Source of the DNA: Propionibacteriaceae bacterium
Lineage (GTDB): Bacteria > Actinomycetota > Actinomycetes > Propionibacteriales > Propionibacteriaceae
DNA length: 64,000 nucleotides
Direction of reading: 5' to 3'
NCBI GenBank assembly: GCA_031272505.1
Contig: JAISTQ010000001.1
Coordinates: 1 to 64,000 of the forward strand
Part shown: piece by piece, positions 1 to 64,000 of the stretch
How positions within the stretch are numbered: position 1 is the stretch's first letter
Layout of the letters: each line of letters begins with the position of its first letter
The notes under the pieces: model-generated
The model's database searches: none
What the model was told of the DNA's origin: nothing
The model's input: only the letters and a program-made list of their open reading frames with translations
Translations under genes and position numbers: made by a program

Positions 1-278
1 GCGTAAAGCCGGGTCGCGCAGTGGAGCGTGGAGCGACAATAAGGCGAAAGCCAGTCGCTCCTAAGCGGAGCGTGAGCCCCCGCTTTCTGAGAAAAATGTC
101 TATAAGCAGCCGCTCCCGCAGGAGCGAACACACACGGCTGGCGTGCCAACCAATCGTGCGGCAGGCTTTGAGTGGACGAATAAGGAGCTTGCTCCTATTC
201 GGACACGATTGAAGCCTGATAGGGCGGAGCCCGAACCGCACAGATAGTGCCTGAGCGAACGAAGAGAGCGAAGACAAT
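1..278. other. Gene-free, hairpin-rich region downstream of dapE
   Basis: No credible gene is visible. The stretch holds nested inverted repeats: an 8-bp perfect stem GGAGCGAC/GTCGCTCC (30-37 and 54-61) enclosing GGC-GAAA-GCC; AAGCGG/CCGCTT (63-68, 79-84); GCTCC/GGAGC around 112-125; and a perfect CAATCGTG/CACGATTG pair (151-158, 204-211) enclosing a near-perfect CGAATAAGGAGC / GCTCCTATTCG hairpin. Its right end resembles the dispersed repeat family seen elsewhere. It could be a compound palindromic element or a structured RNA. The window edge cuts it off. Confidence 0.5.
243..277 (-). repeat. Partial copy of the dispersed multi-hairpin repeat (copy E)
   Basis: Read on the plus strand, the bases GTGCCTGAGCGAACGAAG followed by AGCGAAGACAATTC match one end of the copy at 62.3 kb read in reverse (GTGCCCGAGCGAAGCG, then GGACAATTC). 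The shared GACAATTC flank suggests the element ends here. Only this end is recognisable; the central CTCGAGGATGAC-type hairpin is missing. Confidence 0.45.
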
Positions 279-1319
279 TCACTGTAAAAAATTCAGGAGG
301 GCTTGGTGGCAGGTGTGGAGGTCGGAGATGTCGCAGTATTCGTCGTCGGCGTGGGCTTTGAAGGGGTCGCCGGGGCCGAAGTTGATGGCGGGGATGCCGA
401 GGGCGGAGAAGCGGGCGACGTCCGTCCAGCCGAATTTGGGACGGGGGGTGCCGCCGACGGCGGAGACGAACTCTTGGGCGATCTTGGTGTCCAGGCCGGG
501 GCGGGCGCCGTTGGCGCCGTCGACGAAATCGAGATCGTAGCCGATGAACAGCTCGCGGCAATAGTCTTGCGCCTCGGGCAGCAGGTGGTCGGGAGCGAAG
601 CGGTGGTTGATCTCGATGGTGCAGGCGTCGGGGATGACGTTGGAGGCGATGCCGCCCCAGATGCGCACCGCGTTCAGGCCCTCGCGGTAGGTGAGGCCCT
701 CGACCTCGACCTCGCGGGGCTGGTAGCGGTAGAGCCGGGCAAGCACGTCAAACATGTCGTGGATGGCGTTGTGGCCGCGCCAAGAGCGGGCCGAATGCGC
801 GGCGATGCCTTTGGTGGTGATCTGGAAGCGCAGGTGCCCTTGGCAGCCCCCTTCGATGAGCGCGGCGGTGGGCTCCATCAGGATGGCCAGATCGCCGGCG
901 AGCTTGGCCGGATCGATGTGGCTGAGCGAGTTCAGCGCGGCGTCCACCTCTTCGTGGTCGTAGAAGATCCAGGTGACGTCCCGAGACGGCGAGGTGAGCT
1001 GAGCGGCCGCCTGCAACGCCACCGCGACCCCGCCTTTCATGTCGCAGGTGCCGCGGCCATAGATGCGATCCCCCTCGCGGCGATGCGGCAGGTTTCCCTT
1101 CACCGGCACGGTGTCCAAGTGTCCGGCCACCACCACCCGCTCGGCGCGCCCCAACTCGGTGCGGGCGAGCACCGTGTCCTCGAAACGTTCCACGCTCAGA
1201 TGCGCGAGCGGCTCCAACGCAAACTGAATCGAGTCCGCCAACGGCTTTTCATTGCCGCTGACGGACTCGATGTCGACTATCTCAGTGAAGAGATCTACCA
1301 GGTCTCCGTGTAAGTTCAC
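279..1319 (-). CDS. dapE: Succinyl-diaminopimelate desuccinylase
   Basis: This M20-family zinc hydrolase of 346 residues cleaves N-succinyl-LL-diaminopimelate to LL-diaminopimelate and succinate in the lysine/peptidoglycan pathway. Metal-site motifs are present: AGHLDTVPV (His67, Asp69), GRGTCDMKGG (Asp93) and the catalytic acidic pair in YDHEEVD (near 123-124). The start is a GTG 13 bases after the TAATAA stop of the upstream glycosidase gene, with no strong ribosome-binding site, so it is probably served by read-through or by a promoter inside the end of that gene. Its partner dapD lies 6 kb away, transcribed divergently, on the other side of the glycosidase. Length and motifs are normal, and the cytoplasmic role is well supported. 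Confidence 0.93.
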   Translation of the reverse strand: MNLHGDLVDLFTEIVDIESVSGNEKPLADSIQFALEPLAHLSVERFEDTVLARTELGRAERVVVAGHLDTVPVKGNLPHRREGDRIYGRGTCDMKGGVAVALQAAAQLTSPSRDVTWIFYDHEEVDAALNSLSHIDPAKLAGDLAILMEPTAALIEGGCQGHLRFQITTKGIAAHSARSWRGHNAIHDMFDVLARLYRYQPREVEVEGLTYREGLNAVRIWGGIASNVIPDACTIEINHRFAPDHLLPEAQDYCRELFIGYDLDFVDGANGARPGLDTKIAQEFVSAVGGTPRPKFGWTDVARFSALGIPAINFGPGDPFKAHADDEYCDISDLHTCHQALLNFLQ

Positions 1320-1332
1320 GGAAGCTAGCTTA

Positions 1333-4300
1333 TTACTTCACCTTGATCGTCTTGGTCTTGGAGTACTTCGTGGTGCCATACTTGTTGTTCTTCGGCGCAT
1401 ACTTGGCCCGCACCTTGATGGCCTTGGAGTACTTCTTCGGAATGGTGACGGTCGACTTCGCGCGGATGGCGTTGAAGGTCTTCACCTTCTTGCCGCCGAC
1501 GAAGAGCGCGACCCGCCCCTTGACGTTGCCGGTGGTCACCTTGATGGTGACGGTGACCTTCGGCTTGGTGTTCTTCTTGAACTTGGCGCCGGAGACCGTC
1601 ACCGACTGGGTGGTGCCCGTCGGCGTGGGCTTTTCCACCTCGACGACCTTGGTCGCGCCTTCCTTGATGACCTCCACCGGCTTCAAGGCGGTGACGGCCT
1701 TAGCCAGATTCGACATCGCCGTCTGCAACTGATCGGCGGTGGCGTTCGCATCGGCCTTGACGGTGTTCGCGGCGGCGAGCGCGGCGGCGACCGGAGCCCA
1801 GGAGGCGGGCGTGTAGTCGTCCACGTTCAACGCGTTCGCGGCGGTGATCTGCTCGGAGAGCAGCGTGGCCAGCCGGGCCGTCGAGGTGGCGGTGTCGGAT
1901 ACCGGCACCAGGGATACCAGCGCGTGCTGCAGCGTGGCAATCGCCGCGTCCACCTGTGACTGGGTGGAACTGGCGTTGCCGAGCACCTCCAGCGCGGCGT
2001 TCTTGGCGTTGTTCAGCGAGTTCCAGGTGCCGGCGGTGTAGGCGGACGAATCCAAGGTGGAGACTGAGGCGACCAGGTTCGACAGGCCGTAGGTGTCCAC
2101 GCCCGGATCCACCGGGGCGGCCGTCACCAAGGCCGTGGTAAGCGTCGCCGACCACGGGGTCGCGCCCGGAGCCGCAGCGGTGACGGTGACCTTAATCGTC
2201 TTGCCGACCGCGTCCGCCGGGATCACCAGCGAGCGGCTGGTACCGGCAGCGACACCGTCAATCGTCCAGGCGTATGTCTCGGTGGCCGCCGGGCTGTAGT
2301 TGCCGGGCAGCAACTCGATCACGCCGCCAGCCATCGGGTTGACGGTGTTCAACTGCGGCACGATGCTCGGGGTGACCGCCGGGGTCGGGGTGACCGGAGC
2401 GGCGGTGACCGGGGCTGTGGTGAGGGTGGCCGTCCACGGCGTCGCGCCCGGAGCCGCAGCGGTGACGGTGACCTTGATCGTCTTGCCCGCCGCACTCGAC
2501 GGGATCGCGTACGAACTGTTCGAACCGGCAGCCATGCCGTCAATCGTCCAGGCATACGATTCGGTCGCCGCCGGATCATAGTCGCCCGGCAGCACCTGGA
2601 TGATCGTCCCCGCGACCGGGTTCACGGTGCTCAACTGCGGGGCGATCTTCGCCGCCACCGCCGGGGTCGGGGCCACTGGGGCGGCAGCCACCGGGGTGGT
2701 GGTCAACACGCCCGTCCACGGCAGATGGCCAGGCTCGGTGACCGTCACCGTGACGTGCAACCGGTTGCCCACATCGGCGGCCACCGGCGTGTACACGGCG
2801 GTGTTCGTCGGCGAGCCGGCGCCATCCCAGGAATAGGTGACCGTCACGCCCGGTGTGGTGAAGTAGCCGTCCACCACCTCCAGCGGGGAGCCGACCACCG
2901 GGGTGAGCGTGCTCAGCGCCGGATCGATCACCGGATCCAGCCGCGGCTTCAACCCGGCGATGGCGTCTTCCAGCGCCTGCAGCGCCGCATCGACCTGCGC
3001 CTGGGTGGAGTTCATATCTGCGAGCACCGCCTGCGCGGCCGGCAGCACCACGGCCACCTCGGCCCACGCGATGATGTCGTAGGCGGCCGGATTCAGCAGC
3101 AGCGCGTCGGCCACCAAGGCAGCCAGATCGGTGAAATCAGCCCGCTCCACCAGCGCGGCGATCGCGGCCACGATGTTGGAGGTGGCCGAAGAGACTTCAG
3201 CCTCGGTGGAAAGCGGATTCGCCAACACCAGTTCGCCATTGGAGACGGCGGCCGAGGCGATGTAATCCGCCCAGGAGTTCGGCGTGTAATCCGTGGAGAC
3301 CAACGCGGCCGCAGCGGCCAGCGCCGCCTCCAGCGCCGTGGTGTCCACCTTGATCTGCTTCACGGTGACCACCGGCATCGAGCCGTTGCCGCGATGGTCG
3401 TTCATGCCGTAAGACGGAATGAAGTACAAGGTGGCGTTCAACGGCGAGGTGACGACGATGTCAAGCCGCATGTCGGAGTAGACATTCGTGGTCTCGCCCA
3501 CCGAAGGCGAAGTGGTCTGCGCCAGGATGGAGCCGTCGTCAGCCACCAGCGTGTACGAGGCGTCCGCGCCCCAAGCCGAGGTGTAGGCGTCCAACACCCA
3601 ATGGCCGACTGGGAACGTGAGCGGCAACTTGACGCCGCTCCAGGTGTAGGCGAAATCACGCCGACCGCTGGCCGAAACCGTCGGATTGCCATCCGTCCAG
3701 GAGGATTCCATGGTGTAGTCGTTGGCCGGGCTGAACGCATCGTTGACGTAGGTGACCTGCGTCAGGTTGCCGATGATGTGCTCGTCTGGATTCGCCTTGT
3801 GATCGAAGGCGGCCGCGCCCTGGTAGCCGAAATGCGCCCAGTCGGTGGTGCCCGCCTCGGTGAGGTTCAGGGTAGCCGGGACGACCTCTAAGGAGAGCTC
3901 CGGCTCCACCGTGGCATCCGGCAGCTCTTTGACGCTGACCGCCGAGAACGAGACGTTGCCGTTGCTGTTCGTCAGGTAGCCGGCCGCCAGCTCGATGTCC
4001 AGATGGGTGCCCGGCTCGCCGCGATAGACGACCGTCATCTGCTGGTTGGTGGAGCTGCTGCCCGCCGTCACCTTGCGGCGGGTCAGGGTGCCCTCCGGAT
4101 CGGTGATGTCGACGGTGCAGGTGGCCTGCCAGCAGCCGAAGTAGATGTCCAACTGCCGCCAATTCGTGGCCGCCTCCGCGGTGAAGTTGAAGGTGGAGGT
4201 GGCGCCATTGTTCTGGGTGTGCATCATGTTGACATCGCTGGAAGCCGAAGACGTCGGGGTGCCGTCATTCCAGGAGAACGCCGCCTTGTAGTCATAGGCG

Positions 4301-7185
4301 GCCGCCGGAGCGGTAGGCGCCCGCGAATACGTGGCGGTGGAGATGATCGGCGTGGCGATGTTCTTGCGGTCCACGTTCGTGGAGTTACCGGCGCGCGCGT
4401 ACTTGATCCAGTCGTCAGCCGCGGAGAGGTTGACCGACGTCGCGCCGGTGTTGCCGGTGAGTTCCACGTTCCAGGCCGAATGCTGGATGGCGGTGTTCGT
4501 GTAGGTGACCGTCGGCTCGTCCTGCGGAGTGGCGAACTTGACACGCACCTCGGAGGCCTGCGAGAGCGGAGCCGTCCAGGTGATCTCGTAGACGTCGGTG
4601 TCGTTCGACGCGCCGGTGATCGCGAACGGATCGCCCGAGGTGGCCGCTGGGATCAGCGTGCCGGTGATCGAGCTGCCATTCAGGGTGGCGGACTGCACCG
4701 CGCCCCAACCGGAGGGCACGTGTACCCGCGCCTTCCAGGTGCGGTTGGTGATGCCGTCAGCCGCATACGAACCGGTGGCGGCGGCGACGTTGATGACCGC
4801 CTCGCCGGCGACCGAATCGTAGCTGGTGGACAACGCCGTGGTGCGGCCCACGCCGCTCTTGTAATCCTCGGAGAGGCCGTCGTCTTCATAGACTTCGGAA
4901 GCGCCGGAGTACTGCGTGGACGGATAGACATCCAGCCCGATGGTGCTCCAATCCGACTGCCCGATGTAATCCACGTTCTGCGCCAGCGGGATGATCGAAC
5001 CTTGGCGGACGAAGATCGGGGAAGTCTCCAACGGATGGGTGACCGAAACCGTCGCCGGGCCGTCATAGGTTTGGCCGGAGAAGACGTCGATCCAGCGGCC
5101 ATCGGGAATGAACACGTCGCGGCTGACATCCGCCACGCTCGTCGGCTGATAGACCAACTGCGCGCGAGCGTTGCCGGTGCCCTCGTAGTACTCGAAGGTG
5201 ATGGTGTGGGTGGAACCGGCCAGATAGGTGTCCGGCGAGAGGTACGTCACCGAATCGTTCGGGCCCCAGGAATCCACCTTCAACTGGCCGTCAACATAGA
5301 GCTTGCCGCCGTCGTCGATCACGATGCCGAGTTTGACGTCGTCGGAGCCGATGGTGATGGTGCCGGTGTAACGGGCGGAGAAGTTGTTGGTGTCCACGCC
5401 GTTGCCCGGACCGGAGCTACCCCAGTTGTGATCGACGTTCGCCTCGGTGGTGGAATACACCGGGGAGCCAGTCAGATCGGTGTTGTTGTAGTAATCGGCG
5501 CTGACGCCCGCGCCCAGCCAGGCGGCCGGGACGGCGGTGGTGGCGTCCTTCGTCTCCCAAATCGGGGCAACCAGGATGTTGTCGCCGAGCAGGTACTGGG
5601 TGTCCGACGACGCGGCCGAATACTGCGGATAGTTGAAATCGAGCCGCTTGTTGATCGGCAGGCCCGTCTCGTAGTTCTGATGTGCCAGCGAGTAGAACAG
5701 CGGCAGCAGCCGGTAGCGCATCTCGATGTAATCCAGCGCGATGCCCTCGGCCTGGGTGCCGAACTTCCACGGCTCGCGGAAGAGGTTCTGCCCCTTGGTG
5801 ACGTGGTAGCGGAAGATCGGGGCGAGCGCGCCGAACTGGCTCCAGCGGATGAACTGGTTCACGGACGGCTGGCTGGTATGGCCGCCGATGTCCGCGGAGA
5901 CGTACGGGGTGGCCGTCAACGCGCCGGAACGCACGTCGTTTTGGATCTCCTGCTTCAGTGAGCTGTCGGAGACGCCGATGTCGCCCGTCCACGAGTAGGT
6001 GTAGCGGTGCGAGGAGAGATCCGGGGCGCGGTTCCAGGCGCCGTTGTCGATGCCGTCCACATTGCCGATGATCATCGGGCGCTGGTTCGGGCGGGCCGAC
6101 TTGGTGATCGCCTGGTACAGGTACATGCCGAAGCTCTCTTTCGGGATGCCCGAGAACGGGGTGACGATGGTGGTGCCCCAGTTGCGGTCGTACCACCAGG
6201 CGTCCATGCCCATGTTCAGGAAGCTCTTCAGGTTGGTGTTGCGGAACTGCAGATCGTCCTGCGTCAACGCATGGTTGCCGTTCACCGGCTCCGGATGGTC
6301 GTTGAAAGCGGTGTTCACATGATAGGTGGTGTGCAGGTTCGTCAAGAACTGCGCCATGTTCGGGAACAGGGTGGTGTTGACGTAGTAGCCGGAGCCGTCA
6401 AAGCCCTGGCCGCCCGCCCGCCAGTCAGTGTCCACGACGAAGGTGTCCAGCGGGAAGCCCTTGGCGCGGTAGTCGTCGATGGTGTCGTAGATCTCCTGCT
6501 CGGAATACGCCCAGTAGCGCGAGTGCCACAAGCCGAGGGACTTCAACGGGATCAGCTCGGACTGGCCGAAAAGCCCGTTGAAATCAGCGCGCAACTGGGT
6601 GGCGCTGCCGGCGGGGAGGAACACGTACACGTCCGGGGCGTCATTGGTGGAATCCCAGCCGTTGTAGTCGGTGAAATCGGTGTTCGTCGCAGGCATCGGA
6701 TCGTAGCCCCAGCTCGCCGGCACCACGCGCGGCGAATCGGAGACCGCCCAGGCCTTCGGGGTGGCTGCCGGGGAGGGCAGGTACTGCTTCGACGCGGGCA
6801 AACCGTTGTAGGACCACAGAATGTGGCCGGCCGAATCTTCGATCCGGACATTCGCCAAGCTCGTCGCGCCGGTGGGCACGAAAACGGTGTAATCGGCGGT
6901 GACCACCTTCGTCATCGCGCCGTCAACGCTGGTGGTAGCCGCCTCGCCGGTGAAGGCATCGCGGCCCACCACATGGTAGGTGGCGCGATCTTCGAACCCG
7001 TTCGGGCCCTTCAACTCGACACGAGCCAGCGTGCTCGACAGGGTTTGCACCCGGACGTCGCCAATGGTGATGGTATCCGCCTGGGCTGGGGTGGGGGTGA
7101 TGCTGACCGCAGCCATCGATCCGAAGATCAGGCTGAGTGCCAACGTGGCGACGGTGGTGCGCCGGGACACAGCATTGTGTAACAC
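1333..7185 (-). CDS. Secreted multidomain glycoside hydrolase family 31 enzyme
   Basis: This 1950-residue exported alpha-glycosidase has a signal peptide (about 1-36, ending AQA), an N-terminal beta domain, a GH31 barrel (about 210-530), a PA14 carbohydrate-binding-like domain inserted near 560-700, C-terminal beta domains, FIVAR-type helical modules, three Ig-like modules with PTPAV linkers, further FIVAR modules and a lysine-rich Ig-like C-terminus. The likely nucleophile is Asp333 in WWYDRNWG and the acid/base Asp402 in WTGDIG. No LPXTG signal is seen, so it is probably released or held by its C-terminal modules. The start is GTG, preceded by AAGGAAAGGA at good spacing. The substrate cannot be set from sequence: alpha-glucoside, alpha-xyloside and alpha-galactoside activities all occur in GH31. 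The gene sits between dapE and dapD, which are adjacent in other actinomycetes. Confidence 0.88.
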   Translation of the reverse strand: MLHNAVSRRTTVATLALSLIFGSMAAVSITPTPAQADTITIGDVRVQTLSSTLARVELKGPNGFEDRATYHVVGRDAFTGEAATTSVDGAMTKVVTADYTVFVPTGATSLANVRIEDSAGHILWSYNGLPASKQYLPSPAATPKAWAVSDSPRVVPASWGYDPMPATNTDFTDYNGWDSTNDAPDVYVFLPAGSATQLRADFNGLFGQSELIPLKSLGLWHSRYWAYSEQEIYDTIDDYRAKGFPLDTFVVDTDWRAGGQGFDGSGYYVNTTLFPNMAQFLTNLHTTYHVNTAFNDHPEPVNGNHALTQDDLQFRNTNLKSFLNMGMDAWWYDRNWGTTIVTPFSGIPKESFGMYLYQAITKSARPNQRPMIIGNVDGIDNGAWNRAPDLSSHRYTYSWTGDIGVSDSSLKQEIQNDVRSGALTATPYVSADIGGHTSQPSVNQFIRWSQFGALAPIFRYHVTKGQNLFREPWKFGTQAEGIALDYIEMRYRLLPLFYSLAHQNYETGLPINKRLDFNYPQYSAASSDTQYLLGDNILVAPIWETKDATTAVPAAWLGAGVSADYYNNTDLTGSPVYSTTEANVDHNWGSSGPGNGVDTNNFSARYTGTITIGSDDVKLGIVIDDGGKLYVDGQLKVDSWGPNDSVTYLSPDTYLAGSTHTITFEYYEGTGNARAQLVYQPTSVADVSRDVFIPDGRWIDVFSGQTYDGPATVSVTHPLETSPIFVRQGSIIPLAQNVDYIGQSDWSTIGLDVYPSTQYSGASEVYEDDGLSEDYKSGVGRTTALSTSYDSVAGEAVINVAAATGSYAADGITNRTWKARVHVPSGWGAVQSATLNGSSITGTLIPAATSGDPFAITGASNDTDVYEITWTAPLSQASEVRVKFATPQDEPTVTYTNTAIQHSAWNVELTGNTGATSVNLSAADDWIKYARAGNSTNVDRKNIATPIISTATYSRAPTAPAAAYDYKAAFSWNDGTPTSSASSDVNMMHTQNNGATSTFNFTAEAATNWRQLDIYFGCWQATCTVDITDPEGTLTRRKVTAGSSSTNQQMTVVYRGEPGTHLDIELAAGYLTNSNGNVSFSAVSVKELPDATVEPELSLEVVPATLNLTEAGTTDWAHFGYQGAAAFDHKANPDEHIIGNLTQVTYVNDAFSPANDYTMESSWTDGNPTVSASGRRDFAYTWSGVKLPLTFPVGHWVLDAYTSAWGADASYTLVADDGSILAQTTSPSVGETTNVYSDMRLDIVVTSPLNATLYFIPSYGMNDHRGNGSMPVVTVKQIKVDTTALEAALAAAAALVSTDYTPNSWADYIASAAVSNGELVLANPLSTEAEVSSATSNIVAAIAALVERADFTDLAALVADALLLNPAAYDIIAWAEVAVVLPAAQAVLADMNSTQAQVDAALQALEDAIAGLKPRLDPVIDPALSTLTPVVGSPLEVVDGYFTTPGVTVTYSWDGAGSPTNTAVYTPVAADVGNRLHVTVTVTEPGHLPWTGVLTTTPVAAAPVAPTPAVAAKIAPQLSTVNPVAGTIIQVLPGDYDPAATESYAWTIDGMAAGSNSSYAIPSSAAGKTIKVTVTAAAPGATPWTATLTTAPVTAAPVTPTPAVTPSIVPQLNTVNPMAGGVIELLPGNYSPAATETYAWTIDGVAAGTSRSLVIPADAVGKTIKVTVTAAAPGATPWSATLTTALVTAAPVDPGVDTYGLSNLVASVSTLDSSAYTAGTWNSLNNAKNAALEVLGNASSTQSQVDAAIATLQHALVSLVPVSDTATSTARLATLLSEQITAANALNVDDYTPASWAPVAAALAAANTVKADANATADQLQTAMSNLAKAVTALKPVEVIKEGATKVVEVEKPTPTGTTQSVTVSGAKFKKNTKPKVTVTIKVTTGNVKGRVALFVGGKKVKTFNAIRAKSTVTIPKKYSKAIKVRAKYAPKNNKYGTTKYSKTKTIKVK
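2106..2669 (-). repeat. Tandem 282-bp coding repeat (two Ig-like modules)
   Basis: Two consecutive modules of 94 residues in the glycosidase are nearly identical at the DNA level: the block CGCGCCCGGAGCCGCAGCGG recurs at 2161 and 2443. Each encodes a PQL-TVNP start, an ESYAWTIDG or ETYAWTIDG core and a VTVTAAAPGATPW end. A third, more diverged module lies at about 2670-2930. The high DNA identity points to recent duplication or gene conversion and a possibly variable copy number. Confidence 0.8.
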
Positions 7186-7201
7186 GGTATTCCTTTCCTT
7201 A

Positions 7202-7236
7202 TCGACAGAGAGAAGTCCCCCCTATGGGACTGTCGA
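7202..7236 (-). promoter_or_regulatory. Nested hairpin in the 5' leader of the GH31 gene
   Basis: TCGACAG (7202-7208) pairs perfectly with CTGTCGA (7230-7236), and inside it GTCCC (7215-7219) pairs with GGGAC (7226-7230). A TATAGT -10-like box lies upstream near 7257-7262 on the minus strand. The position between that box and the GTG start suggests a leader structure or operator; its function is not known. Confidence 0.4.
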
Positions 7237-7369
7237 GATTTGGGCTAACGCCATGACTATACAATGAGTCGCTCAACACAGAAAATTATTCGCAATCGAT
7301 GAGCAATATCCCGTCAAAGGCTGCCCCGCCTTGCCCCCAGCGGCTCAGCCGTTCGCGGCGAATAGCAGG

Positions 7370-7375
7370 TAGGCT
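7370..7375 (+). promoter_or_regulatory. Leaderless -10 box for dapD
   Basis: TAGGCT ends exactly six bases before the ATG of dapD, and there is no Shine-Dalgarno sequence. The same geometry recurs at many genes in this window, which supports transcription starting at the A of the start codon. Confidence 0.65.
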
Positions 7376-7381
7376 AGAGAT

Positions 7382-8260
7382 ATGCGTCAGGTGAGCTATG
7401 TAGGGCGGATCAGTACCCATGCGACTGGGGTGGTGTTGGACGCCCGCTTCACGCCCAACGGGGAGGCCCCCGCTTTTGGGTACCAGATTCCCGGCGTCAC
7501 CACTGCTACCGCCGCAGTCACCATCGATTTGGACGCGCCCCCGGCCACCGTGCCGGACGCCTACCTGCGGCTCTATCTGATCAGTTCGCGCGCCTATCAG
7601 CCGCGCGGGATAAATCTGGACGGCATCTTCACGGTGTTGCCCAACGTGGTGTGGACGAGCGCGGGGCCGGCCTTGCCGGAAGGCTTCGAGGATGTCCGCT
7701 CCGAGTTGTCGCAGCGCGGCCCGTTCACCGTCTATGGGGTGGACAAGTTTCCCCGGATGGTGGATTACGTCATCCCTTCCGGGGTGCGCATCGGGGACGC
7801 GGACCGGGTGCGGCTCGGCGCGCATCTCGCCGAAGGCACCACGGTGATGCATGAGGGCTTCGTCAATTACAACGCGGGCACGCTCGGCCCGTCCATGGTG
7901 GAGGGACGGATCTCCGCGGGCGTGGTCGTCGGCGCGCATTCCGACATCGGCGGCGGGGCTTCGATCATGGGCACCCTTTCGGGTGGTGGACGCGAGCAGG
8001 TCACCATTGGCGAACGCTGCCTGCTGGGGGCGAACGCCGGGCTGGGCATCTCCCTGGGTGACGATTGCGTCGTCGAGGCGGGTTTGTATTTGACGGCCGG
8101 CACGAAAGTCGCCCTGCCGGGCGGCGAGGTCGTCAAAGCTCTGGAGCTCTCCGGGCAATCGGGGTGGCTCTACCTGCGGGATTCGCGCACCGGGGCGGTC
8201 ATTGCCAAGCGGCGCAAGGGCGAGTTCGAGTTGAACGCGGAGCTGCATGAGCACAACTAA
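7382..8260 (+). CDS. dapD: 2,3,4,5-tetrahydropyridine-2,6-dicarboxylate N-succinyltransferase
   Basis: The enzyme transfers succinate from succinyl-CoA to tetrahydrodipicolinate, the committed step of the succinylase branch to diaminopimelate. It has 292 residues. The C-terminal half is a left-handed beta-helix of hexapeptide repeats ([14 protein letters not shown], then [14 protein letters not shown] and [14 protein letters not shown]), and the conserved DapD signature [19 protein letters not shown] is present. The start is set by a leaderless-type -10 box. The next gene begins inside its 3' end (14-base overlap). It complements dapE, which lies on the opposite strand beyond the glycosidase gene. 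Family assignment is firm. Confidence 0.93.
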
Positions 8261-9095
8261 AGGCAGGCGGGCGGTTGCCGTCGTCGTATCGGTGGCGATG
8301 TTGTTGGGAGTTGTCGGGGGCGGCATCTGGGCCGTCATGTCGCTGCTGCCGCCGGAGCCACAGATCGTCCCGCACTGCGAGGCCACCGTGGGCGAATACA
8401 CCGTGAGCATCACCACCGAGCAGGCCTACAACGCCGGGATCATCGCCGGGGTTTCCGTGAAACGCGGCCTGATCCCGCGGGCCGCCTCGATCGCGTTGGC
8501 CACCGCCTATCAGGAATCGAAAATCCTGAATCTGGATTATGGCCACGCGGATTCGCTGGGATTGTTCCAGCAGCGCACTTCGCAAGGGTGGGGCACCGAG
8601 GAAGAAATCATGGATCCGTGGTATTCGTCGGCCCGTTTCTATAAGGAATTGGTCAAATTCAAGGGCTGGGAAACCGGGGACATCAACGACTACGCGCAAA
8701 AGGTGCAGCGCTCGGGCTACCCGGAGGCCTATCGTCAACACGAATCCAATGCCCGCACCCTGGCCAGCGCGCTGACCGGCGAGACGCCCGCCGCGTTCAC
8801 CTGCATCCTGCCCGCAGCCGAAGCCAACGACATCGCGGGCATGACGGATTATCTGAAAAAGACCTTCGGCAAGAAGATCACCTTGGAGCAAACTGACGAC
8901 CTGACGCTCACCATCACCACCGACGACCAGGCCAAAGCCTGGTCCGCCGCCGCCGTCGCCATCTCCGCCGCCGACACCTACGGACTGGCCACCGCCGCTG
9001 TCGGCACCCACACCTGGACCCGCGCCGCTGACCCGGCCTGGACTTCTGGCGAGCCCACCACCACCGTCACCCTCGCCTTCGCCAAAGCCGGCTGA
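8247..9095 (+). CDS. Membrane-anchored or secreted lysozyme-fold protein
   Basis: A 282-residue protein with one N-terminal membrane segment (about 8-34) and an extracytoplasmic domain. The region [23 protein letters not shown] followed by SQGWGT matches a widespread actinobacterial group with a transglycosylase-like (lysozyme-fold) core; the Glu in AYQES is the likely catalytic residue by analogy. The rest (about 190-282) has no recognised motif. The ATG overlaps the last 14 bases of dapD, so the two are translationally coupled, linking a cell-wall precursor gene with a putative cell-wall hydrolase. Enzymatic activity is inferred, not shown. Members of this group are sometimes labelled heavy-metal transporters in databases, which the sequence does not support. 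Confidence 0.7.
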
Positions 9096-9109
9096 GAGTC
9101 ACAGTGGTT

Positions 9110-9177
9110 TTATTTCTTGACGATGGGGCTGGATTTCTTCAAGGTGCTGGTGCCCTGGGCGCGCTGGCGACCGGAGA
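9110..9177 (-). pseudogene. Possible C-terminal remnant of a secreted-protein gene next to tRNA-Gly
   Basis: Directly after the 3' end of tRNA-Gly, one minus-strand frame reads SGRQRAQGTSTLKKSSPIVKK and then a TAA stop. This basic tail resembles the C-terminal ends of Ig-like exported proteins such as the GH31 enzyme here. No start exists because the frame runs straight into the tRNA. It may be a scar of an insertion or deletion at the tRNA gene; chance cannot be excluded over 22 codons. Confidence 0.3.
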
Positions 9178-9247
9178 GCGAATGACGGGAATCGAACCCG
9201 CGTTCTCAGCTTGGGAAGCTGATGTTCTGCCGTTGAACTACATTCGC
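9177..9247 (-). tRNA. tRNA-Gly (anticodon CCC)
   Basis: The minus strand folds as a 71-base tRNA: acceptor stem GCGAATG/CATTCGC, anticodon stem TCAGC/GCTGA with loop TTCCCAA giving anticodon CCC, and a T-arm containing GGTTCGATTCC. The 3' CCA is not encoded. A TAGAAT -10 box lies upstream. Confidence 0.95.
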
Positions 9248-9258
9248 TTGGGTATCAC

Positions 9259-9264
9259 ATTCTA
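9259..9264 (-). promoter_or_regulatory. -10 box of tRNA-Gly
   Basis: TAGAAT on the minus strand lies 11 bases upstream of the mature tRNA 5' end, between galE (ends 9297) and the tRNA. Assignment rests on position and the TANNNT pattern. Confidence 0.45.
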
Positions 9265-9296
9265 GCGTTTCCACCTGCCCCACGCATCCCGATCAG

Positions 9297-10265
9297 CTAC
9301 GCCGCAGCTTGCCGGGCGGACCAGGCGGAGGCGACCATTTGGTCGACGGTGTGGCGCATCTGCCAATCGAGATCCCGGGCGGCGGCGGTGCCGTCGGCGA
9401 CGATGCGGGCTGGGTCGCCGGGACGGCGGGGGGCGACTTCGGGGGTGAAGGCGATGCCGGTTTGGGTGGCGAAGGCGTCCATGATCTGGCGGACGGAGAG
9501 GCCGTCCCCGGAGCCGAGGTTGTAGGCGGGCAGCAGTTCGCGGCCGTCCAACAGCGCCTGGGCGGCGATCACGTGCGAATGCGCGAGATCCTGCACGTGC
9601 ACGTAGTCGCGCACGCAGGTGCCATCCGGGGTGGGGTAATCCACGCCGTTGATGATCGGGGTCTGGCCGGCCAGCAGCGCCTCGATCACCTTCGGGAAGA
9701 GGTTGTGCGGGGAAGCGTCGTACACTTCGTCGGTGCCGGAGCCGACCACGTTGAAATACCGCAGGCTCACCCCGCGGAAACCGGGCCGGGAGCGGAGCAG
9801 ATCGTCCACCAGCCACTCGCCGATCAGCTTCGTCTCCCCATAGGGGGATTCCGGATGCAAAGCCGCATCCTCGGTGACGATCTCCACCTCGGGCGTCCCA
9901 TAGACCGAAGCCGACGAGGAGAAGACGAAGTTCACCACCCCGGCGGTGTACATCGCCTGCAACACCGACGCGGTGCCGGTGACATTGTTCGAGTACGTTT
10001 TCAAGGGCCGCTGCACCGAGACCCCCGCGTATTTGAAACCGGCGATGTGGATGACGCCCACGCAATCGAAATCGATCAAAGTGTTGGTGACCAACTCGGT
10101 ATCCCGGATGTCGCCCTTCACGAACGGAATCCCCTCCGGCACGAATTTGGCGAACCCGCTGGCGAGGTTGTCGAGCACCACCGGGCGCATCCCTTCGCGG
10201 GCCAGCACCCGCACCACATGGGCACCGATATATCCGGCACCGCCGGTAACCAACCATGAACTCAT
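9297..10265 (-). CDS. galE: UDP-glucose 4-epimerase (extended SDR family)
   Basis: A 322-residue cytoplasmic enzyme that interconverts UDP-glucose and UDP-galactose. The Rossmann motif VTGGAGYIGAHVV opens the protein, and the catalytic Ser (FSSSASVYG) and the Tyr/Lys pair (SPYGETKLIGE) are in place. The length fits GalE (about 320-340). The ATG lies six bases after a TAGACT box, and no ribosome-binding site is seen. It stands alone between tRNA-Gly and ppgK. Related sugar-nucleotide epimerases cannot be fully excluded, but the length and the IHIAGFKYAGVSV segment favour GalE. Confidence 0.9.
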   Translation of the reverse strand: MSSWLVTGGAGYIGAHVVRVLAREGMRPVVLDNLASGFAKFVPEGIPFVKGDIRDTELVTNTLIDFDCVGVIHIAGFKYAGVSVQRPLKTYSNNVTGTASVLQAMYTAGVVNFVFSSSASVYGTPEVEIVTEDAALHPESPYGETKLIGEWLVDDLLRSRPGFRGVSLRYFNVVGSGTDEVYDASPHNLFPKVIEALLAGQTPIINGVDYPTPDGTCVRDYVHVQDLAHSHVIAAQALLDGRELLPAYNLGSGDGLSVRQIMDAFATQTGIAFTPEVAPRRPGDPARIVADGTAAARDLDWQMRHTVDQMVASAWSARQAAA

Positions 10266-10271
10266 GAGCCC

Positions 10272-10277
10272 AGTCTA
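10272..10277 (-). promoter_or_regulatory. Leaderless -10 box for galE
   Basis: On the minus strand TAGACT is followed by exactly six bases and then the galE ATG, with no Shine-Dalgarno sequence. Confidence 0.65.
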
Positions 10278-10376
10278 TTGCAGGGGCTCATCCGCCCAGT
10301 TCTGAGCCACCGAAAACTCTTGAGCGCCAGCGTGTCTTTCAGGGCGAAATCGTGGCGAACCGAGCGAGCTGCGCCT

Positions 10377-10382
10377 TAGGCT
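10377..10382 (+). promoter_or_regulatory. Leaderless -10 box for ppgK
   Basis: TAGGCT is followed by exactly six bases and then ATG. The hexamer is identical to that in front of dapD. Confidence 0.65.
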
Positions 10383-10388
10383 TCTACC

Positions 10389-11165
10389 ATGACGAATCCG
10401 GTTCTTGGTATTGACATTGGCGGCTCCGGGATTAAAGGGGCGTTGGTGGATCTTGAGGTGGGCGATTTTGTGACGGATCGGGTGCGCATCCCCACCCCGA
10501 AGAAGTCCACGCCGCAGAAGGTGGCCGCGGTGGCCGCCCGCATCGTGAACCATTTCGCCGACCAGCTTGACGGCACCCCGATCGGGATCACCGTCCCGGC
10601 GGTGGTGACGCACGGGCGGACCCGCTCGGCGGCGAACATCGACAAATCATGGATTGACGCCGAAGCGCAGACGATCTTCCAAGAGGTGCTGGAACGCCCG
10701 GTGCTCTTGATGAACGACGCGGACGCGGCCGGAGTCGCCGAGGTGAAGTATGGGGCGGCGAAGGGCCATCCGGGGCTGGTGCTGGTCACCACGCTGGGCA
10801 CCGGCATCGGCTCGGCGCTGATCAACCGGGGAGTGCTGGTGCCGAACAGCGAGCTGGGCCACGTGGAGATTGACGGCTTTGACGCCGAATCGCGGGCCTC
10901 CGCAGGGGTGAAGACGAAGCTGGATTTGAGCTACGCCGAGTGGATTCCGCTGCTGCAGCGCTACTACTCGCACATCGAGGCGTTGTTCTGGCCGGACTTG
11001 ATCGTGGTCGGCGGCGGCATCTCCAAGAACGCGAACAAATTCCTGCCGAAGCTGAAGCTGAAGACCCCGATCGTCCCGGCGGATCTGCGCAATCGCGCGG
11101 GCATCATCGGCGCCGCTTGGTTGGCCGCCGATTCGCTGGTGCACCCCGACACCGTCGAGGAGTAG
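10389..11165 (+). CDS. ppgK: Polyphosphate glucokinase
   Basis: A ROK-family kinase of 258 residues that phosphorylates glucose using inorganic polyphosphate (and often ATP). The N-terminal phosphate loop LGIDIGGSGIKGALVD, the glucose-site segment NDADAAGVAE and the PPGK-typical TTLGTGIGSALI followed by ELGH are present, and the C-terminus carries the VVGGGISKNANKFLP motif of the family. Translation probably starts on a leaderless mRNA. Its TAG stop abuts the stop of convergent argS with no spacer (TAGCTA at 11163-11168). Confidence 0.93.
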   Translation: MTNPVLGIDIGGSGIKGALVDLEVGDFVTDRVRIPTPKKSTPQKVAAVAARIVNHFADQLDGTPIGITVPAVVTHGRTRSAANIDKSWIDAEAQTIFQEVLERPVLLMNDADAAGVAEVKYGAAKGHPGLVLVTTLGTGIGSALINRGVLVPNSELGHVEIDGFDAESRASAGVKTKLDLSYAEWIPLLQRYYSHIEALFWPDLIVVGGGISKNANKFLPKLKLKTPIVPADLRNRAGIIGAAWLAADSLVHPDTVEE

Positions 11166-12800
11166 CTACATCCGCTCCGGGGCGGTGATCCCCAACAGAT
11201 CCAGGCCAGTGGCCAAGACTTGGCGCACGGCGGCCGTCAACGCCAGCCGCGAAGCCCGGATTTCCGGCTCAGATTTCAGGATCGGGCAATTCTCATAGAA
11301 GCTGGAGAACGCGCTGGCCAGCTCGAACAGGTAGCCGCAGAGCCGATGCGGCTGCAACGTCTCCGCCACCAGGCTCACCGTCTCACCGAAGCGCGAAAGC
11401 AGCAGCGCCAACGTCTGCTCCTCGGGGGCGGCCACCTGGGTGACGGCGGCGTACTCGACCCCCTGCTCGACGGCGTTGCGCATCACCGCGCAGGTGCGGG
11501 CGTGCGCGTATTGCAGATACGGGCCGGTGTCCCCGGTGGTGGCCACCATCCGCTCAATGTCGTAGACGTAGTCTTTCTGCAGTTGGCTGGACAGATCGGC
11601 GTACTTGATGGCGGCCAGCGCGACGGCGGGCGCGGCGTGCTCCTCGGCGGCGTCCAACAGCTCATTGAGCGGGACGGCGGTGCCTTCGCGGGTGGCGAAA
11701 CGTTTGCCGTCCTTGCCCAGCACCTGGCCGAACCCGGCGTGTTCGGTGACCACCTCGTCAGGCAGATAGCCAGCCTGGCGGGCCACCGCGAACAACTGCG
11801 CGAAGTGGTGCGCCTGCGGGGTGCCCACCACGTAGATCAGGCGGTCCGCGTGCATCTCGTTCACCCGGCGGCGGATCGCGGCCAGATCGGTGCAGGTGTA
11901 GCCGTAGCCGCCCTGCGAGTTCCGGATGATGGCCGGGGTGGCGTCCCCGTCAACGAAGACCACCAGCGCGCCCGCGTCCATCTGGGCGATGCCCCGCTGC
12001 TCCAGATCGGCGGCGATCACCGGCAGATCGTCGTTGTAGCTGGATTCTCCGGCGACGTCCGCGTTGCCCAGCAGGATGCCCATCCGCTGATAGGTGGCGT
12101 TGAAGCCCGTCAAGGAGACGTCGATCAAAGCCTGCCAAATCCGCTTCGTCTCGGCATCCCCGGCCTGCAACAAGACCACCCGCTCGCGCGCCTGCTCGGC
12201 AAACTCCGCGGACTCTTTCAGATGCTGGTTCGCGCGCAGATACAGCGCCTCCGCGCCGGGCAGATCCAGCGTGGAAATGTTTAGGCCCTCGTAGCGGATC
12301 TGCTCCACCAGCATCCCGAACTGCCGGCCCCAATCCCCCAGATGGTTCTGGGCGATGACGGTATGCCCGAGCGCGAGGAAAATGCGGCGGAAACAATCGC
12401 CGATCACGGTGGAGCGCAGATGCCCCACATGCATCTGTTTGGCCACGTTCGGCGAGGAATAATCAATGACGACGACCTGCGGCTGGTCCGCTTTCGGCAG
12501 CCCGGCCTGCTCGGCCTGCAGCACCTGGGTGGCCGCTTGGGCCAACACGTCGGCTTTGATGCGCAGGTTGATGAACCCCGGCCCGGCGATCTCCGGCGGC
12601 TCGCAGGTGTCGGCCAAATCCAACTGCCCGACCAACTCGGTGGCGACTTCGCGCGGGGGCTTTCCCGCCGTCTTCGCCAAACGCAACGCCACGTTCGTCT
12701 GGTAGTGGCCGAATTCCGGCTTGGTGGCGGGGCGCAGCTCCGGATCAATGCCGGTGACCGCCTGGATGTGCGTGGCGATGAGCTGTTCGAATGATGACAC
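11166..12800 (-). CDS. argS: Arginyl-tRNA synthetase
   Basis: A class I synthetase of 544 residues charging tRNA-Arg. It has the ArgRS N-terminal domain, the HIGH-type motif HVGHLRSTVIGD after SSPNVAKQMH, the KMSKS-equivalent GKDGKRFATREG and the C-terminal anticodon-binding helical domain. The start is GTG, 11 bases after the hutH stop. A TAGAAT box whose TAG is the hutH stop codon lies eight bases before the GTG, so argS may have its own promoter besides read-through from the hut operon. Coupling an essential synthetase to a catabolic operon by read-through alone would be odd. Confidence 0.95.
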   Translation of the reverse strand: MSSFEQLIATHIQAVTGIDPELRPATKPEFGHYQTNVALRLAKTAGKPPREVATELVGQLDLADTCEPPEIAGPGFINLRIKADVLAQAATQVLQAEQAGLPKADQPQVVVIDYSSPNVAKQMHVGHLRSTVIGDCFRRIFLALGHTVIAQNHLGDWGRQFGMLVEQIRYEGLNISTLDLPGAEALYLRANQHLKESAEFAEQARERVVLLQAGDAETKRIWQALIDVSLTGFNATYQRMGILLGNADVAGESSYNDDLPVIAADLEQRGIAQMDAGALVVFVDGDATPAIIRNSQGGYGYTCTDLAAIRRRVNEMHADRLIYVVGTPQAHHFAQLFAVARQAGYLPDEVVTEHAGFGQVLGKDGKRFATREGTAVPLNELLDAAEEHAAPAVALAAIKYADLSSQLQKDYVYDIERMVATTGDTGPYLQYAHARTCAVMRNAVEQGVEYAAVTQVAAPEEQTLALLLSRFGETVSLVAETLQPHRLCGYLFELASAFSSFYENCPILKSEPEIRASRLALTAAVRQVLATGLDLLGITAPERM

Positions 12801-12808
12801 GAGTAGCT

Positions 12809-12814
12809 ATTCTA
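12809..12814 (-). promoter_or_regulatory. Candidate -10 box for argS overlapping the hutH stop codon
   Basis: TAGAAT on the minus strand begins with the TAG that ends hutH and lies eight bases upstream of the argS GTG. The spacing is two bases longer than at the other leaderless genes here, so this is less certain. Confidence 0.4.
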
Positions 12815-14302
12815 CTTCTGCCGCGCGATCCACTCCACCACGGCGGCAATCTCGGGGGCCACAAACCGGTCTGGACCGGGGCCGGGAGCGACTTGACGCA
12901 GCGAGGCGATCAGGGCGGCGTTGGCCGGAGACGGGGTGAGTGGGGCGCGCAGATCGACGGCGCGGGCGGCGGTGAGCAACTCGATGGCCAGCACTTGGCG
13001 CAGCCCCGTCAGCGCCCGGCGGAGTTTCAGCCCGGCGGCCCAGCCCATGGAGACGTGATCTTCCTGCATCGCCGACGAGGGGATGGAGTCGACCGACGCC
13101 GGGGTGGCCAGGCGTTTCAGCTCGGAGACGATGCCGGCGGCGGTGTATTGGGCGATCATCAGCCCGGAATCGACACCCGGATCGTCCGCCAGGAAAGGCG
13201 GCAGGCCGCTGCGCGATTTGTCGAGCAGCCGGTCGGTGCGGCGTTCGCTCATGGAGGCGACGTCGGCCACCGGAATCGCCAAGGCGTCCAGCGCATAGCC
13301 GAGCGGCGCCCCGTGGAAGTTCCCGTTGGAGTCCAAGGTGCCAATGTCGGTGATCACCGGATTGTCGATGGCGGCGGCCAATTCCCATTGCGCGATGCTG
13401 CCCGCGAAGCTGGCGAGATCCCGCGCCGCCCCATGCACCTGCGCGGCGCAGCGCAGCGAATAGGCGTCCTGCACCCGGCTCTTCCCCGTCGCCTTGTGGT
13501 CGGCGATGATGGCCGAGCCCTGCAAGGCCGCGTACACCCGGGCGGCCGAAGTGGCTTGCCCCGGATGGGGGCGAAGGGTCTGCAAGTGCGGGGCGAAGAC
13601 GGCGTCGTTGCCCGCGATTCCGTCAATGCTGAGCGCCACCGCCGCATCGGCCACGTCGAGCAGCGCCTCCAGATCCGCCAAGGCCATGATCAGCATTCCC
13701 AACATCCCGTCGGTGCCGTTGATCAAGGCCAGTCCTTCTTTTTCGCGCAGCCGCACCGGCGTCAATCCGGCGGCCGCCAAAGCCGCGGCGGCGTCGGTAC
13801 GGGTACCCGCCGCGTCCCGCACCTCCCCTTCGCCACTCAAAGCCAAGGCCACATGTGCCAGCGGGGCGAGATCCCCGGAGCAGCCGAGCGAGCCGTACTC
13901 CCCGACGATGGGGGTGATGCCCGCGTTGAGCAGCCCCGCATAGGCCTGGGCGGTGCCCACCCGCACCCCGGTACGGCCGGTGGCCAAGGTGGCGAGCCGG
14001 AGCGCCATCATCGCCCGGATGATCTCCTGGTCCACCTCGTCGCCGGAGCTGGCGGCATGGCTGCGCACCAGGTTCGCCTGCAAGTCGGCGCGGCGCTCCA
14101 CCGGGATCTGCCGGGTGGCCAACGCCCCGAAACCGGTGGACACCCCATAGTGCGGGGCGGGATCGGCGGCCAGCGATTCGACGAACGCGGCACCTTTTTC
14201 GATGTCGGCGAGGGCTTGGCCGCTGAGCGAGACGGTGGCTTGGCCGCGCGCGATGGCGATGACGTCCGCGCGGCTGAGCGGGCCGCAGATGGTCACATTC
14301 AT
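12812..14302 (-). CDS. hutH: Histidine ammonia-lyase
   Basis: First enzyme of histidine degradation: it deaminates L-histidine to urocanate. It has 496 residues. The segment that cyclises to the MIO prosthetic group reads [14 protein letters not shown], with Cys141-Ser142-Gly143 instead of the textbook Ala-Ser-Gly. [12 protein letters not shown] near residue 51 is the family's N-terminal active-site segment. The start is the ATG overlapping the hutI TGA (ATGA), preceded by GAAAGGAAAG; an upstream in-frame start would lie far inside hutI. It is the last hut gene of a tightly coupled operon and is followed 11 bases later by argS. Confidence 0.95.
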
Positions 14303-15465
14303 GGGGTCTTTCCTTTCACCAAGGGGACGCCGGGACGGTAAAAGAGGTACTCCCACGAAGGGGCGTCCAGGATGGCGTAATCAGCCTGTTTGCCGGGACT
14401 GAGCTTGCCGATGTCACTGCGGCGCAACGCCCGCGCGCCGCCGACGGTGGCCGCCAGCAGGGCTTCGGCGGGAGTGAAGCCCAGTTCGCGGACGGCGAGG
14501 GCCAGACAGAACGGCATCGAGGTGGTGTAGCTGGTGCCCGGATTGCAATCGGTGGCCAGCGCCACGGTGACCCCGGCGTCCAACAGCCGCCGGGCATTCG
14601 GGTAGGGCTGCCGGGTGGAGAACTCCGCGCCGGGCAGCAAGGTGGCGACGGTGTCGGAATCGGCCAAAGCGGCGACGTCAGCGTCCGTGAGGAAGGTGCA
14701 GTGGTCGACGCTGGCGGCACCCAGTTCCACCGCCAGTTGGACGGCGGCCGAGGGGCCCAACTGGGCGGCGTGCATCCGCAACCCCAAACCAGCTTCCTGG
14801 CCGCGCCGCAGGATTTCGCGGGCCTGCTCGACGTTGAAGGCGCCCTCCTCGCTAAAGACGTCAATCCAGCGGCAGTGGGGGGCGCAGGCGGCCAGCATCG
14901 GGCCGCAGACCAGCCGCACGTAGGCGTCCGGATCACCGGCATATGCCGCCGGGATGACGTGCGCGCCCAGGAAGGTGACCTCTGGTGTCACCTCGCGGGC
15001 CAGCCGGGCCAGCCGAGCCTCGCTGTCAACGTCCAAGCCGTAGCCGGTCTTGATCTCCAAGGTGGTGGTGCCTTGGGCTTGCGCCTCGGTGACGAGCCGG
15101 GCGGCTTGGGCGCGCAATTCGGCGTCGCTGGCGGCGCGGGTGGCGGCCACGGTGGTGTGAATCCCGCCGGCGGTATATGGCTCCCCGGCGAGGCGGGCGG
15201 TGAACTCGGCGGCGCGGTCTCCGGCGAAGAGCAGGTGGGTGTGCGAATCGACGAAACCGGGAATGACGGCCCGGCCGCCAACTTCCTGGCGGGAAAAATC
15301 ATCTGAAAAACCGGCTGACCCCAATGTGGTGACCGGGCCGATTGCGGCAATTTTGCCGTCCTGGATCAAGATCTCCGCGTCCCGGATAATGCCCAGCGGC
15401 CCCTCGCCCAAGCTCGGATCGCAGGTGACCAGCTCGGAAATGCCGGTGATCAAAGTGCCGCTCAT
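14299..15465 (-). CDS. hutI: Imidazolonepropionase
   Basis: Amidohydrolase that opens 4-imidazolone-5-propanoate to N-formimino-L-glutamate, the third step of histidine degradation. It has 388 residues. The metal-binding motif [15 protein letters not shown], the substrate region [11 protein letters not shown], the KTGYGLD motif and [15 protein letters not shown] near the C-terminus are all typical. The ATG overlaps the TGA of hutF, and its own TGA overlaps the ATG of hutH, so the genes are translationally coupled. Confidence 0.95.
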
Positions 15466-16706
15466 CGGCGCTCCTTCCGATCATGTACCAGCTGGCCGGC
15501 CACCACGGTGGCGGTGACGTCGGCGGCGGTGGCCACCATCACCGTCTGCAGCGGGTCGGCGCCGTGGGTGCGGGGCGTCGTCAAGTCGATCTCGATGAAA
15601 TCCGCCGGGCCGCCCACGGTGAGCGGAGCCCCCAACCCCAAGCTCCGATAGCCGTTCGCCGAGCCGATCTGCCACAGCGCGGCGGGGGTGAACCGGCCGC
15701 GTTGGCCGCTGGCCAGCCGCTGCCCGTATTCCAGGGCCCGCAACTCCCCCAGCGCGTCCACCACCGCGTGCTCATCCGAGCCGATGGCCAGCGAAACCCC
15801 GGCGGCCGCCAGCGCTTTCGCGGGGCCGATCCCGTCGCCCAAATCCGCCTCGGTGCTGGGGCAGAAAACCGCCGTCACCCCGGCTTCGCCCAGGGTGGCG
15901 ATGTCGCCGTCAGCCAACTGGGTGGCGTGGACGACCGCGAGCCGCCGGCTCAACAGGCCTTGCTCGGCCAACAGCTGGGTGGGGCTGCGGCCATAGACTT
16001 CCAGGCACTCCTGATTCTCGGCGGGCTGTTCGGACAGGTGGATGTGCAGCGGGCCGGGCACCTCGGCGGCCACCTCCGCCATCTCGGTGGGCTCCACCGC
16101 CCTAACGGAGTGGATCGCCGCCCCCACCCGCACCAGCGGCTCCTCCAGCGCCGCGGTGAGCCGCAGATGCCGTTCCAAATATCCTTCCGCCGAGCCGTCG
16201 CCAAAGCGCAATTGGGCGCCGGCGAGCGCCTGGCCGATGCCGCCGTGCAGGTAGCAGGTGTCCAGCAGCAGCAGCCGGATGCCGACGTCCTGGGCGGCCT
16301 GGGCGAGCGCCCGTTCCATTTCGTGGTCCGGATATGGCAGGCCGTCAGGCTGATGGTGCAGGTAGTGGAACTCGCCGACGGCGGTGTACCCGGCCTGCAG
16401 CATTTCGGCATACAGCGCCTGGGCCACCTGGTACAGCGCTTCGGGAGTGAGGGTCGCGGCGCTGGCGTACATCGCTTGGCGCCACTGCCAGAAATCCCCG
16501 CCCCCGGCGTGGGTCTGGCCGCGCAGCAGCCGGTGGAAGGCGTGCGAATGGGCGTTGGCGATGCCCGCGGTGACGAAGCCCAACCGGGTGGCTCCGGGCG
16601 GCGGCTCGGTGTCGGCGGTAATGCTGGTGAGCTGCCCGGCGGAGACTTCGATGGTCACCCGCTGCGACAACTGGCCGTCATAGAGCAGCTTCGCCCAATA
16701 CGTCAT
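15462..16706 (-). CDS. hutF: Formimidoylglutamate deiminase
   Basis: Amidohydrolase related to HutI that hydrolyses N-formimino-L-glutamate to N-formyl-L-glutamate and ammonia. The HutF signature is clear: [26 protein letters not shown], and HYLHHQPDG, with [10 protein letters not shown] near the C-terminus. I place the start at the ATG at 16706 that overlaps the hutU TGA, giving [11 protein letters not shown] and 414 residues; an upstream ATG would add five residues inside hutU. The route then needs an N-formylglutamate deformylase (HutG), which is not in the window. Confidence 0.92.
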
Positions 16707-18355
16707 TGCTGATCCGTCCACATCGGGATGCGCAGCCCGCGCTCGCGGGCGACTTCAGCGGCCCGTTCGTAGCCGGCGTCGACATGACGCATCACCCCGG
16801 TGCCGGGATCGTTGGTGAGCACCCGCTCCAGTTTTTGGGCGGCGAGTTCGCTGCCGTCCGCGACGATCACCTGTCCGGCGTGGATGGAGCGCCCGATGCC
16901 CACCCCGCCACCATGGTGGATGGACACCCAGGTGGCCCCGCTGGCGGTGTTCAGCAGGGCGTTCAGCAGCGGCCAGTCGGCGATGGCATCCGAGCCGTCG
17001 CGCATCGATTCGGTCTCCCGGTAGGGGGAGGCCACCGAGCCGGCGTCCAGATGGTCGCGGCCAATCGCGATGGGCGCGGAAAGCTCCCCGGAGGCCACCA
17101 ACTCGTTGAAACGCAGCCCGGCGAGTTGGCGCTCCTGGTAGCCGAGCCAGCAGATCCGCGCAGGCAGCCCCTGGGTGGGGAAGCCCGCCGCCGCCGTCAA
17201 CCAGCGGCGCAGCCCCGGATCCTTGTCGCCGAAGAGCTCCAGCACCGCCCGGTCGGTGATCGCCAGATCGGCCGGGTCGCCCGAAAGCGCCACCCAACGG
17301 AACGGGCCTTTCCCTTCGCAGAACAGCGGCCGGATGTAGGCGGGGACGAAACCCGGAAACTCGAAGGCGCGCGCAAAGCCGCCCGCCTGGGCTTCGGTGC
17401 GGATGGAATTGCCGTAATCGAAGACCTCCGCCCCGGCATCTTGGAAGGCCACCATCGCCGCCACGTGTTTCGCCATCGACGCCCTTGCCAGCTTGGTGAA
17501 GCCCTCCGGATCGGCGGTGGCCGCGGTCTGCCAGTCAGCAAAATCAATCGCTTCGGGAAGGTAGGTGAGCGGGTTGTGGGCGCTGGTCTGGTCGGTGACC
17601 ACGTCGATGGGGGTACCCCGGCGGGCCAACTCGTCAAAGACGGTGGCCGCGTTGCCCACCAGGCCCACCGAACGGGCAAGCTGCTGCTGCTTGGCCTCCA
17701 GCGCGCGGGCCAAGGCCGTCTCCAGATCGTGGTGGTACTCGTCGAGGTAGCCATGCTCGATCCGCCGGGCCAGCCGGGATTCGTCCACGTCGACGATCAG
17801 CACCGCCCCCTCGTTCAAGGTGACCGCCAGCGGCTGCGCGCCGCCCATGCCGCCGCAACCCGCCGTCAACGTCAAAGTGCCGCGCAGCGAGCCGCCGAAA
17901 CGTTTCCGGGCCACCGCGCCGAAAGTCTCATAGGTGCCCTGCAAAATCCCCTGGGTGCCAATATAGATCCACGAGCCGGCCGTCATCTGGCCGTACATCG
18001 TCAAACCCAAGGCCTCCAGCCGCCGAAACTCCGGCCAAGTGGCCCACTGCGGCACCAGGTTCGCATTCGCGATCAACACCCGCGGCGCCCACTCGTGGGT
18101 GCGGAACACCCCCACCGGCTTGCCCGACTGCACCAGCAAAGTCTCGTCGTCAGCCAAATCCTTGATGGTGCGCACCAGCGCGTCGAAGGCCTCCCAACTG
18201 CGGGCCGCCTTCCCACCACCCCCATAGACGATCAACTCGTCCGGATGCTCCGCCACCTGCGGATCCAGATTGTTCATCAAGCAGCGCAGCACGCCTTCGG
18301 TCTGCCAGCTTCGCGCGTTCAAAACCGCCCCCCGAGGAGCCCGAACCTCACTCAC
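16703..18355 (-). CDS. hutU: Urocanate hydratase
   Basis: The NAD-dependent urocanase converts urocanate to imidazolonepropionate. Its 550 residues are standard for the family. Recognisable segments include [31 protein letters not shown] with [13 protein letters not shown] (Rossmann-like NAD site) and [11 protein letters not shown]. It is first in the hutUFIH operon. The GTG start lies six bases after TAAGAT; GGAGGT sits between the two, too close to the GTG to act as a normal Shine-Dalgarno. Three direct CCGATTA repeats upstream may be the operator. Confidence 0.95.
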
Positions 18356-18361
18356 ACCTCC

Positions 18362-18367
18362 ATCTTA
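18362..18367 (-). promoter_or_regulatory. Leaderless -10 box of the hut operon
   Basis: TAAGAT, exactly six bases and then GTG of hutU on the minus strand. It drives the first gene of a four-gene operon, so it is probably the main hut promoter. Confidence 0.6.
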
Positions 18368-18388
18368 GAGGCGCGGTGTTACAACCAC

Positions 18389-18406
18389 TAATCGGCTCTT
18401 AATCGG

Positions 18407-18414
<8 letters not shown>
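18389..18414 (-). promoter_or_regulatory. Three direct CCGATTA repeats upstream of the hut promoter
   Basis: CCGATTA occurs three times in one orientation on the minus strand (18408-18414, 18400-18406, 18389-18395), spanning the end of nifJ to about 22 bases upstream of the -10 box. Placement next to the -35 region fits an activator or repressor site for histidine use. The spacings of 8 and 11 bases are unequal, so this is a candidate only. Confidence 0.4.
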
Positions 18415-21969
<3,555 letters not shown>

Positions 21970-21973
<4 letters not shown>

Positions 21974-23598
21974 CGCACTACCTCCTCAATCATCTCGATG
22001 GCGTGGACAGGACATTGTTCATAGCAGGTGGCGCACCCGGTGCATTTGTCGTAGTCGAAGCGGTAGCGCAGGCCCTTGCCCAGCTTGATCACCGCGCCTT
22101 CCGGACAGGAGCCGAGGCAGCCGTCGCATTCGAAGCAGTTGCCGCAGGAGAGGCAGCGCCAGGCCTCGGTGTGCGCCTGCACGTCGTTCAGGCCGCCGAC
22201 GATCTCGTCGAAGTCGTCGACGCGGTCGCCCGGTTCCAGCTCCGGCTGGGTGGTCTGCCGGAAATCGCCGAAGTACCACAGGTGCAGCTTCTCGAAAGCG
22301 GCCAGGTCGTGCTTGGTGCGCGGCAGCGACTCGCGGTGGTGCAGGAAGGCGTCAATCTCGCGGGCGGCCTTCTTGCCGTGCCCGACGCCGGTGGTGACCG
22401 TGCGGGCGGAGGGGATCGCGTCGCCGCCAGCGAAAATGCCGGCCACGGACGTCATCAGAGTCTGCGGATTCACCTTCACCACGTCATGCTCGAACTGCAT
22501 CCCCGGAATCTTGCGCAGGAAGTTCGAATCGGTCTCTTGGCCGAGCGCCAGAATCACGGTGTCCGCCGCCAGCTTCTCGTACTGGCCGGTGCCCACCGCC
22601 TTGCCGTTCTCGTCAATCTCCATGATCTCGACGGTGAGGTCGTCCTCGTTGACCGACTGGATGGTGCGCAGCCAGTTCATCTTCACGCCTTCGCGCTCCG
22701 CGCCGGCCTTCTCCTCCTCGTGGGCGGGCATCTGCGCCTCGGTGCGCCGGTAGATGACCACCGAATCCTTGGCTCCCAGCCGCCGGGCCACCCGGGCGGC
22801 GTCCATCGCGGTGTTGCCGCCACCATAGACGGCCACCCGCTCGCCGATCTCCGGCCGTTCGCCCGAGGCGACCTGGCGGAGGAAGCTCACCGCGTCCATC
22901 ATCTTGGAGGCGTCCATGGTGGGAATGTCCACCCGTTTGGACAGGTGCGCGCCGATGGCCACGAACGAGGCGGAGAAGCCGCCTTCGGCCTGATCGGCCA
23001 TCAAGTCTTTGACGGTGTAATCCTGGACGAACACCACCCCCAGCTCGCGGAGCCGGTCAATCTCGGCGTCCAGCACGTCGCGCGGCAGCCGATACTCGGG
23101 GATGCCGTAGCGCATCATGCCGCCCGGCAGCGGCGACGAATCGCGGATCTCGACCTCGTGGCCGAGCTTCACCAGATGGTAGGCGGCGCTCAAGCCCGAG
23201 GGGCCGGCGCCCACCACCAGCACCTTCTGGCCGGACGAATACTTCGGCTTCTCGAACTGCCAGCCCTCCCGCAGCGCCAGATCGCCAAGGTAGCGCTCCA
23301 CCGAATGGATGGAGACGGCGCCGTCCAGTTCGACGCGGTTGCAGGCCACCTCGCAGGGGTGGTAGCAGACCCGCCCGTGGATGGCCGGGAAGGGATTGTT
23401 CTTGGTGATCTCCTGCCAAGCCTGGTATTCCTCACCCGCTTTGGTGAGCCGCAGCCACTCCTGGATGTTCTCGCCCGCGGGGCAGGCGTTGTTGCAGGGC
23501 GGCAGCAAATCCAGATACAGCGGCATCCGGGAGCGAATCGGAGCCACCCTTCCCGCTTCGTGCTCTAGATCAGGCAGCTTGGTGATGTCTTTTGCCAT
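21970..23598 (-). CDS. GltD-like NAD(P)-dependent iron-sulfur flavoprotein oxidoreductase
   Basis: A 542-residue homologue of the glutamate synthase small subunit. It has the N-terminal Cys-rich segment (PPCNNACPAGENI, CYHPCEVACNR), an FAD site (VVGAGPSGLSAAYHL), an NAD(P) site (VYGGGNTAMDAARVARRLGA) and a C-terminal extension with a [4Fe-4S] ferredoxin domain (CLSCGNCFECDGCLGSCP and CTGCATCYEQCP). No glutamate synthase large subunit is nearby; instead the gene is coupled to nifJ. A role as ferredoxin:NAD(P) oxidoreductase draining PFOR electrons is an inference. The start at 23598 is chosen for its AAGGAGGATCC ribosome-binding site; earlier in-frame ATGs lack one. A TGGTCA-N18-TAGATT promoter is possible upstream. 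Confidence 0.85.
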
Positions 23599-23746
23599 GG
23601 ATCCTCCTTCAGCGCTGGCCATGAATCCCCCCGCTTTCGCCCGGTAGCGATCCATGATTCCACCTGAGGGCAATCTACCGCGCGCCCGTCCCCCTTGACC
23701 ATTGATTCAGCCGGATTTGGAGACTCTTTAAGTGGACAAAAAAGTA

Positions 23747-24871
23747 CTATAAATCAGTGCTGACGAGGGTTGACGCCCATGCGGCGACGCTCGCCTGCAG
23801 ATGCTGCGGGCCGCGAATCAGCGCCTGACTACGCTCCATGTTCGGTGGGGTGATGCAGATCTTCTGCGTAAAGCCGGAAAGTTGGATCGCCCCTTCGCCC
23901 AACTGGCCCACGAACGCCACGCACGGCACCTGGTGCTGGGCCGCCAACGCGGCCATCCCGAATGGGGCCTTCCCGCCGCCGGTCTGGGCATCCAACGCGC
24001 CCTCACCGGTGAGCACGTAGTCGGCGCCCTGGAGCCGCGCGGCGACGTTGAGCGTGTCCAAGACGATCTCAATGCCCGGCTTCAACTCCGCCCCGATGGC
24101 CAGGAATGCCGCCCCCAGGCCGCCCGCCGCTCCCGCTCCGGGCAGCTCGCGCACCGCTTTGCCGCTGGCCCGCTCCAAGCAGGCCGCGTATTGCGCCAAG
24201 GCGTCTTCCAAGTATCCGATGTCCGCCGCGGTGGCCCCCTTCTGCGGGCCGAACACCGCCGTCGCCCCCTGTTCGCCCAACAGTGGATTGTTGACGTCGC
24301 AGGCGACCGTGATGGGTGGCAGCGGGGCGCCGTCCACCTCGGTGCGCAGCTTCATGGCGGCCACCATGCCCAACTCGCTGGGCAGCGCCGCCACCGGCTC
24401 GCCCAGCGCGTCAAAGATCTCGGTGCCCAGCCCGCTGAGCATTCCGGCGCCGCAGTCGTTCGTGGCCGTCCCACCGATGCCGATCAGCAGCCGCCGCGCC
24501 CCCCGCGCCACCGCGTCCCGGATCAAATCCGCCACCCCGGCCGTGTTCGCCGCCCAGATGTTGCGCTCACTGGCCGGGATCAACCCCAGCCCGATGGCCG
24601 ATGCCGATTCCATAATCGCCAAGCCATCCGCCGTCAACCCATACTCAGCCGTAATCCACTCCGAGAACGGATCGCGCACCTGCGCCTGGACAATCTGCGC
24701 GCCCAGCACCGGCGCCAACGCCGCCACCAACCCCTCGCCGCCATCCGCCAACGGCACCCGCACACACTCCGCCTCCGGGAACACCTCCCGCACCCCACGT
24801 TCCATCGCCTCCGCCGCCGTCGCCGCCGCCATCGACTCCTTAAACGAATCCGGCGCAATCACAAACCTCAC
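23747..24871 (-). CDS. Glycerate kinase (GarK/GlxK type)
   Basis: A 374-residue kinase of the type I glycerate kinase family, phosphorylating D-glycerate. The start MRFVIAPDSFKES and the following ADGGEGLVAAL and IGIGGTATNDCGAGML segments are typical. GTG start six bases after TAGGCT, with only G between, so leaderless. It is divergent from the proline racemase-family gene and stands apart from nifJ/GltD-like by 148 bases. Whether it serves glyoxylate, serine or sugar-acid breakdown cannot be told from context. The product position (2- or 3-phosphoglycerate) is not evident. Confidence 0.9.
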   Translation of the reverse strand: MRFVIAPDSFKESMAAATAAEAMERGVREVFPEAECVRVPLADGGEGLVAALAPVLGAQIVQAQVRDPFSEWITAEYGLTADGLAIMESASAIGLGLIPASERNIWAANTAGVADLIRDAVARGARRLLIGIGGTATNDCGAGMLSGLGTEIFDALGEPVAALPSELGMVAAMKLRTEVDGAPLPPITVACDVNNPLLGEQGATAVFGPQKGATAADIGYLEDALAQYAACLERASGKAVRELPGAGAAGGLGAAFLAIGAELKPGIEIVLDTLNVAARLQGADYVLTGEGALDAQTGGGKAPFGMAALAAQHQVPCVAFVGQLGEGAIQLSGFTQKICITPPNMERSQALIRGPQHLQASVAAWASTLVSTDL

Positions 24872-24877
24872 CCCCCC

Positions 24878-24883
24878 AGCCTA
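24878..24883 (-). promoter_or_regulatory. Leaderless -10 box for glycerate kinase
   Basis: TAGGCT, six bases (all G on the minus strand), then GTG. This is the same hexamer as at dapD and ppgK. Confidence 0.6.
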
Positions 24884-25330
24884 CGACCAATCCCGCCGCC
24901 GCCCTAGCCAGGTTCTTCTTGTTCCGGCGGCTGCTCTTGGGGCTAGTTCCCCGACGGGATCAAAAGCCGATCCGCCGGCATAGCCGTCGGACCGACTTTT
25001 CCCGAACATGGTTGGGCTGGTCGTCCCGCAAGTTGAATGGCCGGGCTGGCTAAGCGGACGCAGCTTTGGCGTCGGGTGCCAGTCGGTGGCTGGGTACCAC
25101 AACCCCGTCAATGATGATTTCCATAGAACAAAGCAGCCAACGCAACCACGAGCACAGAGTTTTGTGGGAGGTGGGCCAACAGGCGGGCGGGTGGTGGCCG
25201 CCCGCGAAGGCAAGTGGCAAGGCAACCACAAGCCGACGCGCCAAGACTCCTCGTCCGACGCGGGCCGTCAGCAGGCCATGGGGAGAAGATTGGCCCGCGA
25301 ATCGGGGCGGCGCCATCGAAAGGGGGCGAC
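24884..25330. other. Intergenic region without a recognised gene
   Basis: About 450 bases between two divergent genes. Open frames exist on both strands (for example 25050-25316 minus), but none has a recognisable product, a ribosome-binding site or a leaderless box. A perfect hairpin GCGGGCGG/CCGCCCGC with a 7-base loop lies at 25183-25205. Base composition is slightly lower in GC than the flanking genes. It could hold regulatory sites or gene remnants. Confidence 0.5.
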
Positions 25331-25336
25331 TACGCT
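25331..25336 (+). promoter_or_regulatory. Leaderless -10 box for the proline racemase-family gene
   Basis: TACGCT, exactly six bases, then the ATG at 25343. It decides the start: upstream in-frame codons from 25214 are not supported. Confidence 0.65.
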
Positions 25337-25342
25337 GTGGGT

Positions 25343-26368
25343 ATGGAGATTTGGACGACGGAGTATCACACGGCGGGGGAGCCGTTTCGGATTGTGGCGG
25401 AGCCCCCGGTGGCGATTGTGGGGGAGACGGTGGCCGCGAAGCGGGTGTTCGCGATGCGGGACCCGGAGGTGGACGGGCTGCGCCAACTGCTGTGCTTTGA
25501 GCCGCGGGGCCATGCCGACATGTATGGCTGCTTGGTGGTGCCGCCGAATGATGCCGGGGCGGATCTGGGGGTGCTGTTCTGGCACAAGGACGGCTTCTCG
25601 ACGGCGTGCGGCCATGGCACCATCGCGGTGGGGGCTTGGGCGGTGAACTCGGGGCGGGTCGCCGCGCCTGCCGATGGGGTGGTGGACGTCCGCATCGATG
25701 TCCCGTCCGGGCGGGTCACCGCGCGGGTACACACCGAAGGTGGCAAAGCCCGGGCGGTGGATTTCATCAACGTGCCCAGCTACCTGATCGCGCAACGGGT
25801 GCCGGTGTCGACGAGCCTGGGGGAGTTGCACGTGGACGTCAGTTTCGGCGGGGCGATCTATGCCCAGTTGAATGTGGCCGACGTCGGCCTGTCCGTCACT
25901 CCCGCCGATTTGACGCAGCTGATCGAGATTGGCCGCGAAATCAAGTGGGCGCTGAATGACGCCCCGGTGGCCCAGCATCCTACCGATGAGCGGCTCTCGG
26001 GCATCTACGGGACGATCATCTACGAGGAACTGGAGCCGGTGGCCGCCCAGCCTGGCGCCGCCCCGTCACTCACCCAGCGGAACGTCACGATTTTCGCGGA
26101 CGGCGAAGTTGACCGTTCCCCGTGCGGCTCCGGCACCGCAGCCCGCGTCGCCACCCTCTACGCCCAAGGCCAGTTGGCGCCCGGCGAGCTGCTCGTCCAC
26201 GATTCCATCATCGGCTCCCGCTTCCTCGCCACCATCATCGACACCGTTTCCGAAGTCGGCCAACCGGCCATCATCCCGATGATCACCGGTGCCGCTTTCC
26301 AAACCGGCGAATCCCACTTCACCGTCGACCCCGCCGACGACCTCACCCCCGGCTTCGTCCTCCGCTGA
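25343..26368 (+). CDS. Proline racemase / hydroxyproline epimerase family enzyme
   Basis: A 341-residue PLP-independent racemase. Both catalytic cysteines are present: Cys89 in STACGHGTIA and Cys261 in RSPCGSGTAAR, so the protein should be a racemase or 2-epimerase, not a dehydratase (which has Thr at the second site). The N-terminal EYHTAGEPFR and PRGHADMYG segments are typical. Proline and 4-hydroxyproline remain equally possible substrates. No other proline-pathway gene is adjacent. The start is fixed by the leaderless box at 25331. Confidence 0.9.
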   Translation: MEIWTTEYHTAGEPFRIVAEPPVAIVGETVAAKRVFAMRDPEVDGLRQLLCFEPRGHADMYGCLVVPPNDAGADLGVLFWHKDGFSTACGHGTIAVGAWAVNSGRVAAPADGVVDVRIDVPSGRVTARVHTEGGKARAVDFINVPSYLIAQRVPVSTSLGELHVDVSFGGAIYAQLNVADVGLSVTPADLTQLIEIGREIKWALNDAPVAQHPTDERLSGIYGTIIYEELEPVAAQPGAAPSLTQRNVTIFADGEVDRSPCGSGTAARVATLYAQGQLAPGELLVHDSIIGSRFLATIIDTVSEVGQPAIIPMITGAAFQTGESHFTVDPADDLTPGFVLR

Positions 26369-26386
26369 GAATTCGCCGCAGCCGCC

Positions 26387-26488
26387 TCACCCTTCGGTGG
26401 TGTGGGCAGCGGTAAAGACGCCAATCTGCGTCTTGCCATCAAACTCGTAAACCGGTACCACCACGTCCCCATTCTCGTCAAGATGCTA
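26387..26488 (-). pseudogene. Possible gene remnant downstream of cydDC
   Basis: Between two in-frame stops, 32 minus-strand codons read LDENGDVVVPVYEFDGKTQ then IGVFTAAHTTEG and TGA. The composition looks like a real protein C-terminus, but there is no start codon or ribosome-binding site, and an in-frame TAG precedes it. Family unknown. It may be the decayed end of a gene lost between cydDC and the racemase gene; a chance open stretch is possible. Confidence 0.3.
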
Positions 26489-26536
26489 GCGCGGTTGTGG
26501 TGCCGTCGGAACCGGCGGCCGCCCCGATTCGCGGAG

Positions 26537-29500
26537 CTACAGATCGACGGCGGAGGTGCAGCGGGAGATGACGGCGGGGTCGTGGGTGATGATGAGGGCG
26601 GGGTGGTGGGCGGTGCGGTGCCAGATGTCGTCGAGGATGGCGGCGGAGGTGAGAGAGTCGAGGTGTTCGGTGGGTTCGTCGAGGATCCAGACTTGGTAAT
26701 CGCCGACGAGAAGGCGGGCGAGGGCGAGACGGCGGGATTCGCCGCCGGAGAGGGGTTGGCCGGTGTCGCCGACGACCAGCGCGGGATCGAGGTCGGGAAG
26801 GCCAGCCTCGACGAGGGCGGCTTGGATCTCGGCGTCGGTAGCGTCGCGTTTGCCAATGCGGATGTTCTCGGCCACAGTGGTGCCGAAGATGTGCGCGTCC
26901 TGGGAGAGGTAGCCCAGCGAGCCGTCAACCTCGTAGCTGCCCGCGAGCGGCGGGATCATGCCCAGCAGCGTGGTGGCGATGGTGGTCTTGCCGACGCCGG
27001 AGCGGCCGGTGAGCGCGACCGTCTCGCCAGGGTGGACTTGCAGGCTGAGGTGCTCCACCAGCGGGGTTGGCGCGCTGTCAGCGGCCGTGGGCGGCCAACC
27101 GACGGCGAGATCACGCAACGTGAGCGCGGGGGCAGCCTGGGTGTGGGTGTCGGGTTTGTCGCCGGAGCCGACCGGCGGCGCGTCGATCAACTCTTGGACG
27201 CGGGCCAAGGCGGCGCGGGTGGAGGTGAACGTCTGCGCGGCCGACGTCAAGACGGTGAGTGACTCATGCAGGGCCAGCGGCACCAGCACCAAGACGGCGA
27301 GCATGGTGCGATCCAGGTTGCCGGCCAGCACCGCCTCCGAGCCGAACCAGAGGGCGCCGAGCACCGCCACCCCGGAGGCCAGCACCTGCATCGCGCCGGA
27401 GATGCCGCGTACCCAGGCGGAACGGGCCTCGTGGCGTTCCAGGGTGTCGTCCACCTCGGTGAACTTGGCCAGGTATTCAGCTTGGACGCCGTAGGCCAAC
27501 AGATCGGGAGCGGCGTACATCAGCTCGTTGAGATCGGCGGCCAACTCGCCGCGCAACTCGACGCTCTGCGCGTCTGCCTGTTTCGAGGCCCGCGAGGTGA
27601 GGATGGGGACGAGCAGGCCGGCGGCCAAGGCGGTGAGCAGCAGCGTCAGCCCGGAGGGCAGCGACCAGATGCAGATCAGCCCGGAGGAGACCAGGATCAC
27701 CAAGGATGCGGAGATGAACGGAATCCAGACGCGCACGATCAGGTTCGCGATGGCCTCGGCGTCGGTGACCGCGCGGTTCAGCAGGTCGCCGCGATCCCGG
27801 CCGAGCAGCGTGGTGCGGCTCAGCGCCTGGTAGAGCTTCAGCCGCAGGGCCGATTGCAGCCGCAGGGCGACGTCGTGACTATAGATCCGTTCCAGGTAGC
27901 GGAACACGCCGCGGGAGATGCCGAAGAAGCGGACCATCACCGCAGCCACCAAGAGGGCGCGCACCAGCGGGAGTTCGGCGGCGCGGGAGAGCAGCCACGC
28001 GGAGAAGCCCATCAGGGCCACGGACGCGAAGGTGGCGCAGCAGGCGAGCAGGATGGCGAAAGCGAGGCGCTTGCGGGAGTGGGGGACGGCGGTGAACAGG
28101 CGCGACAGGAGGGGGGTGGTGCTCGCTTCGCTCGCGCGTTCTGTGTCCTCCCAGATGCCTTCGGCATGGTCGGACTGGATCCCCGACCTTCGGTCGAGGA
28201 TGACGGGTTTGGGGTGATTCGAGGATGCCATGGACTCCCGGGCTTCGTCCGAGGATGACGGGGTGGGGGCGTCTGAGCGAAGCGAAGGCGAGGTGTGGGT
28301 GAGGTCGATGACGGTGTCGGCGGCGGCGATGACGGCGGGGCGGTGGGTGACGACGAGGGCGGAAACGCCGAGGGCGCGCAGCGAGGCCAGGGTGGCGGCC
28401 TCGGAGTCGGCGTCCAGGCCGGCGGTGGGCTCGTCCATGATCAGCAGGGTGGCGCGGCCCAGGGTGACGCGGAGCACCGCGCGGGCGATGGCGATGCGAC
28501 GGGTTTCGCCGGCGGAGACTCCGGCCCCGTTGGAGCCGATCAGGTGGTCCAGCTCGATCTCGGGAGCCCCGGCGGCGTCCAGCGCCTCGCGGACCGCGCG
28601 ATCCGTGGCGTCGGGGAAGCCGAGCCGGACGTTGTCGGCCACCGTGCCGCAGACCAGGCGCGGGGCCTGGCCCACGTACGCGAGTTTGGCCCGCCAGGCG
28701 TCCCAATCGGTGACCGGCTGGCCAGCGGAGCAAATGGCGCCGCTGCTGGGCGTCAAGAATCCGAGCACCGCGTTGAGCAAAGTGGTCTTGCCGCATCCCG
28801 AGGGGCCGATCAAGGCCACCAGTTGCCCTTTGGCGATGGCAAATGACGTGGGCGGCAACGCGGGCGCATCCGCGCCAGGATAGGTGTGGCTCAAACCCAC
28901 CACGGCGAGCGGGGCAGCGGTGGCGGGGGCGGGCGTGGCTTCGGGAGCGGGGACGGCACCGGTTTCGGCGTCAAGGTAGGCGAAAGCGGTCTCCGCGGCG
29001 GTGCTGCCGTTCACCGAATCGTGGAAGTGGGTGCCGACCGCGCGGACCGGCGCGTAGGCCTCCGGGGCGATCACCAAGATGAAGAGCGCGGAGGCGAGAT
29101 CCATGTCGCCATAGAGGACGCGGAAGCCGATAGTGACCGCGATCACCGCCACCGAGAGGGTGGCGAGCAGTTCCAGCGTCAACGCCGAGAGGAAGGAGAT
29201 GCGCAGGGTGGCCAGCGTCTCCTTGCGGTGCGCCTCCTCGGATTTCTCCAGCCCCTTGAGTTGCGCCTGCGCCCGGCCGAACGCCTGCAGCGTGGGCAGG
29301 CCCGCGATCAGGTCGGAGAAGTGGTTTGCGAGCCGCAGTTGGATGCGCCAGCGCTTTTCGGTGCGACGGCGGGTGGTCCAGCCCACCAGCATCATGAACA
29401 CCGGGATCAGCGGGATGGTGACCAGCATGATCAGCGCGCTGGTGACGTCCGAGAAGAAGGCGAAGGCGACGACGATGATCGGCACGGTCGCGGCCAAGCC

Positions 29501-30028
29501 CAGTTGCGGCAGGTACTTCGCGAAGTACGCGTCGAGGGCGTCCAGGCCCTGAGTGATGAGAGTCACCAAGCTGGCGGGGGAAAAGGTGCTCGCTGCGCTC
29601 GCGCGTTCTTGGTTCGTCGGAGTGCTTCGCTCCTCCGAACTGGATCCCCGAGCCTGCGGCTCGAGGATGACGGCTTGGGGGGGTGGCGGTGGGATGGGGG
29701 TGTGGGCGGCTTTGGTGGCGATGTCGGCGCGGAGTTGTTGTTTGACTTTGGCGCTGGAGCGGTGGCCGAGCCATTCGCTGGCCCAGGCGAGGGCGGCTTT
29801 GGCGGCGAAGATGAGGGCGATGACGACGATGGCGGTGAGCAGCGGCAAGGTGCCCGCCGAGCCGTCAATCGGCCGGAAGTTGAAGACGTCCGTCACCGCT
29901 TCCGAGAGCAGCTTGGCCTGGATGAGCGTCAAAGCGGCGGTACACAGGCCGACGGCGACCCCGGCCACCATAAAGCTCCTGGTCGCACGGGATCGCCGTA
30001 GCAGGTTTGCGTTCACCGGCCCGGCCAT
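26537..30028 (-). CDS. cydDC: Fused CydD-CydC ABC transporter for cytochrome bd assembly
   Basis: A 1163-residue fusion of two ABC exporter half-transporters needed to assemble bd oxidase (family role: cysteine/glutathione or heme export). CydD: membrane domain about 1-350, Walker A GPSGCGKTT near 415, signature VSAGETRR near 505. CydC: membrane domain about 640-930, Walker A GRSGVGKTT near 1012, signature LSGGESRR and LDEPTEHLD. Residues about 118-147 and 579-636 are encoded by copies of the dispersed repeat, inserted in frame: the first between CydD membrane helices, the second forming the linker. Start ATG follows a G-rich stretch (GGGGGGTGGG). It follows cydA and cydB on the same strand after 265 bases with no gene (only a GGATAC/GTATCC hairpin at 30192-30208). 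Confidence 0.93.
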   Translation of the reverse strand: MAGPVNANLLRRSRATRSFMVAGVAVGLCTAALTLIQAKLLSEAVTDVFNFRPIDGSAGTLPLLTAIVVIALIFAAKAALAWASEWLGHRSSAKVKQQLRADIATKAAHTPIPPPPPQAVILEPQARGSSSEERSTPTNQERASAASTFSPASLVTLITQGLDALDAYFAKYLPQLGLAATVPIIVVAFAFFSDVTSALIMLVTIPLIPVFMMLVGWTTRRRTEKRWRIQLRLANHFSDLIAGLPTLQAFGRAQAQLKGLEKSEEAHRKETLATLRISFLSALTLELLATLSVAVIAVTIGFRVLYGDMDLASALFILVIAPEAYAPVRAVGTHFHDSVNGSTAAETAFAYLDAETGAVPAPEATPAPATAAPLAVVGLSHTYPGADAPALPPTSFAIAKGQLVALIGPSGCGKTTLLNAVLGFLTPSSGAICSAGQPVTDWDAWRAKLAYVGQAPRLVCGTVADNVRLGFPDATDRAVREALDAAGAPEIELDHLIGSNGAGVSAGETRRIAIARAVLRVTLGRATLLIMDEPTAGLDADSEAATLASLRALGVSALVVTHRPAVIAAADTVIDLTHTSPSLRSDAPTPSSSDEARESMASSNHPKPVILDRRSGIQSDHAEGIWEDTERASEASTTPLLSRLFTAVPHSRKRLAFAILLACCATFASVALMGFSAWLLSRAAELPLVRALLVAAVMVRFFGISRGVFRYLERIYSHDVALRLQSALRLKLYQALSRTTLLGRDRGDLLNRAVTDAEAIANLIVRVWIPFISASLVILVSSGLICIWSLPSGLTLLLTALAAGLLVPILTSRASKQADAQSVELRGELAADLNELMYAAPDLLAYGVQAEYLAKFTEVDDTLERHEARSAWVRGISGAMQVLASGVAVLGALWFGSEAVLAGNLDRTMLAVLVLVPLALHESLTVLTSAAQTFTSTRAALARVQELIDAPPVGSGDKPDTHTQAAPALTLRDLAVGWPPTAADSAPTPLVEHLSLQVHPGETVALTGRSGVGKTTIATTLLGMIPPLAGSYEVDGSLGYLSQDAHIFGTTVAENIRIGKRDATDAEIQAALVEAGLPDLDPALVVGDTGQPLSGGESRRLALARLLVGDYQVWILDEPTEHLDSLTSAAILDDIWHRTAHHPALIITHDPAVISRCTSAVDL
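28119..28207 (+). repeat. Dispersed repeat, copy A1, inside cydDC
   Basis: Three palindromic segments in the family order: GCTCGCTTCGCTCGCG, then CAGATGCCTTCGGCAT, then GGATCCCCGACCTTCGGTCG followed by AGGATGACGG. It is translated in the CydDC linker as PVILDRRSGIQSDHAEG, IWEDTERASEAST. The open frame runs through the entire copy with no stop. Confidence 0.75.
28230..28292 (+). repeat. Dispersed repeat, degenerate copy A2, inside cydDC
   Basis: GGACTCCCGGGCTTCGTCCG followed by AGGATGACGGGG matches the right-hand hairpin of the family with several changes, and GAGCGAAGCGAAGG beyond it resembles the reversed left end of another copy. Translated as part of the linker (PSSSDEARESMASS). Confidence 0.5.
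29586..29673 (+). repeat. Dispersed repeat, copy B, inside the CydD membrane domain
   Basis: TGCTCGCTGCGCTCGCGCG, then GTCGGAGTGCTTCGCTCCTC, then GGATCCCCGAGCCTGCGGCT and CGAGGATGACGG. It is translated in the same frame and direction as copy A1, as AVILEPQARGSSSEERS, TPTNQERASAAST. Both peptides share VIL-[DE] and ERAS-[EA]-AST. Confidence 0.75.
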
Positions 30029-30293
30029 CAGCCCACCCCCCGAGTTTCCTCAACCGGGCTGGAAGCCTTGCGGCCGCACCGGGCCAGTAAACGCACGTTC
30101 ATATTGAGTTGTATTCTACGAGTCGATCCATAAGTCCCGTCCTACTGCGGCGGCCTCTGGAAACCACCTCGTGGCGTTGTCAGGTCAGCCGGGATACCAC
30201 CAGTATCCAGGCGACCTTCCGCCTTACGATGCGGTTCCCATAGACCATCCTCGCTACGAACTTGACTTATGAATCAACTCTTTAGTTGCTCAG

Positions 30294-31397
30294 CTACGCG
30301 GCAGCGAGGGCATCATCTGGAATGTTCTTCACCGAAATCGGACGACGGAACACCCAGTAAGCCCAAATAGTGTAGGCAAGCACAATCGGTACCATGATCA
30401 ACGCGGCCACCAGGGCGATCGTCAAGGTGCCATCCGTCGAAGCGGCGGTGAACACATTGATGCCCGGCACATCCGCGCCGCCGACATCCCGGAAGCCGAG
30501 GCCCGGCAGCATCTTCAGGAAGATGCCCAGCGCGACCAGCAGCCAAGTGAGCGACGTCATGATGAAGGCCAAGCCCCTGCCGATGGTGAGCCAAGAGACG
30601 ATCAACGCCACGGCGGCCAGCACCAGCAGGATCCACGACAAGCCGGACAGGAACAGCGGCGAGTACGCCAGATTCTGCCAGACCAGGAACGCCGCGCCGC
30701 CCACAATCGCGACCGCGCCGAGGATCTTCGCCAAGCCCTTGGCGCGTTCCTGAATCTCGCCCCGAGTCTTCAAGGTGAGATAGAGCAGGCCATGGTAGAG
30801 GCAAAGCACCACGACGACGATGCCGCCGAGCAGGCCGAACGGGCTGAACAGCTCCCAGAAATAGGGAGTGACGCCGACGTTCGCCGCGTCAGAGGCGATC
30901 ACGTAGAGCGAGGCGTTGTTCGGATCGGTGACCACCGGCAGGCCGATGATGAAGTTCGCGAAACCGACGCCGAAGACCAGCGGCACCAAGAAGGAACCGA
31001 TGGCGGCGCACCAATCAAACACGGCCCGCCACTTGGTGTCCGGGCGCTTCGAGCGATACTCGAAGGAGACGCCGCGGATGATCAGGCCGACCAGCACCAG
31101 GAACAGCGGCAGGTACAGGCCCGAGAACAAAGTGGCGTACCAGGCTGGGAAGGCCAGGAACATGGCACCACCTGCGGTGAGCAGCCACACCTCGTTTCCA
31201 TCCCAGACCGGGCCGATGGAGTTGATCAGGACGCGCTTCTCCTTCTCGTTTTTGCCGAGGAAGGGGATCAGCATCGCCACGCCGTAATCAAAGCCCTCCA
31301 AGACCAGGTAACCGATCCAGAGAACTGCGACGAGCAAGAACCAGACGACGGCAAGCACCGACGGGATCTCAGTCGGAAGGTTGAATGAGAAATTCAT
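30294..31397 (-). CDS. cydB: Cytochrome bd ubiquinol/menaquinol oxidase subunit II
   Basis: A 367-residue membrane subunit of the bd-type terminal oxidase, which passes electrons from quinol to O2 with high affinity. Around eight or nine membrane helices are visible; the N-terminal half contains GYLVLEGFDYGVAML and GNEVWLLTAGGAMFLAFP, both CydB hallmarks. It starts 17 bases after the cydA stop, so the two are cotranscribed; cydDC follows. Confidence 0.95.
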   Translation of the reverse strand: MNFSFNLPTEIPSVLAVVWFLLVAVLWIGYLVLEGFDYGVAMLIPFLGKNEKEKRVLINSIGPVWDGNEVWLLTAGGAMFLAFPAWYATLFSGLYLPLFLVLVGLIIRGVSFEYRSKRPDTKWRAVFDWCAAIGSFLVPLVFGVGFANFIIGLPVVTDPNNASLYVIASDAANVGVTPYFWELFSPFGLLGGIVVVVLCLYHGLLYLTLKTRGEIQERAKGLAKILGAVAIVGGAAFLVWQNLAYSPLFLSGLSWILLVLAAVALIVSWLTIGRGLAFIMTSLTWLLVALGIFLKMLPGLGFRDVGGADVPGINVFTAASTDGTLTIALVAALIMVPIVLAYTIWAYWVFRRPISVKNIPDDALAAA

Positions 31398-31414
31398 GAT
31401 TTATCCTTCCTCTC

Positions 31415-32923
31415 CTAGTATGCGAAGCTCAAGGGAGCGTCCTCGTCGGTGGAGACTTGCGGCTCCTCGACGACGGGCAGACCCGACTTGATGGTCTTCA
31501 AGAACAGCCCCACCTCCACTACGGCGCCAACGCCGTAGATGACGGTGTAGAGCACTAGGGAGAGGCCCACCTCCAGGGCGGTGACGCCAGGCGACACCGC
31601 CGATGCGGTAGGCAACACCCCATTGACGATCCAGGGCTGACGGCCGATCTCGGTGACCAGCCAGCCGAAGGAACCGGCGAACAGCGGGAAGAGCGGGGCG
31701 ATGACCATCGCCAGCGTCCAACCCTTGCCGCCCTTCGGGAGCTTGCCCTTGCCCGTCTTCACCAGCGCGATGATCGCGACGATGAGAGCCAGGAAGCCCA
31801 AGCCGATCATGATGCGGAAGGAGTAGAAGGTCGTCAAGATGTCCGGCACGTAACCAGCGGCGGCAAGTTGTGAGGAGTACTGCTGTAACAGCCCCGCATC
31901 CTTGGCCCCCTGTGCCAACTGGTTGTTCGGATCGACCAACTCGCCATTCTGATAAGCGGCCATCAACTCGTTGAAGCCCTTCACCTCGCCGTTCTCGGTG
32001 CCGGCCAGCAGGCCGAGCACGCCCGGAACTTCGATGGCGGTGGAGACCCCGCCGCTGCCGTCTGGCCAGGCCAGTACCGCGAACGGGGCGTTCTGCACGG
32101 TGGTGCTGACGGCTTCCGTGGCGGCCATCTTGATCGGCTGCAACTCCACCATGATCTTGCCTTGGATATCACCGGTGAAGAAGGAGCCGCAGGTGGCCAC
32201 GATCAGCGTCCATGCGCCAAGCTTCAGCGCGAAGCGGTGCGCGTCAATGTCTTTGGCGATCTGCCCATCGGGCTCGGCGCCGTTCAGTTGCTTGTTCGCC
32301 TTCGCCAGCGACCAGCCCGCCACCCCCAGCAGAATGCCGCCAGCCGTCATGAACGCACCGAAGATTACGTGCGGCCAGGTGACCAGCGCCACTGGGTTGG
32401 TAAGTACAGCGCCAAAATCGCTCATCTCCGCTCTACCCGTGGTGGGGTTGTAGACGGCGCCCACTGGATTCTGCATCCAGGAGTTGGCGATGAGAATGAA
32501 GATCGAAGAGATCAACGTGCCGATGGAGCCGAGCCAGATCGTCGCCAGGTGGACTTTCTTGGGGAGCTTGTCCCACCCGAAGATCCACATACCGAGGAAG
32601 ACTGACTCCAGGAAGAAGGAGATGAGAGCCTCCAGCGCGAGGGGCGCGCCGAAGATGTCCCCAACGAAGCGTGAGTATTCGCTCCAGTTCATGCCGAACT
32701 GGAACTCTTGGACAATACCGGTTACCACACCCATCGCGAAGTTGATCAGGAAGAGCTTTCCGAACAGCTTCGTCAGACGTAGGTACCGCTCGTTGCCGGT
32801 ACGGACCCATAACGTCTGCAGGACCGCCACCAACAGCGACAGTGCGATGGTGATCGGTACGAAGAAGAAGTGGTAGACCGTAGTAATGCCAAATTGCCAT
32901 CTGGCAAGAGTTTCTGCAGTCAT
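31415..32923 (-). CDS. cydA: Cytochrome bd quinol oxidase subunit I
   Basis: The heme-bearing catalytic subunit (502 residues). The start WQFGITTVYHFFFVPITIAL carries the first heme-ligand His, and GRQPWIVNGVLPTASAVSP is the classic motif near the C-terminus. The Q-loop is of the short form. The ATG lies six bases after TAAGTT, with TTGCGA 18 bases further upstream as a candidate -35, indicating a leaderless start of the cydAB-cydDC operon. With PFOR nearby, this fits growth at low oxygen. Confidence 0.96.
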   Translation of the reverse strand: MTAETLARWQFGITTVYHFFFVPITIALSLLVAVLQTLWVRTGNERYLRLTKLFGKLFLINFAMGVVTGIVQEFQFGMNWSEYSRFVGDIFGAPLALEALISFFLESVFLGMWIFGWDKLPKKVHLATIWLGSIGTLISSIFILIANSWMQNPVGAVYNPTTGRAEMSDFGAVLTNPVALVTWPHVIFGAFMTAGGILLGVAGWSLAKANKQLNGAEPDGQIAKDIDAHRFALKLGAWTLIVATCGSFFTGDIQGKIMVELQPIKMAATEAVSTTVQNAPFAVLAWPDGSGGVSTAIEVPGVLGLLAGTENGEVKGFNELMAAYQNGELVDPNNQLAQGAKDAGLLQQYSSQLAAAGYVPDILTTFYSFRIMIGLGFLALIVAIIALVKTGKGKLPKGGKGWTLAMVIAPLFPLFAGSFGWLVTEIGRQPWIVNGVLPTASAVSPGVTALEVGLSLVLYTVIYGVGAVVEVGLFLKTIKSGLPVVEEPQVSTDEDAPLSFAY

Positions 32924-32929
32924 ATCGCA

Positions 32930-32935
32930 AACTTA
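32930..32935 (-). promoter_or_regulatory. Leaderless -10 box of the cyd operon
   Basis: TAAGTT, six bases, then the ATG of cydA on the minus strand. TTGCGA lies 18 bases upstream of the box. Confidence 0.65.
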
Positions 32936-33026
32936 GCCGTGGGAGCGCTCGAATCGCAATCTGGAGACCGCCCGAATCTGGTTTTTTCTCACATTTTGAT
33001 ATTTTGGTTGAGACCATGACGGGAAA

Positions 33027-33054
33027 TCGTGCCATTTTTACGAATCTGGCACGA
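33027..33054 (-). terminator. Hairpin after the ABC exporter pair, upstream of cydA
   Basis: TCGTGCCA and TGGCACGA form a perfect 8-bp stem with a 12-base loop. On the minus strand the stem is followed by only a short T stretch (ATTTCCC). It lies 13 bases after the exporter gene and could be a weak terminator or a regulatory palindrome for cydA. Confidence 0.4.
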
Positions 33055-33067
33055 AAACCGGGCAAAC

Positions 33068-34948
33068 TCAGTCGTCTTGCAGACCGGCGAATTGAGCCTG
33101 GTACAAGCGGTAATACGCCCCCTGGGCGGCCAGCAGCGAGGTGTGCGTGCCCTGTTCGACGATCGCGCCGTCCTCCATCACCAGAATCAGGTCGGCATCG
33201 CGGATGGTGGAGAGCCGGTGGGCGATCACGAAGCTGGTGCGTTCGGCGCGCAGCTTGTTCATCGCCCGCTGCAGCAACAGCTCGGTGCGGGTGTCCACCG
33301 AAGAGGTGGCCTCGTCCAAGATCAAAAGTGACGGCTGGGAGATGAACGCCCGGGCAATGGTGATCAACTGCTTCTCGCCCGCGGAGACGTTCGAGGCGTC
33401 CTCGTCGATGCGGGTGTCGTAGCCCTCGGGCAGCGCGCGGACGAAACGGTCGACGTAGGTGGCCTTCGCCGCCGTCATTATCTCTTCCTCGGTGGCGTCT
33501 TCCTTGCCGTAGGCGATGTTGTCGCGGATCGAGCCGGCGAAAAGCCAGGTGTCCTGCAGCACCATCCCGATGTGCGAGCGCAACTCGCGGCGGGGCACCG
33601 TGGTGATGTCCACGCCGTCGAGCGTGATCTTGCCGCCGTCCAGTTCGTAAAAACGCATGATCAGGTTGACGAGGGTGGTCTTCCCCGCCCCCGTCGGTCC
33701 CACGATGGCCACCGTCGCTCCCGGCTCGGCGACCAGCGAGAGATCCTGGATCAGCGGCTTTTCGGGATTGTAAGAGAAGTAGACGTGGTCGAACACCACC
33801 TTGCCCTGGCGGCCGAGGGCCGGATTGGGGGCGGCGGGCTCCTCGGCGTCCACCTCTTCCTCGGTGTCCAGCACCTCGAAGACCCGCTCGGCGGAGGCGA
33901 CGCCGGATTGCAGCAGGTTCGCCATCGAGGCCAACTGGGTGATCGGCTGGGTGAACATCCGCGAGTATTGGATGAAGGCCTGCACCGAGCCCAAGCCCAG
34001 ATTCTTGGTGGTGACCATGAAGCCGCCCACCACCGCGATCACCACGTAGGTGAGGTTCCCCACGAAGAACATCAAAGGCATGATGATGGAGGAGATGAAC
34101 TGGGCGCCGAACGAGGCTTGGTACATCTCCTCGTTCTTGGCCTTGAACTGCTCCGCCACCTCGTGTTGACGGCCGAACACCTTCACCAGCGAGTGGCCCG
34201 AATACGATTCCTCCACCTGCGCGTTCAGCTCGCCGGTGCGCTTCCACATCGCCGCGAACAGCTTCTGGGAACGCTTGCCAACCCGCGTGGTGATCACGAT
34301 CGCGATCGGGATGGACACCAGCGTCACCAACGCCAGCACCCAGGAGACGTAGAACATCATCGCCAGCACGCCGATCAGCGTGAACAGGTTGGAGAGCACC
34401 TGGGAGAGCGTCTGCTGCAGCGACTGGGCGATGTTGTCGACGTCGTTCGTCACCCGGCTGAGCAGCTCGCCGCGCGGCTGGGCGTCAAAATACGACAGCG
34501 GCAGGTGGTCGAGCTTCTGGCTCACCTGTTTGCGCATACGGTAGACGGTGCGCTGCACCACCCCGTTGACGATCAGGCCGGAGATCATCTGGAACAGGGA
34601 GTTGCCCAGCGCCAGCGCCAGTGCCCAGAACAACACCGTGCCCAGTTGGCCGAAATCGATGGCCTGGCCGGCTTGGACGGCGTTGAAGATGAGATCCGTG
34701 GCGTGGCCGAGCACCGCCGGGTTCACCGAGTTCGCGATGGTGGCCAGCAGGACGAACACCAGCACCAGCGCGATCAGCGGCACCTCTTTCGTCAGATGCT
34801 TGAGCAGCCGCTTCAGGCTGGGCCAGAAATTGATGGCCTTCTCGGTGGGCCGCATTCCGGGGCCCCCACCTCCGGGGCCGCCGCGATGCTGCGGGATGTT
34901 CGGGTCGCGCTTCGGCGCCTTCGGGGTGCGCTTTGCGGCTTCAGCCAT
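33068..34948 (-). CDS. ABC exporter half-transporter B
   Basis: A 626-residue fused membrane-ATPase protein of the multidrug/lipid exporter class. A glycine-rich N-terminus (about 15-30) precedes six membrane helices (about 55-345) and an ATPase domain with Walker A GPTGAGKTTLVN, signature VSAGEKQL and DEATSSVDTRTE. It overlaps the upstream half-transporter gene by eight bases, so the two should form a heterodimer. The signature of this half is VSAGE, that of the partner VSGGQ, so one site may be degenerate, as is common in heterodimeric exporters. Substrate unknown. Confidence 0.88.
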   Translation of the reverse strand: MAEAAKRTPKAPKRDPNIPQHRGGPGGGGPGMRPTEKAINFWPSLKRLLKHLTKEVPLIALVLVFVLLATIANSVNPAVLGHATDLIFNAVQAGQAIDFGQLGTVLFWALALALGNSLFQMISGLIVNGVVQRTVYRMRKQVSQKLDHLPLSYFDAQPRGELLSRVTNDVDNIAQSLQQTLSQVLSNLFTLIGVLAMMFYVSWVLALVTLVSIPIAIVITTRVGKRSQKLFAAMWKRTGELNAQVEESYSGHSLVKVFGRQHEVAEQFKAKNEEMYQASFGAQFISSIIMPLMFFVGNLTYVVIAVVGGFMVTTKNLGLGSVQAFIQYSRMFTQPITQLASMANLLQSGVASAERVFEVLDTEEEVDAEEPAAPNPALGRQGKVVFDHVYFSYNPEKPLIQDLSLVAEPGATVAIVGPTGAGKTTLVNLIMRFYELDGGKITLDGVDITTVPRRELRSHIGMVLQDTWLFAGSIRDNIAYGKEDATEEEIMTAAKATYVDRFVRALPEGYDTRIDEDASNVSAGEKQLITIARAFISQPSLLILDEATSSVDTRTELLLQRAMNKLRAERTSFVIAHRLSTIRDADLILVMEDGAIVEQGTHTSLLAAQGAYYRLYQAQFAGLQDD

Positions 34949-36692
34949 GATTCACCCCCTCTTCGGCGGCGAACTGGCTCTCCACGATTTCGCGGTAAGT
35001 CTCGGAGGCCTCCAACAACTGCTCGTGGGTGCCGATGGCCTCAATGGTGCCGTCGTCCAGCACGATGATCTGGTCGGCGTGGCGGATGGTGGAGATGCGC
35101 TGGGCGACGATGATCACCGCGGCATCGTGGGTCTCCGCCGCCAAAGCCTTGCGCAGCGCGGCGTCGGTGGCCACGTCCAAGGCCGAGAAGGCGTCGTCAA
35201 AGACGTAGATTTCCGGGTGACGGATCAGCGCCCGGGCGATCGCCAGCCTTTGCCGCTGCCCGCCGGAGACGTTGGTGCCGCCTTGGGCGATCGGCGCGTC
35301 CAACTGCTCGGGCATTTTCTCGACGAAGTCCGCCGCTTGGGCGACCCGCAAAGCGGCCCACATCTCCGCCTCGGTGGCGTCCACCTTGCCCATTTTCAGG
35401 TTTGACGCGATGGTGCCCGAGAACAGGTAGGGCTTCTGTGGGACGAAGCCGATTCGCGCCCACATCGCCAGCGGCTCGGCGTCGCGGACATCCACCCCGT
35501 CGATGCGGACGGTGCCTTCGGTGGCGTCGAACAGGCGGGGGATCAGGTTGATCAAGGTGGTCTTGCCCGAGCCGGTGGAGCCGATGATGCCGGTCACCTG
35601 GCCGCGGCGGGCGGTGAACGTCAAGCCGTGCACCACTGGTTTTTCAGCGCCGGGATAGCGGAACGCCACCTCCTCGAACGCGACCGCCGGGCTGGACGAA
35701 TCATTGAGGGCGGGAAGCTCGGTGGGGTCTGCGGGCGGAACGACGGAGATTTTGGCGTCCAGGACCTCGTTGATGCGCTCCGAAGAGACGGCCGCGCGCG
35801 GGCCGATCATCAGCATCATGGTGGCCATCATCACGCTCATCAGGATTTGCACCAGGTAGGCGATGTAGGCCGTCAACTGGCCGACCTGCAGATCGCCGCC
35901 CGCGATCCGCCCGGCGCCAAACCACATCACCGCCACCTGCGAGCAGTTGATGATCAGGAAGACCAACGGGAACATCGTCATCATCCGCACGCCGACGGAG
36001 ATGGCGGTGTCCGCCAACTCGTGGTTCGCCTTGTTGAAGCGCCGCCCTTCAGTGGGCTCGCGGACGAACGCGCGGATCACCCGCAGGCCGGAAATCTGTT
36101 CGCGCAGCACCCGGTTGATGCCGTCGACGCGGGTCTGCATCGTCTTGAACAGCGGATGCACCTGCGTCACGAAGATGCCGATGAGCACGCCCAAGGCCAG
36201 GATCGCCACCAGGATCAGCCAGCTCAGCCCGACGTCTTCGCGCAGCGCCATGTAGCAGCCGCCGATCATCGTCAGCGGGGCGGAGACGATCAAGGTGGCG
36301 GTGAGCAGCGCCAACACCTGCACCTGCTGCACGTCATTGGTGTTGCGGGTGATCAGGCTGGGCGCGCCGAAGCGGGCCACCTCCCGCGAGGAGAACGTCA
36401 ACGACTTGTTGAAGATCGCGCCGCGCACGTCGCGGCCGAAGCTCATCGCCGCCCGCGCGCCGCACCAGGCCGCCCCGATCTGCGCGCAAATCTGCACGAT
36501 GGCCACGCCCAGCATCGCCGCGCCGTAGCTCCAGATCACCCCGTAGTCGCCTTTGGCCACCCCGGAGTCGATGATCACCGCGTTCAAAGTGGGCAGGTAG
36601 AGCGAGGCCAGGGACTGCACCAACTGCAGCACCACGACCAGCGCGATCAACCCCCGATAAGGGCGAAGGAACTTTCCCAACAACCTAAACAT
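34941..36692 (-). CDS. ABC exporter half-transporter A
   Basis: A 583-residue exporter half-transporter: six membrane helices (about 15-310), ATPase with Walker A GSTGSGKTTLIN, signature VSGGQRQRLAIARAL and Walker B YVFDDAFSALD. Here the residue after the Walker B aspartate is Asp-Ala rather than the usual Glu (DDAFSALD), which would make this the non-canonical nucleotide site of the heterodimer. Cotranscribed with the next gene by an 8-base overlap. A TAGGCT box lies nine bases before the ATG, implying a leader of only two or three bases. Confidence 0.88.
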   Translation of the reverse strand: MFRLLGKFLRPYRGLIALVVVLQLVQSLASLYLPTLNAVIIDSGVAKGDYGVIWSYGAAMLGVAIVQICAQIGAAWCGARAAMSFGRDVRGAIFNKSLTFSSREVARFGAPSLITRNTNDVQQVQVLALLTATLIVSAPLTMIGGCYMALREDVGLSWLILVAILALGVLIGIFVTQVHPLFKTMQTRVDGINRVLREQISGLRVIRAFVREPTEGRRFNKANHELADTAISVGVRMMTMFPLVFLIINCSQVAVMWFGAGRIAGGDLQVGQLTAYIAYLVQILMSVMMATMMLMIGPRAAVSSERINEVLDAKISVVPPADPTELPALNDSSSPAVAFEEVAFRYPGAEKPVVHGLTFTARRGQVTGIIGSTGSGKTTLINLIPRLFDATEGTVRIDGVDVRDAEPLAMWARIGFVPQKPYLFSGTIASNLKMGKVDATEAEMWAALRVAQAADFVEKMPEQLDAPIAQGGTNVSGGQRQRLAIARALIRHPEIYVFDDAFSALDVATDAALRKALAAETHDAAVIIVAQRISTIRHADQIIVLDDGTIEAIGTHEQLLEASETYREIVESQFAAEEGVNHG

Positions 36693-36718
36693 TGAATGAC
36701 CAGCCTACTACTTAATTG

Positions 36719-36804
36719 TGCTCACTACGTTCGCACGTATTGTGTTCGTCGGAGTGCCTTCGGCTTCCTCCTCACTGGTTCCCCGACCTTCGGTCGAGGA
36801 TGAC
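36719..36804 (+). repeat. Dispersed repeat, copy C1
   Basis: TGCTCACTACGTTCGCACG, then GTCGGAGTGCCTTCGGCTTC with CTCC, then TTCCCCGACCTTCGGTCGAG and GATGACG. Same order of hairpins as copies A1, B and D. It forms an inverted pair with C2 between the ABC exporter and the signal peptidase genes. Confidence 0.75.
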
Positions 36805-36823
36805 GAATCCTTGGTGTCTATTT

Positions 36824-36910
36824 TCCGTCATCCTCGAGCCGCAGGCTCGGGGATCCAGTGAGCGACGCGCGTAGCGCTTGGAGCGAACAAAGAGCGCGGA
36901 AGCGAAGCGA
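36824..36910 (-). repeat. Dispersed repeat, copy C2 (inverted relative to C1)
   Basis: On the minus strand it reads TCGCTTCGCTTCCGCG, GTTCGCTCCAAGCGCTACGC, CACTGGATCCCCGAGCC and TGCGGCTCGAGGATGAC, matching the family. The 36693-36928 gap between genes is filled almost entirely by C1 and C2. Confidence 0.75.
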
Positions 36911-36928
36911 CCACCGCGACGGAACCCG

Positions 36929-37630
36929 TCATTTGTAGCGGCTGGCGATGCGGCGGGGGGTGATGAAGAGCAGGGCGAGCAGGATGATGCCGAGGACGAT
37001 TTCGAGGAAGATGCCGGAGGAGGATTGCAGCAGGGTGTAGACGTAGCCGAGGTAGGGGACGTAGCTCATCACGATGCGGACGTCGGTGACGTCATAGGGG
37101 GCGGGGTCGGGCGAGAGGTTCGCGTCCCCTTTGAGGATGAGGCGATAGTAGGACGTCTCCAGCTTCTCTTTGGCGACCACCCGATGGGTGACGGGCAACT
37201 GCCCGGCGCGATCCACGACCACCACATCGCCATAGCGCAGATCGGACGCCTCCTGGGCGCGGGTGAAGACCACCGATCCGGTGGGAATGGCCGGCTCCAT
37301 GGAACCGGAGATGATCACGTAGGGCTTGATGCCGAAGAGCTGCGAGCAGGCGAAGACGAAGATCAGCGCCACCGCCACCAGCGCGAAGAGCCCCAAGAAC
37401 AGCGCCCGCACTCCGGCATAGAATCCGACCGCCATCCGCGCCCCGAAATCCAGGTGGGAGGCGGGATCGTCGGCATCGTGCTCGGCCTCTTTTTCGGCTT
37501 GCGGAATCTCCGCCAAGTTGGCCTCGGAGCCGGGGCCGACCCCCATCCAACCGGACACCGCCACCGGTTCCACCTTCCCCTTGACGGGAACTGCGGGCAC
37601 CTCGGCCGTGTCGTGGTTTTCGGCAGTCAT
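36929..37630 (-). CDS. SipW-type signal peptidase I (short form)
   Basis: A 233-residue membrane peptidase of the ER/archaeal-like S26B class. An N-terminal cytoplasmic tail (about 1-70) leads to a membrane helix (about 75-98), the nucleophile Ser110 in ISGSMEPAIPTGS, the catalytic His149 in VTHRVV, and a second membrane helix near the C-terminus (about 205-225). These enzymes cleave secretory signal peptides and use Ser-His instead of Ser-Lys. It follows the longer paralogue after nine bases. Substrates are unknown; SipW enzymes elsewhere often act on a few dedicated surface proteins. Confidence 0.85.
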   Translation of the reverse strand: MTAENHDTAEVPAVPVKGKVEPVAVSGWMGVGPGSEANLAEIPQAEKEAEHDADDPASHLDFGARMAVGFYAGVRALFLGLFALVAVALIFVFACSQLFGIKPYVIISGSMEPAIPTGSVVFTRAQEASDLRYGDVVVVDRAGQLPVTHRVVAKEKLETSYYRLILKGDANLSPDPAPYDVTDVRIVMSYVPYLGYVYTLLQSSSGIFLEIVLGIILLALLFITPRRIASRYK

Positions 37631-37639
37631 GGATAAAGA

Positions 37640-38914
37640 CTACTTCTTCGAACTGATTCGTTTCGGACTTAGCAGGAAGAGCGTCACCACGGCGATCAGC
37701 AACAACAGCAGGATGACGATGCCTGCCGGGCTTTGCAGGGTGATGGCAAACTGGCCCATCCCGGCGACGTGGAACATGTACAGCCCGACCTCGTTCACGG
37801 TGAACGGGGTGGGATCGTTGACGGCGTTCTTGTCGCCCTTGAGGATCAACTCAAAAGTGCCGTTGCCCAAATCGCGCTTCTGCACCACCCGGTGGGTGAG
37901 CAGCGTGCCGGAGGTGGGATCCGACACGGTGACGATTTGGCCGGATTCGTCCAAATCGGCGGCGGGGACCGTCCGGGAGACGACCAGCGAACCGGCGGGA
38001 ATCTCGGGCTCCATGGAACTGGAGAGCTGCACCAAGGGCTGCACGCCCATGATCAAGGCGGCTACCACCGCGATGATGGCCGCGCCGGCCACGGTGGCGG
38101 AGAGGATCAAGAGGATCTTGCGCAACACCGCATAGGCGCCCAGCCCGACCAACTCGGCGCCTTCGGCTGCCGCAGGCTTGGCCTTCTTCTCTTTGGGAGG
38201 CTTGGGCTCTTTGGGAGGCTTGGGCTCCTTGACCTTCTTTTCTTTCGGCGGCTTCGGCTCCTTGACCTTCTTCGGCTTGGGTTCCGGCTCAGGCTCCGGC
38301 TCCACCGGCGGCAACGGCTCGGCCACCGGCGGCGGCGAGGGAGAGAACTCGGGAGCATCCTCGGGGACGAAGAACGATTCGTCAATCGGCGGCTTTTCAG
38401 CGGGCTGTTCGGGCACCAGCTTCGGCGCGGGCGCTGGGGGAGCGGGAGCCTCGACGACCGGCTCGGCAGGCGGCTCGGGCTTCACCGCGGCTTTCAGGCG
38501 CACCTTCTCCTTCTTCGGAGCGGGGGGCGGCTCGGGAGCCGCTACCTGGGGCTCCTCGACCAACGCGGCGGGAGGCTCGGGCGCGGCGGGCGGCTCGGGC
38601 GCGGCGGGGGCTTCGACCACCGGCTCCGGCTTTACCGCGGCCTTCAGGCGCACCTTCTCCTTCTTCGGAGCGGGGGGCGCCACCGGCGGGACGACCGGCT
38701 CGGGGACGACCGGCTCGGGGACTACGGGAGCCGCCTCGGGGACGACCGGAGTTGGCTCAACCGCTGGGACGGGTGGACGCGGGGCGGGGGTGACGGACGG
38801 AGCGTCATCCAGCTTGGCCTGCGGCACCGCGCCGGCGGATTGATCGTCGGGGATGGGATCGATGCCCAGGGACTCCAATAACTCATTGAGCTTGTCCAAT
38901 GACTCATCAGCCAT
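37640..38914 (-). CDS. SipW-type signal peptidase I with long Pro/Lys-rich N-terminal extension
   Basis: A 424-residue paralogue of the previous protein. Residues about 1-255 are a low-complexity cytoplasmic domain rich in Pro, Glu, Ala and Lys, with a duplicated block PKKEKVRLKAAVKPEP and later PKPPKEKK repeats. Then follow a membrane helix, Ser300 in QLSSSMEPEIPAGS, His341 in LLTHRVV, and a C-terminal helix ending SPKRISSKK. The catalytic domain is only about 160 residues. It begins 10 bases after lysS, suggesting one transcript crgA-lysS-sipW-sipW. The extension may bind the membrane or other proteins, but that is speculation. Confidence 0.82.
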   Translation of the reverse strand: MADESLDKLNELLESLGIDPIPDDQSAGAVPQAKLDDAPSVTPAPRPPVPAVEPTPVVPEAAPVVPEPVVPEPVVPPVAPPAPKKEKVRLKAAVKPEPVVEAPAAPEPPAAPEPPAALVEEPQVAAPEPPPAPKKEKVRLKAAVKPEPPAEPVVEAPAPPAPAPKLVPEQPAEKPPIDESFFVPEDAPEFSPSPPPVAEPLPPVEPEPEPEPKPKKVKEPKPPKEKKVKEPKPPKEPKPPKEKKAKPAAAEGAELVGLGAYAVLRKILLILSATVAGAAIIAVVAALIMGVQPLVQLSSSMEPEIPAGSLVVSRTVPAADLDESGQIVTVSDPTSGTLLTHRVVQKRDLGNGTFELILKGDKNAVNDPTPFTVNEVGLYMFHVAGMGQFAITLQSPAGIVILLLLLIAVVTLFLLSPKRISSKK

Positions 38915-38924
38915 GAGAACCTAC

Positions 38925-40415
38925 CTATCCTTGGGGACGTAAGAGCGGATATAGAATTGTTTCACGGATTGACGCATTTGTGAGTAACATCATCAGCCTG
39001 TCGAGCCCCAATCCCATTCCACCCATCGGCGGAGCGCCGAATTCCAGCGCGGCTAGGAAGTCCTCGTCAAGCTGCATCGCCTCCGGATCACCGGCGGCCG
39101 CCTGCAGCGACTGCGCCGTCAGCCTTTCGCGCTGGATCACCGGGTCGATCAGCTCGGAGAAGCCGGTGGCCCGCTCCACGCCGCCGATGATCAGATCCCA
39201 GGCCTCGATCAACTGCGGATCGGAACGGTGCTCGCGCGCCAACGGCTGGGCGATCGGCGGATAGTCGCAGACGAAAGTCGGCTGGATCAGCTTCGGCTCC
39301 ACGGCCTCTTCGAACAGCTCCATCACCAACTTCTGGGCCGACCAGCCCGGATTGACGGCGAGATCCAGCTTGTCGGCGAGGCCGCGCAACACCGATTGGT
39401 CGGTCTGCGGGGTGATTTCCACGCCCAACTCGGCGCTCAAAGTCGGATAGACCGGCTTCCACTCCCATTCGCCGAACAGATCAATGCCGTCCAACTCCAC
39501 CTCGGCGGCCCGGGCGGCATCCTGGATCAGCTTTTTCGTCATCTCGGCGATGGAGAACTGATCCCCCCAGGCCTCGTAGGCCTCCAGCATGGTGAACTCG
39601 GGGGCGTGCGCTGAATCGATGCCCTCGTTGCGGAAGATCCGGCCAATCTCATAGACGCGATCCGCGCCGCCCACCATGGTGCGCTTCAGATACAGCTCCA
39701 AGGCGATCCGCAGCGTCATCGGGATGTCGTAGGCGTTCAGATGGGTGCGGAACGGCCGGGCGGCCGCACCACCGTGGATCAACTGCAGCACCGGCGTCTC
39801 CACCTCGATGTAGCCCAGCTCGTGCAGGCTTTCGCGCAGCGAACGGGTGACCGCCGCGCGCAGCCGCACCATGTCGCGGGCTTCCGGGCGGGAGACCAGA
39901 TCGGCGTAACGCTGCCGCACCCGCGTCTCCTCGGAAAGATCCTTGTGCAAAACCGGGAGCGGACGCAGCGCCTTCGAGGCGATCAGCCAGGAGGTGGCCA
40001 ACACCGAGAGCTCGCCGCGGCGGGAAGCGATCACCCGGCCGGTCACCGAGATGAAATCGCCCAAATCCACCAAAGCCTTCCAATCCGCCAGCGACTCCTC
40101 GCCGACCTCCGCCAGCGAAACCATCACCTGCAGCCGCACGCCATCGGCGTCCAGGGTGAAGCCGTCTTGCAAAGTGGCGAAGCAGAGCTTTCCGGTATTG
40201 CGCAAGAACACCACCCGCCCGGAGACGGACACCACATCGTCAGTCTCCTCGCCGGCTTGCAGGTAACCCCACTGGGCGTGGACTTCGGCGGCGGAATGGG
40301 TACGCGGGACGGTGATCGGATAGGCCTGTTTCCCGGCAGCCAGCAGCGCCTCGCGCTTGTCGTGACGGAAACGCTCTTGTTCAGAGAGGGCAGGTTCACT
40401 CATTGGGGTACTCAT
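38925..40415 (-). CDS. lysS: Lysyl-tRNA synthetase (class II)
   Basis: A 496-residue class II enzyme: OB-fold anticodon domain (about 60-150) and catalytic core with motif 1 around LHELGYIEVETPVLQ, motif 2 RIFRNEGIDSAHAPEFTMLE and motif 3 MGLGLDRLMMLLTN. Two in-frame ATGs (40415 and 40403) are possible starts; neither has a clear ribosome-binding site. Only 23 bases separate it from crgA, with a GGCTGG-CGA-CCAGCC hairpin between. Confidence 0.94.
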   Translation of the reverse strand: MSTPMSEPALSEQERFRHDKREALLAAGKQAYPITVPRTHSAAEVHAQWGYLQAGEETDDVVSVSGRVVFLRNTGKLCFATLQDGFTLDADGVRLQVMVSLAEVGEESLADWKALVDLGDFISVTGRVIASRRGELSVLATSWLIASKALRPLPVLHKDLSEETRVRQRYADLVSRPEARDMVRLRAAVTRSLRESLHELGYIEVETPVLQLIHGGAAARPFRTHLNAYDIPMTLRIALELYLKRTMVGGADRVYEIGRIFRNEGIDSAHAPEFTMLEAYEAWGDQFSIAEMTKKLIQDAARAAEVELDGIDLFGEWEWKPVYPTLSAELGVEITPQTDQSVLRGLADKLDLAVNPGWSAQKLVMELFEEAVEPKLIQPTFVCDYPPIAQPLAREHRSDPQLIEAWDLIIGGVERATGFSELIDPVIQRERLTAQSLQAAAGDPEAMQLDEDFLAALEFGAPPMGGMGLGLDRLMMLLTNASIRETILYPLLRPQG

Positions 40416-40418
40416 TTA

Positions 40419-40433
40419 GGCTGGCGACCAGCC
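40419..40433 (-). other. Small perfect hairpin between crgA and lysS
   Basis: GGCTGG/CCAGCC with a three-base loop, without a T run. It could slow transcription or tune lysS translation, since it ends four bases before the ATG on the minus strand. Confidence 0.35.
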
Positions 40434-40438
40434 GACAG

Positions 40439-40738
40439 CTACTTCCACAACGTGGCGACGATGAAGGAAGCAGCCATGAGGCCCATGCCCACCAGGATGT
40501 TCCAGCCGCCGATGTCGTGCATTACCGGGACATAGACACTGGCCGAGGCCGTGACGTAGTACACCACCAGCCACGCGACCCCGAGCAACAGCAACGTGAT
40601 GAACGTCGGCGGAACCCAAGTGCGCGAGCCGGGAGAGGCAGTGTGGCGCGTCTTCTCGTAACGCTCCTTGGCGCGCTCGTCTTTGCGAGCCTGCTTCTGC
40701 TTCTCGATGGCGGCCTTGCGGCCTTTACTCTCTGGCAT
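40439..40738 (-). CDS. crgA: Cell division protein CrgA
   Basis: A 99-residue actinobacterial divisome protein that interacts with FtsZ/FtsI and PBPs. A highly charged N-terminus (ESKGRKAAIEKQKQARKDER) precedes two membrane helices (about 43-63 and 78-97) in the typical WVPPTFITLLLLG and GGWNILVGMGLMAASF pattern. AAGGAGAACCAAG provides a strong ribosome-binding site. It lies next to the pknB cluster, as in other actinomycetes. Confidence 0.92.
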   Translation of the reverse strand: MPESKGRKAAIEKQKQARKDERAKERYEKTRHTASPGSRTWVPPTFITLLLLGVAWLVVYYVTASASVYVPVMHDIGGWNILVGMGLMAASFIVATLWK

Positions 40739-40792
40739 CTTGGTTCTCCTTGGGTTTGCAGCGCTTAATAATACCCCGTCACGCCCGAAACG

Positions 40793-42631
40793 CTAGATCG
40801 GAGTGTCCGGTGTAGGGGTCTCCGTGTCCGTCGGGGTTGGGGACGAGGTTGGCGTCGGGGTGTAGGTGGGCTCCGGTGGCGGAATCGCCAGCGACACCGT
40901 GATCTGCTTGGTGCGCTTGACTTCCTCGCCGAAGGCCGGGCTTTGTTTCACAACCGTGCCCTCAGTGGCGGTGGACTCCAACTCCACGAACTTATACTTG
41001 GTGAAACCGTTGTCTTTGAGCGCCTGCTCCGCCTGTTCCTGGGTCATGCCCATCAGGTTCGGCACCTTGGACTTCCCGGTGGCGCAGTACACCTCGATCT
41101 GGGTGGAATCCGCCACCGAGGCGCCGCCGACCGGATTCGTCCGGGTGACGGTGTCCGCCTTCGCGGTGACGGGTTCCTCCGTATCGGTCATCAACGTCGG
41201 GATCGGGAAGCCCATGGCGTGGAGGTCGTTCACCACGTCTTCACACTTCTGGCCGACCAGATCGGATGGAATGGTGATCTTGTTCGAGCCGATGTTGACG
41301 GTGTACGTCACCTCGGTGCCCGCGGGAACCTCGATGTTGGCCTTCGGATTCTGCTCCACCACCCGGTCCAAGGTGTCGTCATCGGGGCCGTTCATCGTCG
41401 CCATGGTCGGCACCAAGCCATATTCGCGCAGCGTCGCCTCCGCCTCTTCGGCCTTCCGATCCGTGACGTTCGGCACCGTCACGTACTCGACTTCCGGCGT
41501 CGGATTGTTGAACCAGACCAGCCAGATCGTCAACCCGGCGCCGATGGCCACCAGCAGCCCCAGGAAGATCCAAAGGCCGATGAAGCGGCGGGGCGGCTCC
41601 GGATCGCTGTGGGCGGGTGCCGCCACCGCGGTGGCGGGCGGTTGGGCCACGTTGCCAACGGTTGCCGCAGCCAGCGGGGCGGCGACGGTGGCGGGCACGT
41701 GGACTTCGGGAATGACGGTGGTGGCCGGCTGCGTGGGCAGCGTCGGAATCGGGGTGGTGGGCACCTGCGGCTGCCGGACATCCATGCCGGAGAGAATCCG
41801 GGTGATGTCCGCGCGCATCGCGGCGGCCGTCTGATAGCGGGTGTCTGGATCCTTGGCCAGCGAGCGCATCACCACCGCGTCCATGCTGGGGGTGACCACC
41901 GGATCAAGCCGGGAGGGCGGCACCGGCGGCTCCTGCACATGCTGGTAGGCCACCGAGACCGGCGAATCGCCGACGAAAGGCGGGCGGCCGGTGAGCAGCT
42001 CGTAGAGCAGGCAGCCGGTGGAGTAGATGTCCGAGCGGGCGTCCACGGCCTCGCCGCGGGCCTGTTCGGGAGAGAAGTAGGAGGCGGTGCCGATCACGGC
42101 GGCGGTTTGCGTCATGGTGGACGAGGTGTCCGCCACCGCGCGGGCGATGCCGAAATCCATCACCTTGACTTGGCCGGACGGGGTGAGCATCACGTTCGCC
42201 GGCTTGATGTCCCGGTGCACGATGCCCGCCTTGTGGCTGTAGCTCAGCGCGTCCAACACCCCGGCGGTGAACTCCAACGCCTTGTTCGGCTGGATCTTCC
42301 GGCCGGTGCGCAGCAACTCGCGCAGCGTATGCCCGTGGACCAGCTCCATCACGATGTAAGGGACGGCCACGCCGGTGGCTGGATCAACTTCTTCGCCGGT
42401 GTCGTAAACGGCGACGATATTCGGGTGGTTCAGCCCAGCGGCGGACTGCGCCTCCCGACGGAAACGCTCCTGGAAAGTCTGGTCAGAAGCCAGATCGATT
42501 CGCAGCTGCTTGATGGCAACCTCGCGGTTCAGGCGGGTGTCGAGCGCCTTGCGCACCTCCGCCATGCCGCCGCGCCCGAGCAGCGCGCCAAGCAGGTATC
42601 TACCGCCCAGCAGCCTTGGCTCATCGCTCAT
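40793..42631 (-). CDS. pknB: Serine/threonine protein kinase with PASTA domains
   Basis: A transmembrane kinase of 612 residues that senses peptidoglycan fragments and controls cell growth and division. Kinase domain: glycine loop LGRGGMAEV, Lys41, HRDIKPAN (Asp141), DFG Asp159 and a Thr-rich activation loop (TSSTMTQTAAVIGT). A linker rich in Pro/Ala precedes a membrane helix (about 355-375) and three extracellular PASTA domains (starting VPNVTDR, IPSDLVGQ and VPNLMGM). I set the start at 42631 (MSDEPRLLGGRY) because AGAAAGGA lies at correct distance. No separate pknA is present in the cluster. The C-terminus is Thr/Pro-rich. Confidence 0.93.
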   Translation of the reverse strand: MSDEPRLLGGRYLLGALLGRGGMAEVRKALDTRLNREVAIKQLRIDLASDQTFQERFRREAQSAAGLNHPNIVAVYDTGEEVDPATGVAVPYIVMELVHGHTLRELLRTGRKIQPNKALEFTAGVLDALSYSHKAGIVHRDIKPANVMLTPSGQVKVMDFGIARAVADTSSTMTQTAAVIGTASYFSPEQARGEAVDARSDIYSTGCLLYELLTGRPPFVGDSPVSVAYQHVQEPPVPPSRLDPVVTPSMDAVVMRSLAKDPDTRYQTAAAMRADITRILSGMDVRQPQVPTTPIPTLPTQPATTVIPEVHVPATVAAPLAAATVGNVAQPPATAVAAPAHSDPEPPRRFIGLWIFLGLLVAIGAGLTIWLVWFNNPTPEVEYVTVPNVTDRKAEEAEATLREYGLVPTMATMNGPDDDTLDRVVEQNPKANIEVPAGTEVTYTVNIGSNKITIPSDLVGQKCEDVVNDLHAMGFPIPTLMTDTEEPVTAKADTVTRTNPVGGASVADSTQIEVYCATGKSKVPNLMGMTQEQAEQALKDNGFTKYKFVELESTATEGTVVKQSPAFGEEVKRTKQITVSLAIPPPEPTYTPTPTSSPTPTDTETPTPDTPI

Positions 42632-42674
42632 CAGGCCAATCCTTTCTAAATCTGGCTCCTCATAGCTTAATGGT

Positions 42675-44117
42675 TTATCGTAAAGCCTCAATCACAGCTT
42701 TAGCTATTGGAGCGGCGGCTCGCGCGCCGCCAATGTCGGTATTCTCGATGTCATCGCCTTCCACGAAGGCGCAAACTGCAATGTCTAGCTCGGCAGCGAA
42801 AGCCACAAACCAAGCGTACCGCCGCTCCGAGCCTTCGGGGGCGAAGGTGCCAGTCTTGCCGCCCACTTCTATTCCGGGCACCGCCGCCCGCGAGCCGGTG
42901 CCGGTGGTGACCACATCCACCATCATCGCCCGCAGCGCCGCGGCGGTCTCCGTGCTGATCGCCTCGCCAAACACCTCGGGGGTGGCCTGGTAGGCGGTCT
43001 TCAGATCGTCCGTCAATACCCGTTGCACCAAATAGGGCTTCATCACCACGCCGCCGTTTTGGATGGCGGCGGCCACCATCGCCATCTGCAGCGGGGTGGC
43101 CCCGACCTCGAACTCGCCGATGGCGGTCATCGCCACCTGCATGTCGTCCAGGCCGCCTTCGTGGGCGGTCTCGTTGTAGAGCCGACTCGCCGTCGACGAG
43201 ACCTCTGTGAGCGGTTTGGTGCCAAAGCCGAACTTCGCCGCCTGCTCCTGCAAGCGGGTGATCCCCAACTCGGCGCCCAGCCGGGCGAAGGCCGGATTGC
43301 AGCTCACCACCATGGCCCGGGCGATGGTGATGGTGTCCCCGCCGCACCGCTGCGCGATGGTGTGGCTGGTCTGCTTGGTGGTGAAGGTGGTGGCGTCGAT
43401 GGGCGTCTCCGCGTCCGCCACCAAGCCTTCTTCCAAGGCGGCCGCCGCGGTGATCAGCTTGAACGCCGAACCGGTGGGATAGATCTCGTCGGTGGCCCGA
43501 TCCCGCATCGGCTTGTCCTTGGCCTTGGTGAGCTTGTCCCAGGCCTCCTTGGAGGCGTCCAGATCGTGGGTGGCGAGCAGGTTCGGATCGTAGCTGGGCG
43601 AAGTGACCAGCGCCCGGATCGCGCCGGTGTCGGTGGAAAGCGCCACCACCGCCCCCTTGCGGCCGTCCAGCGCGTCCCAGGCGGCCTCCTGGGCGGCGGC
43701 GCTGATGGTGGTCTCCACGGTGGCGCCGGCCGGCTCCGAACCGGCCAGGTTGTTGATGAGCTGATCCAGCATCAGCTCGTCTTGCTGGCCCGATAGCCAG
43801 CCGGACTCGGAGGCCTCCAACGCGGTGGCCCCATAGTAGTAGGTGTAGTAGCCGGTGATCGGGGCGTAGAGCGGGCCATCCACGTACTCGCGCTGATACT
43901 TGAACCGATCCTTGACCTTCTTCGAAGTGGCGACGGCGGTGGTGCCCACCATGATCGGGCCGCGGCGTTGGGCGAAGCGGGCGTCCAGCACCCGGCGGTT
44001 CTGCTGGCTCTCGCCCAAAGCTGGATAGCTGACGACGAAGGCCACCGACATGTTCACCAGCAGCGCGCCCACCAGCAACGCGCAGAGCACCGCCAACTTG
44101 CGGATCGGGCCGTTCAT
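42675..44117 (-). CDS. pbpA: Penicillin-binding protein A (class B transpeptidase)
   Basis: A 480-residue PBP with one N-terminal membrane helix (about 8-30) and a transpeptidase domain with the three motifs SAFK (YPTGSAFKLI), SCN (VVSCNPAF) and KTG (VGGKTGTFAPEG). It cross-links septal or polar peptidoglycan in the periplasm-like space. ATGA overlap with rodA upstream, and 43 bases before the pknB start. A known PknB substrate in mycobacteria, fitting its place here. Confidence 0.94.
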   Translation of the reverse strand: MNGPIRKLAVLCALLVGALLVNMSVAFVVSYPALGESQQNRRVLDARFAQRRGPIMVGTTAVATSKKVKDRFKYQREYVDGPLYAPITGYYTYYYGATALEASESGWLSGQQDELMLDQLINNLAGSEPAGATVETTISAAAQEAAWDALDGRKGAVVALSTDTGAIRALVTSPSYDPNLLATHDLDASKEAWDKLTKAKDKPMRDRATDEIYPTGSAFKLITAAAALEEGLVADAETPIDATTFTTKQTSHTIAQRCGGDTITIARAMVVSCNPAFARLGAELGITRLQEQAAKFGFGTKPLTEVSSTASRLYNETAHEGGLDDMQVAMTAIGEFEVGATPLQMAMVAAAIQNGGVVMKPYLVQRVLTDDLKTAYQATPEVFGEAISTETAAALRAMMVDVVTTGTGSRAAVPGIEVGGKTGTFAPEGSERRYAWFVAFAAELDIAVCAFVEGDDIENTDIGGARAAAPIAKAVIEALR

Positions 44118-45511
44118 CGCGCCCCCTCCAACACCATCGTCTCATCGGCGGCGAAGTTCACCACCGGGTTGGCGGAACGTTCCACCAGCGGACGCCGGGC
44201 GTGATGGGTGACCACCATCAGCAGCGCCACCAGCACCCAGTTGGCCACCAGCGAGGAACCGCCCTGGGAGAGAAAGGGAGTCGTCAAGCCGGTGAGCGGC
44301 AGCAGCCGCGTCACTCCGCCCAAAATGGTGAACACCTGGATGGCGAAGATGAAGCTCAACCCGGCGGCGAGCAGCTTGCCGAACGGATCCTGGGAGCCGA
44401 GCGCGGCCCGCAGCCCGCGGGCGATCAGCACCCCATAGACGACGATGATGGCGGCCAGCCCGAAAACCCCCAGCTCCTCGCCGAGCGCGGCGGAGATGAA
44501 GTCGGTCTTCGCCAGCGGCGTCAGATTCGGACGGCCCAGCCCCCAGCCGGTGCCCACCGCACCTCCCCAGGCGAAACCGAACTGCGCCTGGATGATCTGG
44601 TAGTTGGTGTCGAAATCCGAGAACGGATCGAGCCAGGCGGTCACCCGGGTGCGCACATGGGCGAAGAGCACGTAAGCGGCATAGGCGGCGGCGGAGAACA
44701 GCAGCACCCCGATGATCGGATAGCTGGGCCGCTCGGTGGCGATATAGAGCATCGCCACGAACAGGCCGAAGAAGAGCAGCGCGGTGCCCAAATCTTTTTG
44801 GTAGAACAACACCAGCACCGAGATCACCCACATCAGCAGGATCGGGCCGAGATCGCGCAACCGGGGCAGCTCGACGCCGAGCAGCCGCTTGCCAGCCGAG
44901 GACAGCACCTCGCGCTTGTCCACCAGGTAGGCGGCGAAGGCGACACAGAGGATGATCTTGGCAAACTCGGCGGGCTGCAACGACGAGAAACCGGTGGAGA
45001 TCCAGATCTTGGAGCCGTTCTTCTCCTGGCCCAGGCCGGGCACCAGCGGCAGCAGCAGCATGATGATGCCGACGGTGAACAGGATGTAGGGGAAGCGGTG
45101 CAGCACCTCATAGTTCTGCAGCAGGATCAGCACCAGGGCGAAGATCAGGATGGACGCCGCCGTCCAGAGCAGCTGCAACTCGGCCGAGTGCATCCGGTCG
45201 ACGGTGCCGTCTTCGCGGGTAACCGTGGTGGCCAGATCCAGCCGGTGGATCATCGCCAGCCCGATGCCGTTCAGGAACATCGTCAAAGGCAGGATCAGCG
45301 GATCGGCATACGGGATGCGCCAGCGGACCATCACGTGCGCCACCAACGCCAGCAAAGTGAGCGCGGCCACCGCCCACGGCCATTCGGCGGGCAGCGCGGA
45401 ATCGATGTCGAGGTGGGTGAGCAGGTAGCCGGAGATCGCGATCGCAATGGAGAAGACCAGCAGCACCGCCTCGATGCCGCGCCGCTTGCGATACACCACC
45501 AGAGTCGGCAT
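44114..45511 (-). CDS. rodA: SEDS-family peptidoglycan polymerase / lipid II handling protein
   Basis: A 465-residue polytopic protein of the FtsW/RodA/SpoVE family with about ten to twelve helices. Family segments: SGFSSLQPAEFAKI, YQKDLGTALLFFG, WGLGRPNLTPLAKTDFISAALGEELG and GLTTPFLSQGGSSLVANW. The start at 45511 (MPTLVVYRKRRG) is chosen because CAGGAG precedes it and it shares one base with the pstP TGA; the upstream ATG lies inside pstP. In this conserved cluster the gene is called rodA; FtsW-like function cannot be excluded. Confidence 0.92.
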   Translation of the reverse strand: MPTLVVYRKRRGIEAVLLVFSIAIAISGYLLTHLDIDSALPAEWPWAVAALTLLALVAHVMVRWRIPYADPLILPLTMFLNGIGLAMIHRLDLATTVTREDGTVDRMHSAELQLLWTAASILIFALVLILLQNYEVLHRFPYILFTVGIIMLLLPLVPGLGQEKNGSKIWISTGFSSLQPAEFAKIILCVAFAAYLVDKREVLSSAGKRLLGVELPRLRDLGPILLMWVISVLVLFYQKDLGTALLFFGLFVAMLYIATERPSYPIIGVLLFSAAAYAAYVLFAHVRTRVTAWLDPFSDFDTNYQIIQAQFGFAWGGAVGTGWGLGRPNLTPLAKTDFISAALGEELGVFGLAAIIVVYGVLIARGLRAALGSQDPFGKLLAAGLSFIFAIQVFTILGGVTRLLPLTGLTTPFLSQGGSSLVANWVLVALLMVVTHHARRPLVERSANPVVNFAADETMVLEGAR

Positions 45512-46872
45512 CAGCACTCCTGGCCTCGGGCCCGGTTGTTCACACACTCGTAGTACTGGTTGCGCAGTTCCACCAGGCTGGTCTGGCCGTCCTCAACCGA
45601 TTTGACGGGGTAGGTGTCCTCGACCTTCTCGCGATAGAACGCGGGCAGGTCGGCGACTTTGGTGGTGTCCTGCACCACCACGTGGTTCAGCGGCAGGTTG
45701 AAGACCGGATCGGGGATGCCCTGGTAGATGGCGACGTATTCGCCGCTGACCCCGATGTAGTACTGCTGCTGGGTGTAGTTGTACCAGACCACTCCGGCGG
45801 TGGCGAGCAGCGCCAGGGGCAGCACGATCGTCAAGAAGACTTTGAGCAGCGTCATCGGACGGCGTTTCGAGGTGGGCGCGTAGCGCTCCTCCTCGGGGCT
45901 GGACGGCTCCACCTCTTCCTCGTCGCCCGCATCATCTGCTTCGCCTGCGGCGGCGGCCGGGGCGGCAACTACGGCGGTGGTATCCGCGGCGATGGTGGCC
46001 TTGACGGACCTGACCGCCGGGCGGGAGCCGATCTGGGCCTGGATGTCCGCGACAATGTCGGGCAGCTTGGCGGTGATCTCGCTGATCGGCTCGTCCAGGT
46101 TGATCAACGCGGCCGCGCCGAGGATCAGCCGCTCCGGCGGGGCGGCATCCAGCTCGCGCTCCACCACATCCGCCACGATCACGGTGATGTTGTCCGAGCC
46201 GCCAGCCGAATAGGCCAGATCGACGAGGTTGTCGCGCACCTCGGCCAGCGTGCCCTCCATCCGCATCATCACCGCGTCGTCGAGCACCAGGCCGGAGAGG
46301 CCGTCCGAGCAGAAGACCAACCGATCACCCTCCTCCACCGGGAGATAGCTGAGATCCGGCTGGTGCTGCGAGCCGCCGTTAATCACCCGCAGGATCAGCG
46401 AGCGATGCGGGTGGATCAGCGACTCCTCCTCGGTGAGCCGGCCCTCGTCCACCAGCGTCTGCACCCAGGAATGGTCGTGGGTGAGGCGGGTCAACTGGCC
46501 GTCCCGGTACAGGTAGGCGCGCGAATCGCCGACGTTCGCGATGGCGAGCTGTTCGCCGTCAAACAAGGCGCCGCAGAACGTCGAGCCCATGCCCTCCAGC
46601 TCCGGATCGGCGTCCACCAATTGGGCGATGTGGTCGTTGGCGAGTTCGATGGCGTTGGCGAGCAGCTTGATCATGTTCGCGTCGCGGAAGAGGTTGTCGT
46701 CAATCTCCTTGAAGGTGCGCACCACCACCGCGGAGGCCAGATCGCCAGCCGCCGCGCCGCCCATGCCGTCCGCCACCATCAGCAGCGTGCCGGAGGCGTA
46801 GGCCGAATCCTGGTTGTTCTTGCGCACCGGGCCGATTTCGGAATGCGCCACGTAGCTGAGGGAAAGTGCCAT
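45511..46872 (-). CDS. pstP: PP2C-type serine/threonine phosphatase
   Basis: The phosphatase that reverses PknB signalling. It has 453 residues: PPM domain (about 1-240) with RKNNQDS, VADGMGGAAAGD, NVGDSRAYLY and GSDNITVIV metal/catalytic motifs, then an acidic linker, a membrane helix (about 345-365) and an extracellular tail of around 85 residues. It starts seven bases after fhaB and shares one base with rodA. The linker is longer and more acidic than in many homologues. Confidence 0.94.
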   Translation of the reverse strand: MALSLSYVAHSEIGPVRKNNQDSAYASGTLLMVADGMGGAAAGDLASAVVVRTFKEIDDNLFRDANMIKLLANAIELANDHIAQLVDADPELEGMGSTFCGALFDGEQLAIANVGDSRAYLYRDGQLTRLTHDHSWVQTLVDEGRLTEEESLIHPHRSLILRVINGGSQHQPDLSYLPVEEGDRLVFCSDGLSGLVLDDAVMMRMEGTLAEVRDNLVDLAYSAGGSDNITVIVADVVERELDAAPPERLILGAAALINLDEPISEITAKLPDIVADIQAQIGSRPAVRSVKATIAADTTAVVAAPAAAAGEADDAGDEEEVEPSSPEEERYAPTSKRRPMTLLKVFLTIVLPLALLATAGVVWYNYTQQQYYIGVSGEYVAIYQGIPDPVFNLPLNHVVVQDTTKVADLPAFYREKVEDTYPVKSVEDGQTSLVELRNQYYECVNNRARGQEC

Positions 46873-46879
46873 GTCAAAC

Positions 46880-47341
46880 CTACTTTTCGAGAACCATCAC
46901 CGATTGGCCGATCCGAACCGAATCACCAGTACCCACCTGGGTGGGGACGGTGATGCGCTGGTTGTTCACGAAAGTGCCGTTGGTGGAGCCCAAGTCCTCG
47001 ATGACGTAGTAGCCCTGGCCTTTCGAAATCCGCGCATGGTGGGTGGAGACGTAGTCGTCCTCCAAGATGAGCTGGGCGTCGTCGTTGCGGCCGATGATGA
47101 TCGGCTCGCCGAGCGCCAGCGAGAGGCCCGCCTGGGGGCCTTGGATGATCTTGAGCCGCCGGGCCAGCTTCCGATCCCCCCGATCACCCCTTCGGCTCAC
47201 CTCCCCGGCAGCCGCCAGCTCGGACGTCGAGATCTTGCGGCCAAAGACATCGGTGCGGATGGCGGCGCCCACAAAGAGCACCAGCAGCCAGACCAACGCC
47301 AAGAAGCCGATCTTGAGCCCAAGGATGACGTATTCGTTCAC
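46880..47341 (-). CDS. fhaB: FHA-domain membrane protein FhaB (FipA)
   Basis: A 153-residue protein with one N-terminal membrane helix (about 6-27) and a C-terminal FHA domain (about 75-150) containing IIIGRNDDAQLIL, STHHARI and DLGSTNGTFVNNQRI, which bind phosphothreonine peptides. It recruits phosphorylated partners at the septum/poles in this conserved operon. Its ATG overlaps the fhaA stop (ATGA). Confidence 0.93.
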   Translation of the reverse strand: MNEYVILGLKIGFLALVWLLVLFVGAAIRTDVFGRKISTSELAAAGEVSRRGDRGDRKLARRLKIIQGPQAGLSLALGEPIIIGRNDDAQLILEDDYVSTHHARISKGQGYYVIEDLGSTNGTFVNNQRITVPTQVGTGDSVRIGQSVMVLEK

Positions 47342-48030
47342 GCAACCACCCGCAACTCACTCTTGCCCAGCGAGATGACGTCCCCCACGTTCAACACGGT
47401 GGTGTCCACTTTGCGCCCGTTCACCTTGATGCCGTTGGTGGAGGCGAGATCGGTGACGGTGACAATCGGACCATTGATGGTGTATTCGACTTCGATCCGG
47501 GCATGTTCACGCGAGATGCCGGGATCGTTGATGCGCAGCTCCACCTCGTTGCCGCGGCCCACGGTGAGGCCGGGCGGAGTGAGCGGATGCCGTACCCCGT
47601 TCACCTCCACGAAGAGCGCGTTGTAGCTCGGCGGCGGCGGGGCGACCTCGGCGTTGACCTCGCTGACGGCGGAGGACTCCACCCGGAAGCGGCCGATGGG
47701 CAGCTTCGGATCCTCGGCGTACTCGATGGCCACCGGGCCGTTGAAGACATAATCGTGATTGCTGGCGTACTCGCTGACCACCGGGATGATCTCGGCGTTC
47801 ATGGTCTTCGCGAATGGGGTGAGCCGGGCGAAGTCGTGCTCCGAGAGCGTCACCAGGAAGTGATTCGGGACCAGCTTGCGCGTCTTGTCCAGCATGGTGC
47901 CGGCGGCGTCCAGCTCCTTTTGCAGCCGCGCGGTGATCTCCACCGGCTGCACATCGCCTTTGAACGTGCGGGCGAAGGCACCCGAAACCGCACCCTCCAG
48001 CTTCCTCTCAATCGCGTCGAAGATACCCAA
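47338..48030 (-). CDS. fhaA: FHA-domain protein FhaA (DUF3662 plus FHA)
   Basis: A 230-residue protein: N-terminal DUF3662 domain (GIFDAIERKLEGAVSGAFARTF) and C-terminal FHA domain with TVGRGNEVEL, SREHARIE and LASTNGIKVNGR. In mycobacteria FhaA binds phosphorylated pseudokinase MviN and regulates peptidoglycan synthesis. The start is a TTG at 48030: AGGAG lies five bases upstream, and homologues begin at this GIFD-type residue, whereas the ATG 27 bases earlier lacks a ribosome-binding site. It is the first gene of the six-gene operon. Confidence 0.9.
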   Translation of the reverse strand: MGIFDAIERKLEGAVSGAFARTFKGDVQPVEITARLQKELDAAGTMLDKTRKLVPNHFLVTLSEHDFARLTPFAKTMNAEIIPVVSEYASNHDYVFNGPVAIEYAEDPKLPIGRFRVESSAVSEVNAEVAPPPPSYNALFVEVNGVRHPLTPPGLTVGRGNEVELRINDPGISREHARIEVEYTINGPIVTVTDLASTNGIKVNGRKVDTTVLNVGDVISLGKSELRVVA

Positions 48031-48104
48031 TTTCGCTCCTAGAAGACGTGCCAGCATAACGCCAAGGCCAGTTTAGCCAAGCGTTCAGCCTCCACACTAT
48101 CGCT

Positions 48105-48287
48105 TCAGCCGGGAAATACCGGGGAAGACGCCGGGGCTGGCGGGGTAACTTGACGACCCCACCGAAAATCTGACGATTCCAAGGACTCACGATATGCACG
48201 GACCACCCGCTGGCGCTGCCAGCCAAGCAACTCAAACCCGCCGATCAGCAGCCCGAAGAGCCCGACGGCGAGAATGGCTTCAAACAT
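48105..48287 (-). CDS. Small single-pass membrane protein (60 residues)
   Basis: Not a recognised family. One hydrophobic helix (about 4-22) is followed by a basic stretch (WQRQRVVRAYRESLE) and a Pro-rich tail ending PVFPG. Despite its size, it is supported by a TAGGCT box exactly six bases before the ATG, the same hexamer used by dapD, ppgK and glycerate kinase. It lies upstream of fhaA in the same direction with 74 bases between, and so may act with the wall-synthesis cluster. Confidence 0.65.
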   Translation of the reverse strand: MFEAILAVGLFGLLIGGFELLGWQRQRVVRAYRESLESSDFRWGRQVTPPAPASSPVFPG

Positions 48288-48293
48288 GGAACT

Positions 48294-48299
48294 AGCCTA
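48294..48299 (-). promoter_or_regulatory. Leaderless -10 box for the 60-residue membrane protein
   Basis: TAGGCT, six bases (AGTTCC), then ATG on the minus strand. Confidence 0.6.
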
Positions 48300-48431
48300 C
48301 CGCAACTCTTTCGCGGCGCGTCAAAATGGCCTTGGTTAGGCAGTTAGGTGGGAATCGTTCTAAAATGCTCTCGTCAACACACTCGGATCGGCCTCCGGGC
48401 CGAGCAGGACCTATCCGAGAGAAAGACGGCC

Positions 48432-49256
48432 ATGGCTAATAGGAGAGGAGCCACCCGGGTTGACTTAGGCCGGGGGTTCAACGCGATCTTCCCCTACATC
48501 ATGAAGGGGCGGAACAATTCGATCGCCTACTACCCGATGACGATCGACTGTGAGCCGTTGCTCGCCTACATTGAGGCCGTCAAGGGCACCGAAAAGGAGA
48601 TCAGCTTCTTCGAGGCGGTGCTGCTGGCGTTGACGAAAATCCTGCGCGAACGTCCCACCTTGAACCGCTACATCATCGGCAGGCGGCTCTGGCAGCGCCA
48701 GGACGTGGAGCTCTCGTTCGTCGCCCGCCGGGAATACCAACTCGACTCGACGGAGACGAACGTCTACATCAAGATCAAGCCCGAGGACGACACCGCCATC
48801 GCTTTGGCGAAGATCCGCGGCGAGATCAAGACGGCCAAATCCGGCGATGAGAAAGACGACGACAAGCTGATCGAGTTGTTCATGCGGATGCCGCGCGGGG
48901 TGCTGCGGGTCGCGCTGAAGGCACTCGACTTGTGGGATTTCTACTTCGACACCCCGGGCTTCCTCAACGGCGTCGATCCGCTGCGCTGCAGCGCCTACCT
49001 GGCGAACCTCGGCAGCGTCGGCATGGGCGCCCCCTACCACCATCTCTTCGAATGGGGCACCTGCTCGCTCTTCGTCTGCATCGGGCAAGTTAAACCGACT
49101 GTCTGCGTGGGAGACGACGGAAAACCAGCGGTAAAGCGTATGGTGGAGTTGCGCATAGCGTTGGACGAACGTATCGCCGACGGCTACTATGACGCTCGGG
49201 CATTGGAGTTGTTTACCACCTACTTGACTGACCCGACACAACTGGAGAAGATTTAG
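48432..49256 (+). CDS. 2-oxoacid dehydrogenase E2 catalytic-domain homologue lacking the catalytic His
   Basis: A 274-residue protein resembling the acyltransferase core of E2 components (chloramphenicol acetyltransferase fold) without lipoyl or E1-binding domains. The C-terminal segment RIALDERIADGYYDAR aligns with the E2 motif DHR-x-x-DG; His is replaced by Glu246, while Asp250-Gly251 remain. Start ATG at 48432 after GAGAGAAAGA; an earlier in-frame ATG lacks support. It precedes an acyl-CoA ligase by 50 bases, suggesting the pair acts on one acyl substrate. Function unknown; probably an acyl carrier/transferase variant or non-catalytic partner. Confidence 0.75.
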   Translation: MANRRGATRVDLGRGFNAIFPYIMKGRNNSIAYYPMTIDCEPLLAYIEAVKGTEKEISFFEAVLLALTKILRERPTLNRYIIGRRLWQRQDVELSFVARREYQLDSTETNVYIKIKPEDDTAIALAKIRGEIKTAKSGDEKDDDKLIELFMRMPRGVLRVALKALDLWDFYFDTPGFLNGVDPLRCSAYLANLGSVGMGAPYHHLFEWGTCSLFVCIGQVKPTVCVGDDGKPAVKRMVELRIALDERIADGYYDARALELFTTYLTDPTQLEKI

Positions 49257-49306
49257 GCCCCCGAACGTCCCCCCCTCAACCAACCAACAAAACGGGAGAA
49301 AAAATC

Positions 49307-51022
49307 ATGGAGACAGTGCAAGCGACCGACGTCCGTCCGTGGACGAAGCTCTACCAAGGCTTCGCCGACGACATCGTCGTCCCCGACACCACCATGTACG
49401 AACAAGTCGCCGAATCGGCGCGGAAATGGCCGAAGCTGACGGCCTTGATCTACATGGGCAAGCGGCTCAGCTACGAGCAACTGCTCGAAAACATCGATCA
49501 TTGCGCCGCCGGGATGCTGGCGCAGGGCATCAAGGCGGGCGACACCGTCACCCTGGTGATGCCGAACGTTCCGAACACCCTGGTGGTGTTCTACGCGCTG
49601 AACCGGATCGGCGTGCGGGTGGCGATGGTGCATCCGCTTTCCTCGCCGGCCGAGCTGAAGCACTACCTGCAGCAGACCAACTCGACCATGGCCGTCACCA
49701 TGGACATGTTCTATCCGAAGCTGGACGAGATCATCGACGACACCGTCGTCAAGAAGCTGCTGATCTGCCACTTCTCCGATTACCTCTCCAACCCGAAGAA
49801 GGTCGGCTTCAAGATCACCAAGGGCCGCAAGATCGCCAAGGTGCCCGCCAATGACACCCGGGTGATCAACTGGAAGGAGTTCATGGCGAAGGGCAGCGCC
49901 GTGCCGCCGTATACGCGCAGCATTGATCCGCAGGCCCCCACGGTGATCCTCTTCTCCGGCGGAACGACGTCGATGCCGAAGGGCGTCGAGCTGTCTTCCG
50001 TCGCCTTCAACGCCCTGGCGCTCTCCATGCACGAGATCACCGGATTCACCGTGGGCGACTCGGTGCTGGCCATCCTGCCGCTGTTCCACGGCTTCGGGCT
50101 GGGCTTGTGCGTACACACCGCGCTGGTGGTGGGCGCGCACCCGATCCTGGTGCCGGAGTTCTCCGCGAAGATCTACATCGACAACCTGCTCAAGCACCAG
50201 CCGTCGTTCATCGCCGGGGTGCCCACCCTGTTCCAGGCTTTGTTGCAGCACGAGAAGTTCGCCAAGGTGTCCTTCGCCAACCTGCACGGCGCCTATTCGG
50301 GCGGCGATTCGCTCACCCCGGATCTGAAGGCGCGCTTCGACGAGGCGATCATCAAGCAGGGCGGCTCGGTGGAGCTGATGGAGGGCTACGGGCTCACCGA
50401 GTCGGTGACCGCCTGCGCCATTTCGCCCCGGAAGCTCTACAAGGACAACTCCATCGGCGTGCCGATTCCGGGCATGTTGATGAAGGTCGTCGATCCGGTC
50501 AGCGCCGAGGCCATCCCGAACGGCGAGGACGGCGAGTTCTGCGTCACCGGCCCGACGTTGATGAACGGCTACCTGAACGAGCCGGAGGCCACCGCGCAAA
50601 CTTTGCGCAAACACGCGGACGGACGTGTCTGGCTGCACACCGGCGACATCGGCTCGATGGACGACGACGGCTACTTCTACTTCAAGGGCCGCCAGAAGCG
50701 GATCGTGAAGGTCTCCGGCGTCTCGGTCTACCCCGCCCAGGTGGAGCAGGTGCTGGAGGCGCACCCGGCCGTCCGGCAGGCTTGCGTGATCGGCATCCCG
50801 GACAACTACCAGCTCTCCGCGTTGAAGGCTTTCATCGTGCTCAACGACGGGGTCGAGGAGGACGAGCACCTGCGTCACAAGATCGTGCAGCATTGCAAGG
50901 CGCACCTGATCAAGTGGGCGGTGCCGCGCACCATCGAGTTCCGCCGCGAGCTGCCCACCACCTTGGTGGGCAAGACCGCCTACACCCAGTTGGAGCAAGA
51001 GGAAATGGCAGCCCGTGGCTGA
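49307..51022 (+). CDS. Acyl-CoA synthetase (AMP-forming)
   Basis: A 571-residue ANL-superfamily ligase that activates a carboxylic acid, probably a fatty acid, to its CoA thioester through an acyl-AMP. Motifs: phosphate loop VILFSGGTTSMPKGVEL, GYGLTESVTA, HTGDIGSMDDDGYFYFKGR and hinge KRIVKVSGVSVYPAQVE; the C-terminal catalytic Lys is probably that in LVGKTAYTQ. Ribosome-binding site GGGAG precedes the ATG. It forms an operon with the E2-like gene. Chain length cannot be read from sequence. Confidence 0.9.
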   Translation: METVQATDVRPWTKLYQGFADDIVVPDTTMYEQVAESARKWPKLTALIYMGKRLSYEQLLENIDHCAAGMLAQGIKAGDTVTLVMPNVPNTLVVFYALNRIGVRVAMVHPLSSPAELKHYLQQTNSTMAVTMDMFYPKLDEIIDDTVVKKLLICHFSDYLSNPKKVGFKITKGRKIAKVPANDTRVINWKEFMAKGSAVPPYTRSIDPQAPTVILFSGGTTSMPKGVELSSVAFNALALSMHEITGFTVGDSVLAILPLFHGFGLGLCVHTALVVGAHPILVPEFSAKIYIDNLLKHQPSFIAGVPTLFQALLQHEKFAKVSFANLHGAYSGGDSLTPDLKARFDEAIIKQGGSVELMEGYGLTESVTACAISPRKLYKDNSIGVPIPGMLMKVVDPVSAEAIPNGEDGEFCVTGPTLMNGYLNEPEATAQTLRKHADGRVWLHTGDIGSMDDDGYFYFKGRQKRIVKVSGVSVYPAQVEQVLEAHPAVRQACVIGIPDNYQLSALKAFIVLNDGVEEDEHLRHKIVQHCKAHLIKWAVPRTIEFRRELPTTLVGKTAYTQLEQEEMAARG

Positions 51023-51192
51023 AGGCTGCGCGCTGGTATTCCCATTTCTGGTAAATAGCGTTCCCAAACGGCTTTTGGCGACGCATCAGACAGCCGGTTT
51101 CGGGTGCCTACCGCAGTATTCCCCCTAATGGGAACGGCTTTCAATAACTGGTACACATATGTAGGTTGACTTTCGTTGGCTGACTAATCAGG

Positions 51193-51486
51193 GTGCTTAG
51201 ATGTATACCTGAACAAGTGAGGAGACCACGCGAGAGGGTATCGTTCTACGGGCTTGAACCACCCCCAGAACCGAACCTCGACGCCTTGAAGGCCGCGTCT
51301 CGCCGACGCCGAGAGTCCATCGACGGTATGACTATTGATCTACTGGCCGCTCGGAGTGGGTTGAGCCGCAACGCCGTGCTGAATTTGCTAAATGGCGATC
51401 GCGGTGGCGCACTCACATCCTGGTATCACCTGGCTTACGGTCTTGGGATTCCACTGAGTGATTTAGTGATCTACCTGGATGCGTGA
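51193..51486 (+). CDS. XRE-family helix-turn-helix regulator
   Basis: A 97-residue DNA-binding protein with an HTH domain (about 35-95: MTIDLLAARSGLSRNAVLNLLNG). No effector domain follows. The GTG start at 51193 is uncertain; a GTG inside the ORF (about 51218) is another option. The region around 51030-51250 has lower GC than its neighbours, which hints at acquisition. It lies next to the secreted beta-propeller gene, with a shared terminator between the two converging genes. Confidence 0.7.
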   Translation: MLRCIPEQVRRPRERVSFYGLEPPPEPNLDALKAASRRRRESIDGMTIDLLAARSGLSRNAVLNLLNGDRGGALTSWYHLAYGLGIPLSDLVIYLDA

Positions 51487-51503
51487 GGATGGTGAGAAAG
51501 AAA

Positions 51504-51536
51504 GGGGGCAGCTCCACCCCAGCAGGAGCTGCCCCC
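51504..51536. terminator. Bidirectional terminator hairpin
   Basis: A perfect 12-bp stem, GGGGGCAGCTCC / GGAGCTGCCCCC, with a nine-base loop lies between the convergent XRE gene and the beta-propeller gene, 17 and 27 bases from their stops. No long T run, as is common in actinomycetes. Confidence 0.8.
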
Positions 51537-51563
51537 GCCCAACTGATCGTTGGGCAAGTTTGG

Positions 51564-52751
51564 TTACTTGAAGCTGAGCTTCGCGACCGTCACCTTGCCT
51601 TTCCAGCCCGGATCGGGAGCGCCGCCATTGATGTAGTAGACGGTCTTGCCGTCCTTCGACAGCGCGCCGACCAGCATCTCATTTGACTTGGAGCTGAACG
51701 AGCCGACCACGGCCTTCGCGCCCTTTTTCTTGGTGTCGATGATCTGCACCGTCAGCGGGTCCGGCAGATACTTGGTGAAGCCGTCCTGGTCGGGGTTGTT
51801 CACCAGCACATAGCCGTGGGTGTAAAGCATCTTGTAGCCGATGTTGCCCTTCGGCAGCGGCACCCGGTCGATGCTCTTGATCTTTTTCGGGTTGGACAGA
51901 TCCAGCACCTCGACGTAGAACGGCTGGCCGTCCTCTACTTCGGTGCTCACCGTGCGGTATACCTTGTCCTTGCCGACATTCAGCAGATCGAAGAACTCCG
52001 TATTCCCCAGGCCCCACGGGTTATCCTTGCTGGTCTCCACCGCGGTGACCTTTTTGGTCTTGGTGTCGTAGATGGCAAGCATCGAGAAGATGTCGACGCT
52101 CATGCCCACCATCATCGAGAGGTAGAGGTAGCGGCCGGAGTCCGAGGTGGCGATGTCGACGACCTGGCCGGAGGTGACGTTCGCTTCGGCCGGGAAGACC
52201 TTGAAGATCTTGGAGATGTCGTACTTGGCGGTCACCTTGTCGGCCTTCACGCTGTAGGAGAGGATCTTGGTGCCGTAGTGCGGCCCGATGTAGATGCGCT
52301 TGCCGTCCGGGGAGACTTCCATCACTTCCGGATCGTCGAAGGTGGTCTCGCTGTGCGGCAGTATCACCGTCTTGACCAGCTTGTTCTTGGTGGCGTCGAT
52401 CACGTACATGCGGTGGCGGTAGCCGTCCAGCACGTACACTTTGTTGCCGAGGGCCTTGATGCCGTTGATTTCGTAGACCTTCGCGTTCGTCAGCTTGATC
52501 TTGGCGATCTGCTTGCCGGTCTTCTGGTTCAGCACCGTGACGATCGGCTTGTCGTGGTCGAGCACGTAGAGCCGGCCGTTCTTCGCGCCCACGGCGATGT
52601 CATAGGGGAAGGTGCCGCCGGTCTTGAAGACCTTGGAGGACACCTTCACTTTGACGGGCGGGGCGGCAGCTTCCGCGGGGGCCGCGACAGCGCTGCCAGC
52701 GAGCAGCGCCGCCACCAAGGCGGGGACAAACAGGGCAGAGCGGAGTTTCAT
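51564..52751 (-). CDS. Secreted YncE-like beta-propeller protein
   Basis: A 395-residue exported protein: signal peptide (about 1-29, ending AEA), then repeated units of the type RLYVLDHDKPIVTVLNQ, NKVYVLDGYRHRMYVID and KRIYIGPHYGTKILSYS, typical of a seven-bladed beta-propeller (WD40/YVTN family). No enzymatic residues can be assigned; such proteins often bind ligands or act as surface adhesins. The start at 52751 (MKLRSALFVPAL) follows TTAGGAACC. A perfect 12-bp inverted repeat lies in its leader. Confidence 0.8.
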   Translation of the reverse strand: MKLRSALFVPALVAALLAGSAVAAPAEAAAPPVKVKVSSKVFKTGGTFPYDIAVGAKNGRLYVLDHDKPIVTVLNQKTGKQIAKIKLTNAKVYEINGIKALGNKVYVLDGYRHRMYVIDATKNKLVKTVILPHSETTFDDPEVMEVSPDGKRIYIGPHYGTKILSYSVKADKVTAKYDISKIFKVFPAEANVTSGQVVDIATSDSGRYLYLSMMVGMSVDIFSMLAIYDTKTKKVTAVETSKDNPWGLGNTEFFDLLNVGKDKVYRTVSTEVEDGQPFYVEVLDLSNPKKIKSIDRVPLPKGNIGYKMLYTHGYVLVNNPDQDGFTKYLPDPLTVQIIDTKKKGAKAVVGSFSSKSNEMLVGALSKDGKTVYYINGGAPDPGWKGKVTVAKLSFK

Positions 52752-52759
52752 GTGGTTCC

Positions 52760-52802
52760 TAACGTTGTAGCCGATGAGCATCTCTCAACAGCTACAACGT
52801 TA
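52760..52802 (-). promoter_or_regulatory. Perfect 12-bp inverted repeat in the leader of the beta-propeller gene
   Basis: TAACGTTGTAGC (52760-52771) and GCTACAACGTTA (52791-52802) are exact reverse complements separated by 19 bases, ending nine bases upstream of the ATG on the minus strand. Each arm contains the self-complementary AACGTT. It could be a dimer operator or a leader stem-loop covering the ribosome-binding site. Confidence 0.6.
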
Positions 52803-52875
52803 AGACCGGCCGCGTTATTCCGGTGCAGTTTTGTGGATTTCTGCCGCCTATTGACGCAACCCTTTGTGCGGCAAA

Positions 52876-53262
52876 CTACTCTGCGGGAGTTTCTGTGGAG
52901 GTGGGCTCGCCGCAGAGCTCCGACGTCCTCGTGTTCAAGTTCTCAGAGGCGGTTTGCATCTTTTCGATTAGCTCCTCGTACTGCGGGGTGAGCTCCGCCT
53001 GCTTGTCAGTGTCGTCACCGGCTTCTTGCAGCAACTCAAAGTAGCTGATGAAGACGTCGATGTCGGCATACATGTCCTCGGGAGCCACTGCGCGCACTTT
53101 TTGTAGCTGCTCGATGGCCAATGCGAAATTCGTTTCATCCGTGTCGGTGTTCACCAACTCGCAGAACGCCTCCTGGTTGAAGCCGACGGCACTCTCACTC
53201 GGCGTGCCGGAGCAACCGGCCAACGCCAACAGCGCCACAATTCCAATCACTGCTTTTTTCAT
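52876..53262 (-). CDS. Hypothetical lipoprotein
   Basis: A 128-residue exported lipoprotein with lipobox LALAGCS, so Cys18 should be lipidated. The remaining acidic, helical region (about 30-120) contains two further cysteines (FCELV, ELCGEP) that might form a disulfide. The start at 53262 (MKKAVIGIVALLALAGC) follows AGAAAGGGA; an upstream ATG would add an implausible N-terminus. Function not known. It lies between the beta-propeller and metY in the same direction, but 70 or more bases from each. Confidence 0.75.
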   Translation of the reverse strand: MKKAVIGIVALLALAGCSGTPSESAVGFNQEAFCELVNTDTDETNFALAIEQLQKVRAVAPEDMYADIDVFISYFELLQEAGDDTDKQAELTPQYEELIEKMQTASENLNTRTSELCGEPTSTETPAE

Positions 53263-53332
53263 GAAATCCCTTTCTAGACAGTGTTCCAACACTATCCGCA
53301 TTCTCCAAGAGAGCTTGCCAAGTCCATTTTGA

Positions 53333-54616
53333 TTAGGTGCGGGCGAGGGCTTGGTCGAGGTCGGCGATCAGGTCGTCGGGGTTCTCGATACCGATGGAGA
53401 GGCGGACCATTTCGGGAGCCACGCCCGCGTCGCGCAGCTCCGGCTCGGTGAGCTGGGAGTGCGTGGTGGTGGCGTTGTGGATGGCCAAGCTCTTCGCGTC
53501 ACCGATGTTGGCCAGGTGCGAGAATACCGTCAGCGCCTCGATGAAATCGCTGCCAGCCGCCCGGCCCGCCTTCAGCCCGAAGGAGAGCAGGCCGCCGAAG
53601 CCCTTGCCGGTGAGCACCCGCTCGGCGATGGGCTTGTCGGGGCTGGAATCCAGGCCGGGGTAGTTCACCCAGGCGACCTTCGGGTGGCTTTCGAGGTAGG
53701 TGGCCACCGCCAGCGCGTTTGACGAATGCCGCTCCATGCGCAGGTGCAGCGTCTCCATGCCCTGCAGCAGCAGCCAGGAGTTGAACGGGGAGATCACCGC
53801 GCCGGTGTTCCGCAGCAGCACCGTGCGGGCCCGTACGATGTAGGCGGCTGGGCCGGCGGCGTCCGTCCAGACTGTCTCATGGTAGGCGTGGTCGGGGCTG
53901 GTCATGTTCGGGAAACGCTCCGCGTGGGCGAGCCAATCAAACTTGCCCGAATCGACGATCGCGCCGCCCATGGTAGTGCCGTGGCCGCCCAGATACTTGG
54001 TGGCCGAATGCACCGAAACGTCCACCCCGTGATCGAACACCTGGCACAGGAAGGGGGTGGGGACGGTGTTGTCGACGATAAAGGGCAGCCCGAAGCTGTG
54101 GGCGGCCTCCGCCCAGGCGTCCAGGTCGATGACGTTGATGGCCGGGTTGCCGATGCTCTCGCCGAAGACCAGCTTGGTGTGCGCGTCCACATACTTGCCC
54201 AACTCGTCCGGACGCTTCGGATCGACGAAGCGGGCCTCGATCCCATATTGGGTGAGGGTGTGCGCGAACAGCGCGAACGTGCCGCCATAGAGGGTGGAGA
54301 GGGCGACGATGTTGTCGCCCGCACTGGTGAGATTCAGCACCGCATAGGTGATCGCCGCGGCCCCCGAGGCCGTCGACAGCGCCCCGATGCCCCGCTCCAA
54401 GGCGTTGATCCGCTGCTCGAAGAACTCGTTCGTCGGATTCGTGATCCGGGTATAGATGTTTCCCGGCTGCCGCAACGCAAACAGATCGGCCGCATGCTCC
54501 GTCGAATCAAACGTAAACGACGTCGTCTGATAGATCGGCACCGCCCGCGCGTGCGTCGTCGGATCCGCCTGCTCCTGCCCGGCGTGTACCGCCAAGGTCT
54601 CCAAACTCAAAGCCAT
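53333..54616 (-). CDS. metY: O-acetylhomoserine sulfhydrylase (MetY-type)
   Basis: A 427-residue PLP enzyme of the Cys/Met metabolism family that makes homocysteine from O-acetylhomoserine and sulfide. Lys207 in SVHSATKYLGGHGT binds PLP. ETLAVHAGQ at the N-terminus and the PIYQTTSF segment are characteristic, and the length (about 425) with the YGGTFALFAHTL insert points to MetY rather than MetB or MetZ. GAAGGGAG precedes the ATG. No metX is adjacent in the window. No SAM-type riboswitch was recognised in its 160-base leader. Confidence 0.9.
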   Translation of the reverse strand: MALSLETLAVHAGQEQADPTTHARAVPIYQTTSFTFDSTEHAADLFALRQPGNIYTRITNPTNEFFEQRINALERGIGALSTASGAAAITYAVLNLTSAGDNIVALSTLYGGTFALFAHTLTQYGIEARFVDPKRPDELGKYVDAHTKLVFGESIGNPAINVIDLDAWAEAAHSFGLPFIVDNTVPTPFLCQVFDHGVDVSVHSATKYLGGHGTTMGGAIVDSGKFDWLAHAERFPNMTSPDHAYHETVWTDAAGPAAYIVRARTVLLRNTGAVISPFNSWLLLQGMETLHLRMERHSSNALAVATYLESHPKVAWVNYPGLDSSPDKPIAERVLTGKGFGGLLSFGLKAGRAAGSDFIEALTVFSHLANIGDAKSLAIHNATTTHSQLTEPELRDAGVAPEMVRLSIGIENPDDLIADLDQALART

Positions 54617-54777
54617 GTTCGCTCCCTTCAGTGGTTTCGAATGCCAATCCTCTCACACCGCGCCCCCTCCCGTGCGTCCGCGAGACCGCCCCACCACCCG
54701 AATCACGCTCCCACTTGGGGGTTTGGGGTTTTTCGGTAGCCTCGAAATCAGGAAAAACTACTACCAGGAGAACCAAT

Positions 54778-55050
54778 ATGAAAAAGATGCTAGTGATGTG
54801 TGCAACCGCTCTTGTGGGTGTCTTGGCGACGGCTTCCGTGGCCAGCGCCGCCCCCGGTTCATTCATGTCTTTCGGTGGCCAGACGTATGGCGTTTCCGCC
54901 AGCACTCCGGTCACCAATGGTGTGCTCTCGACGGAAAGCCCTGACAAGATCATGGCCGGGGATTCCTCCGGCTTCCAGACGGTCAGCTTCGGTGTACCGA
55001 TCACCGCCGGCGTATCCGTCGGCCAGGTCGTCACCACCTCCACCAAGTAA
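54778..55050 (+). CDS. Small secreted protein (90 residues)
   Basis: Not a recognised family. A signal peptide (MKKMLVMCATALVGVLATA, cleavage likely after ASA near 24) precedes a mature chain of about 66 residues with no cysteine, rich in Ser, Thr, Gly and Val. A strong ribosome-binding site (CCAGGAGAACC) and a strong terminator suggest high expression. It is divergent from metY. Could be a surface-associated or signalling peptide. Confidence 0.75.
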   Translation: MKKMLVMCATALVGVLATASVASAAPGSFMSFGGQTYGVSASTPVTNGVLSTESPDKIMAGDSSGFQTVSFGVPITAGVSVGQVVTTSTK

Positions 55051-55060
55051 TCCTTAAACC

Positions 55061-55094
55061 AAACGGGAAGCCAGCCTCGGTTGGCTTCCCGTTT
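55061..55094 (+). terminator. Rho-independent terminator of the small secreted protein gene
   Basis: AAACGGGAAGCCA / TGGCTTCCCGTTT form a perfect 13-bp stem with an eight-base loop, starting ten bases after the TAA stop; the last stem bases form a short T run followed by CTC. It also lies just downstream of tRNA-Leu on the opposite strand and may serve both. Confidence 0.85.
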
Positions 55095-55106
55095 CTCATG
55101 TCTGCG

Positions 55107-55189
55107 TGCGCGAGAGAGGAGTTGAACCTCCACGCCCTTTCGGGCACACGGACCTGAACCGTGCGCGTCTGCCATTCCGCCACTCGCGC
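55107..55189 (-). tRNA. tRNA-Leu (anticodon CAG)
   Basis: The minus strand folds into a class II tRNA: acceptor GCGCGAG/CTCGCGC, anticodon stem CACGG/CCGTG with loop TTCAGGT giving anticodon CAG, a variable arm GCCCGAAAGGGC and T-arm GGTTCAACTCC. CCA is not encoded. Confidence 0.95.
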
Positions 55190-55209
55190 GTGATGTTGGA
55201 CAGCGACGA

Positions 55210-55318
55210 TAAGGGTATCACGGAGTGGGGGTGATGGCCAAGGCGAGGCGGGAATCCGCCGGAAGAACCACAACTATTCGCGAACGCGGGCGAACGCGAG
55301 CGCGTTAGGATACCCTTA
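55210..55318. promoter_or_regulatory. Inverted GATACCCTTA motifs shared by the tRNA-Leu and dps upstream regions
   Basis: TAAGGGTATC (55210-55219) and GATACCCTTA (55309-55318) are exact reverse complements 89 bases apart. Each contains TACCCT, positioned as a -10 box for the divergent tRNA-Leu (minus) and dps (plus). Two CGAACGCG direct repeats lie at about 55280-55300, just upstream of the dps box, and could be an operator. Confidence 0.4.
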
Positions 55319-55347
55319 CGGGAGAGTTGCGAACTAAAGGAGAAAAC

Positions 55348-55809
55348 ATGCCCAGTGCCATCGCGGGCGTCACCGACGCCACCGCCGACAAAGTAGTAGC
55401 CATCCTGCAGCAGCGCTTGAGCGCGTACAACGATCTGTCTTTGCTGCTCAAGCACGTCCACTGGAACGTGGTGGGGCCGAACTTCATCGCCGTCCACGAG
55501 ATGCTTGATCCGCAGATCGACCTGGTGCGCGGTTACGCTGACGAGGCGGCGGAGCGGATCGCCACCCTGGGCGGCACGCCGGTCGGCTTGGCCAGCGCGA
55601 TCACCAGCCCGCTGCCTTACACGTTGAACCATGGCAACGTGCAAGACCATCTGGCGGCCGTCAACAAGGTGTACGACATCGTGATCGCGGCGAACCGGGA
55701 GGCCATCGACGCCACCGAGATCGATCCGGTCACCCAGGACCTCTTCATCGGGGCGACGGCGGAACTGGAGAAGTTCCAGTGGTTCGTCCGCGCCCACCTG
55801 CAGAGCTGA
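55348..55809 (+). CDS. dps: Dps-family ferritin-like DNA protection protein
   Basis: A 153-residue dodecameric mini-ferritin that oxidises and stores iron with peroxide and may bind DNA. The ferroxidase motif is HWNVVGPNFIAVHEMLDPQID. The start at 55348 (MPSAIAGVTDAT) follows CTAAAGGAG; an upstream in-frame ATG lacks spacing. Leader of about 30 bases from a TACCCT -10 box. It converges on the next gene with 21 bases between the stops. Confidence 0.94.
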   Translation: MPSAIAGVTDATADKVVAILQQRLSAYNDLSLLLKHVHWNVVGPNFIAVHEMLDPQIDLVRGYADEAAERIATLGGTPVGLASAITSPLPYTLNHGNVQDHLAAVNKVYDIVIAANREAIDATEIDPVTQDLFIGATAELEKFQWFVRAHLQS

Positions 55810-55830
55810 ACCAGGTTGGACTAAACCGGG

Positions 55831-57156
55831 TTACGGCACTTTCTTTCCGGCGGCGACCGCGTCCACGGCGGTCACCAGCCGCTTCATGAAGTCTTCGGTG
55901 TCGATCTGTCCCTTGGGGTCGCTCCAGATCTCCACGGCTACGGAACCATAGTAGAAAGTGCGATTGCCATCATTTTCGGCGACGACGCCACCCTCGACCT
56001 CCGTGAAGCTGCCGGTAAGCGTCGAGGTGTAGCAGCTTTGCAAGTTCGAAAAGAACTCTTCGTCGGTATTTACGGGCACTGTGAAGTTGACCAAATGTGC
56101 GCTGCCGATGCCGCGATCAATGCTGTCAATCGTGGCGTAAGTAGTTGATTCCAATTCATCGACACGAAGTATGGCAGCCACGCAACTGTCACCAGTCCAA
56201 GGGATGTCAAGAAGTACGGAACGCGATTCCCAACCGTCGGACGAATCTGGCAGCGACTCCAGCACGGTGCTGGTGAGCAACTGCTCCACCTGGGCTGTCG
56301 TCAACACCGGATTCGAATGGCCACCGCCAGCCCACGGCTGCCACAGATACAGGCCTACCCCGGCGGCAGCTACCACGACCGCCCCGATGATGCCGAAGAT
56401 CAGCCCGTTTTTGGACTTCCGCTGCTGGAGTGGGAAGCCGTAGGGCCCAGCCGGGCCTCCAGGCGGCGGCGGATAGACCGGCGGCGCGGGCGGATAAGCC
56501 GCTTGCGCGGGGGGATAAGCCGTTTGCGCGGGCGGATAGTTGGGCGGCATCGACGGATAGCCGACCTGATCGGGCGGATAGACCACCTGATCCGGCGGGT
56601 AGTTTGCCGTGAACGGTTGACCGAGGTCTGGCGAAGCGGCGAAGACTGGCCCGGCCGGGGCGATTTCCTCCGGCTCCGGGGTGGCGGGTTCCGCTTCAGC
56701 CACTGCGGGCTCGGGGGCGATTTCCTCCGCCTCCAGAGGTTCGGCCGCTTCGGGAGTCGGGATGATGGTCTCGTCTGCGGCGGGTTCCGCGGGCATCCGC
56801 AAGATGGTCTCGTCCGCATCGACGGGCTCCTGGGGAGCTGCGGCGACGGTTTCGTCAGCGACCGGCTCCTGGGGAGCTGAGGCGACGGTTTCGTCAGCGG
56901 CTGGCGGCGCGGCGGCGACAGGTGCTTCGGGAGCCGCGGGCGCGGGTGGCGCGAGCCGCTGGGCGGCGATGGCCCGGGCTGCGTCGTCCGCGTTGGTGGC
57001 GATGAAGCTGAGCAACTGCGGATAGGCGTTCGGATGGGCCGCCACTTGGGCGCGCAAGGTGGGCTGCAGCGTCGAAATCAAGGCCAGTTGCGGCCCCGGA
57101 AGATTCGGATCTGCGAGCGCGGCCTGGGCCTGCGCAAGATCGGTGAAATCCGCCAT
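55831..57156 (-). CDS. Membrane protein with N-terminal variant leucine-rich repeat and Pro-rich linker
   Basis: A 441-residue single-pass protein. An N-terminal variant leucine-rich repeat region (about 1-65: ALADPNLPGPQLALIS and VAAHPNAYPQLLSFIA) is followed by a long acidic Pro/Ala/Glu-rich linker with VAAAPQEPV-type repeats, a YPPDQV/YPPAQ tandem repeat (about 200-245), a membrane helix (about 262-282) and an extracellular domain with two cysteines (DSCVAAILR, LQSCYT). A similar layout is common in actinobacterial proteins of unknown role. The start at 57156 follows AAGGAGG. Confidence 0.75.
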   Translation of the reverse strand: MADFTDLAQAQAALADPNLPGPQLALISTLQPTLRAQVAAHPNAYPQLLSFIATNADDAARAIAAQRLAPPAPAAPEAPVAAAPPAADETVASAPQEPVADETVAAAPQEPVDADETILRMPAEPAADETIIPTPEAAEPLEAEEIAPEPAVAEAEPATPEPEEIAPAGPVFAASPDLGQPFTANYPPDQVVYPPDQVGYPSMPPNYPPAQTAYPPAQAAYPPAPPVYPPPPGGPAGPYGFPLQQRKSKNGLIFGIIGAVVVAAAGVGLYLWQPWAGGGHSNPVLTTAQVEQLLTSTVLESLPDSSDGWESRSVLLDIPWTGDSCVAAILRVDELESTTYATIDSIDRGIGSAHLVNFTVPVNTDEEFFSNLQSCYTSTLTGSFTEVEGGVVAENDGNRTFYYGSVAVEIWSDPKGQIDTEDFMKRLVTAVDAVAAGKKVP

Positions 57157-57207
57157 TGGAAACCTCCTTGGCACCAGTCTACGGCCAGGATATGGCGTTC
57201 GCTAACG

Positions 57208-57996
57208 CTATGAGAGGAGTGAGCGGTCGGCCATTTGGCCTTTGACGCGTTTGAACTCGTTCATCAGGTCGGCGACGGAGGTCTGCTTTTTGGCTTCGGC
57301 GTCCAGCTCGTAGATGATCCGCCCTTCGTGCATCATCACCAGGCGGTTGCCGACCCGCAGCGCTTGGGCCATGTTGTGGGTGACCATCAAAACCGTCAGC
57401 TTCGATTCGCCCACCACCTTGACCGTCAGATTGGTGACCAGCTCGGCCCGCTGCGGATCCAACGCGGCGGTGTGCTCGTCCAGCAGCAGGATCTTCGGCC
57501 GGGTGAAGGCCGCCATCAGCAGCGAAAGCGCCTGCCGCTGGCCACCGGAGAGCATCCCGACGCGGGTGCGCAGCCGGTCTTCCAGCCCCAAGCCCAGCAC
57601 CTTCAACTCTTCTTTGAAGGCGGCCCGGCGCTCCGGCGAAACGCCCCGGCCCAAGCCGCGGCCCTTGCCCCTGGTGAGCGCGATGGCCATGTTCTGCTCG
57701 ATCGTCAAATGTGGTGAGGTGCCCGCCTGCGGATCCTGGAAAACGCGGGCGATCAGCGAGGCGCGGCGGAAATCGGGCAGCTTGGTGACATCCTTGTCGT
57801 CAATGCTGATCACCCCGCCGTCCGCCGGCAGCGAGCCGGCGATCACGTTCAGCAGGGTGGATTTCCCGGCCCCGTTCGAGCCGATGATGGTGACGAAATC
57901 GCCTTCGTCAAGCCGCAAATCCACCTCGCGCAGCGCCTTGCGCTCGTTCACGGTGTTTGGGAAAAAAGTCTTGGAGACCTGTTGGAGGCTAAGCAT
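57208..57996 (-). CDS. ABC importer ATPase (ABC_sub_bind-type system)
   Basis: A 262-residue ATPase: Walker A GSNGAGKSTLLN, signature MLSGGQRQALSLLMA, Walker B ILLLDEHTAALDP and His switch VTHNMAQAL. The order is substrate-binding lipoprotein, permease, ATPase, with an 8-base overlap between permease and ATPase. Related systems in Firmicutes include TrpXYZ; the substrate here is unknown and may be an amino acid or other small ligand. Confidence 0.9.
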   Translation of the reverse strand: MLSLQQVSKTFFPNTVNERKALREVDLRLDEGDFVTIIGSNGAGKSTLLNVIAGSLPADGGVISIDDKDVTKLPDFRRASLIARVFQDPQAGTSPHLTIEQNMAIALTRGKGRGLGRGVSPERRAAFKEELKVLGLGLEDRLRTRVGMLSGGQRQALSLLMAAFTRPKILLLDEHTAALDPQRAELVTNLTVKVVGESKLTVLMVTHNMAQALRVGNRLVMMHEGRIIYELDAEAKKQTSVADLMNEFKRVKGQMADRSLLS

Positions 57997-59038
57997 CGGC
58001 GTCCACCTCCGCGATCATGTCGTCGGTGCCCGGTGAGGACAACGGCAGCGGCGCCTTCAAGGCCGGATCGGCCATCGGCTCGGGGACTCCCGGTTTCTCA
58101 CGCCACGGGGAGAGCGCGTTGAACGTCTTGCGCAGCCACTCGGCCTTCGAGAGGGCGAGCGCCAGCACCACCAGCACCGCCGAGATCAGCTTCATATCCC
58201 CCGGACTGGTCGTCAACGAGACGTCGCCGACCTGGATCTCCCAGGAGAGCGCCCAGAAGATGATCAGCCGGTAAAGCAGTGAGCCGATCACCGAGCCGAG
58301 GGTGGCCAGGAACATGAAACGGGTGCCCAGAATCGCGTTGCCGACGATCACCGAGGCCAGGCCGACCAGGATCATGCCGACGCCCATCTGGATGTCCGCC
58401 GCGCCGTTGAACTGCACATAGAAGGCTCCGGAAAGCCCCACCAGCCCATTGGAGAGCATCAGGGTGACGATCTTGGTGCGATCCGTGGAGATGCCGTTCG
58501 CCAACGCCATGCCCGGATTGTCGCCGGTGGCCTGCACGGCAAGGCCGAAGTTCGTGTTCAGGAACCAATAGAGCAGCACCAGCACCACCGCCACGATCAC
58601 GGCGAGGATGCCGATCAGCTCCCACGAGTAGAGCAACCCGGCCTCTTTCAACGGGGTGAAGATGTCGACCACCGGGATCGAATGGCCGGGATTGGCGTCG
58701 TCCGGCCGCAGATTCAACGAGATGTTCGGCCCCCACATCACCCGCAGGTTGATCGAGTAGAGGGCGATCATCGTCAAAATTGACGCGAGCAGCCCGTCGA
58801 TCTTCAGCTTGGTGTGCAGCAGGCCGGTGATCAGCCCGCCTATCGCCCCGGCGACGAAGCCGCACACGGTGGCGAGGTAGGGATCAAGGCCGTTGAAGAT
58901 CATGATGGCCGCGGTGCCGCCACCGGTGGTGAACGAGCCGTCAACCGTCAGATCCGGAAGATTGAGGATGCGATAGGTGAGGAAGACGCCGAGCGCGAGC
59001 AGGGCAAAAATCAAGCCCTGTTCGACTGCGGCGATCAT
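57989..59038 (-). CDS. ABC importer permease (branched-chain amino acid transporter-like)
   Basis: A 349-residue inner-membrane permease with about eight to nine helices, of the LivH/RbsC-like superfamily (start MIAAVEQGLIFALLALGVFLT). QATGDNPGMALANGISTDRTKI is the cytoplasmic coupling loop of the family. The start at 59038 follows GAGGGAGGAAGAAG. The gene overlaps the ATPase gene by 8 bases. Its C-terminus is Pro-rich and cytoplasmic. Confidence 0.9.
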   Translation of the reverse strand: MIAAVEQGLIFALLALGVFLTYRILNLPDLTVDGSFTTGGGTAAIMIFNGLDPYLATVCGFVAGAIGGLITGLLHTKLKIDGLLASILTMIALYSINLRVMWGPNISLNLRPDDANPGHSIPVVDIFTPLKEAGLLYSWELIGILAVIVAVVLVLLYWFLNTNFGLAVQATGDNPGMALANGISTDRTKIVTLMLSNGLVGLSGAFYVQFNGAADIQMGVGMILVGLASVIVGNAILGTRFMFLATLGSVIGSLLYRLIIFWALSWEIQVGDVSLTTSPGDMKLISAVLVVLALALSKAEWLRKTFNALSPWREKPGVPEPMADPALKAPLPLSSPGTDDMIAEVDADA

Positions 59039-59124
59039 CTTCTTCCTCCCTCGAAAGCAAACCCAGCGTACCGGCCACCGCAAAACACGATGGCCGGTAT
59101 CAGGTTATTTTCAGCTTGCGCCGA

Positions 59125-60102
59125 CTACTCGCCACCGACGATCGTGGCGTTCGCGAGGAACTCCTCGGAGAGCGTCACGCCCATGGCGGCGGCGGCCGTC
59201 GGGTTGGCGACGACCTCGGTGTCCAGCACCTGCAACTGCGGGATGGTGCCCGGATCGACGCCGTCCTTGAGGATCTGGATGGCCATCTCGCCAGTGCGCT
59301 GCCCGAGCTTGTAGTAGTCGATGCCGCGCGCGGCGATGCTGCCCTCGGAGACGGAGTTGGTGTCCAAGGTGAACAGCGGAATCTGGTTCTGCTGGCAGTA
59401 GGACACCACCTGCGACATCGCGCCGACGATGGTGTTGTCGGTGCCGATGTGGATGGCGTTCACGCCTTTCGACTTCAGCGACTCCAGGCCCTGGGTGAGC
59501 TCCGAGGCATTAGAGACGCCCGCCGGGACGATCTCCACGCCAGTGCCCTCGGCCTCAGCCTGCAACTGCTCCAACTGCTGCACCGAGTTCGCCTCGCTGA
59601 GCGTGTACGGGAAGCCGACCTTGGTGACATTGTCCGCGCCAAGCGCCTCCAAGATCAAGCCGAGCGGCTTGCCTTCGGGGTTGAGATCGGAGGTGCCGGT
59701 GACGTTCGTGCCGGAAGCCTCCCAGCTGGGCACGATGCCCGCGGTGACCGGATCGGTGACGCCGGCGTAGAGGATCGGACGATCCGTGATCGCCGTCACC
59801 AGCGCCTGGGCTGACGGGGTGGCGATGCCGAGCACCAGGTCGATAGACGAATCGGCCGCGTATTTGCCCGCGATGGTGGTGGTGTTCGCCACCTCAGCCT
59901 GCGCGTCGTCTTCCACATAGGTGGCCTCGATGCCGGCCTCTTTCAGCGCGTCCTTGAAGCCGTCGGAGATCTGATCCAACGACGGGTGCGCCAAGAACTT
60001 CGTGATCGCAATCTTGTAGCTGCCCGAGCTACCGCTACCGCCGCAGCCCGCCAATGAAACCGCCAACGCCAACGTGGCGACAACGGCAAGTACTTTCTTC
60101 AT
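59125..60102 (-). CDS. Substrate-binding lipoprotein (ABC_sub_bind family)
   Basis: A 325-residue extracellular solute-binding protein with lipobox SLAGCGG (Cys20 lipidated). The mature part is a two-lobed periplasmic-binding fold of the ABC_sub_bind class (AITKFLAHPSLDQISDGFKD, GIATPSAQAL, ILYAGVTDPVTAG). It feeds the permease gene 86 bases downstream. GGAAAGGGA precedes the ATG. Ligand unknown; related proteins bind tryptophan or other aromatic compounds. Confidence 0.9.
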   Translation of the reverse strand: MKKVLAVVATLALAVSLAGCGGSGSSGSYKIAITKFLAHPSLDQISDGFKDALKEAGIEATYVEDDAQAEVANTTTIAGKYAADSSIDLVLGIATPSAQALVTAITDRPILYAGVTDPVTAGIVPSWEASGTNVTGTSDLNPEGKPLGLILEALGADNVTKVGFPYTLSEANSVQQLEQLQAEAEGTGVEIVPAGVSNASELTQGLESLKSKGVNAIHIGTDNTIVGAMSQVVSYCQQNQIPLFTLDTNSVSEGSIAARGIDYYKLGQRTGEMAIQILKDGVDPGTIPQLQVLDTEVVANPTAAAAMGVTLSEEFLANATIVGGE

Positions 60103-60131
60103 GGTTTTTCCCTTTCCTGCCTGTCAAACAG

Positions 60132-60192
60132 GGTTGATTTTTCAACCGTCTAATGTTATCCCGACCCGCCGGAAGGTGAACCAGAGTTCACC
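60132..60192 (-). promoter_or_regulatory. Two hairpins in the leader of the ABC importer operon
   Basis: In the order of transcription (minus strand), GGTGAAC-TCTG-GTTCACC (60175-60192) comes first, then a TAACAT box, then GGTTGA-AAAA-TCAACC (60132-60147), all before the lipoprotein start. Each stem is perfect (7 and 6 bp). The outer CCCGCC/GGCGGG pair at 60165-60170 and 60205-60210 may extend the first. They could be a terminator for the AGCS gene, an operator or a leader control. No T-box motif was found. Confidence 0.45.
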
Positions 60193-60247
60193 GTTCCACT
60201 CGCTGGCGGGCCGGGATTGGTATTGATTTGTTACCTAAATCAGGCTG

Positions 60248-61708
60248 TTAGAGCTTGGTGACCCGCTCCTCGGTTTCCACCCAAGCCACCTTGCCGCCCT
60301 GGAGCGAGAAGGCCTTCAGCGGCTCCAACTCGACGCCGCCTTCCGAAAGATCCGGATCCTTTTGCAGATATGCCCGGGTCTCCCGCGCGATCAAACCGGA
60401 AAGGATCAGCAAGCCGATCAAGTTCGGCAAGGCCATCAGGCCGTTCAGGATGTCGGCGATGTTCCAGATCAGATCGGACTTCCAGATCGCCCAGACCACG
60501 ATCATCGCGGTGAAGACGATCCGGTACGGAAGCTGCACCTTGATGCCCAGCAGCGAGACGGCGCAGCGCTCGCCGTAATAGGCCCAGCCGATCACGGTGG
60601 AGAGCGCGAAGAAGACGATGCACAAGGCCACGATCTTCGGGCCGACGCCGGCGAACGCGGAATCGAAAGCCACCGACGTCAACTTGCCAGCTTCCTCAGA
60701 GGCACTGGCGGATTGCCAAGCGCCGGAGGAAATGATCACCAAGCCGGTGAAGGTCACCACGATGATGGTGTCGATGAACGTCTGCGTCATGGAGACCAAG
60801 CCTTGGCGCACCGGGTGGGTGGTCTGCGCGGCCGCTGCCACGATGGCCGCCGAGCCCATGCCGGACTCGTTGGAGAAAATGCCGCGGGCCATGCCCTTCT
60901 GCAGCGCCAACGCGATCGTCGAGCCGAGGAAGCCGCCGGCTGCCGCGGTGCCGGTGAAGGCGTCATGGAAGACCATGCCGAAGGCCGGGATGATGTTGCC
61001 AGCGTAAATCACCAACACGATCAGGCCGGCGATCAGATAGACGATGATCATGAACGGGACGAATGCGGCGGTGACCTTGCCGATGGACTTGATGCCGCCG
61101 ATCAAGGTGAGGCCGACCAGAATCATGATGACGCAACCGGTGATCGTCGGATGGATACCGAAAGCCGAATCCAAGTTGGACGTCATGGAGTCCACCTGGG
61201 TGCCGTTGCCGATGCCGAAAGCCGCCAGCGCGCCAAAGATGGCGAAGAGCACGCCGAGGATCTTGCCTACCGGGCCTTTGATCGCCTTCTTCAGGTAGAC
61301 CTGCGGGCCGCCCATCACTTCGCCCTTGGCGTCCTTCTCGCGGTACTTCACGCCCAAGAACGCCTCGGAGTACTTTGAGGCCATGCCCAAGATGCCGGTG
61401 ATCCACATCCAGAACAGCGCGCCGGGGCCGCCAGCGCCAATCGCGGTCGCCACACCGACGATGTTGCCGACGCCGACGGTGGCCGCCAATGCGGTGGTGA
61501 GCGCCTGATAATGCGAGATGTCGCCGTCCGAGCCGGGATCCTTGCGCTTGAACAGGCCCAGCTTCAATGCTGGCCACAGCTTGGTGAACTGGATGCCCCG
61601 CAACCGGATGGTGAGCACGATGCCGGTGCCCGCCAGCAGCGGGATGAGCAGGTAGATGCTCCAGACGAAGCTATCAATGTCGCCAATAATGGTTTCAAAT
61701 TGCTCCAT
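60248..61708 (-). CDS. AGCS-family sodium:alanine/glycine symporter
   Basis: A 486-residue secondary transporter with about eleven helices. Family segments: GVGNIVGVATAIGAGGPGALFWMW, VMGGPQVYLKKAIKG, GIFSNESGMGSAAIVAAAA and TVIGWAYYGERC. It imports small neutral amino acids with Na+. The start at 61708 (MEQFETIIGDIDSF) follows AAGAAAGGAAG; earlier in-frame codons lie in the hairpin-rich leader. Ligand (alanine, glycine or D-amino acids) cannot be determined. Confidence 0.92.
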   Translation of the reverse strand: MEQFETIIGDIDSFVWSIYLLIPLLAGTGIVLTIRLRGIQFTKLWPALKLGLFKRKDPGSDGDISHYQALTTALAATVGVGNIVGVATAIGAGGPGALFWMWITGILGMASKYSEAFLGVKYREKDAKGEVMGGPQVYLKKAIKGPVGKILGVLFAIFGALAAFGIGNGTQVDSMTSNLDSAFGIHPTITGCVIMILVGLTLIGGIKSIGKVTAAFVPFMIIVYLIAGLIVLVIYAGNIIPAFGMVFHDAFTGTAAAGGFLGSTIALALQKGMARGIFSNESGMGSAAIVAAAAQTTHPVRQGLVSMTQTFIDTIIVVTFTGLVIISSGAWQSASASEEAGKLTSVAFDSAFAGVGPKIVALCIVFFALSTVIGWAYYGERCAVSLLGIKVQLPYRIVFTAMIVVWAIWKSDLIWNIADILNGLMALPNLIGLLILSGLIARETRAYLQKDPDLSEGGVELEPLKAFSLQGGKVAWVETEERVTKL

Positions 61709-61728
61709 GTCACTTCCTTTCTTAGCCC

Positions 61729-61799
61729 CCAGACCGCGCAAATGGGCGCGCGGACTGGATTGGGCAAGACTAAATGGCAAGTGTGACGAGATTCGTCAC
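61729..61799 (-). promoter_or_regulatory. Two inverted repeats upstream of the AGCS symporter gene
   Basis: CCAGACCGCGC (61729-61739) pairs with GCGCGGACTGG (61748-61758) with one mismatch, and GTGACGA-GAT-TCGTCAC (61783-61799) is a perfect 7-bp palindrome around a three-base centre. The second is the size of a dimer operator; the first lies close to the ribosome-binding site. Regulation by an amino-acid-responsive factor is possible. Confidence 0.45.
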
Positions 61800-61860
61800 T
61801 GTCCACGTGAATCTCGTTGTTTTTCGGATTTTGTAACGAAGAATTCACACAGAATAGCGG

Positions 61861-62262
61861 CTATCCGGCGACGATTTCGTGGCTGACGGGGGCGCTGCGC
61901 TCGATCGTCAGGCCGATGGTGCAGCCAGTCTCGATGGCGCGGATGGCCACCTGCCGCACGGCTTCCAGCGTTTCCGCGTCGATGTCGGCGTGCAGTGTGA
62001 TCCGCTCGGCGAAGCTGGTGAAGCGATCCTCCGTCTCGTGGTGCACCGCCTCCACCTCCACCGTCCGCGGCACCTCGCCGACCCGCCGGGTGATCGCCAG
62101 ATCGGAACTCATCCCGGCACACCCCGCCAACGCCAACTGCAGCAACTCCCCGGGCGAAAACACACCCTCAGTATCCTTCGGGCCGATCATGACCTCCTGG
62201 CCCCGCCCATTGCTCCCGCGATAGATCCGCGTCTCCACCCGTTCCACAGTGATATTCGCCAT
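61861..62262 (-). CDS. OsmC/Ohr-family peroxiredoxin-like protein
   Basis: A 133-residue protein of the OsmC family, thiol-dependent hydroperoxide reductases. Both cysteines are present: Cys48 (LALAGCAGMSSD) and Cys114 (IETGCTIGL), the positions expected for peroxide reduction. The ATG lies six bases after TAGAAT, so a leaderless start. Between it and yigZ lies dispersed-repeat copy D. Confidence 0.88.
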   Translation of the reverse strand: MANITVERVETRIYRGSNGRGQEVMIGPKDTEGVFSPGELLQLALAGCAGMSSDLAITRRVGEVPRTVEVEAVHHETEDRFTSFAERITLHADIDAETLEAVRQVAIRAIETGCTIGLTIERSAPVSHEIVAG

Positions 62263-62268
62263 GCCCCG

Positions 62269-62274
62269 ATTCTA
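62269..62274 (-). promoter_or_regulatory. Leaderless -10 box for the OsmC gene
   Basis: TAGAAT, six bases, then ATG on the minus strand. Confidence 0.6.
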
Positions 62275-62295
62275 GTGTGCCAGCCTCCGGAATTG

Positions 62296-62383
62296 TCCTC
62301 GCTTCGCTCGGGCACCCTTGGTTCGTCGGAGTGCCTCCGGCTTCCTCCTCACTGGATTCCCAGCCTTCGGCTGAGAATGACGG
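62296..62383 (+). repeat. Dispersed repeat, copy D
   Basis: TCCTCGCTTCGCTCGGG, then GTCGGAGTGCCTCCGGCTTC with CTCC, then GGATTCCCAGCCTTCGGCTG and AGAATGACGGC. All three hairpins of the family are present. It fills most of the 136-base gap between the OsmC gene and yigZ. Confidence 0.75.
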
Positions 62384-62398
62384 CTGGTGGGGAGCGGG

Positions 62399-63016
62399 TT
62401 AGGGGGTCCAGGTGCCGGTGGCTTCGGTGGAAAGGAGGGTGATTTCGGGGTGGGGGGCGAGGAGGGTTTGCAGGGAGGGGAGGGCGGGGGTGGGGAGCAG
62501 GACGGTGAAGGTGACGGCGGCGGCGTAGTCGACGGCTTCGACGGTGGCGGCGCTGGAGTCGGCCCAGGTGCGCAGCAGGTGTTCGAAGGCGGGGGCGCGG
62601 TCGTAGCCAGCCACGATGGTGGCGCGGATGGCGGAACGGTAGGTGAGCAGGGTGGCGGCGGCGATGGCGGCGGCGACCGCGTCGGAGTAGGCGCGGATCA
62701 GGCCCCCGACGCCGAGCAGGGTGCCGCCAAAGTAGCGGGTGACGATGGCCAGCACGTCCGTCAGCTCGTGGTGGCGCAACACGGTGAGCATCGGCAGGCC
62801 GGCCGAGCCGCCCGGCTCCCCATCGTCGCTGGAACGCTGGGTGTCGGCGACGATCAAGGCGGTGCAATGGTGCCGGGCCGAATAGTGCTCTTTGCGGCGG
62901 GCGGTGATGATCGCGTCAGCTTCGGCGACGGTCTTGACGGGCGCGAGCAGGCCGAGGAAGACGGACTTCTTCACCTCGATGCGCGACTCGACGGCAGCCG
63001 CGATGGTGGCGGTCAT
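62399..63016 (-). CDS. YigZ/IMPACT-family protein
   Basis: A 205-residue protein with the UPF0029/IMPACT N-terminal domain: EVKKSVFLG, HYSARHHCTALIV, SDDGEPGGSAGLPML and RYFGGTLLGVGGLIRAYSDA. IMPACT homologues in eukaryotes regulate GCN2; the bacterial role is not established. The ATG lies six bases after TACACT. It starts only 13 bases downstream of the DUF11 gene's stop, but has its own promoter by this criterion. Confidence 0.88.
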   Translation of the reverse strand: MTATIAAAVESRIEVKKSVFLGLLAPVKTVAEADAIITARRKEHYSARHHCTALIVADTQRSSDDGEPGGSAGLPMLTVLRHHELTDVLAIVTRYFGGTLLGVGGLIRAYSDAVAAAIAAATLLTYRSAIRATIVAGYDRAPAFEHLLRTWADSSAATVEAVDYAAAVTFTVLLPTPALPSLQTLLAPHPEITLLSTEATGTWTP

Positions 63017-63022
63017 GAAGCC

Positions 63023-63028
63023 AGTGTA
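63023..63028 (-). promoter_or_regulatory. Leaderless -10 box for the YigZ gene
   Basis: TACACT, six bases, then ATG on the minus strand, located in the 13-base gap after the DUF11 gene. Confidence 0.55.
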
Positions 63029-63029
63029 G

Positions 63030-64000
63030 CTACCGCTTCCGACGAATCAGGAAGAATGCGCCCGCAATCACTAGGATGCCCGCGACGGCCAGCAGCGGCA
63101 GCGGATCGAAGCCGGTGTACGGCAGCGGGCCAGGTGACGGCGAGGGGGACGGGGAGGGCGTGGCCGTCACTTCGACTGAAGCCTTCGCGGTGTCGTTGGC
63201 GGCGTTGGTGTCGGTGTCGTCATGGGTGACGGTGCCCTTCAGCGTCAGCTGCTTCCCGGCCGCCTTGGTCACCTTGCCGGTGATCTCATAGGTGACCGAC
63301 TGGCCGACGCCCAGATCGCCGATGGTGCAGATCAGCGAGCCGACCTTGCACTTCGCCTGCGGGTTGGTGCCCGTCGACGATTTGACCAGCACCCCGGAGT
63401 AATCCGTGAAGCCATCCGGGAGCTCGAAGGTGACCACGGTGTCGTCGGTGGCGTTCGGCCCGTTGTTCTTGATCACGGCGGTAAACGTCGCCTTTTTGCC
63501 CACCTGGACGGTCTTCGTCTTCGCGGTGAGCGTGATGCCGACGTCGGTTTCCGGCGGTTCGACGGCCGTGGAGCAGAACTTCGAATCGTTGTCGGCCGCG
63601 TTCGGGTCCAAGCCGCCGGAGCCGACCAGCGCGCCGTTGCACAACTCGCCGGTGTAGTCCTTGGCCAGGTCGAAGGTGATCAGCGCTGACTTCGTCTCGC
63701 CGGGAGCCAGCGAGCCCGCGTTGCAGTTCACCACCCGCTGCTGGTCGTGGTCGCTCGGGGCGGGGCAGGCCGCGCCGCCCTCAATCTGCGCGGATTCGAA
63801 TGTCACCCCGTCGGGCACGGTGTCCGAGATCACCACGTTGTGCGCCACCGACGGGCCGGCGTTCGTGGCCGTCAAGCGATATGTGGCCGGTTTGCCCGCC
63901 ACCACCGGGTTCGGCGAAACCAGCGTCTTGACCACCTTGGTGTCCGAGACCACCACCACGTTCACCGTCGCCGGGGCGTAGTTGTTGGTGTAGTCGGATT
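63030..64000 (-). CDS. Sortase-anchored DUF11 surface protein (5' end outside window)
   Basis: The C-terminal part of a cell-wall protein; the frame stays open through the right edge (SDYTNNYAPATVNVVV continues upstream), so the true start is outside. Two DUF11 beta-sandwich modules are visible (YRLTATNAGPSVAHNVVISD and FTAVIKNNGPNATDDTVV), followed by a Pro/Ser spacer and an LPYTG sorting signal, a hydrophobic helix and RRKR tail, so it should be linked to peptidoglycan by a sortase. The protein may be an adhesin or pilus-like stalk. No sortase lies in the window. Confidence 0.88.
   Translation of the reverse strand, partial: SDYTNNYAPATVNVVVVSDTKVVKTLVSPNPVVAGKPATYRLTATNAGPSVAHNVVISDTVPDGVTFESAQIEGGAACPAPSDHDQQRVVNCNAGSLAPGETKSALITFDLAKDYTGELCNGALVGSGGLDPNAADNDSKFCSTAVEPPETDVGITLTAKTKTVQVGKKATFTAVIKNNGPNATDDTVVTFELPDGFTDYSGVLVKSSTGTNPQAKCKVGSLICTIGDLGVGQSVTYEITGKVTKAAGKQLTLKGTVTHDDTDTNAANDTAKASVEVTATPSPSPSPSPGPLPYTGFDPLPLLAVAGILVIAGAFFLIRRKR

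Follow-up and report, generated by a model that had tools for sequence, protein, structure and literature searches.

A dispersed, modular palindromic repeat lies in frame in CydD and in other protein genes of a Propionibacteriaceae genome

The cydDC locus

The window, i.e., the whole 64-kb stretch of DNA analyzed here, is part of contig C33 of a Propionibacteriaceae draft genome (2.23 Mb, 98% complete, 67 contigs). It carries an open reading frame (ORF) for a fused CydD-CydC ABC transporter that contains several copies of a dispersed repeat, while further copies lie between genes of the same window.

26537..30028, minus strand: cydDC, ORF for a fused CydD-CydC ABC transporter, 1163 aa, open throughout, with two ABC_tran and two ABC_membrane stretches
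29579..29692 (approximate), minus strand: region that homologues lack, codons 113-150 (PPPPPQ, then the repeat-coded AVILEPQARGSSSEERSTPTNQERASAASTF, then S), net gain of 33-34 residues
29584..29672, minus strand: copy B of the repeat, 89 bp, no internal module, in sense orientation relative to cydDC
29669..29672, minus strand: unpaired CGTC tag of copy B, before hairpin H1
29644..29668, minus strand: head hairpin H1 of copy B, 11-bp stem and 3-nt loop, then the CCA tail
29612..29640, minus strand: hairpin H2 of copy B, outer stem GTTCG...CGAAC
29586..29604, minus strand: hairpin H3 of copy B, GCGC-GAGCGCAGCGA-GCAC, with outer pairs that covary across the repeat family
28117..28205, minus strand: second full in-frame repeat copy, in the variable CydD-CydC linker, codons ~608-638
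28231..28260, minus strand: degenerate solo CGTC head with one mismatch, in the CydD-CydC linker, in-frame reading PSSSDEARESM
30294..31397, minus strand: putative cydB-like ORF upstream of cydDC, same direction, judged from its translation
31415..32923, minus strand: putative cydA-like ORF upstream of cydDC, same direction, likewise judged from its translation
36716..36805, minus strand: repeat copy between genes, left member of a head-to-head pair
36826..36916, plus strand: repeat copy between genes, right member of that pair, after a 20-bp spacer
62293..62382, minus strand: repeat copy between genes

The initial annotation had claimed that a palindromic repeat is inserted in frame in CydD, and the cydDC ORF indeed stays open through copy B, the in-frame reading of which is AVILEPQARGSSSEERSTPTNQERASAASTF. 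The C-rich flank upstream of copy B, read as PPPPPQ, is part of the net insert. As read from the translation, the Walker A/B motifs of CydDC are present and the long ORF is intact. The annotation had also placed all other copies between genes. This holds for those at 36.7-36.9 and 62.3 kb, of which the two at 36.7 and 36.8 kb form one head-to-head inverted pair, but is incomplete, since much of the variable CydD-CydC linker consists of the second full copy and the solo head, and other genes carry copies as well. The CydD-CydC linker of one relative (L069) contains a different tandem peptide repeat, DDEFGMAQ/DDELGMAR; the linker may therefore often take up repeats.

The CydD insert compared with homologues

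Codons 85-175 of cydDC encode 91 residues, compared with 57-60 in all 26 aligned homologue rows, a few of which represent the same genome entered twice. The insert thus amounts to about 33-34 residues net, and its peptide is absent from all 26 rows. The closest named CydDC relatives are Propionibacteriaceae, several of them metagenome assemblies. In an alignment with CydD of E. coli (7zd5), which also lacks the peptide, query residues 63-104 pair with 62-103, a first aligned piece that is weak by itself, and query residues from 152 onward pair with those from 120 onward, so that 47 residues stand against 16, an excess of 31.

An AlphaFold2 model of the CydD half (27 sequences, mean pLDDT of 85) contains helices at 60-109 and 151-193 with pLDDT mostly of 89-97, between which the insert is mostly coil with pLDDT of 52-64. 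Consistent with the inter-helix position assigned by the initial annotation, the insert lies between the second and third membrane helices. In ABC exporters of the CydD class, the cytoplasmic tip between transmembrane helices 2 and 3 carries the first coupling helix, and by analogy with these exporters, from which the membrane side is taken, the insert would be placed at this cytoplasmic tip. An empty site at the DNA level was not found for the cydDC insert among relatives, the nearest of which are only ~50-59% identical in CydDC.

A structured and modular repeat family

Copy B is ~80% identical to the copies at 36718-36805, 36825-36915 and 62295-62385 and has 49 BLASTN matches in the genome. 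A covariance model yields 139 matches in the same genome at E ≤ 0.01, which merge into 107 clusters, and scores copy B at 90.8 bits. Most copies lie between genes, only ~8 of the 107 clusters being in genes. The initial annotation had made its insertion model depend on the repeat recurring elsewhere in the genome and on relatives not sharing the peptide, and both were found to be the case.

When 26 copies were aligned over 95 columns, a three-hairpin structure paired 88.8% of the cells. Of the 28 pairs, 14 had changed on both sides in a compensatory manner, and the covariation score was 0.236, compared with 0.114 ± 0.009 in shuffled controls; shifting the partners abolished the signal. The middle hairpin, which has several variants, is the least regular (72% paired). 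In H3 (alignment A1, columns 74-93), the core GAGCG-AAGCGA hardly varies and might form tandem G-A pairs, whereas the outer pair 77-90 covaries freely (UA 12, CG 10, GC 4). The head hairpin consists of CGTC, an AT-initial stem of 10-11 bp with a 3-nt loop, and CCA, which follows the stem in most copies. CGTC is invariant and outside the stem in all 26 aligned copies; as these were cropped at CGTC, the untrimmed listing of 81 copies is the fairer basis for its constancy. The first two stem pairs, A-T and T-A (columns 5-29 and 6-28), are paired in 25 and 26 of the 26 copies, respectively. The head motif occurs 90 times in the genome when up to three mismatches are allowed. Its expected count in shuffled windows is 0, which together with the covariation excludes a chance origin of the repeat.

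The repeat has a modular build, in which a CGTC-tagged REP head is followed by zero to two internal modules of ~75 bp and a two-hairpin tail; elements with 0, 1 and 2 internal modules are about 90, 165 and 240 bp long, respectively. Sixteen elements have one or two such extra modules between head and tail, so the length of roughly 90 bp given initially describes copy B but not a fixed unit. A conserved stretch (like AAGTCTCCCGGCACCCC..TGGC) upstream of the CGTC head in a subset of copies (e.g., C11:9798, C3:38622 and C6:1240) is perhaps another module. Neighboring elements within 150 bp form 21 head-to-head pairs and one tail-to-tail pair. Most of the 18 head-to-tail pairs represent a single B-containing element seen at its two ends. 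In seven clusters the flanks are coding on opposite strands, and each of these clusters is located between convergent genes. Contigs C36 and C39 (L120 and L121) both start with a nearly identical head-to-head repeat pair, and assembly breaks may therefore fall at repeats.

Target-site duplications are only hinted at by a weak signal (mean shared word of 4.09 versus 3.86 ± 0.09). Pairing of head with tail, as in MITE-type terminal inverted repeats, was not seen in the consensus structure, and a search for the RAYT transposase (PF01797) gave no match in this genome, while five control genomes matched. The covariance model had no matches in an initial set of 24 genomes of the same genus and 16 of the same order, nor in 197 other genomes of the family and 395 others across the phylum; as these large searches scored few candidates per genome under strict filters, weak or diverged relatives of the repeat could be missed. 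The head motif has at most one match in each relative, always with two or three mismatches, and none was found in viral contigs. An Rfam search of two stretches (E ≤ 1) gave matches only far below the gathering scores.

In-frame copies in other genes

All 107 clusters were subjected to a frame test based on the codon statistics of 240 bp on each side and blind to ORF lists. Nine clusters had same-strand coding on both sides, and the frame was kept in seven of them (dnaX, a tagF-like gene, cydDC twice, menE, menC and menD), compared with an expectation of one-third. The chance of at least seven in nine is ~0.008 when calculated by hand, for clusters that are partly dependent, as two lie in cydDC and three in one men locus. 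A cluster in feoB, just below the threshold of the test, is an eighth that keeps the frame. The repeat is thus found in frame inside at least seven protein genes, where it accounts for ~30 to 90 amino acids. Two of these genes are located as follows.

MenC: L182 4955-6166; insert at C54:67746-68020
DnaX: L128 2016-3962; repeat at C8:12661-12952

When MenC is aligned to the structure of an O-succinylbenzoate-CoA synthase (2opj), its residues 5-100 and 191-397 fall on the adjoining residues 7-102 and 102-302, which means that 90 residues are inserted right behind the KVKVA motif. This block consists of one B-containing and one simple copy, head to head, and the KxK motif and the downstream acidic residues are present in the translation. 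FeoB has 120 residues between its G domain and the next domain, where relatives have 87-102 and most have 88 (+32). At the insert sites, 84 residues of the tagF-like protein stand against 22 in TagF, and 81 of MenE against 39 in a homologue. In DnaX, most of the variable tau linker comes from the repeat, yet the linker is no longer than in homologues. The alignment of MenD is weaker around its insert.

The menE-menC-menD region with its preceding gap (L182, C54:64980-69610) contains four repeat clusters in ~4.6 kb and is a local hot spot. The menD gene is split into overlapping ORFs at L182 6163-6630 and 6623-7654 (overlap ATGACTAA), the second of which holds the repeat copy; it is possibly a pseudogene, a split gene or a sequence error, and some host genes thus need not be functional. 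An ORF with an NMT1 domain, first taken as an internal case, was excluded on the grounds that the coding frame differs between its flanks. Copies in SmpB, SerRS, ABC-F, kinase, AzlC, GT2 and MurJ ORFs were left uncounted because their positions, at the ends of ORFs or in extensions that do not align, may be outside the true genes.

The inserts within genes use several reading frames and both strands, from which it follows that no particular peptide is selected. The repeat copies have on average 3.52 of six frames open, compared with 3.44 ± 0.11 in shuffles of the same copies. As this openness does not exceed that of shuffles, the repeat is not specially built for translation, and the idea of an element built to be open-framed was rejected. 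With one-third of lengths permissible and ~0.59 of frames open, ~20% of random intragenic insertions should stay open, and about four-fifths should break the gene and be purged. The ~8 of 107 clusters in genes would fit a process in which insertion is random, harmful cases are lost and the survivors lie in loops and linkers.

Relation to known repeats

The head hairpin resembles those of the CGTC-tagged REP superfamily, which includes dRS3 of Neisseria and RPE-4 and RPE-6 of Rickettsia (Di Nocera et al., 2013; PMC3733652). Shared features are the unpaired CGTC tag, the AT-initial stem and the CCA tail, the predominance of head-to-head dimers (21 here) with tail-to-tail ones rare (one here), a mainly intergenic location with some copies in genes, and the lack of an associated tyrosine transposase (PMC3733652). 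The location between convergent genes is also favored by described REPs (PMC3733652). However, CGTC families 1-4 have stems of 8-9 bp and loops of 4-5 nt (PMC3733652), compared with 10-11 bp and 3 nt here, which places the repeat outside these four families, and a composite body of 90-240 bp is attached to its head. The CGTC REP paper does not mention Actinobacteria (PMC3733652). GTAG REPs with RAYT transposases are likewise palindromic, paired and mostly intergenic with some copies in genes, but the tag here is CGTC and a PF01797 protein was not found in the genome.

The modular plan resembles that of the streptococcal BOX elements, which in pneumococci are built as boxA-boxBn-boxC (PMC3049150). 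Both have an end-(internal)n-end arrangement with variable internal copy number, several hairpins and no transposase of their own; the likeness is one of architecture (0, 1 or 2 internal modules). One difference is that few intact genes with box modules have been reported for BOX (PMC3049150).

The comparison with Rickettsia palindromic elements (RPEs) made by the initial annotation is apt. RPEs are the classic parallel for in-frame insertion in conserved protein genes (Ogata, 2000; PMC10969869, PMC2229807), and the elements compared are both dispersed palindromic repeats found in frame in unrelated conserved genes, here also in dnaX, the tagF-like gene, menE, menC, menD and feoB. RPE-4 and RPE-6, as members of the CGTC-tagged superfamily, bring the two closer, a link made through the described tag class. 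The repeat described here departs from RPEs in host phylum and architecture. It lacks a single conserved frame or peptide, its open frames are not enriched, and only ~8 of 107 clusters lie in genes, compared with nearly half of RPEs reported within ORFs. Palindromic insertions that keep the frame were at first held to be a peculiarity of Rickettsia and were later found with REPs in several other bacteria (PMC3733652), so this kind of phenomenon is not new. In a limited literature search, we found no earlier case of an in-frame palindromic repeat in an actinomycete. What is new is the combination of a REP head with a BOX-like modular body, with stem and loop sizes outside the four CGTC families, and, within the literature searched, an actinobacterial host.

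Origin and persistence of the in-frame copies

The repeat is dispersed, conserved in structure and absent from the relatives searched; it leaves cydDC open, lies between helices of CydD and occurs in at least six other genes. We propose, with a probability of roughly 80%, that it is a non-autonomous element with a REP head, specific to this lineage, and that its copies within genes survive at sites where the reading frame and the position in a loop permit. Such a structured repeat would have multiplied in this Propionibacteriaceae genome, probably as a mobile element moved in trans, and one copy would have entered cydD at the cytoplasmic tip between transmembrane helices 2 and 3. As the length and frame of copy B left cydD open, it would be translated as a flexible loop of ~30 residues. 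The insert-bearing proteins are presumably made and still working, and the copies in genes may persist because frame and loop position are tolerable and not because the peptides are useful.

An alternative in which the CydD peptide is an ancient native loop with a coincidental likeness to the repeat DNA, or in which the repeat derives from cydD, has only the variability of the linker around the second copy in its favor; refuted by the dispersion in ~107 clusters, the covarying hairpins and the homologues without the peptide, it has a negligible chance of being correct. Mis-assembly at repeats, by which the repeat would have been stitched into cydDC, is very improbable. The genome is a draft, and the repeat does lie near the ends of contigs C36, C39, C28, C1 and C67, but the same gene continues in the same frame on both flanks in at least seven genes, and copies that differ by ~20% should not collapse. 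A repeat of 90 bp is also shorter than a typical read, which speaks against mis-assembly. The strong structure, and the position of the MenC insert right behind the KxK motif, a surprising place for tolerance, might suggest instead that inserts are removed from RNA or protein by splicing, bypass or processing, leaving a normal mature protein. Intron or intein features were not seen, however, no Rfam family was matched at gathering score, and several reading frames and both strands are in use, which makes such removal highly unlikely.

The copies within genes could also act mainly as RNA or DNA elements, whose hairpins in the mRNA of cydDC, the men genes or dnaX tune stability or translation and whose peptides are by-products kept by selection. 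The structure is fully kept even in genes, as the score of copy B illustrates, and the exclusive placement of the seven opposite-strand clusters between convergent genes suggests roles of intergenic copies at transcript ends; we nevertheless consider this reading unlikely, as the two orientations in genes would give no consistent RNA structure on the mRNA strand, the target genes are unrelated and most copies are intergenic. About as improbable is that the host genes are dying, i.e., that the repeat gathers in genes of respiration and menaquinone synthesis under relaxed selection and that openness is recent luck. The inserts are concentrated in cydDC and menC/D/E, and with menD in two ORFs at least one host gene may be decaying; against this stand the long intact ORFs with catalytic motifs in CydDC and MenC, the inserts in dnaX, feoB and the tagF-like gene and the frame kept in seven of nine clusters.

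The preferred reading of a non-autonomous element with tolerated intragenic copies has a bolder version, which we consider rather unlikely: a new class of modular REP-headed elements, moved by an unrecognised non-RAYT enzyme, may repeatedly become protein loops and linkers in one lineage. If so, a selfish repeat would supply new protein segments, among them the 90-residue block beside a catalytic motif of MenC and the greater part of the DnaX tau linker. A GC-rich actinobacterium with at least seven genes hit by a repeat absent from the relatives searched offers a clean natural experiment for telling whether such copies stem from a special coding element or are what remains after random insertion; the open-frame result favors the latter. 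The repeat family is also a place to seek the machinery that moves CGTC REPs.
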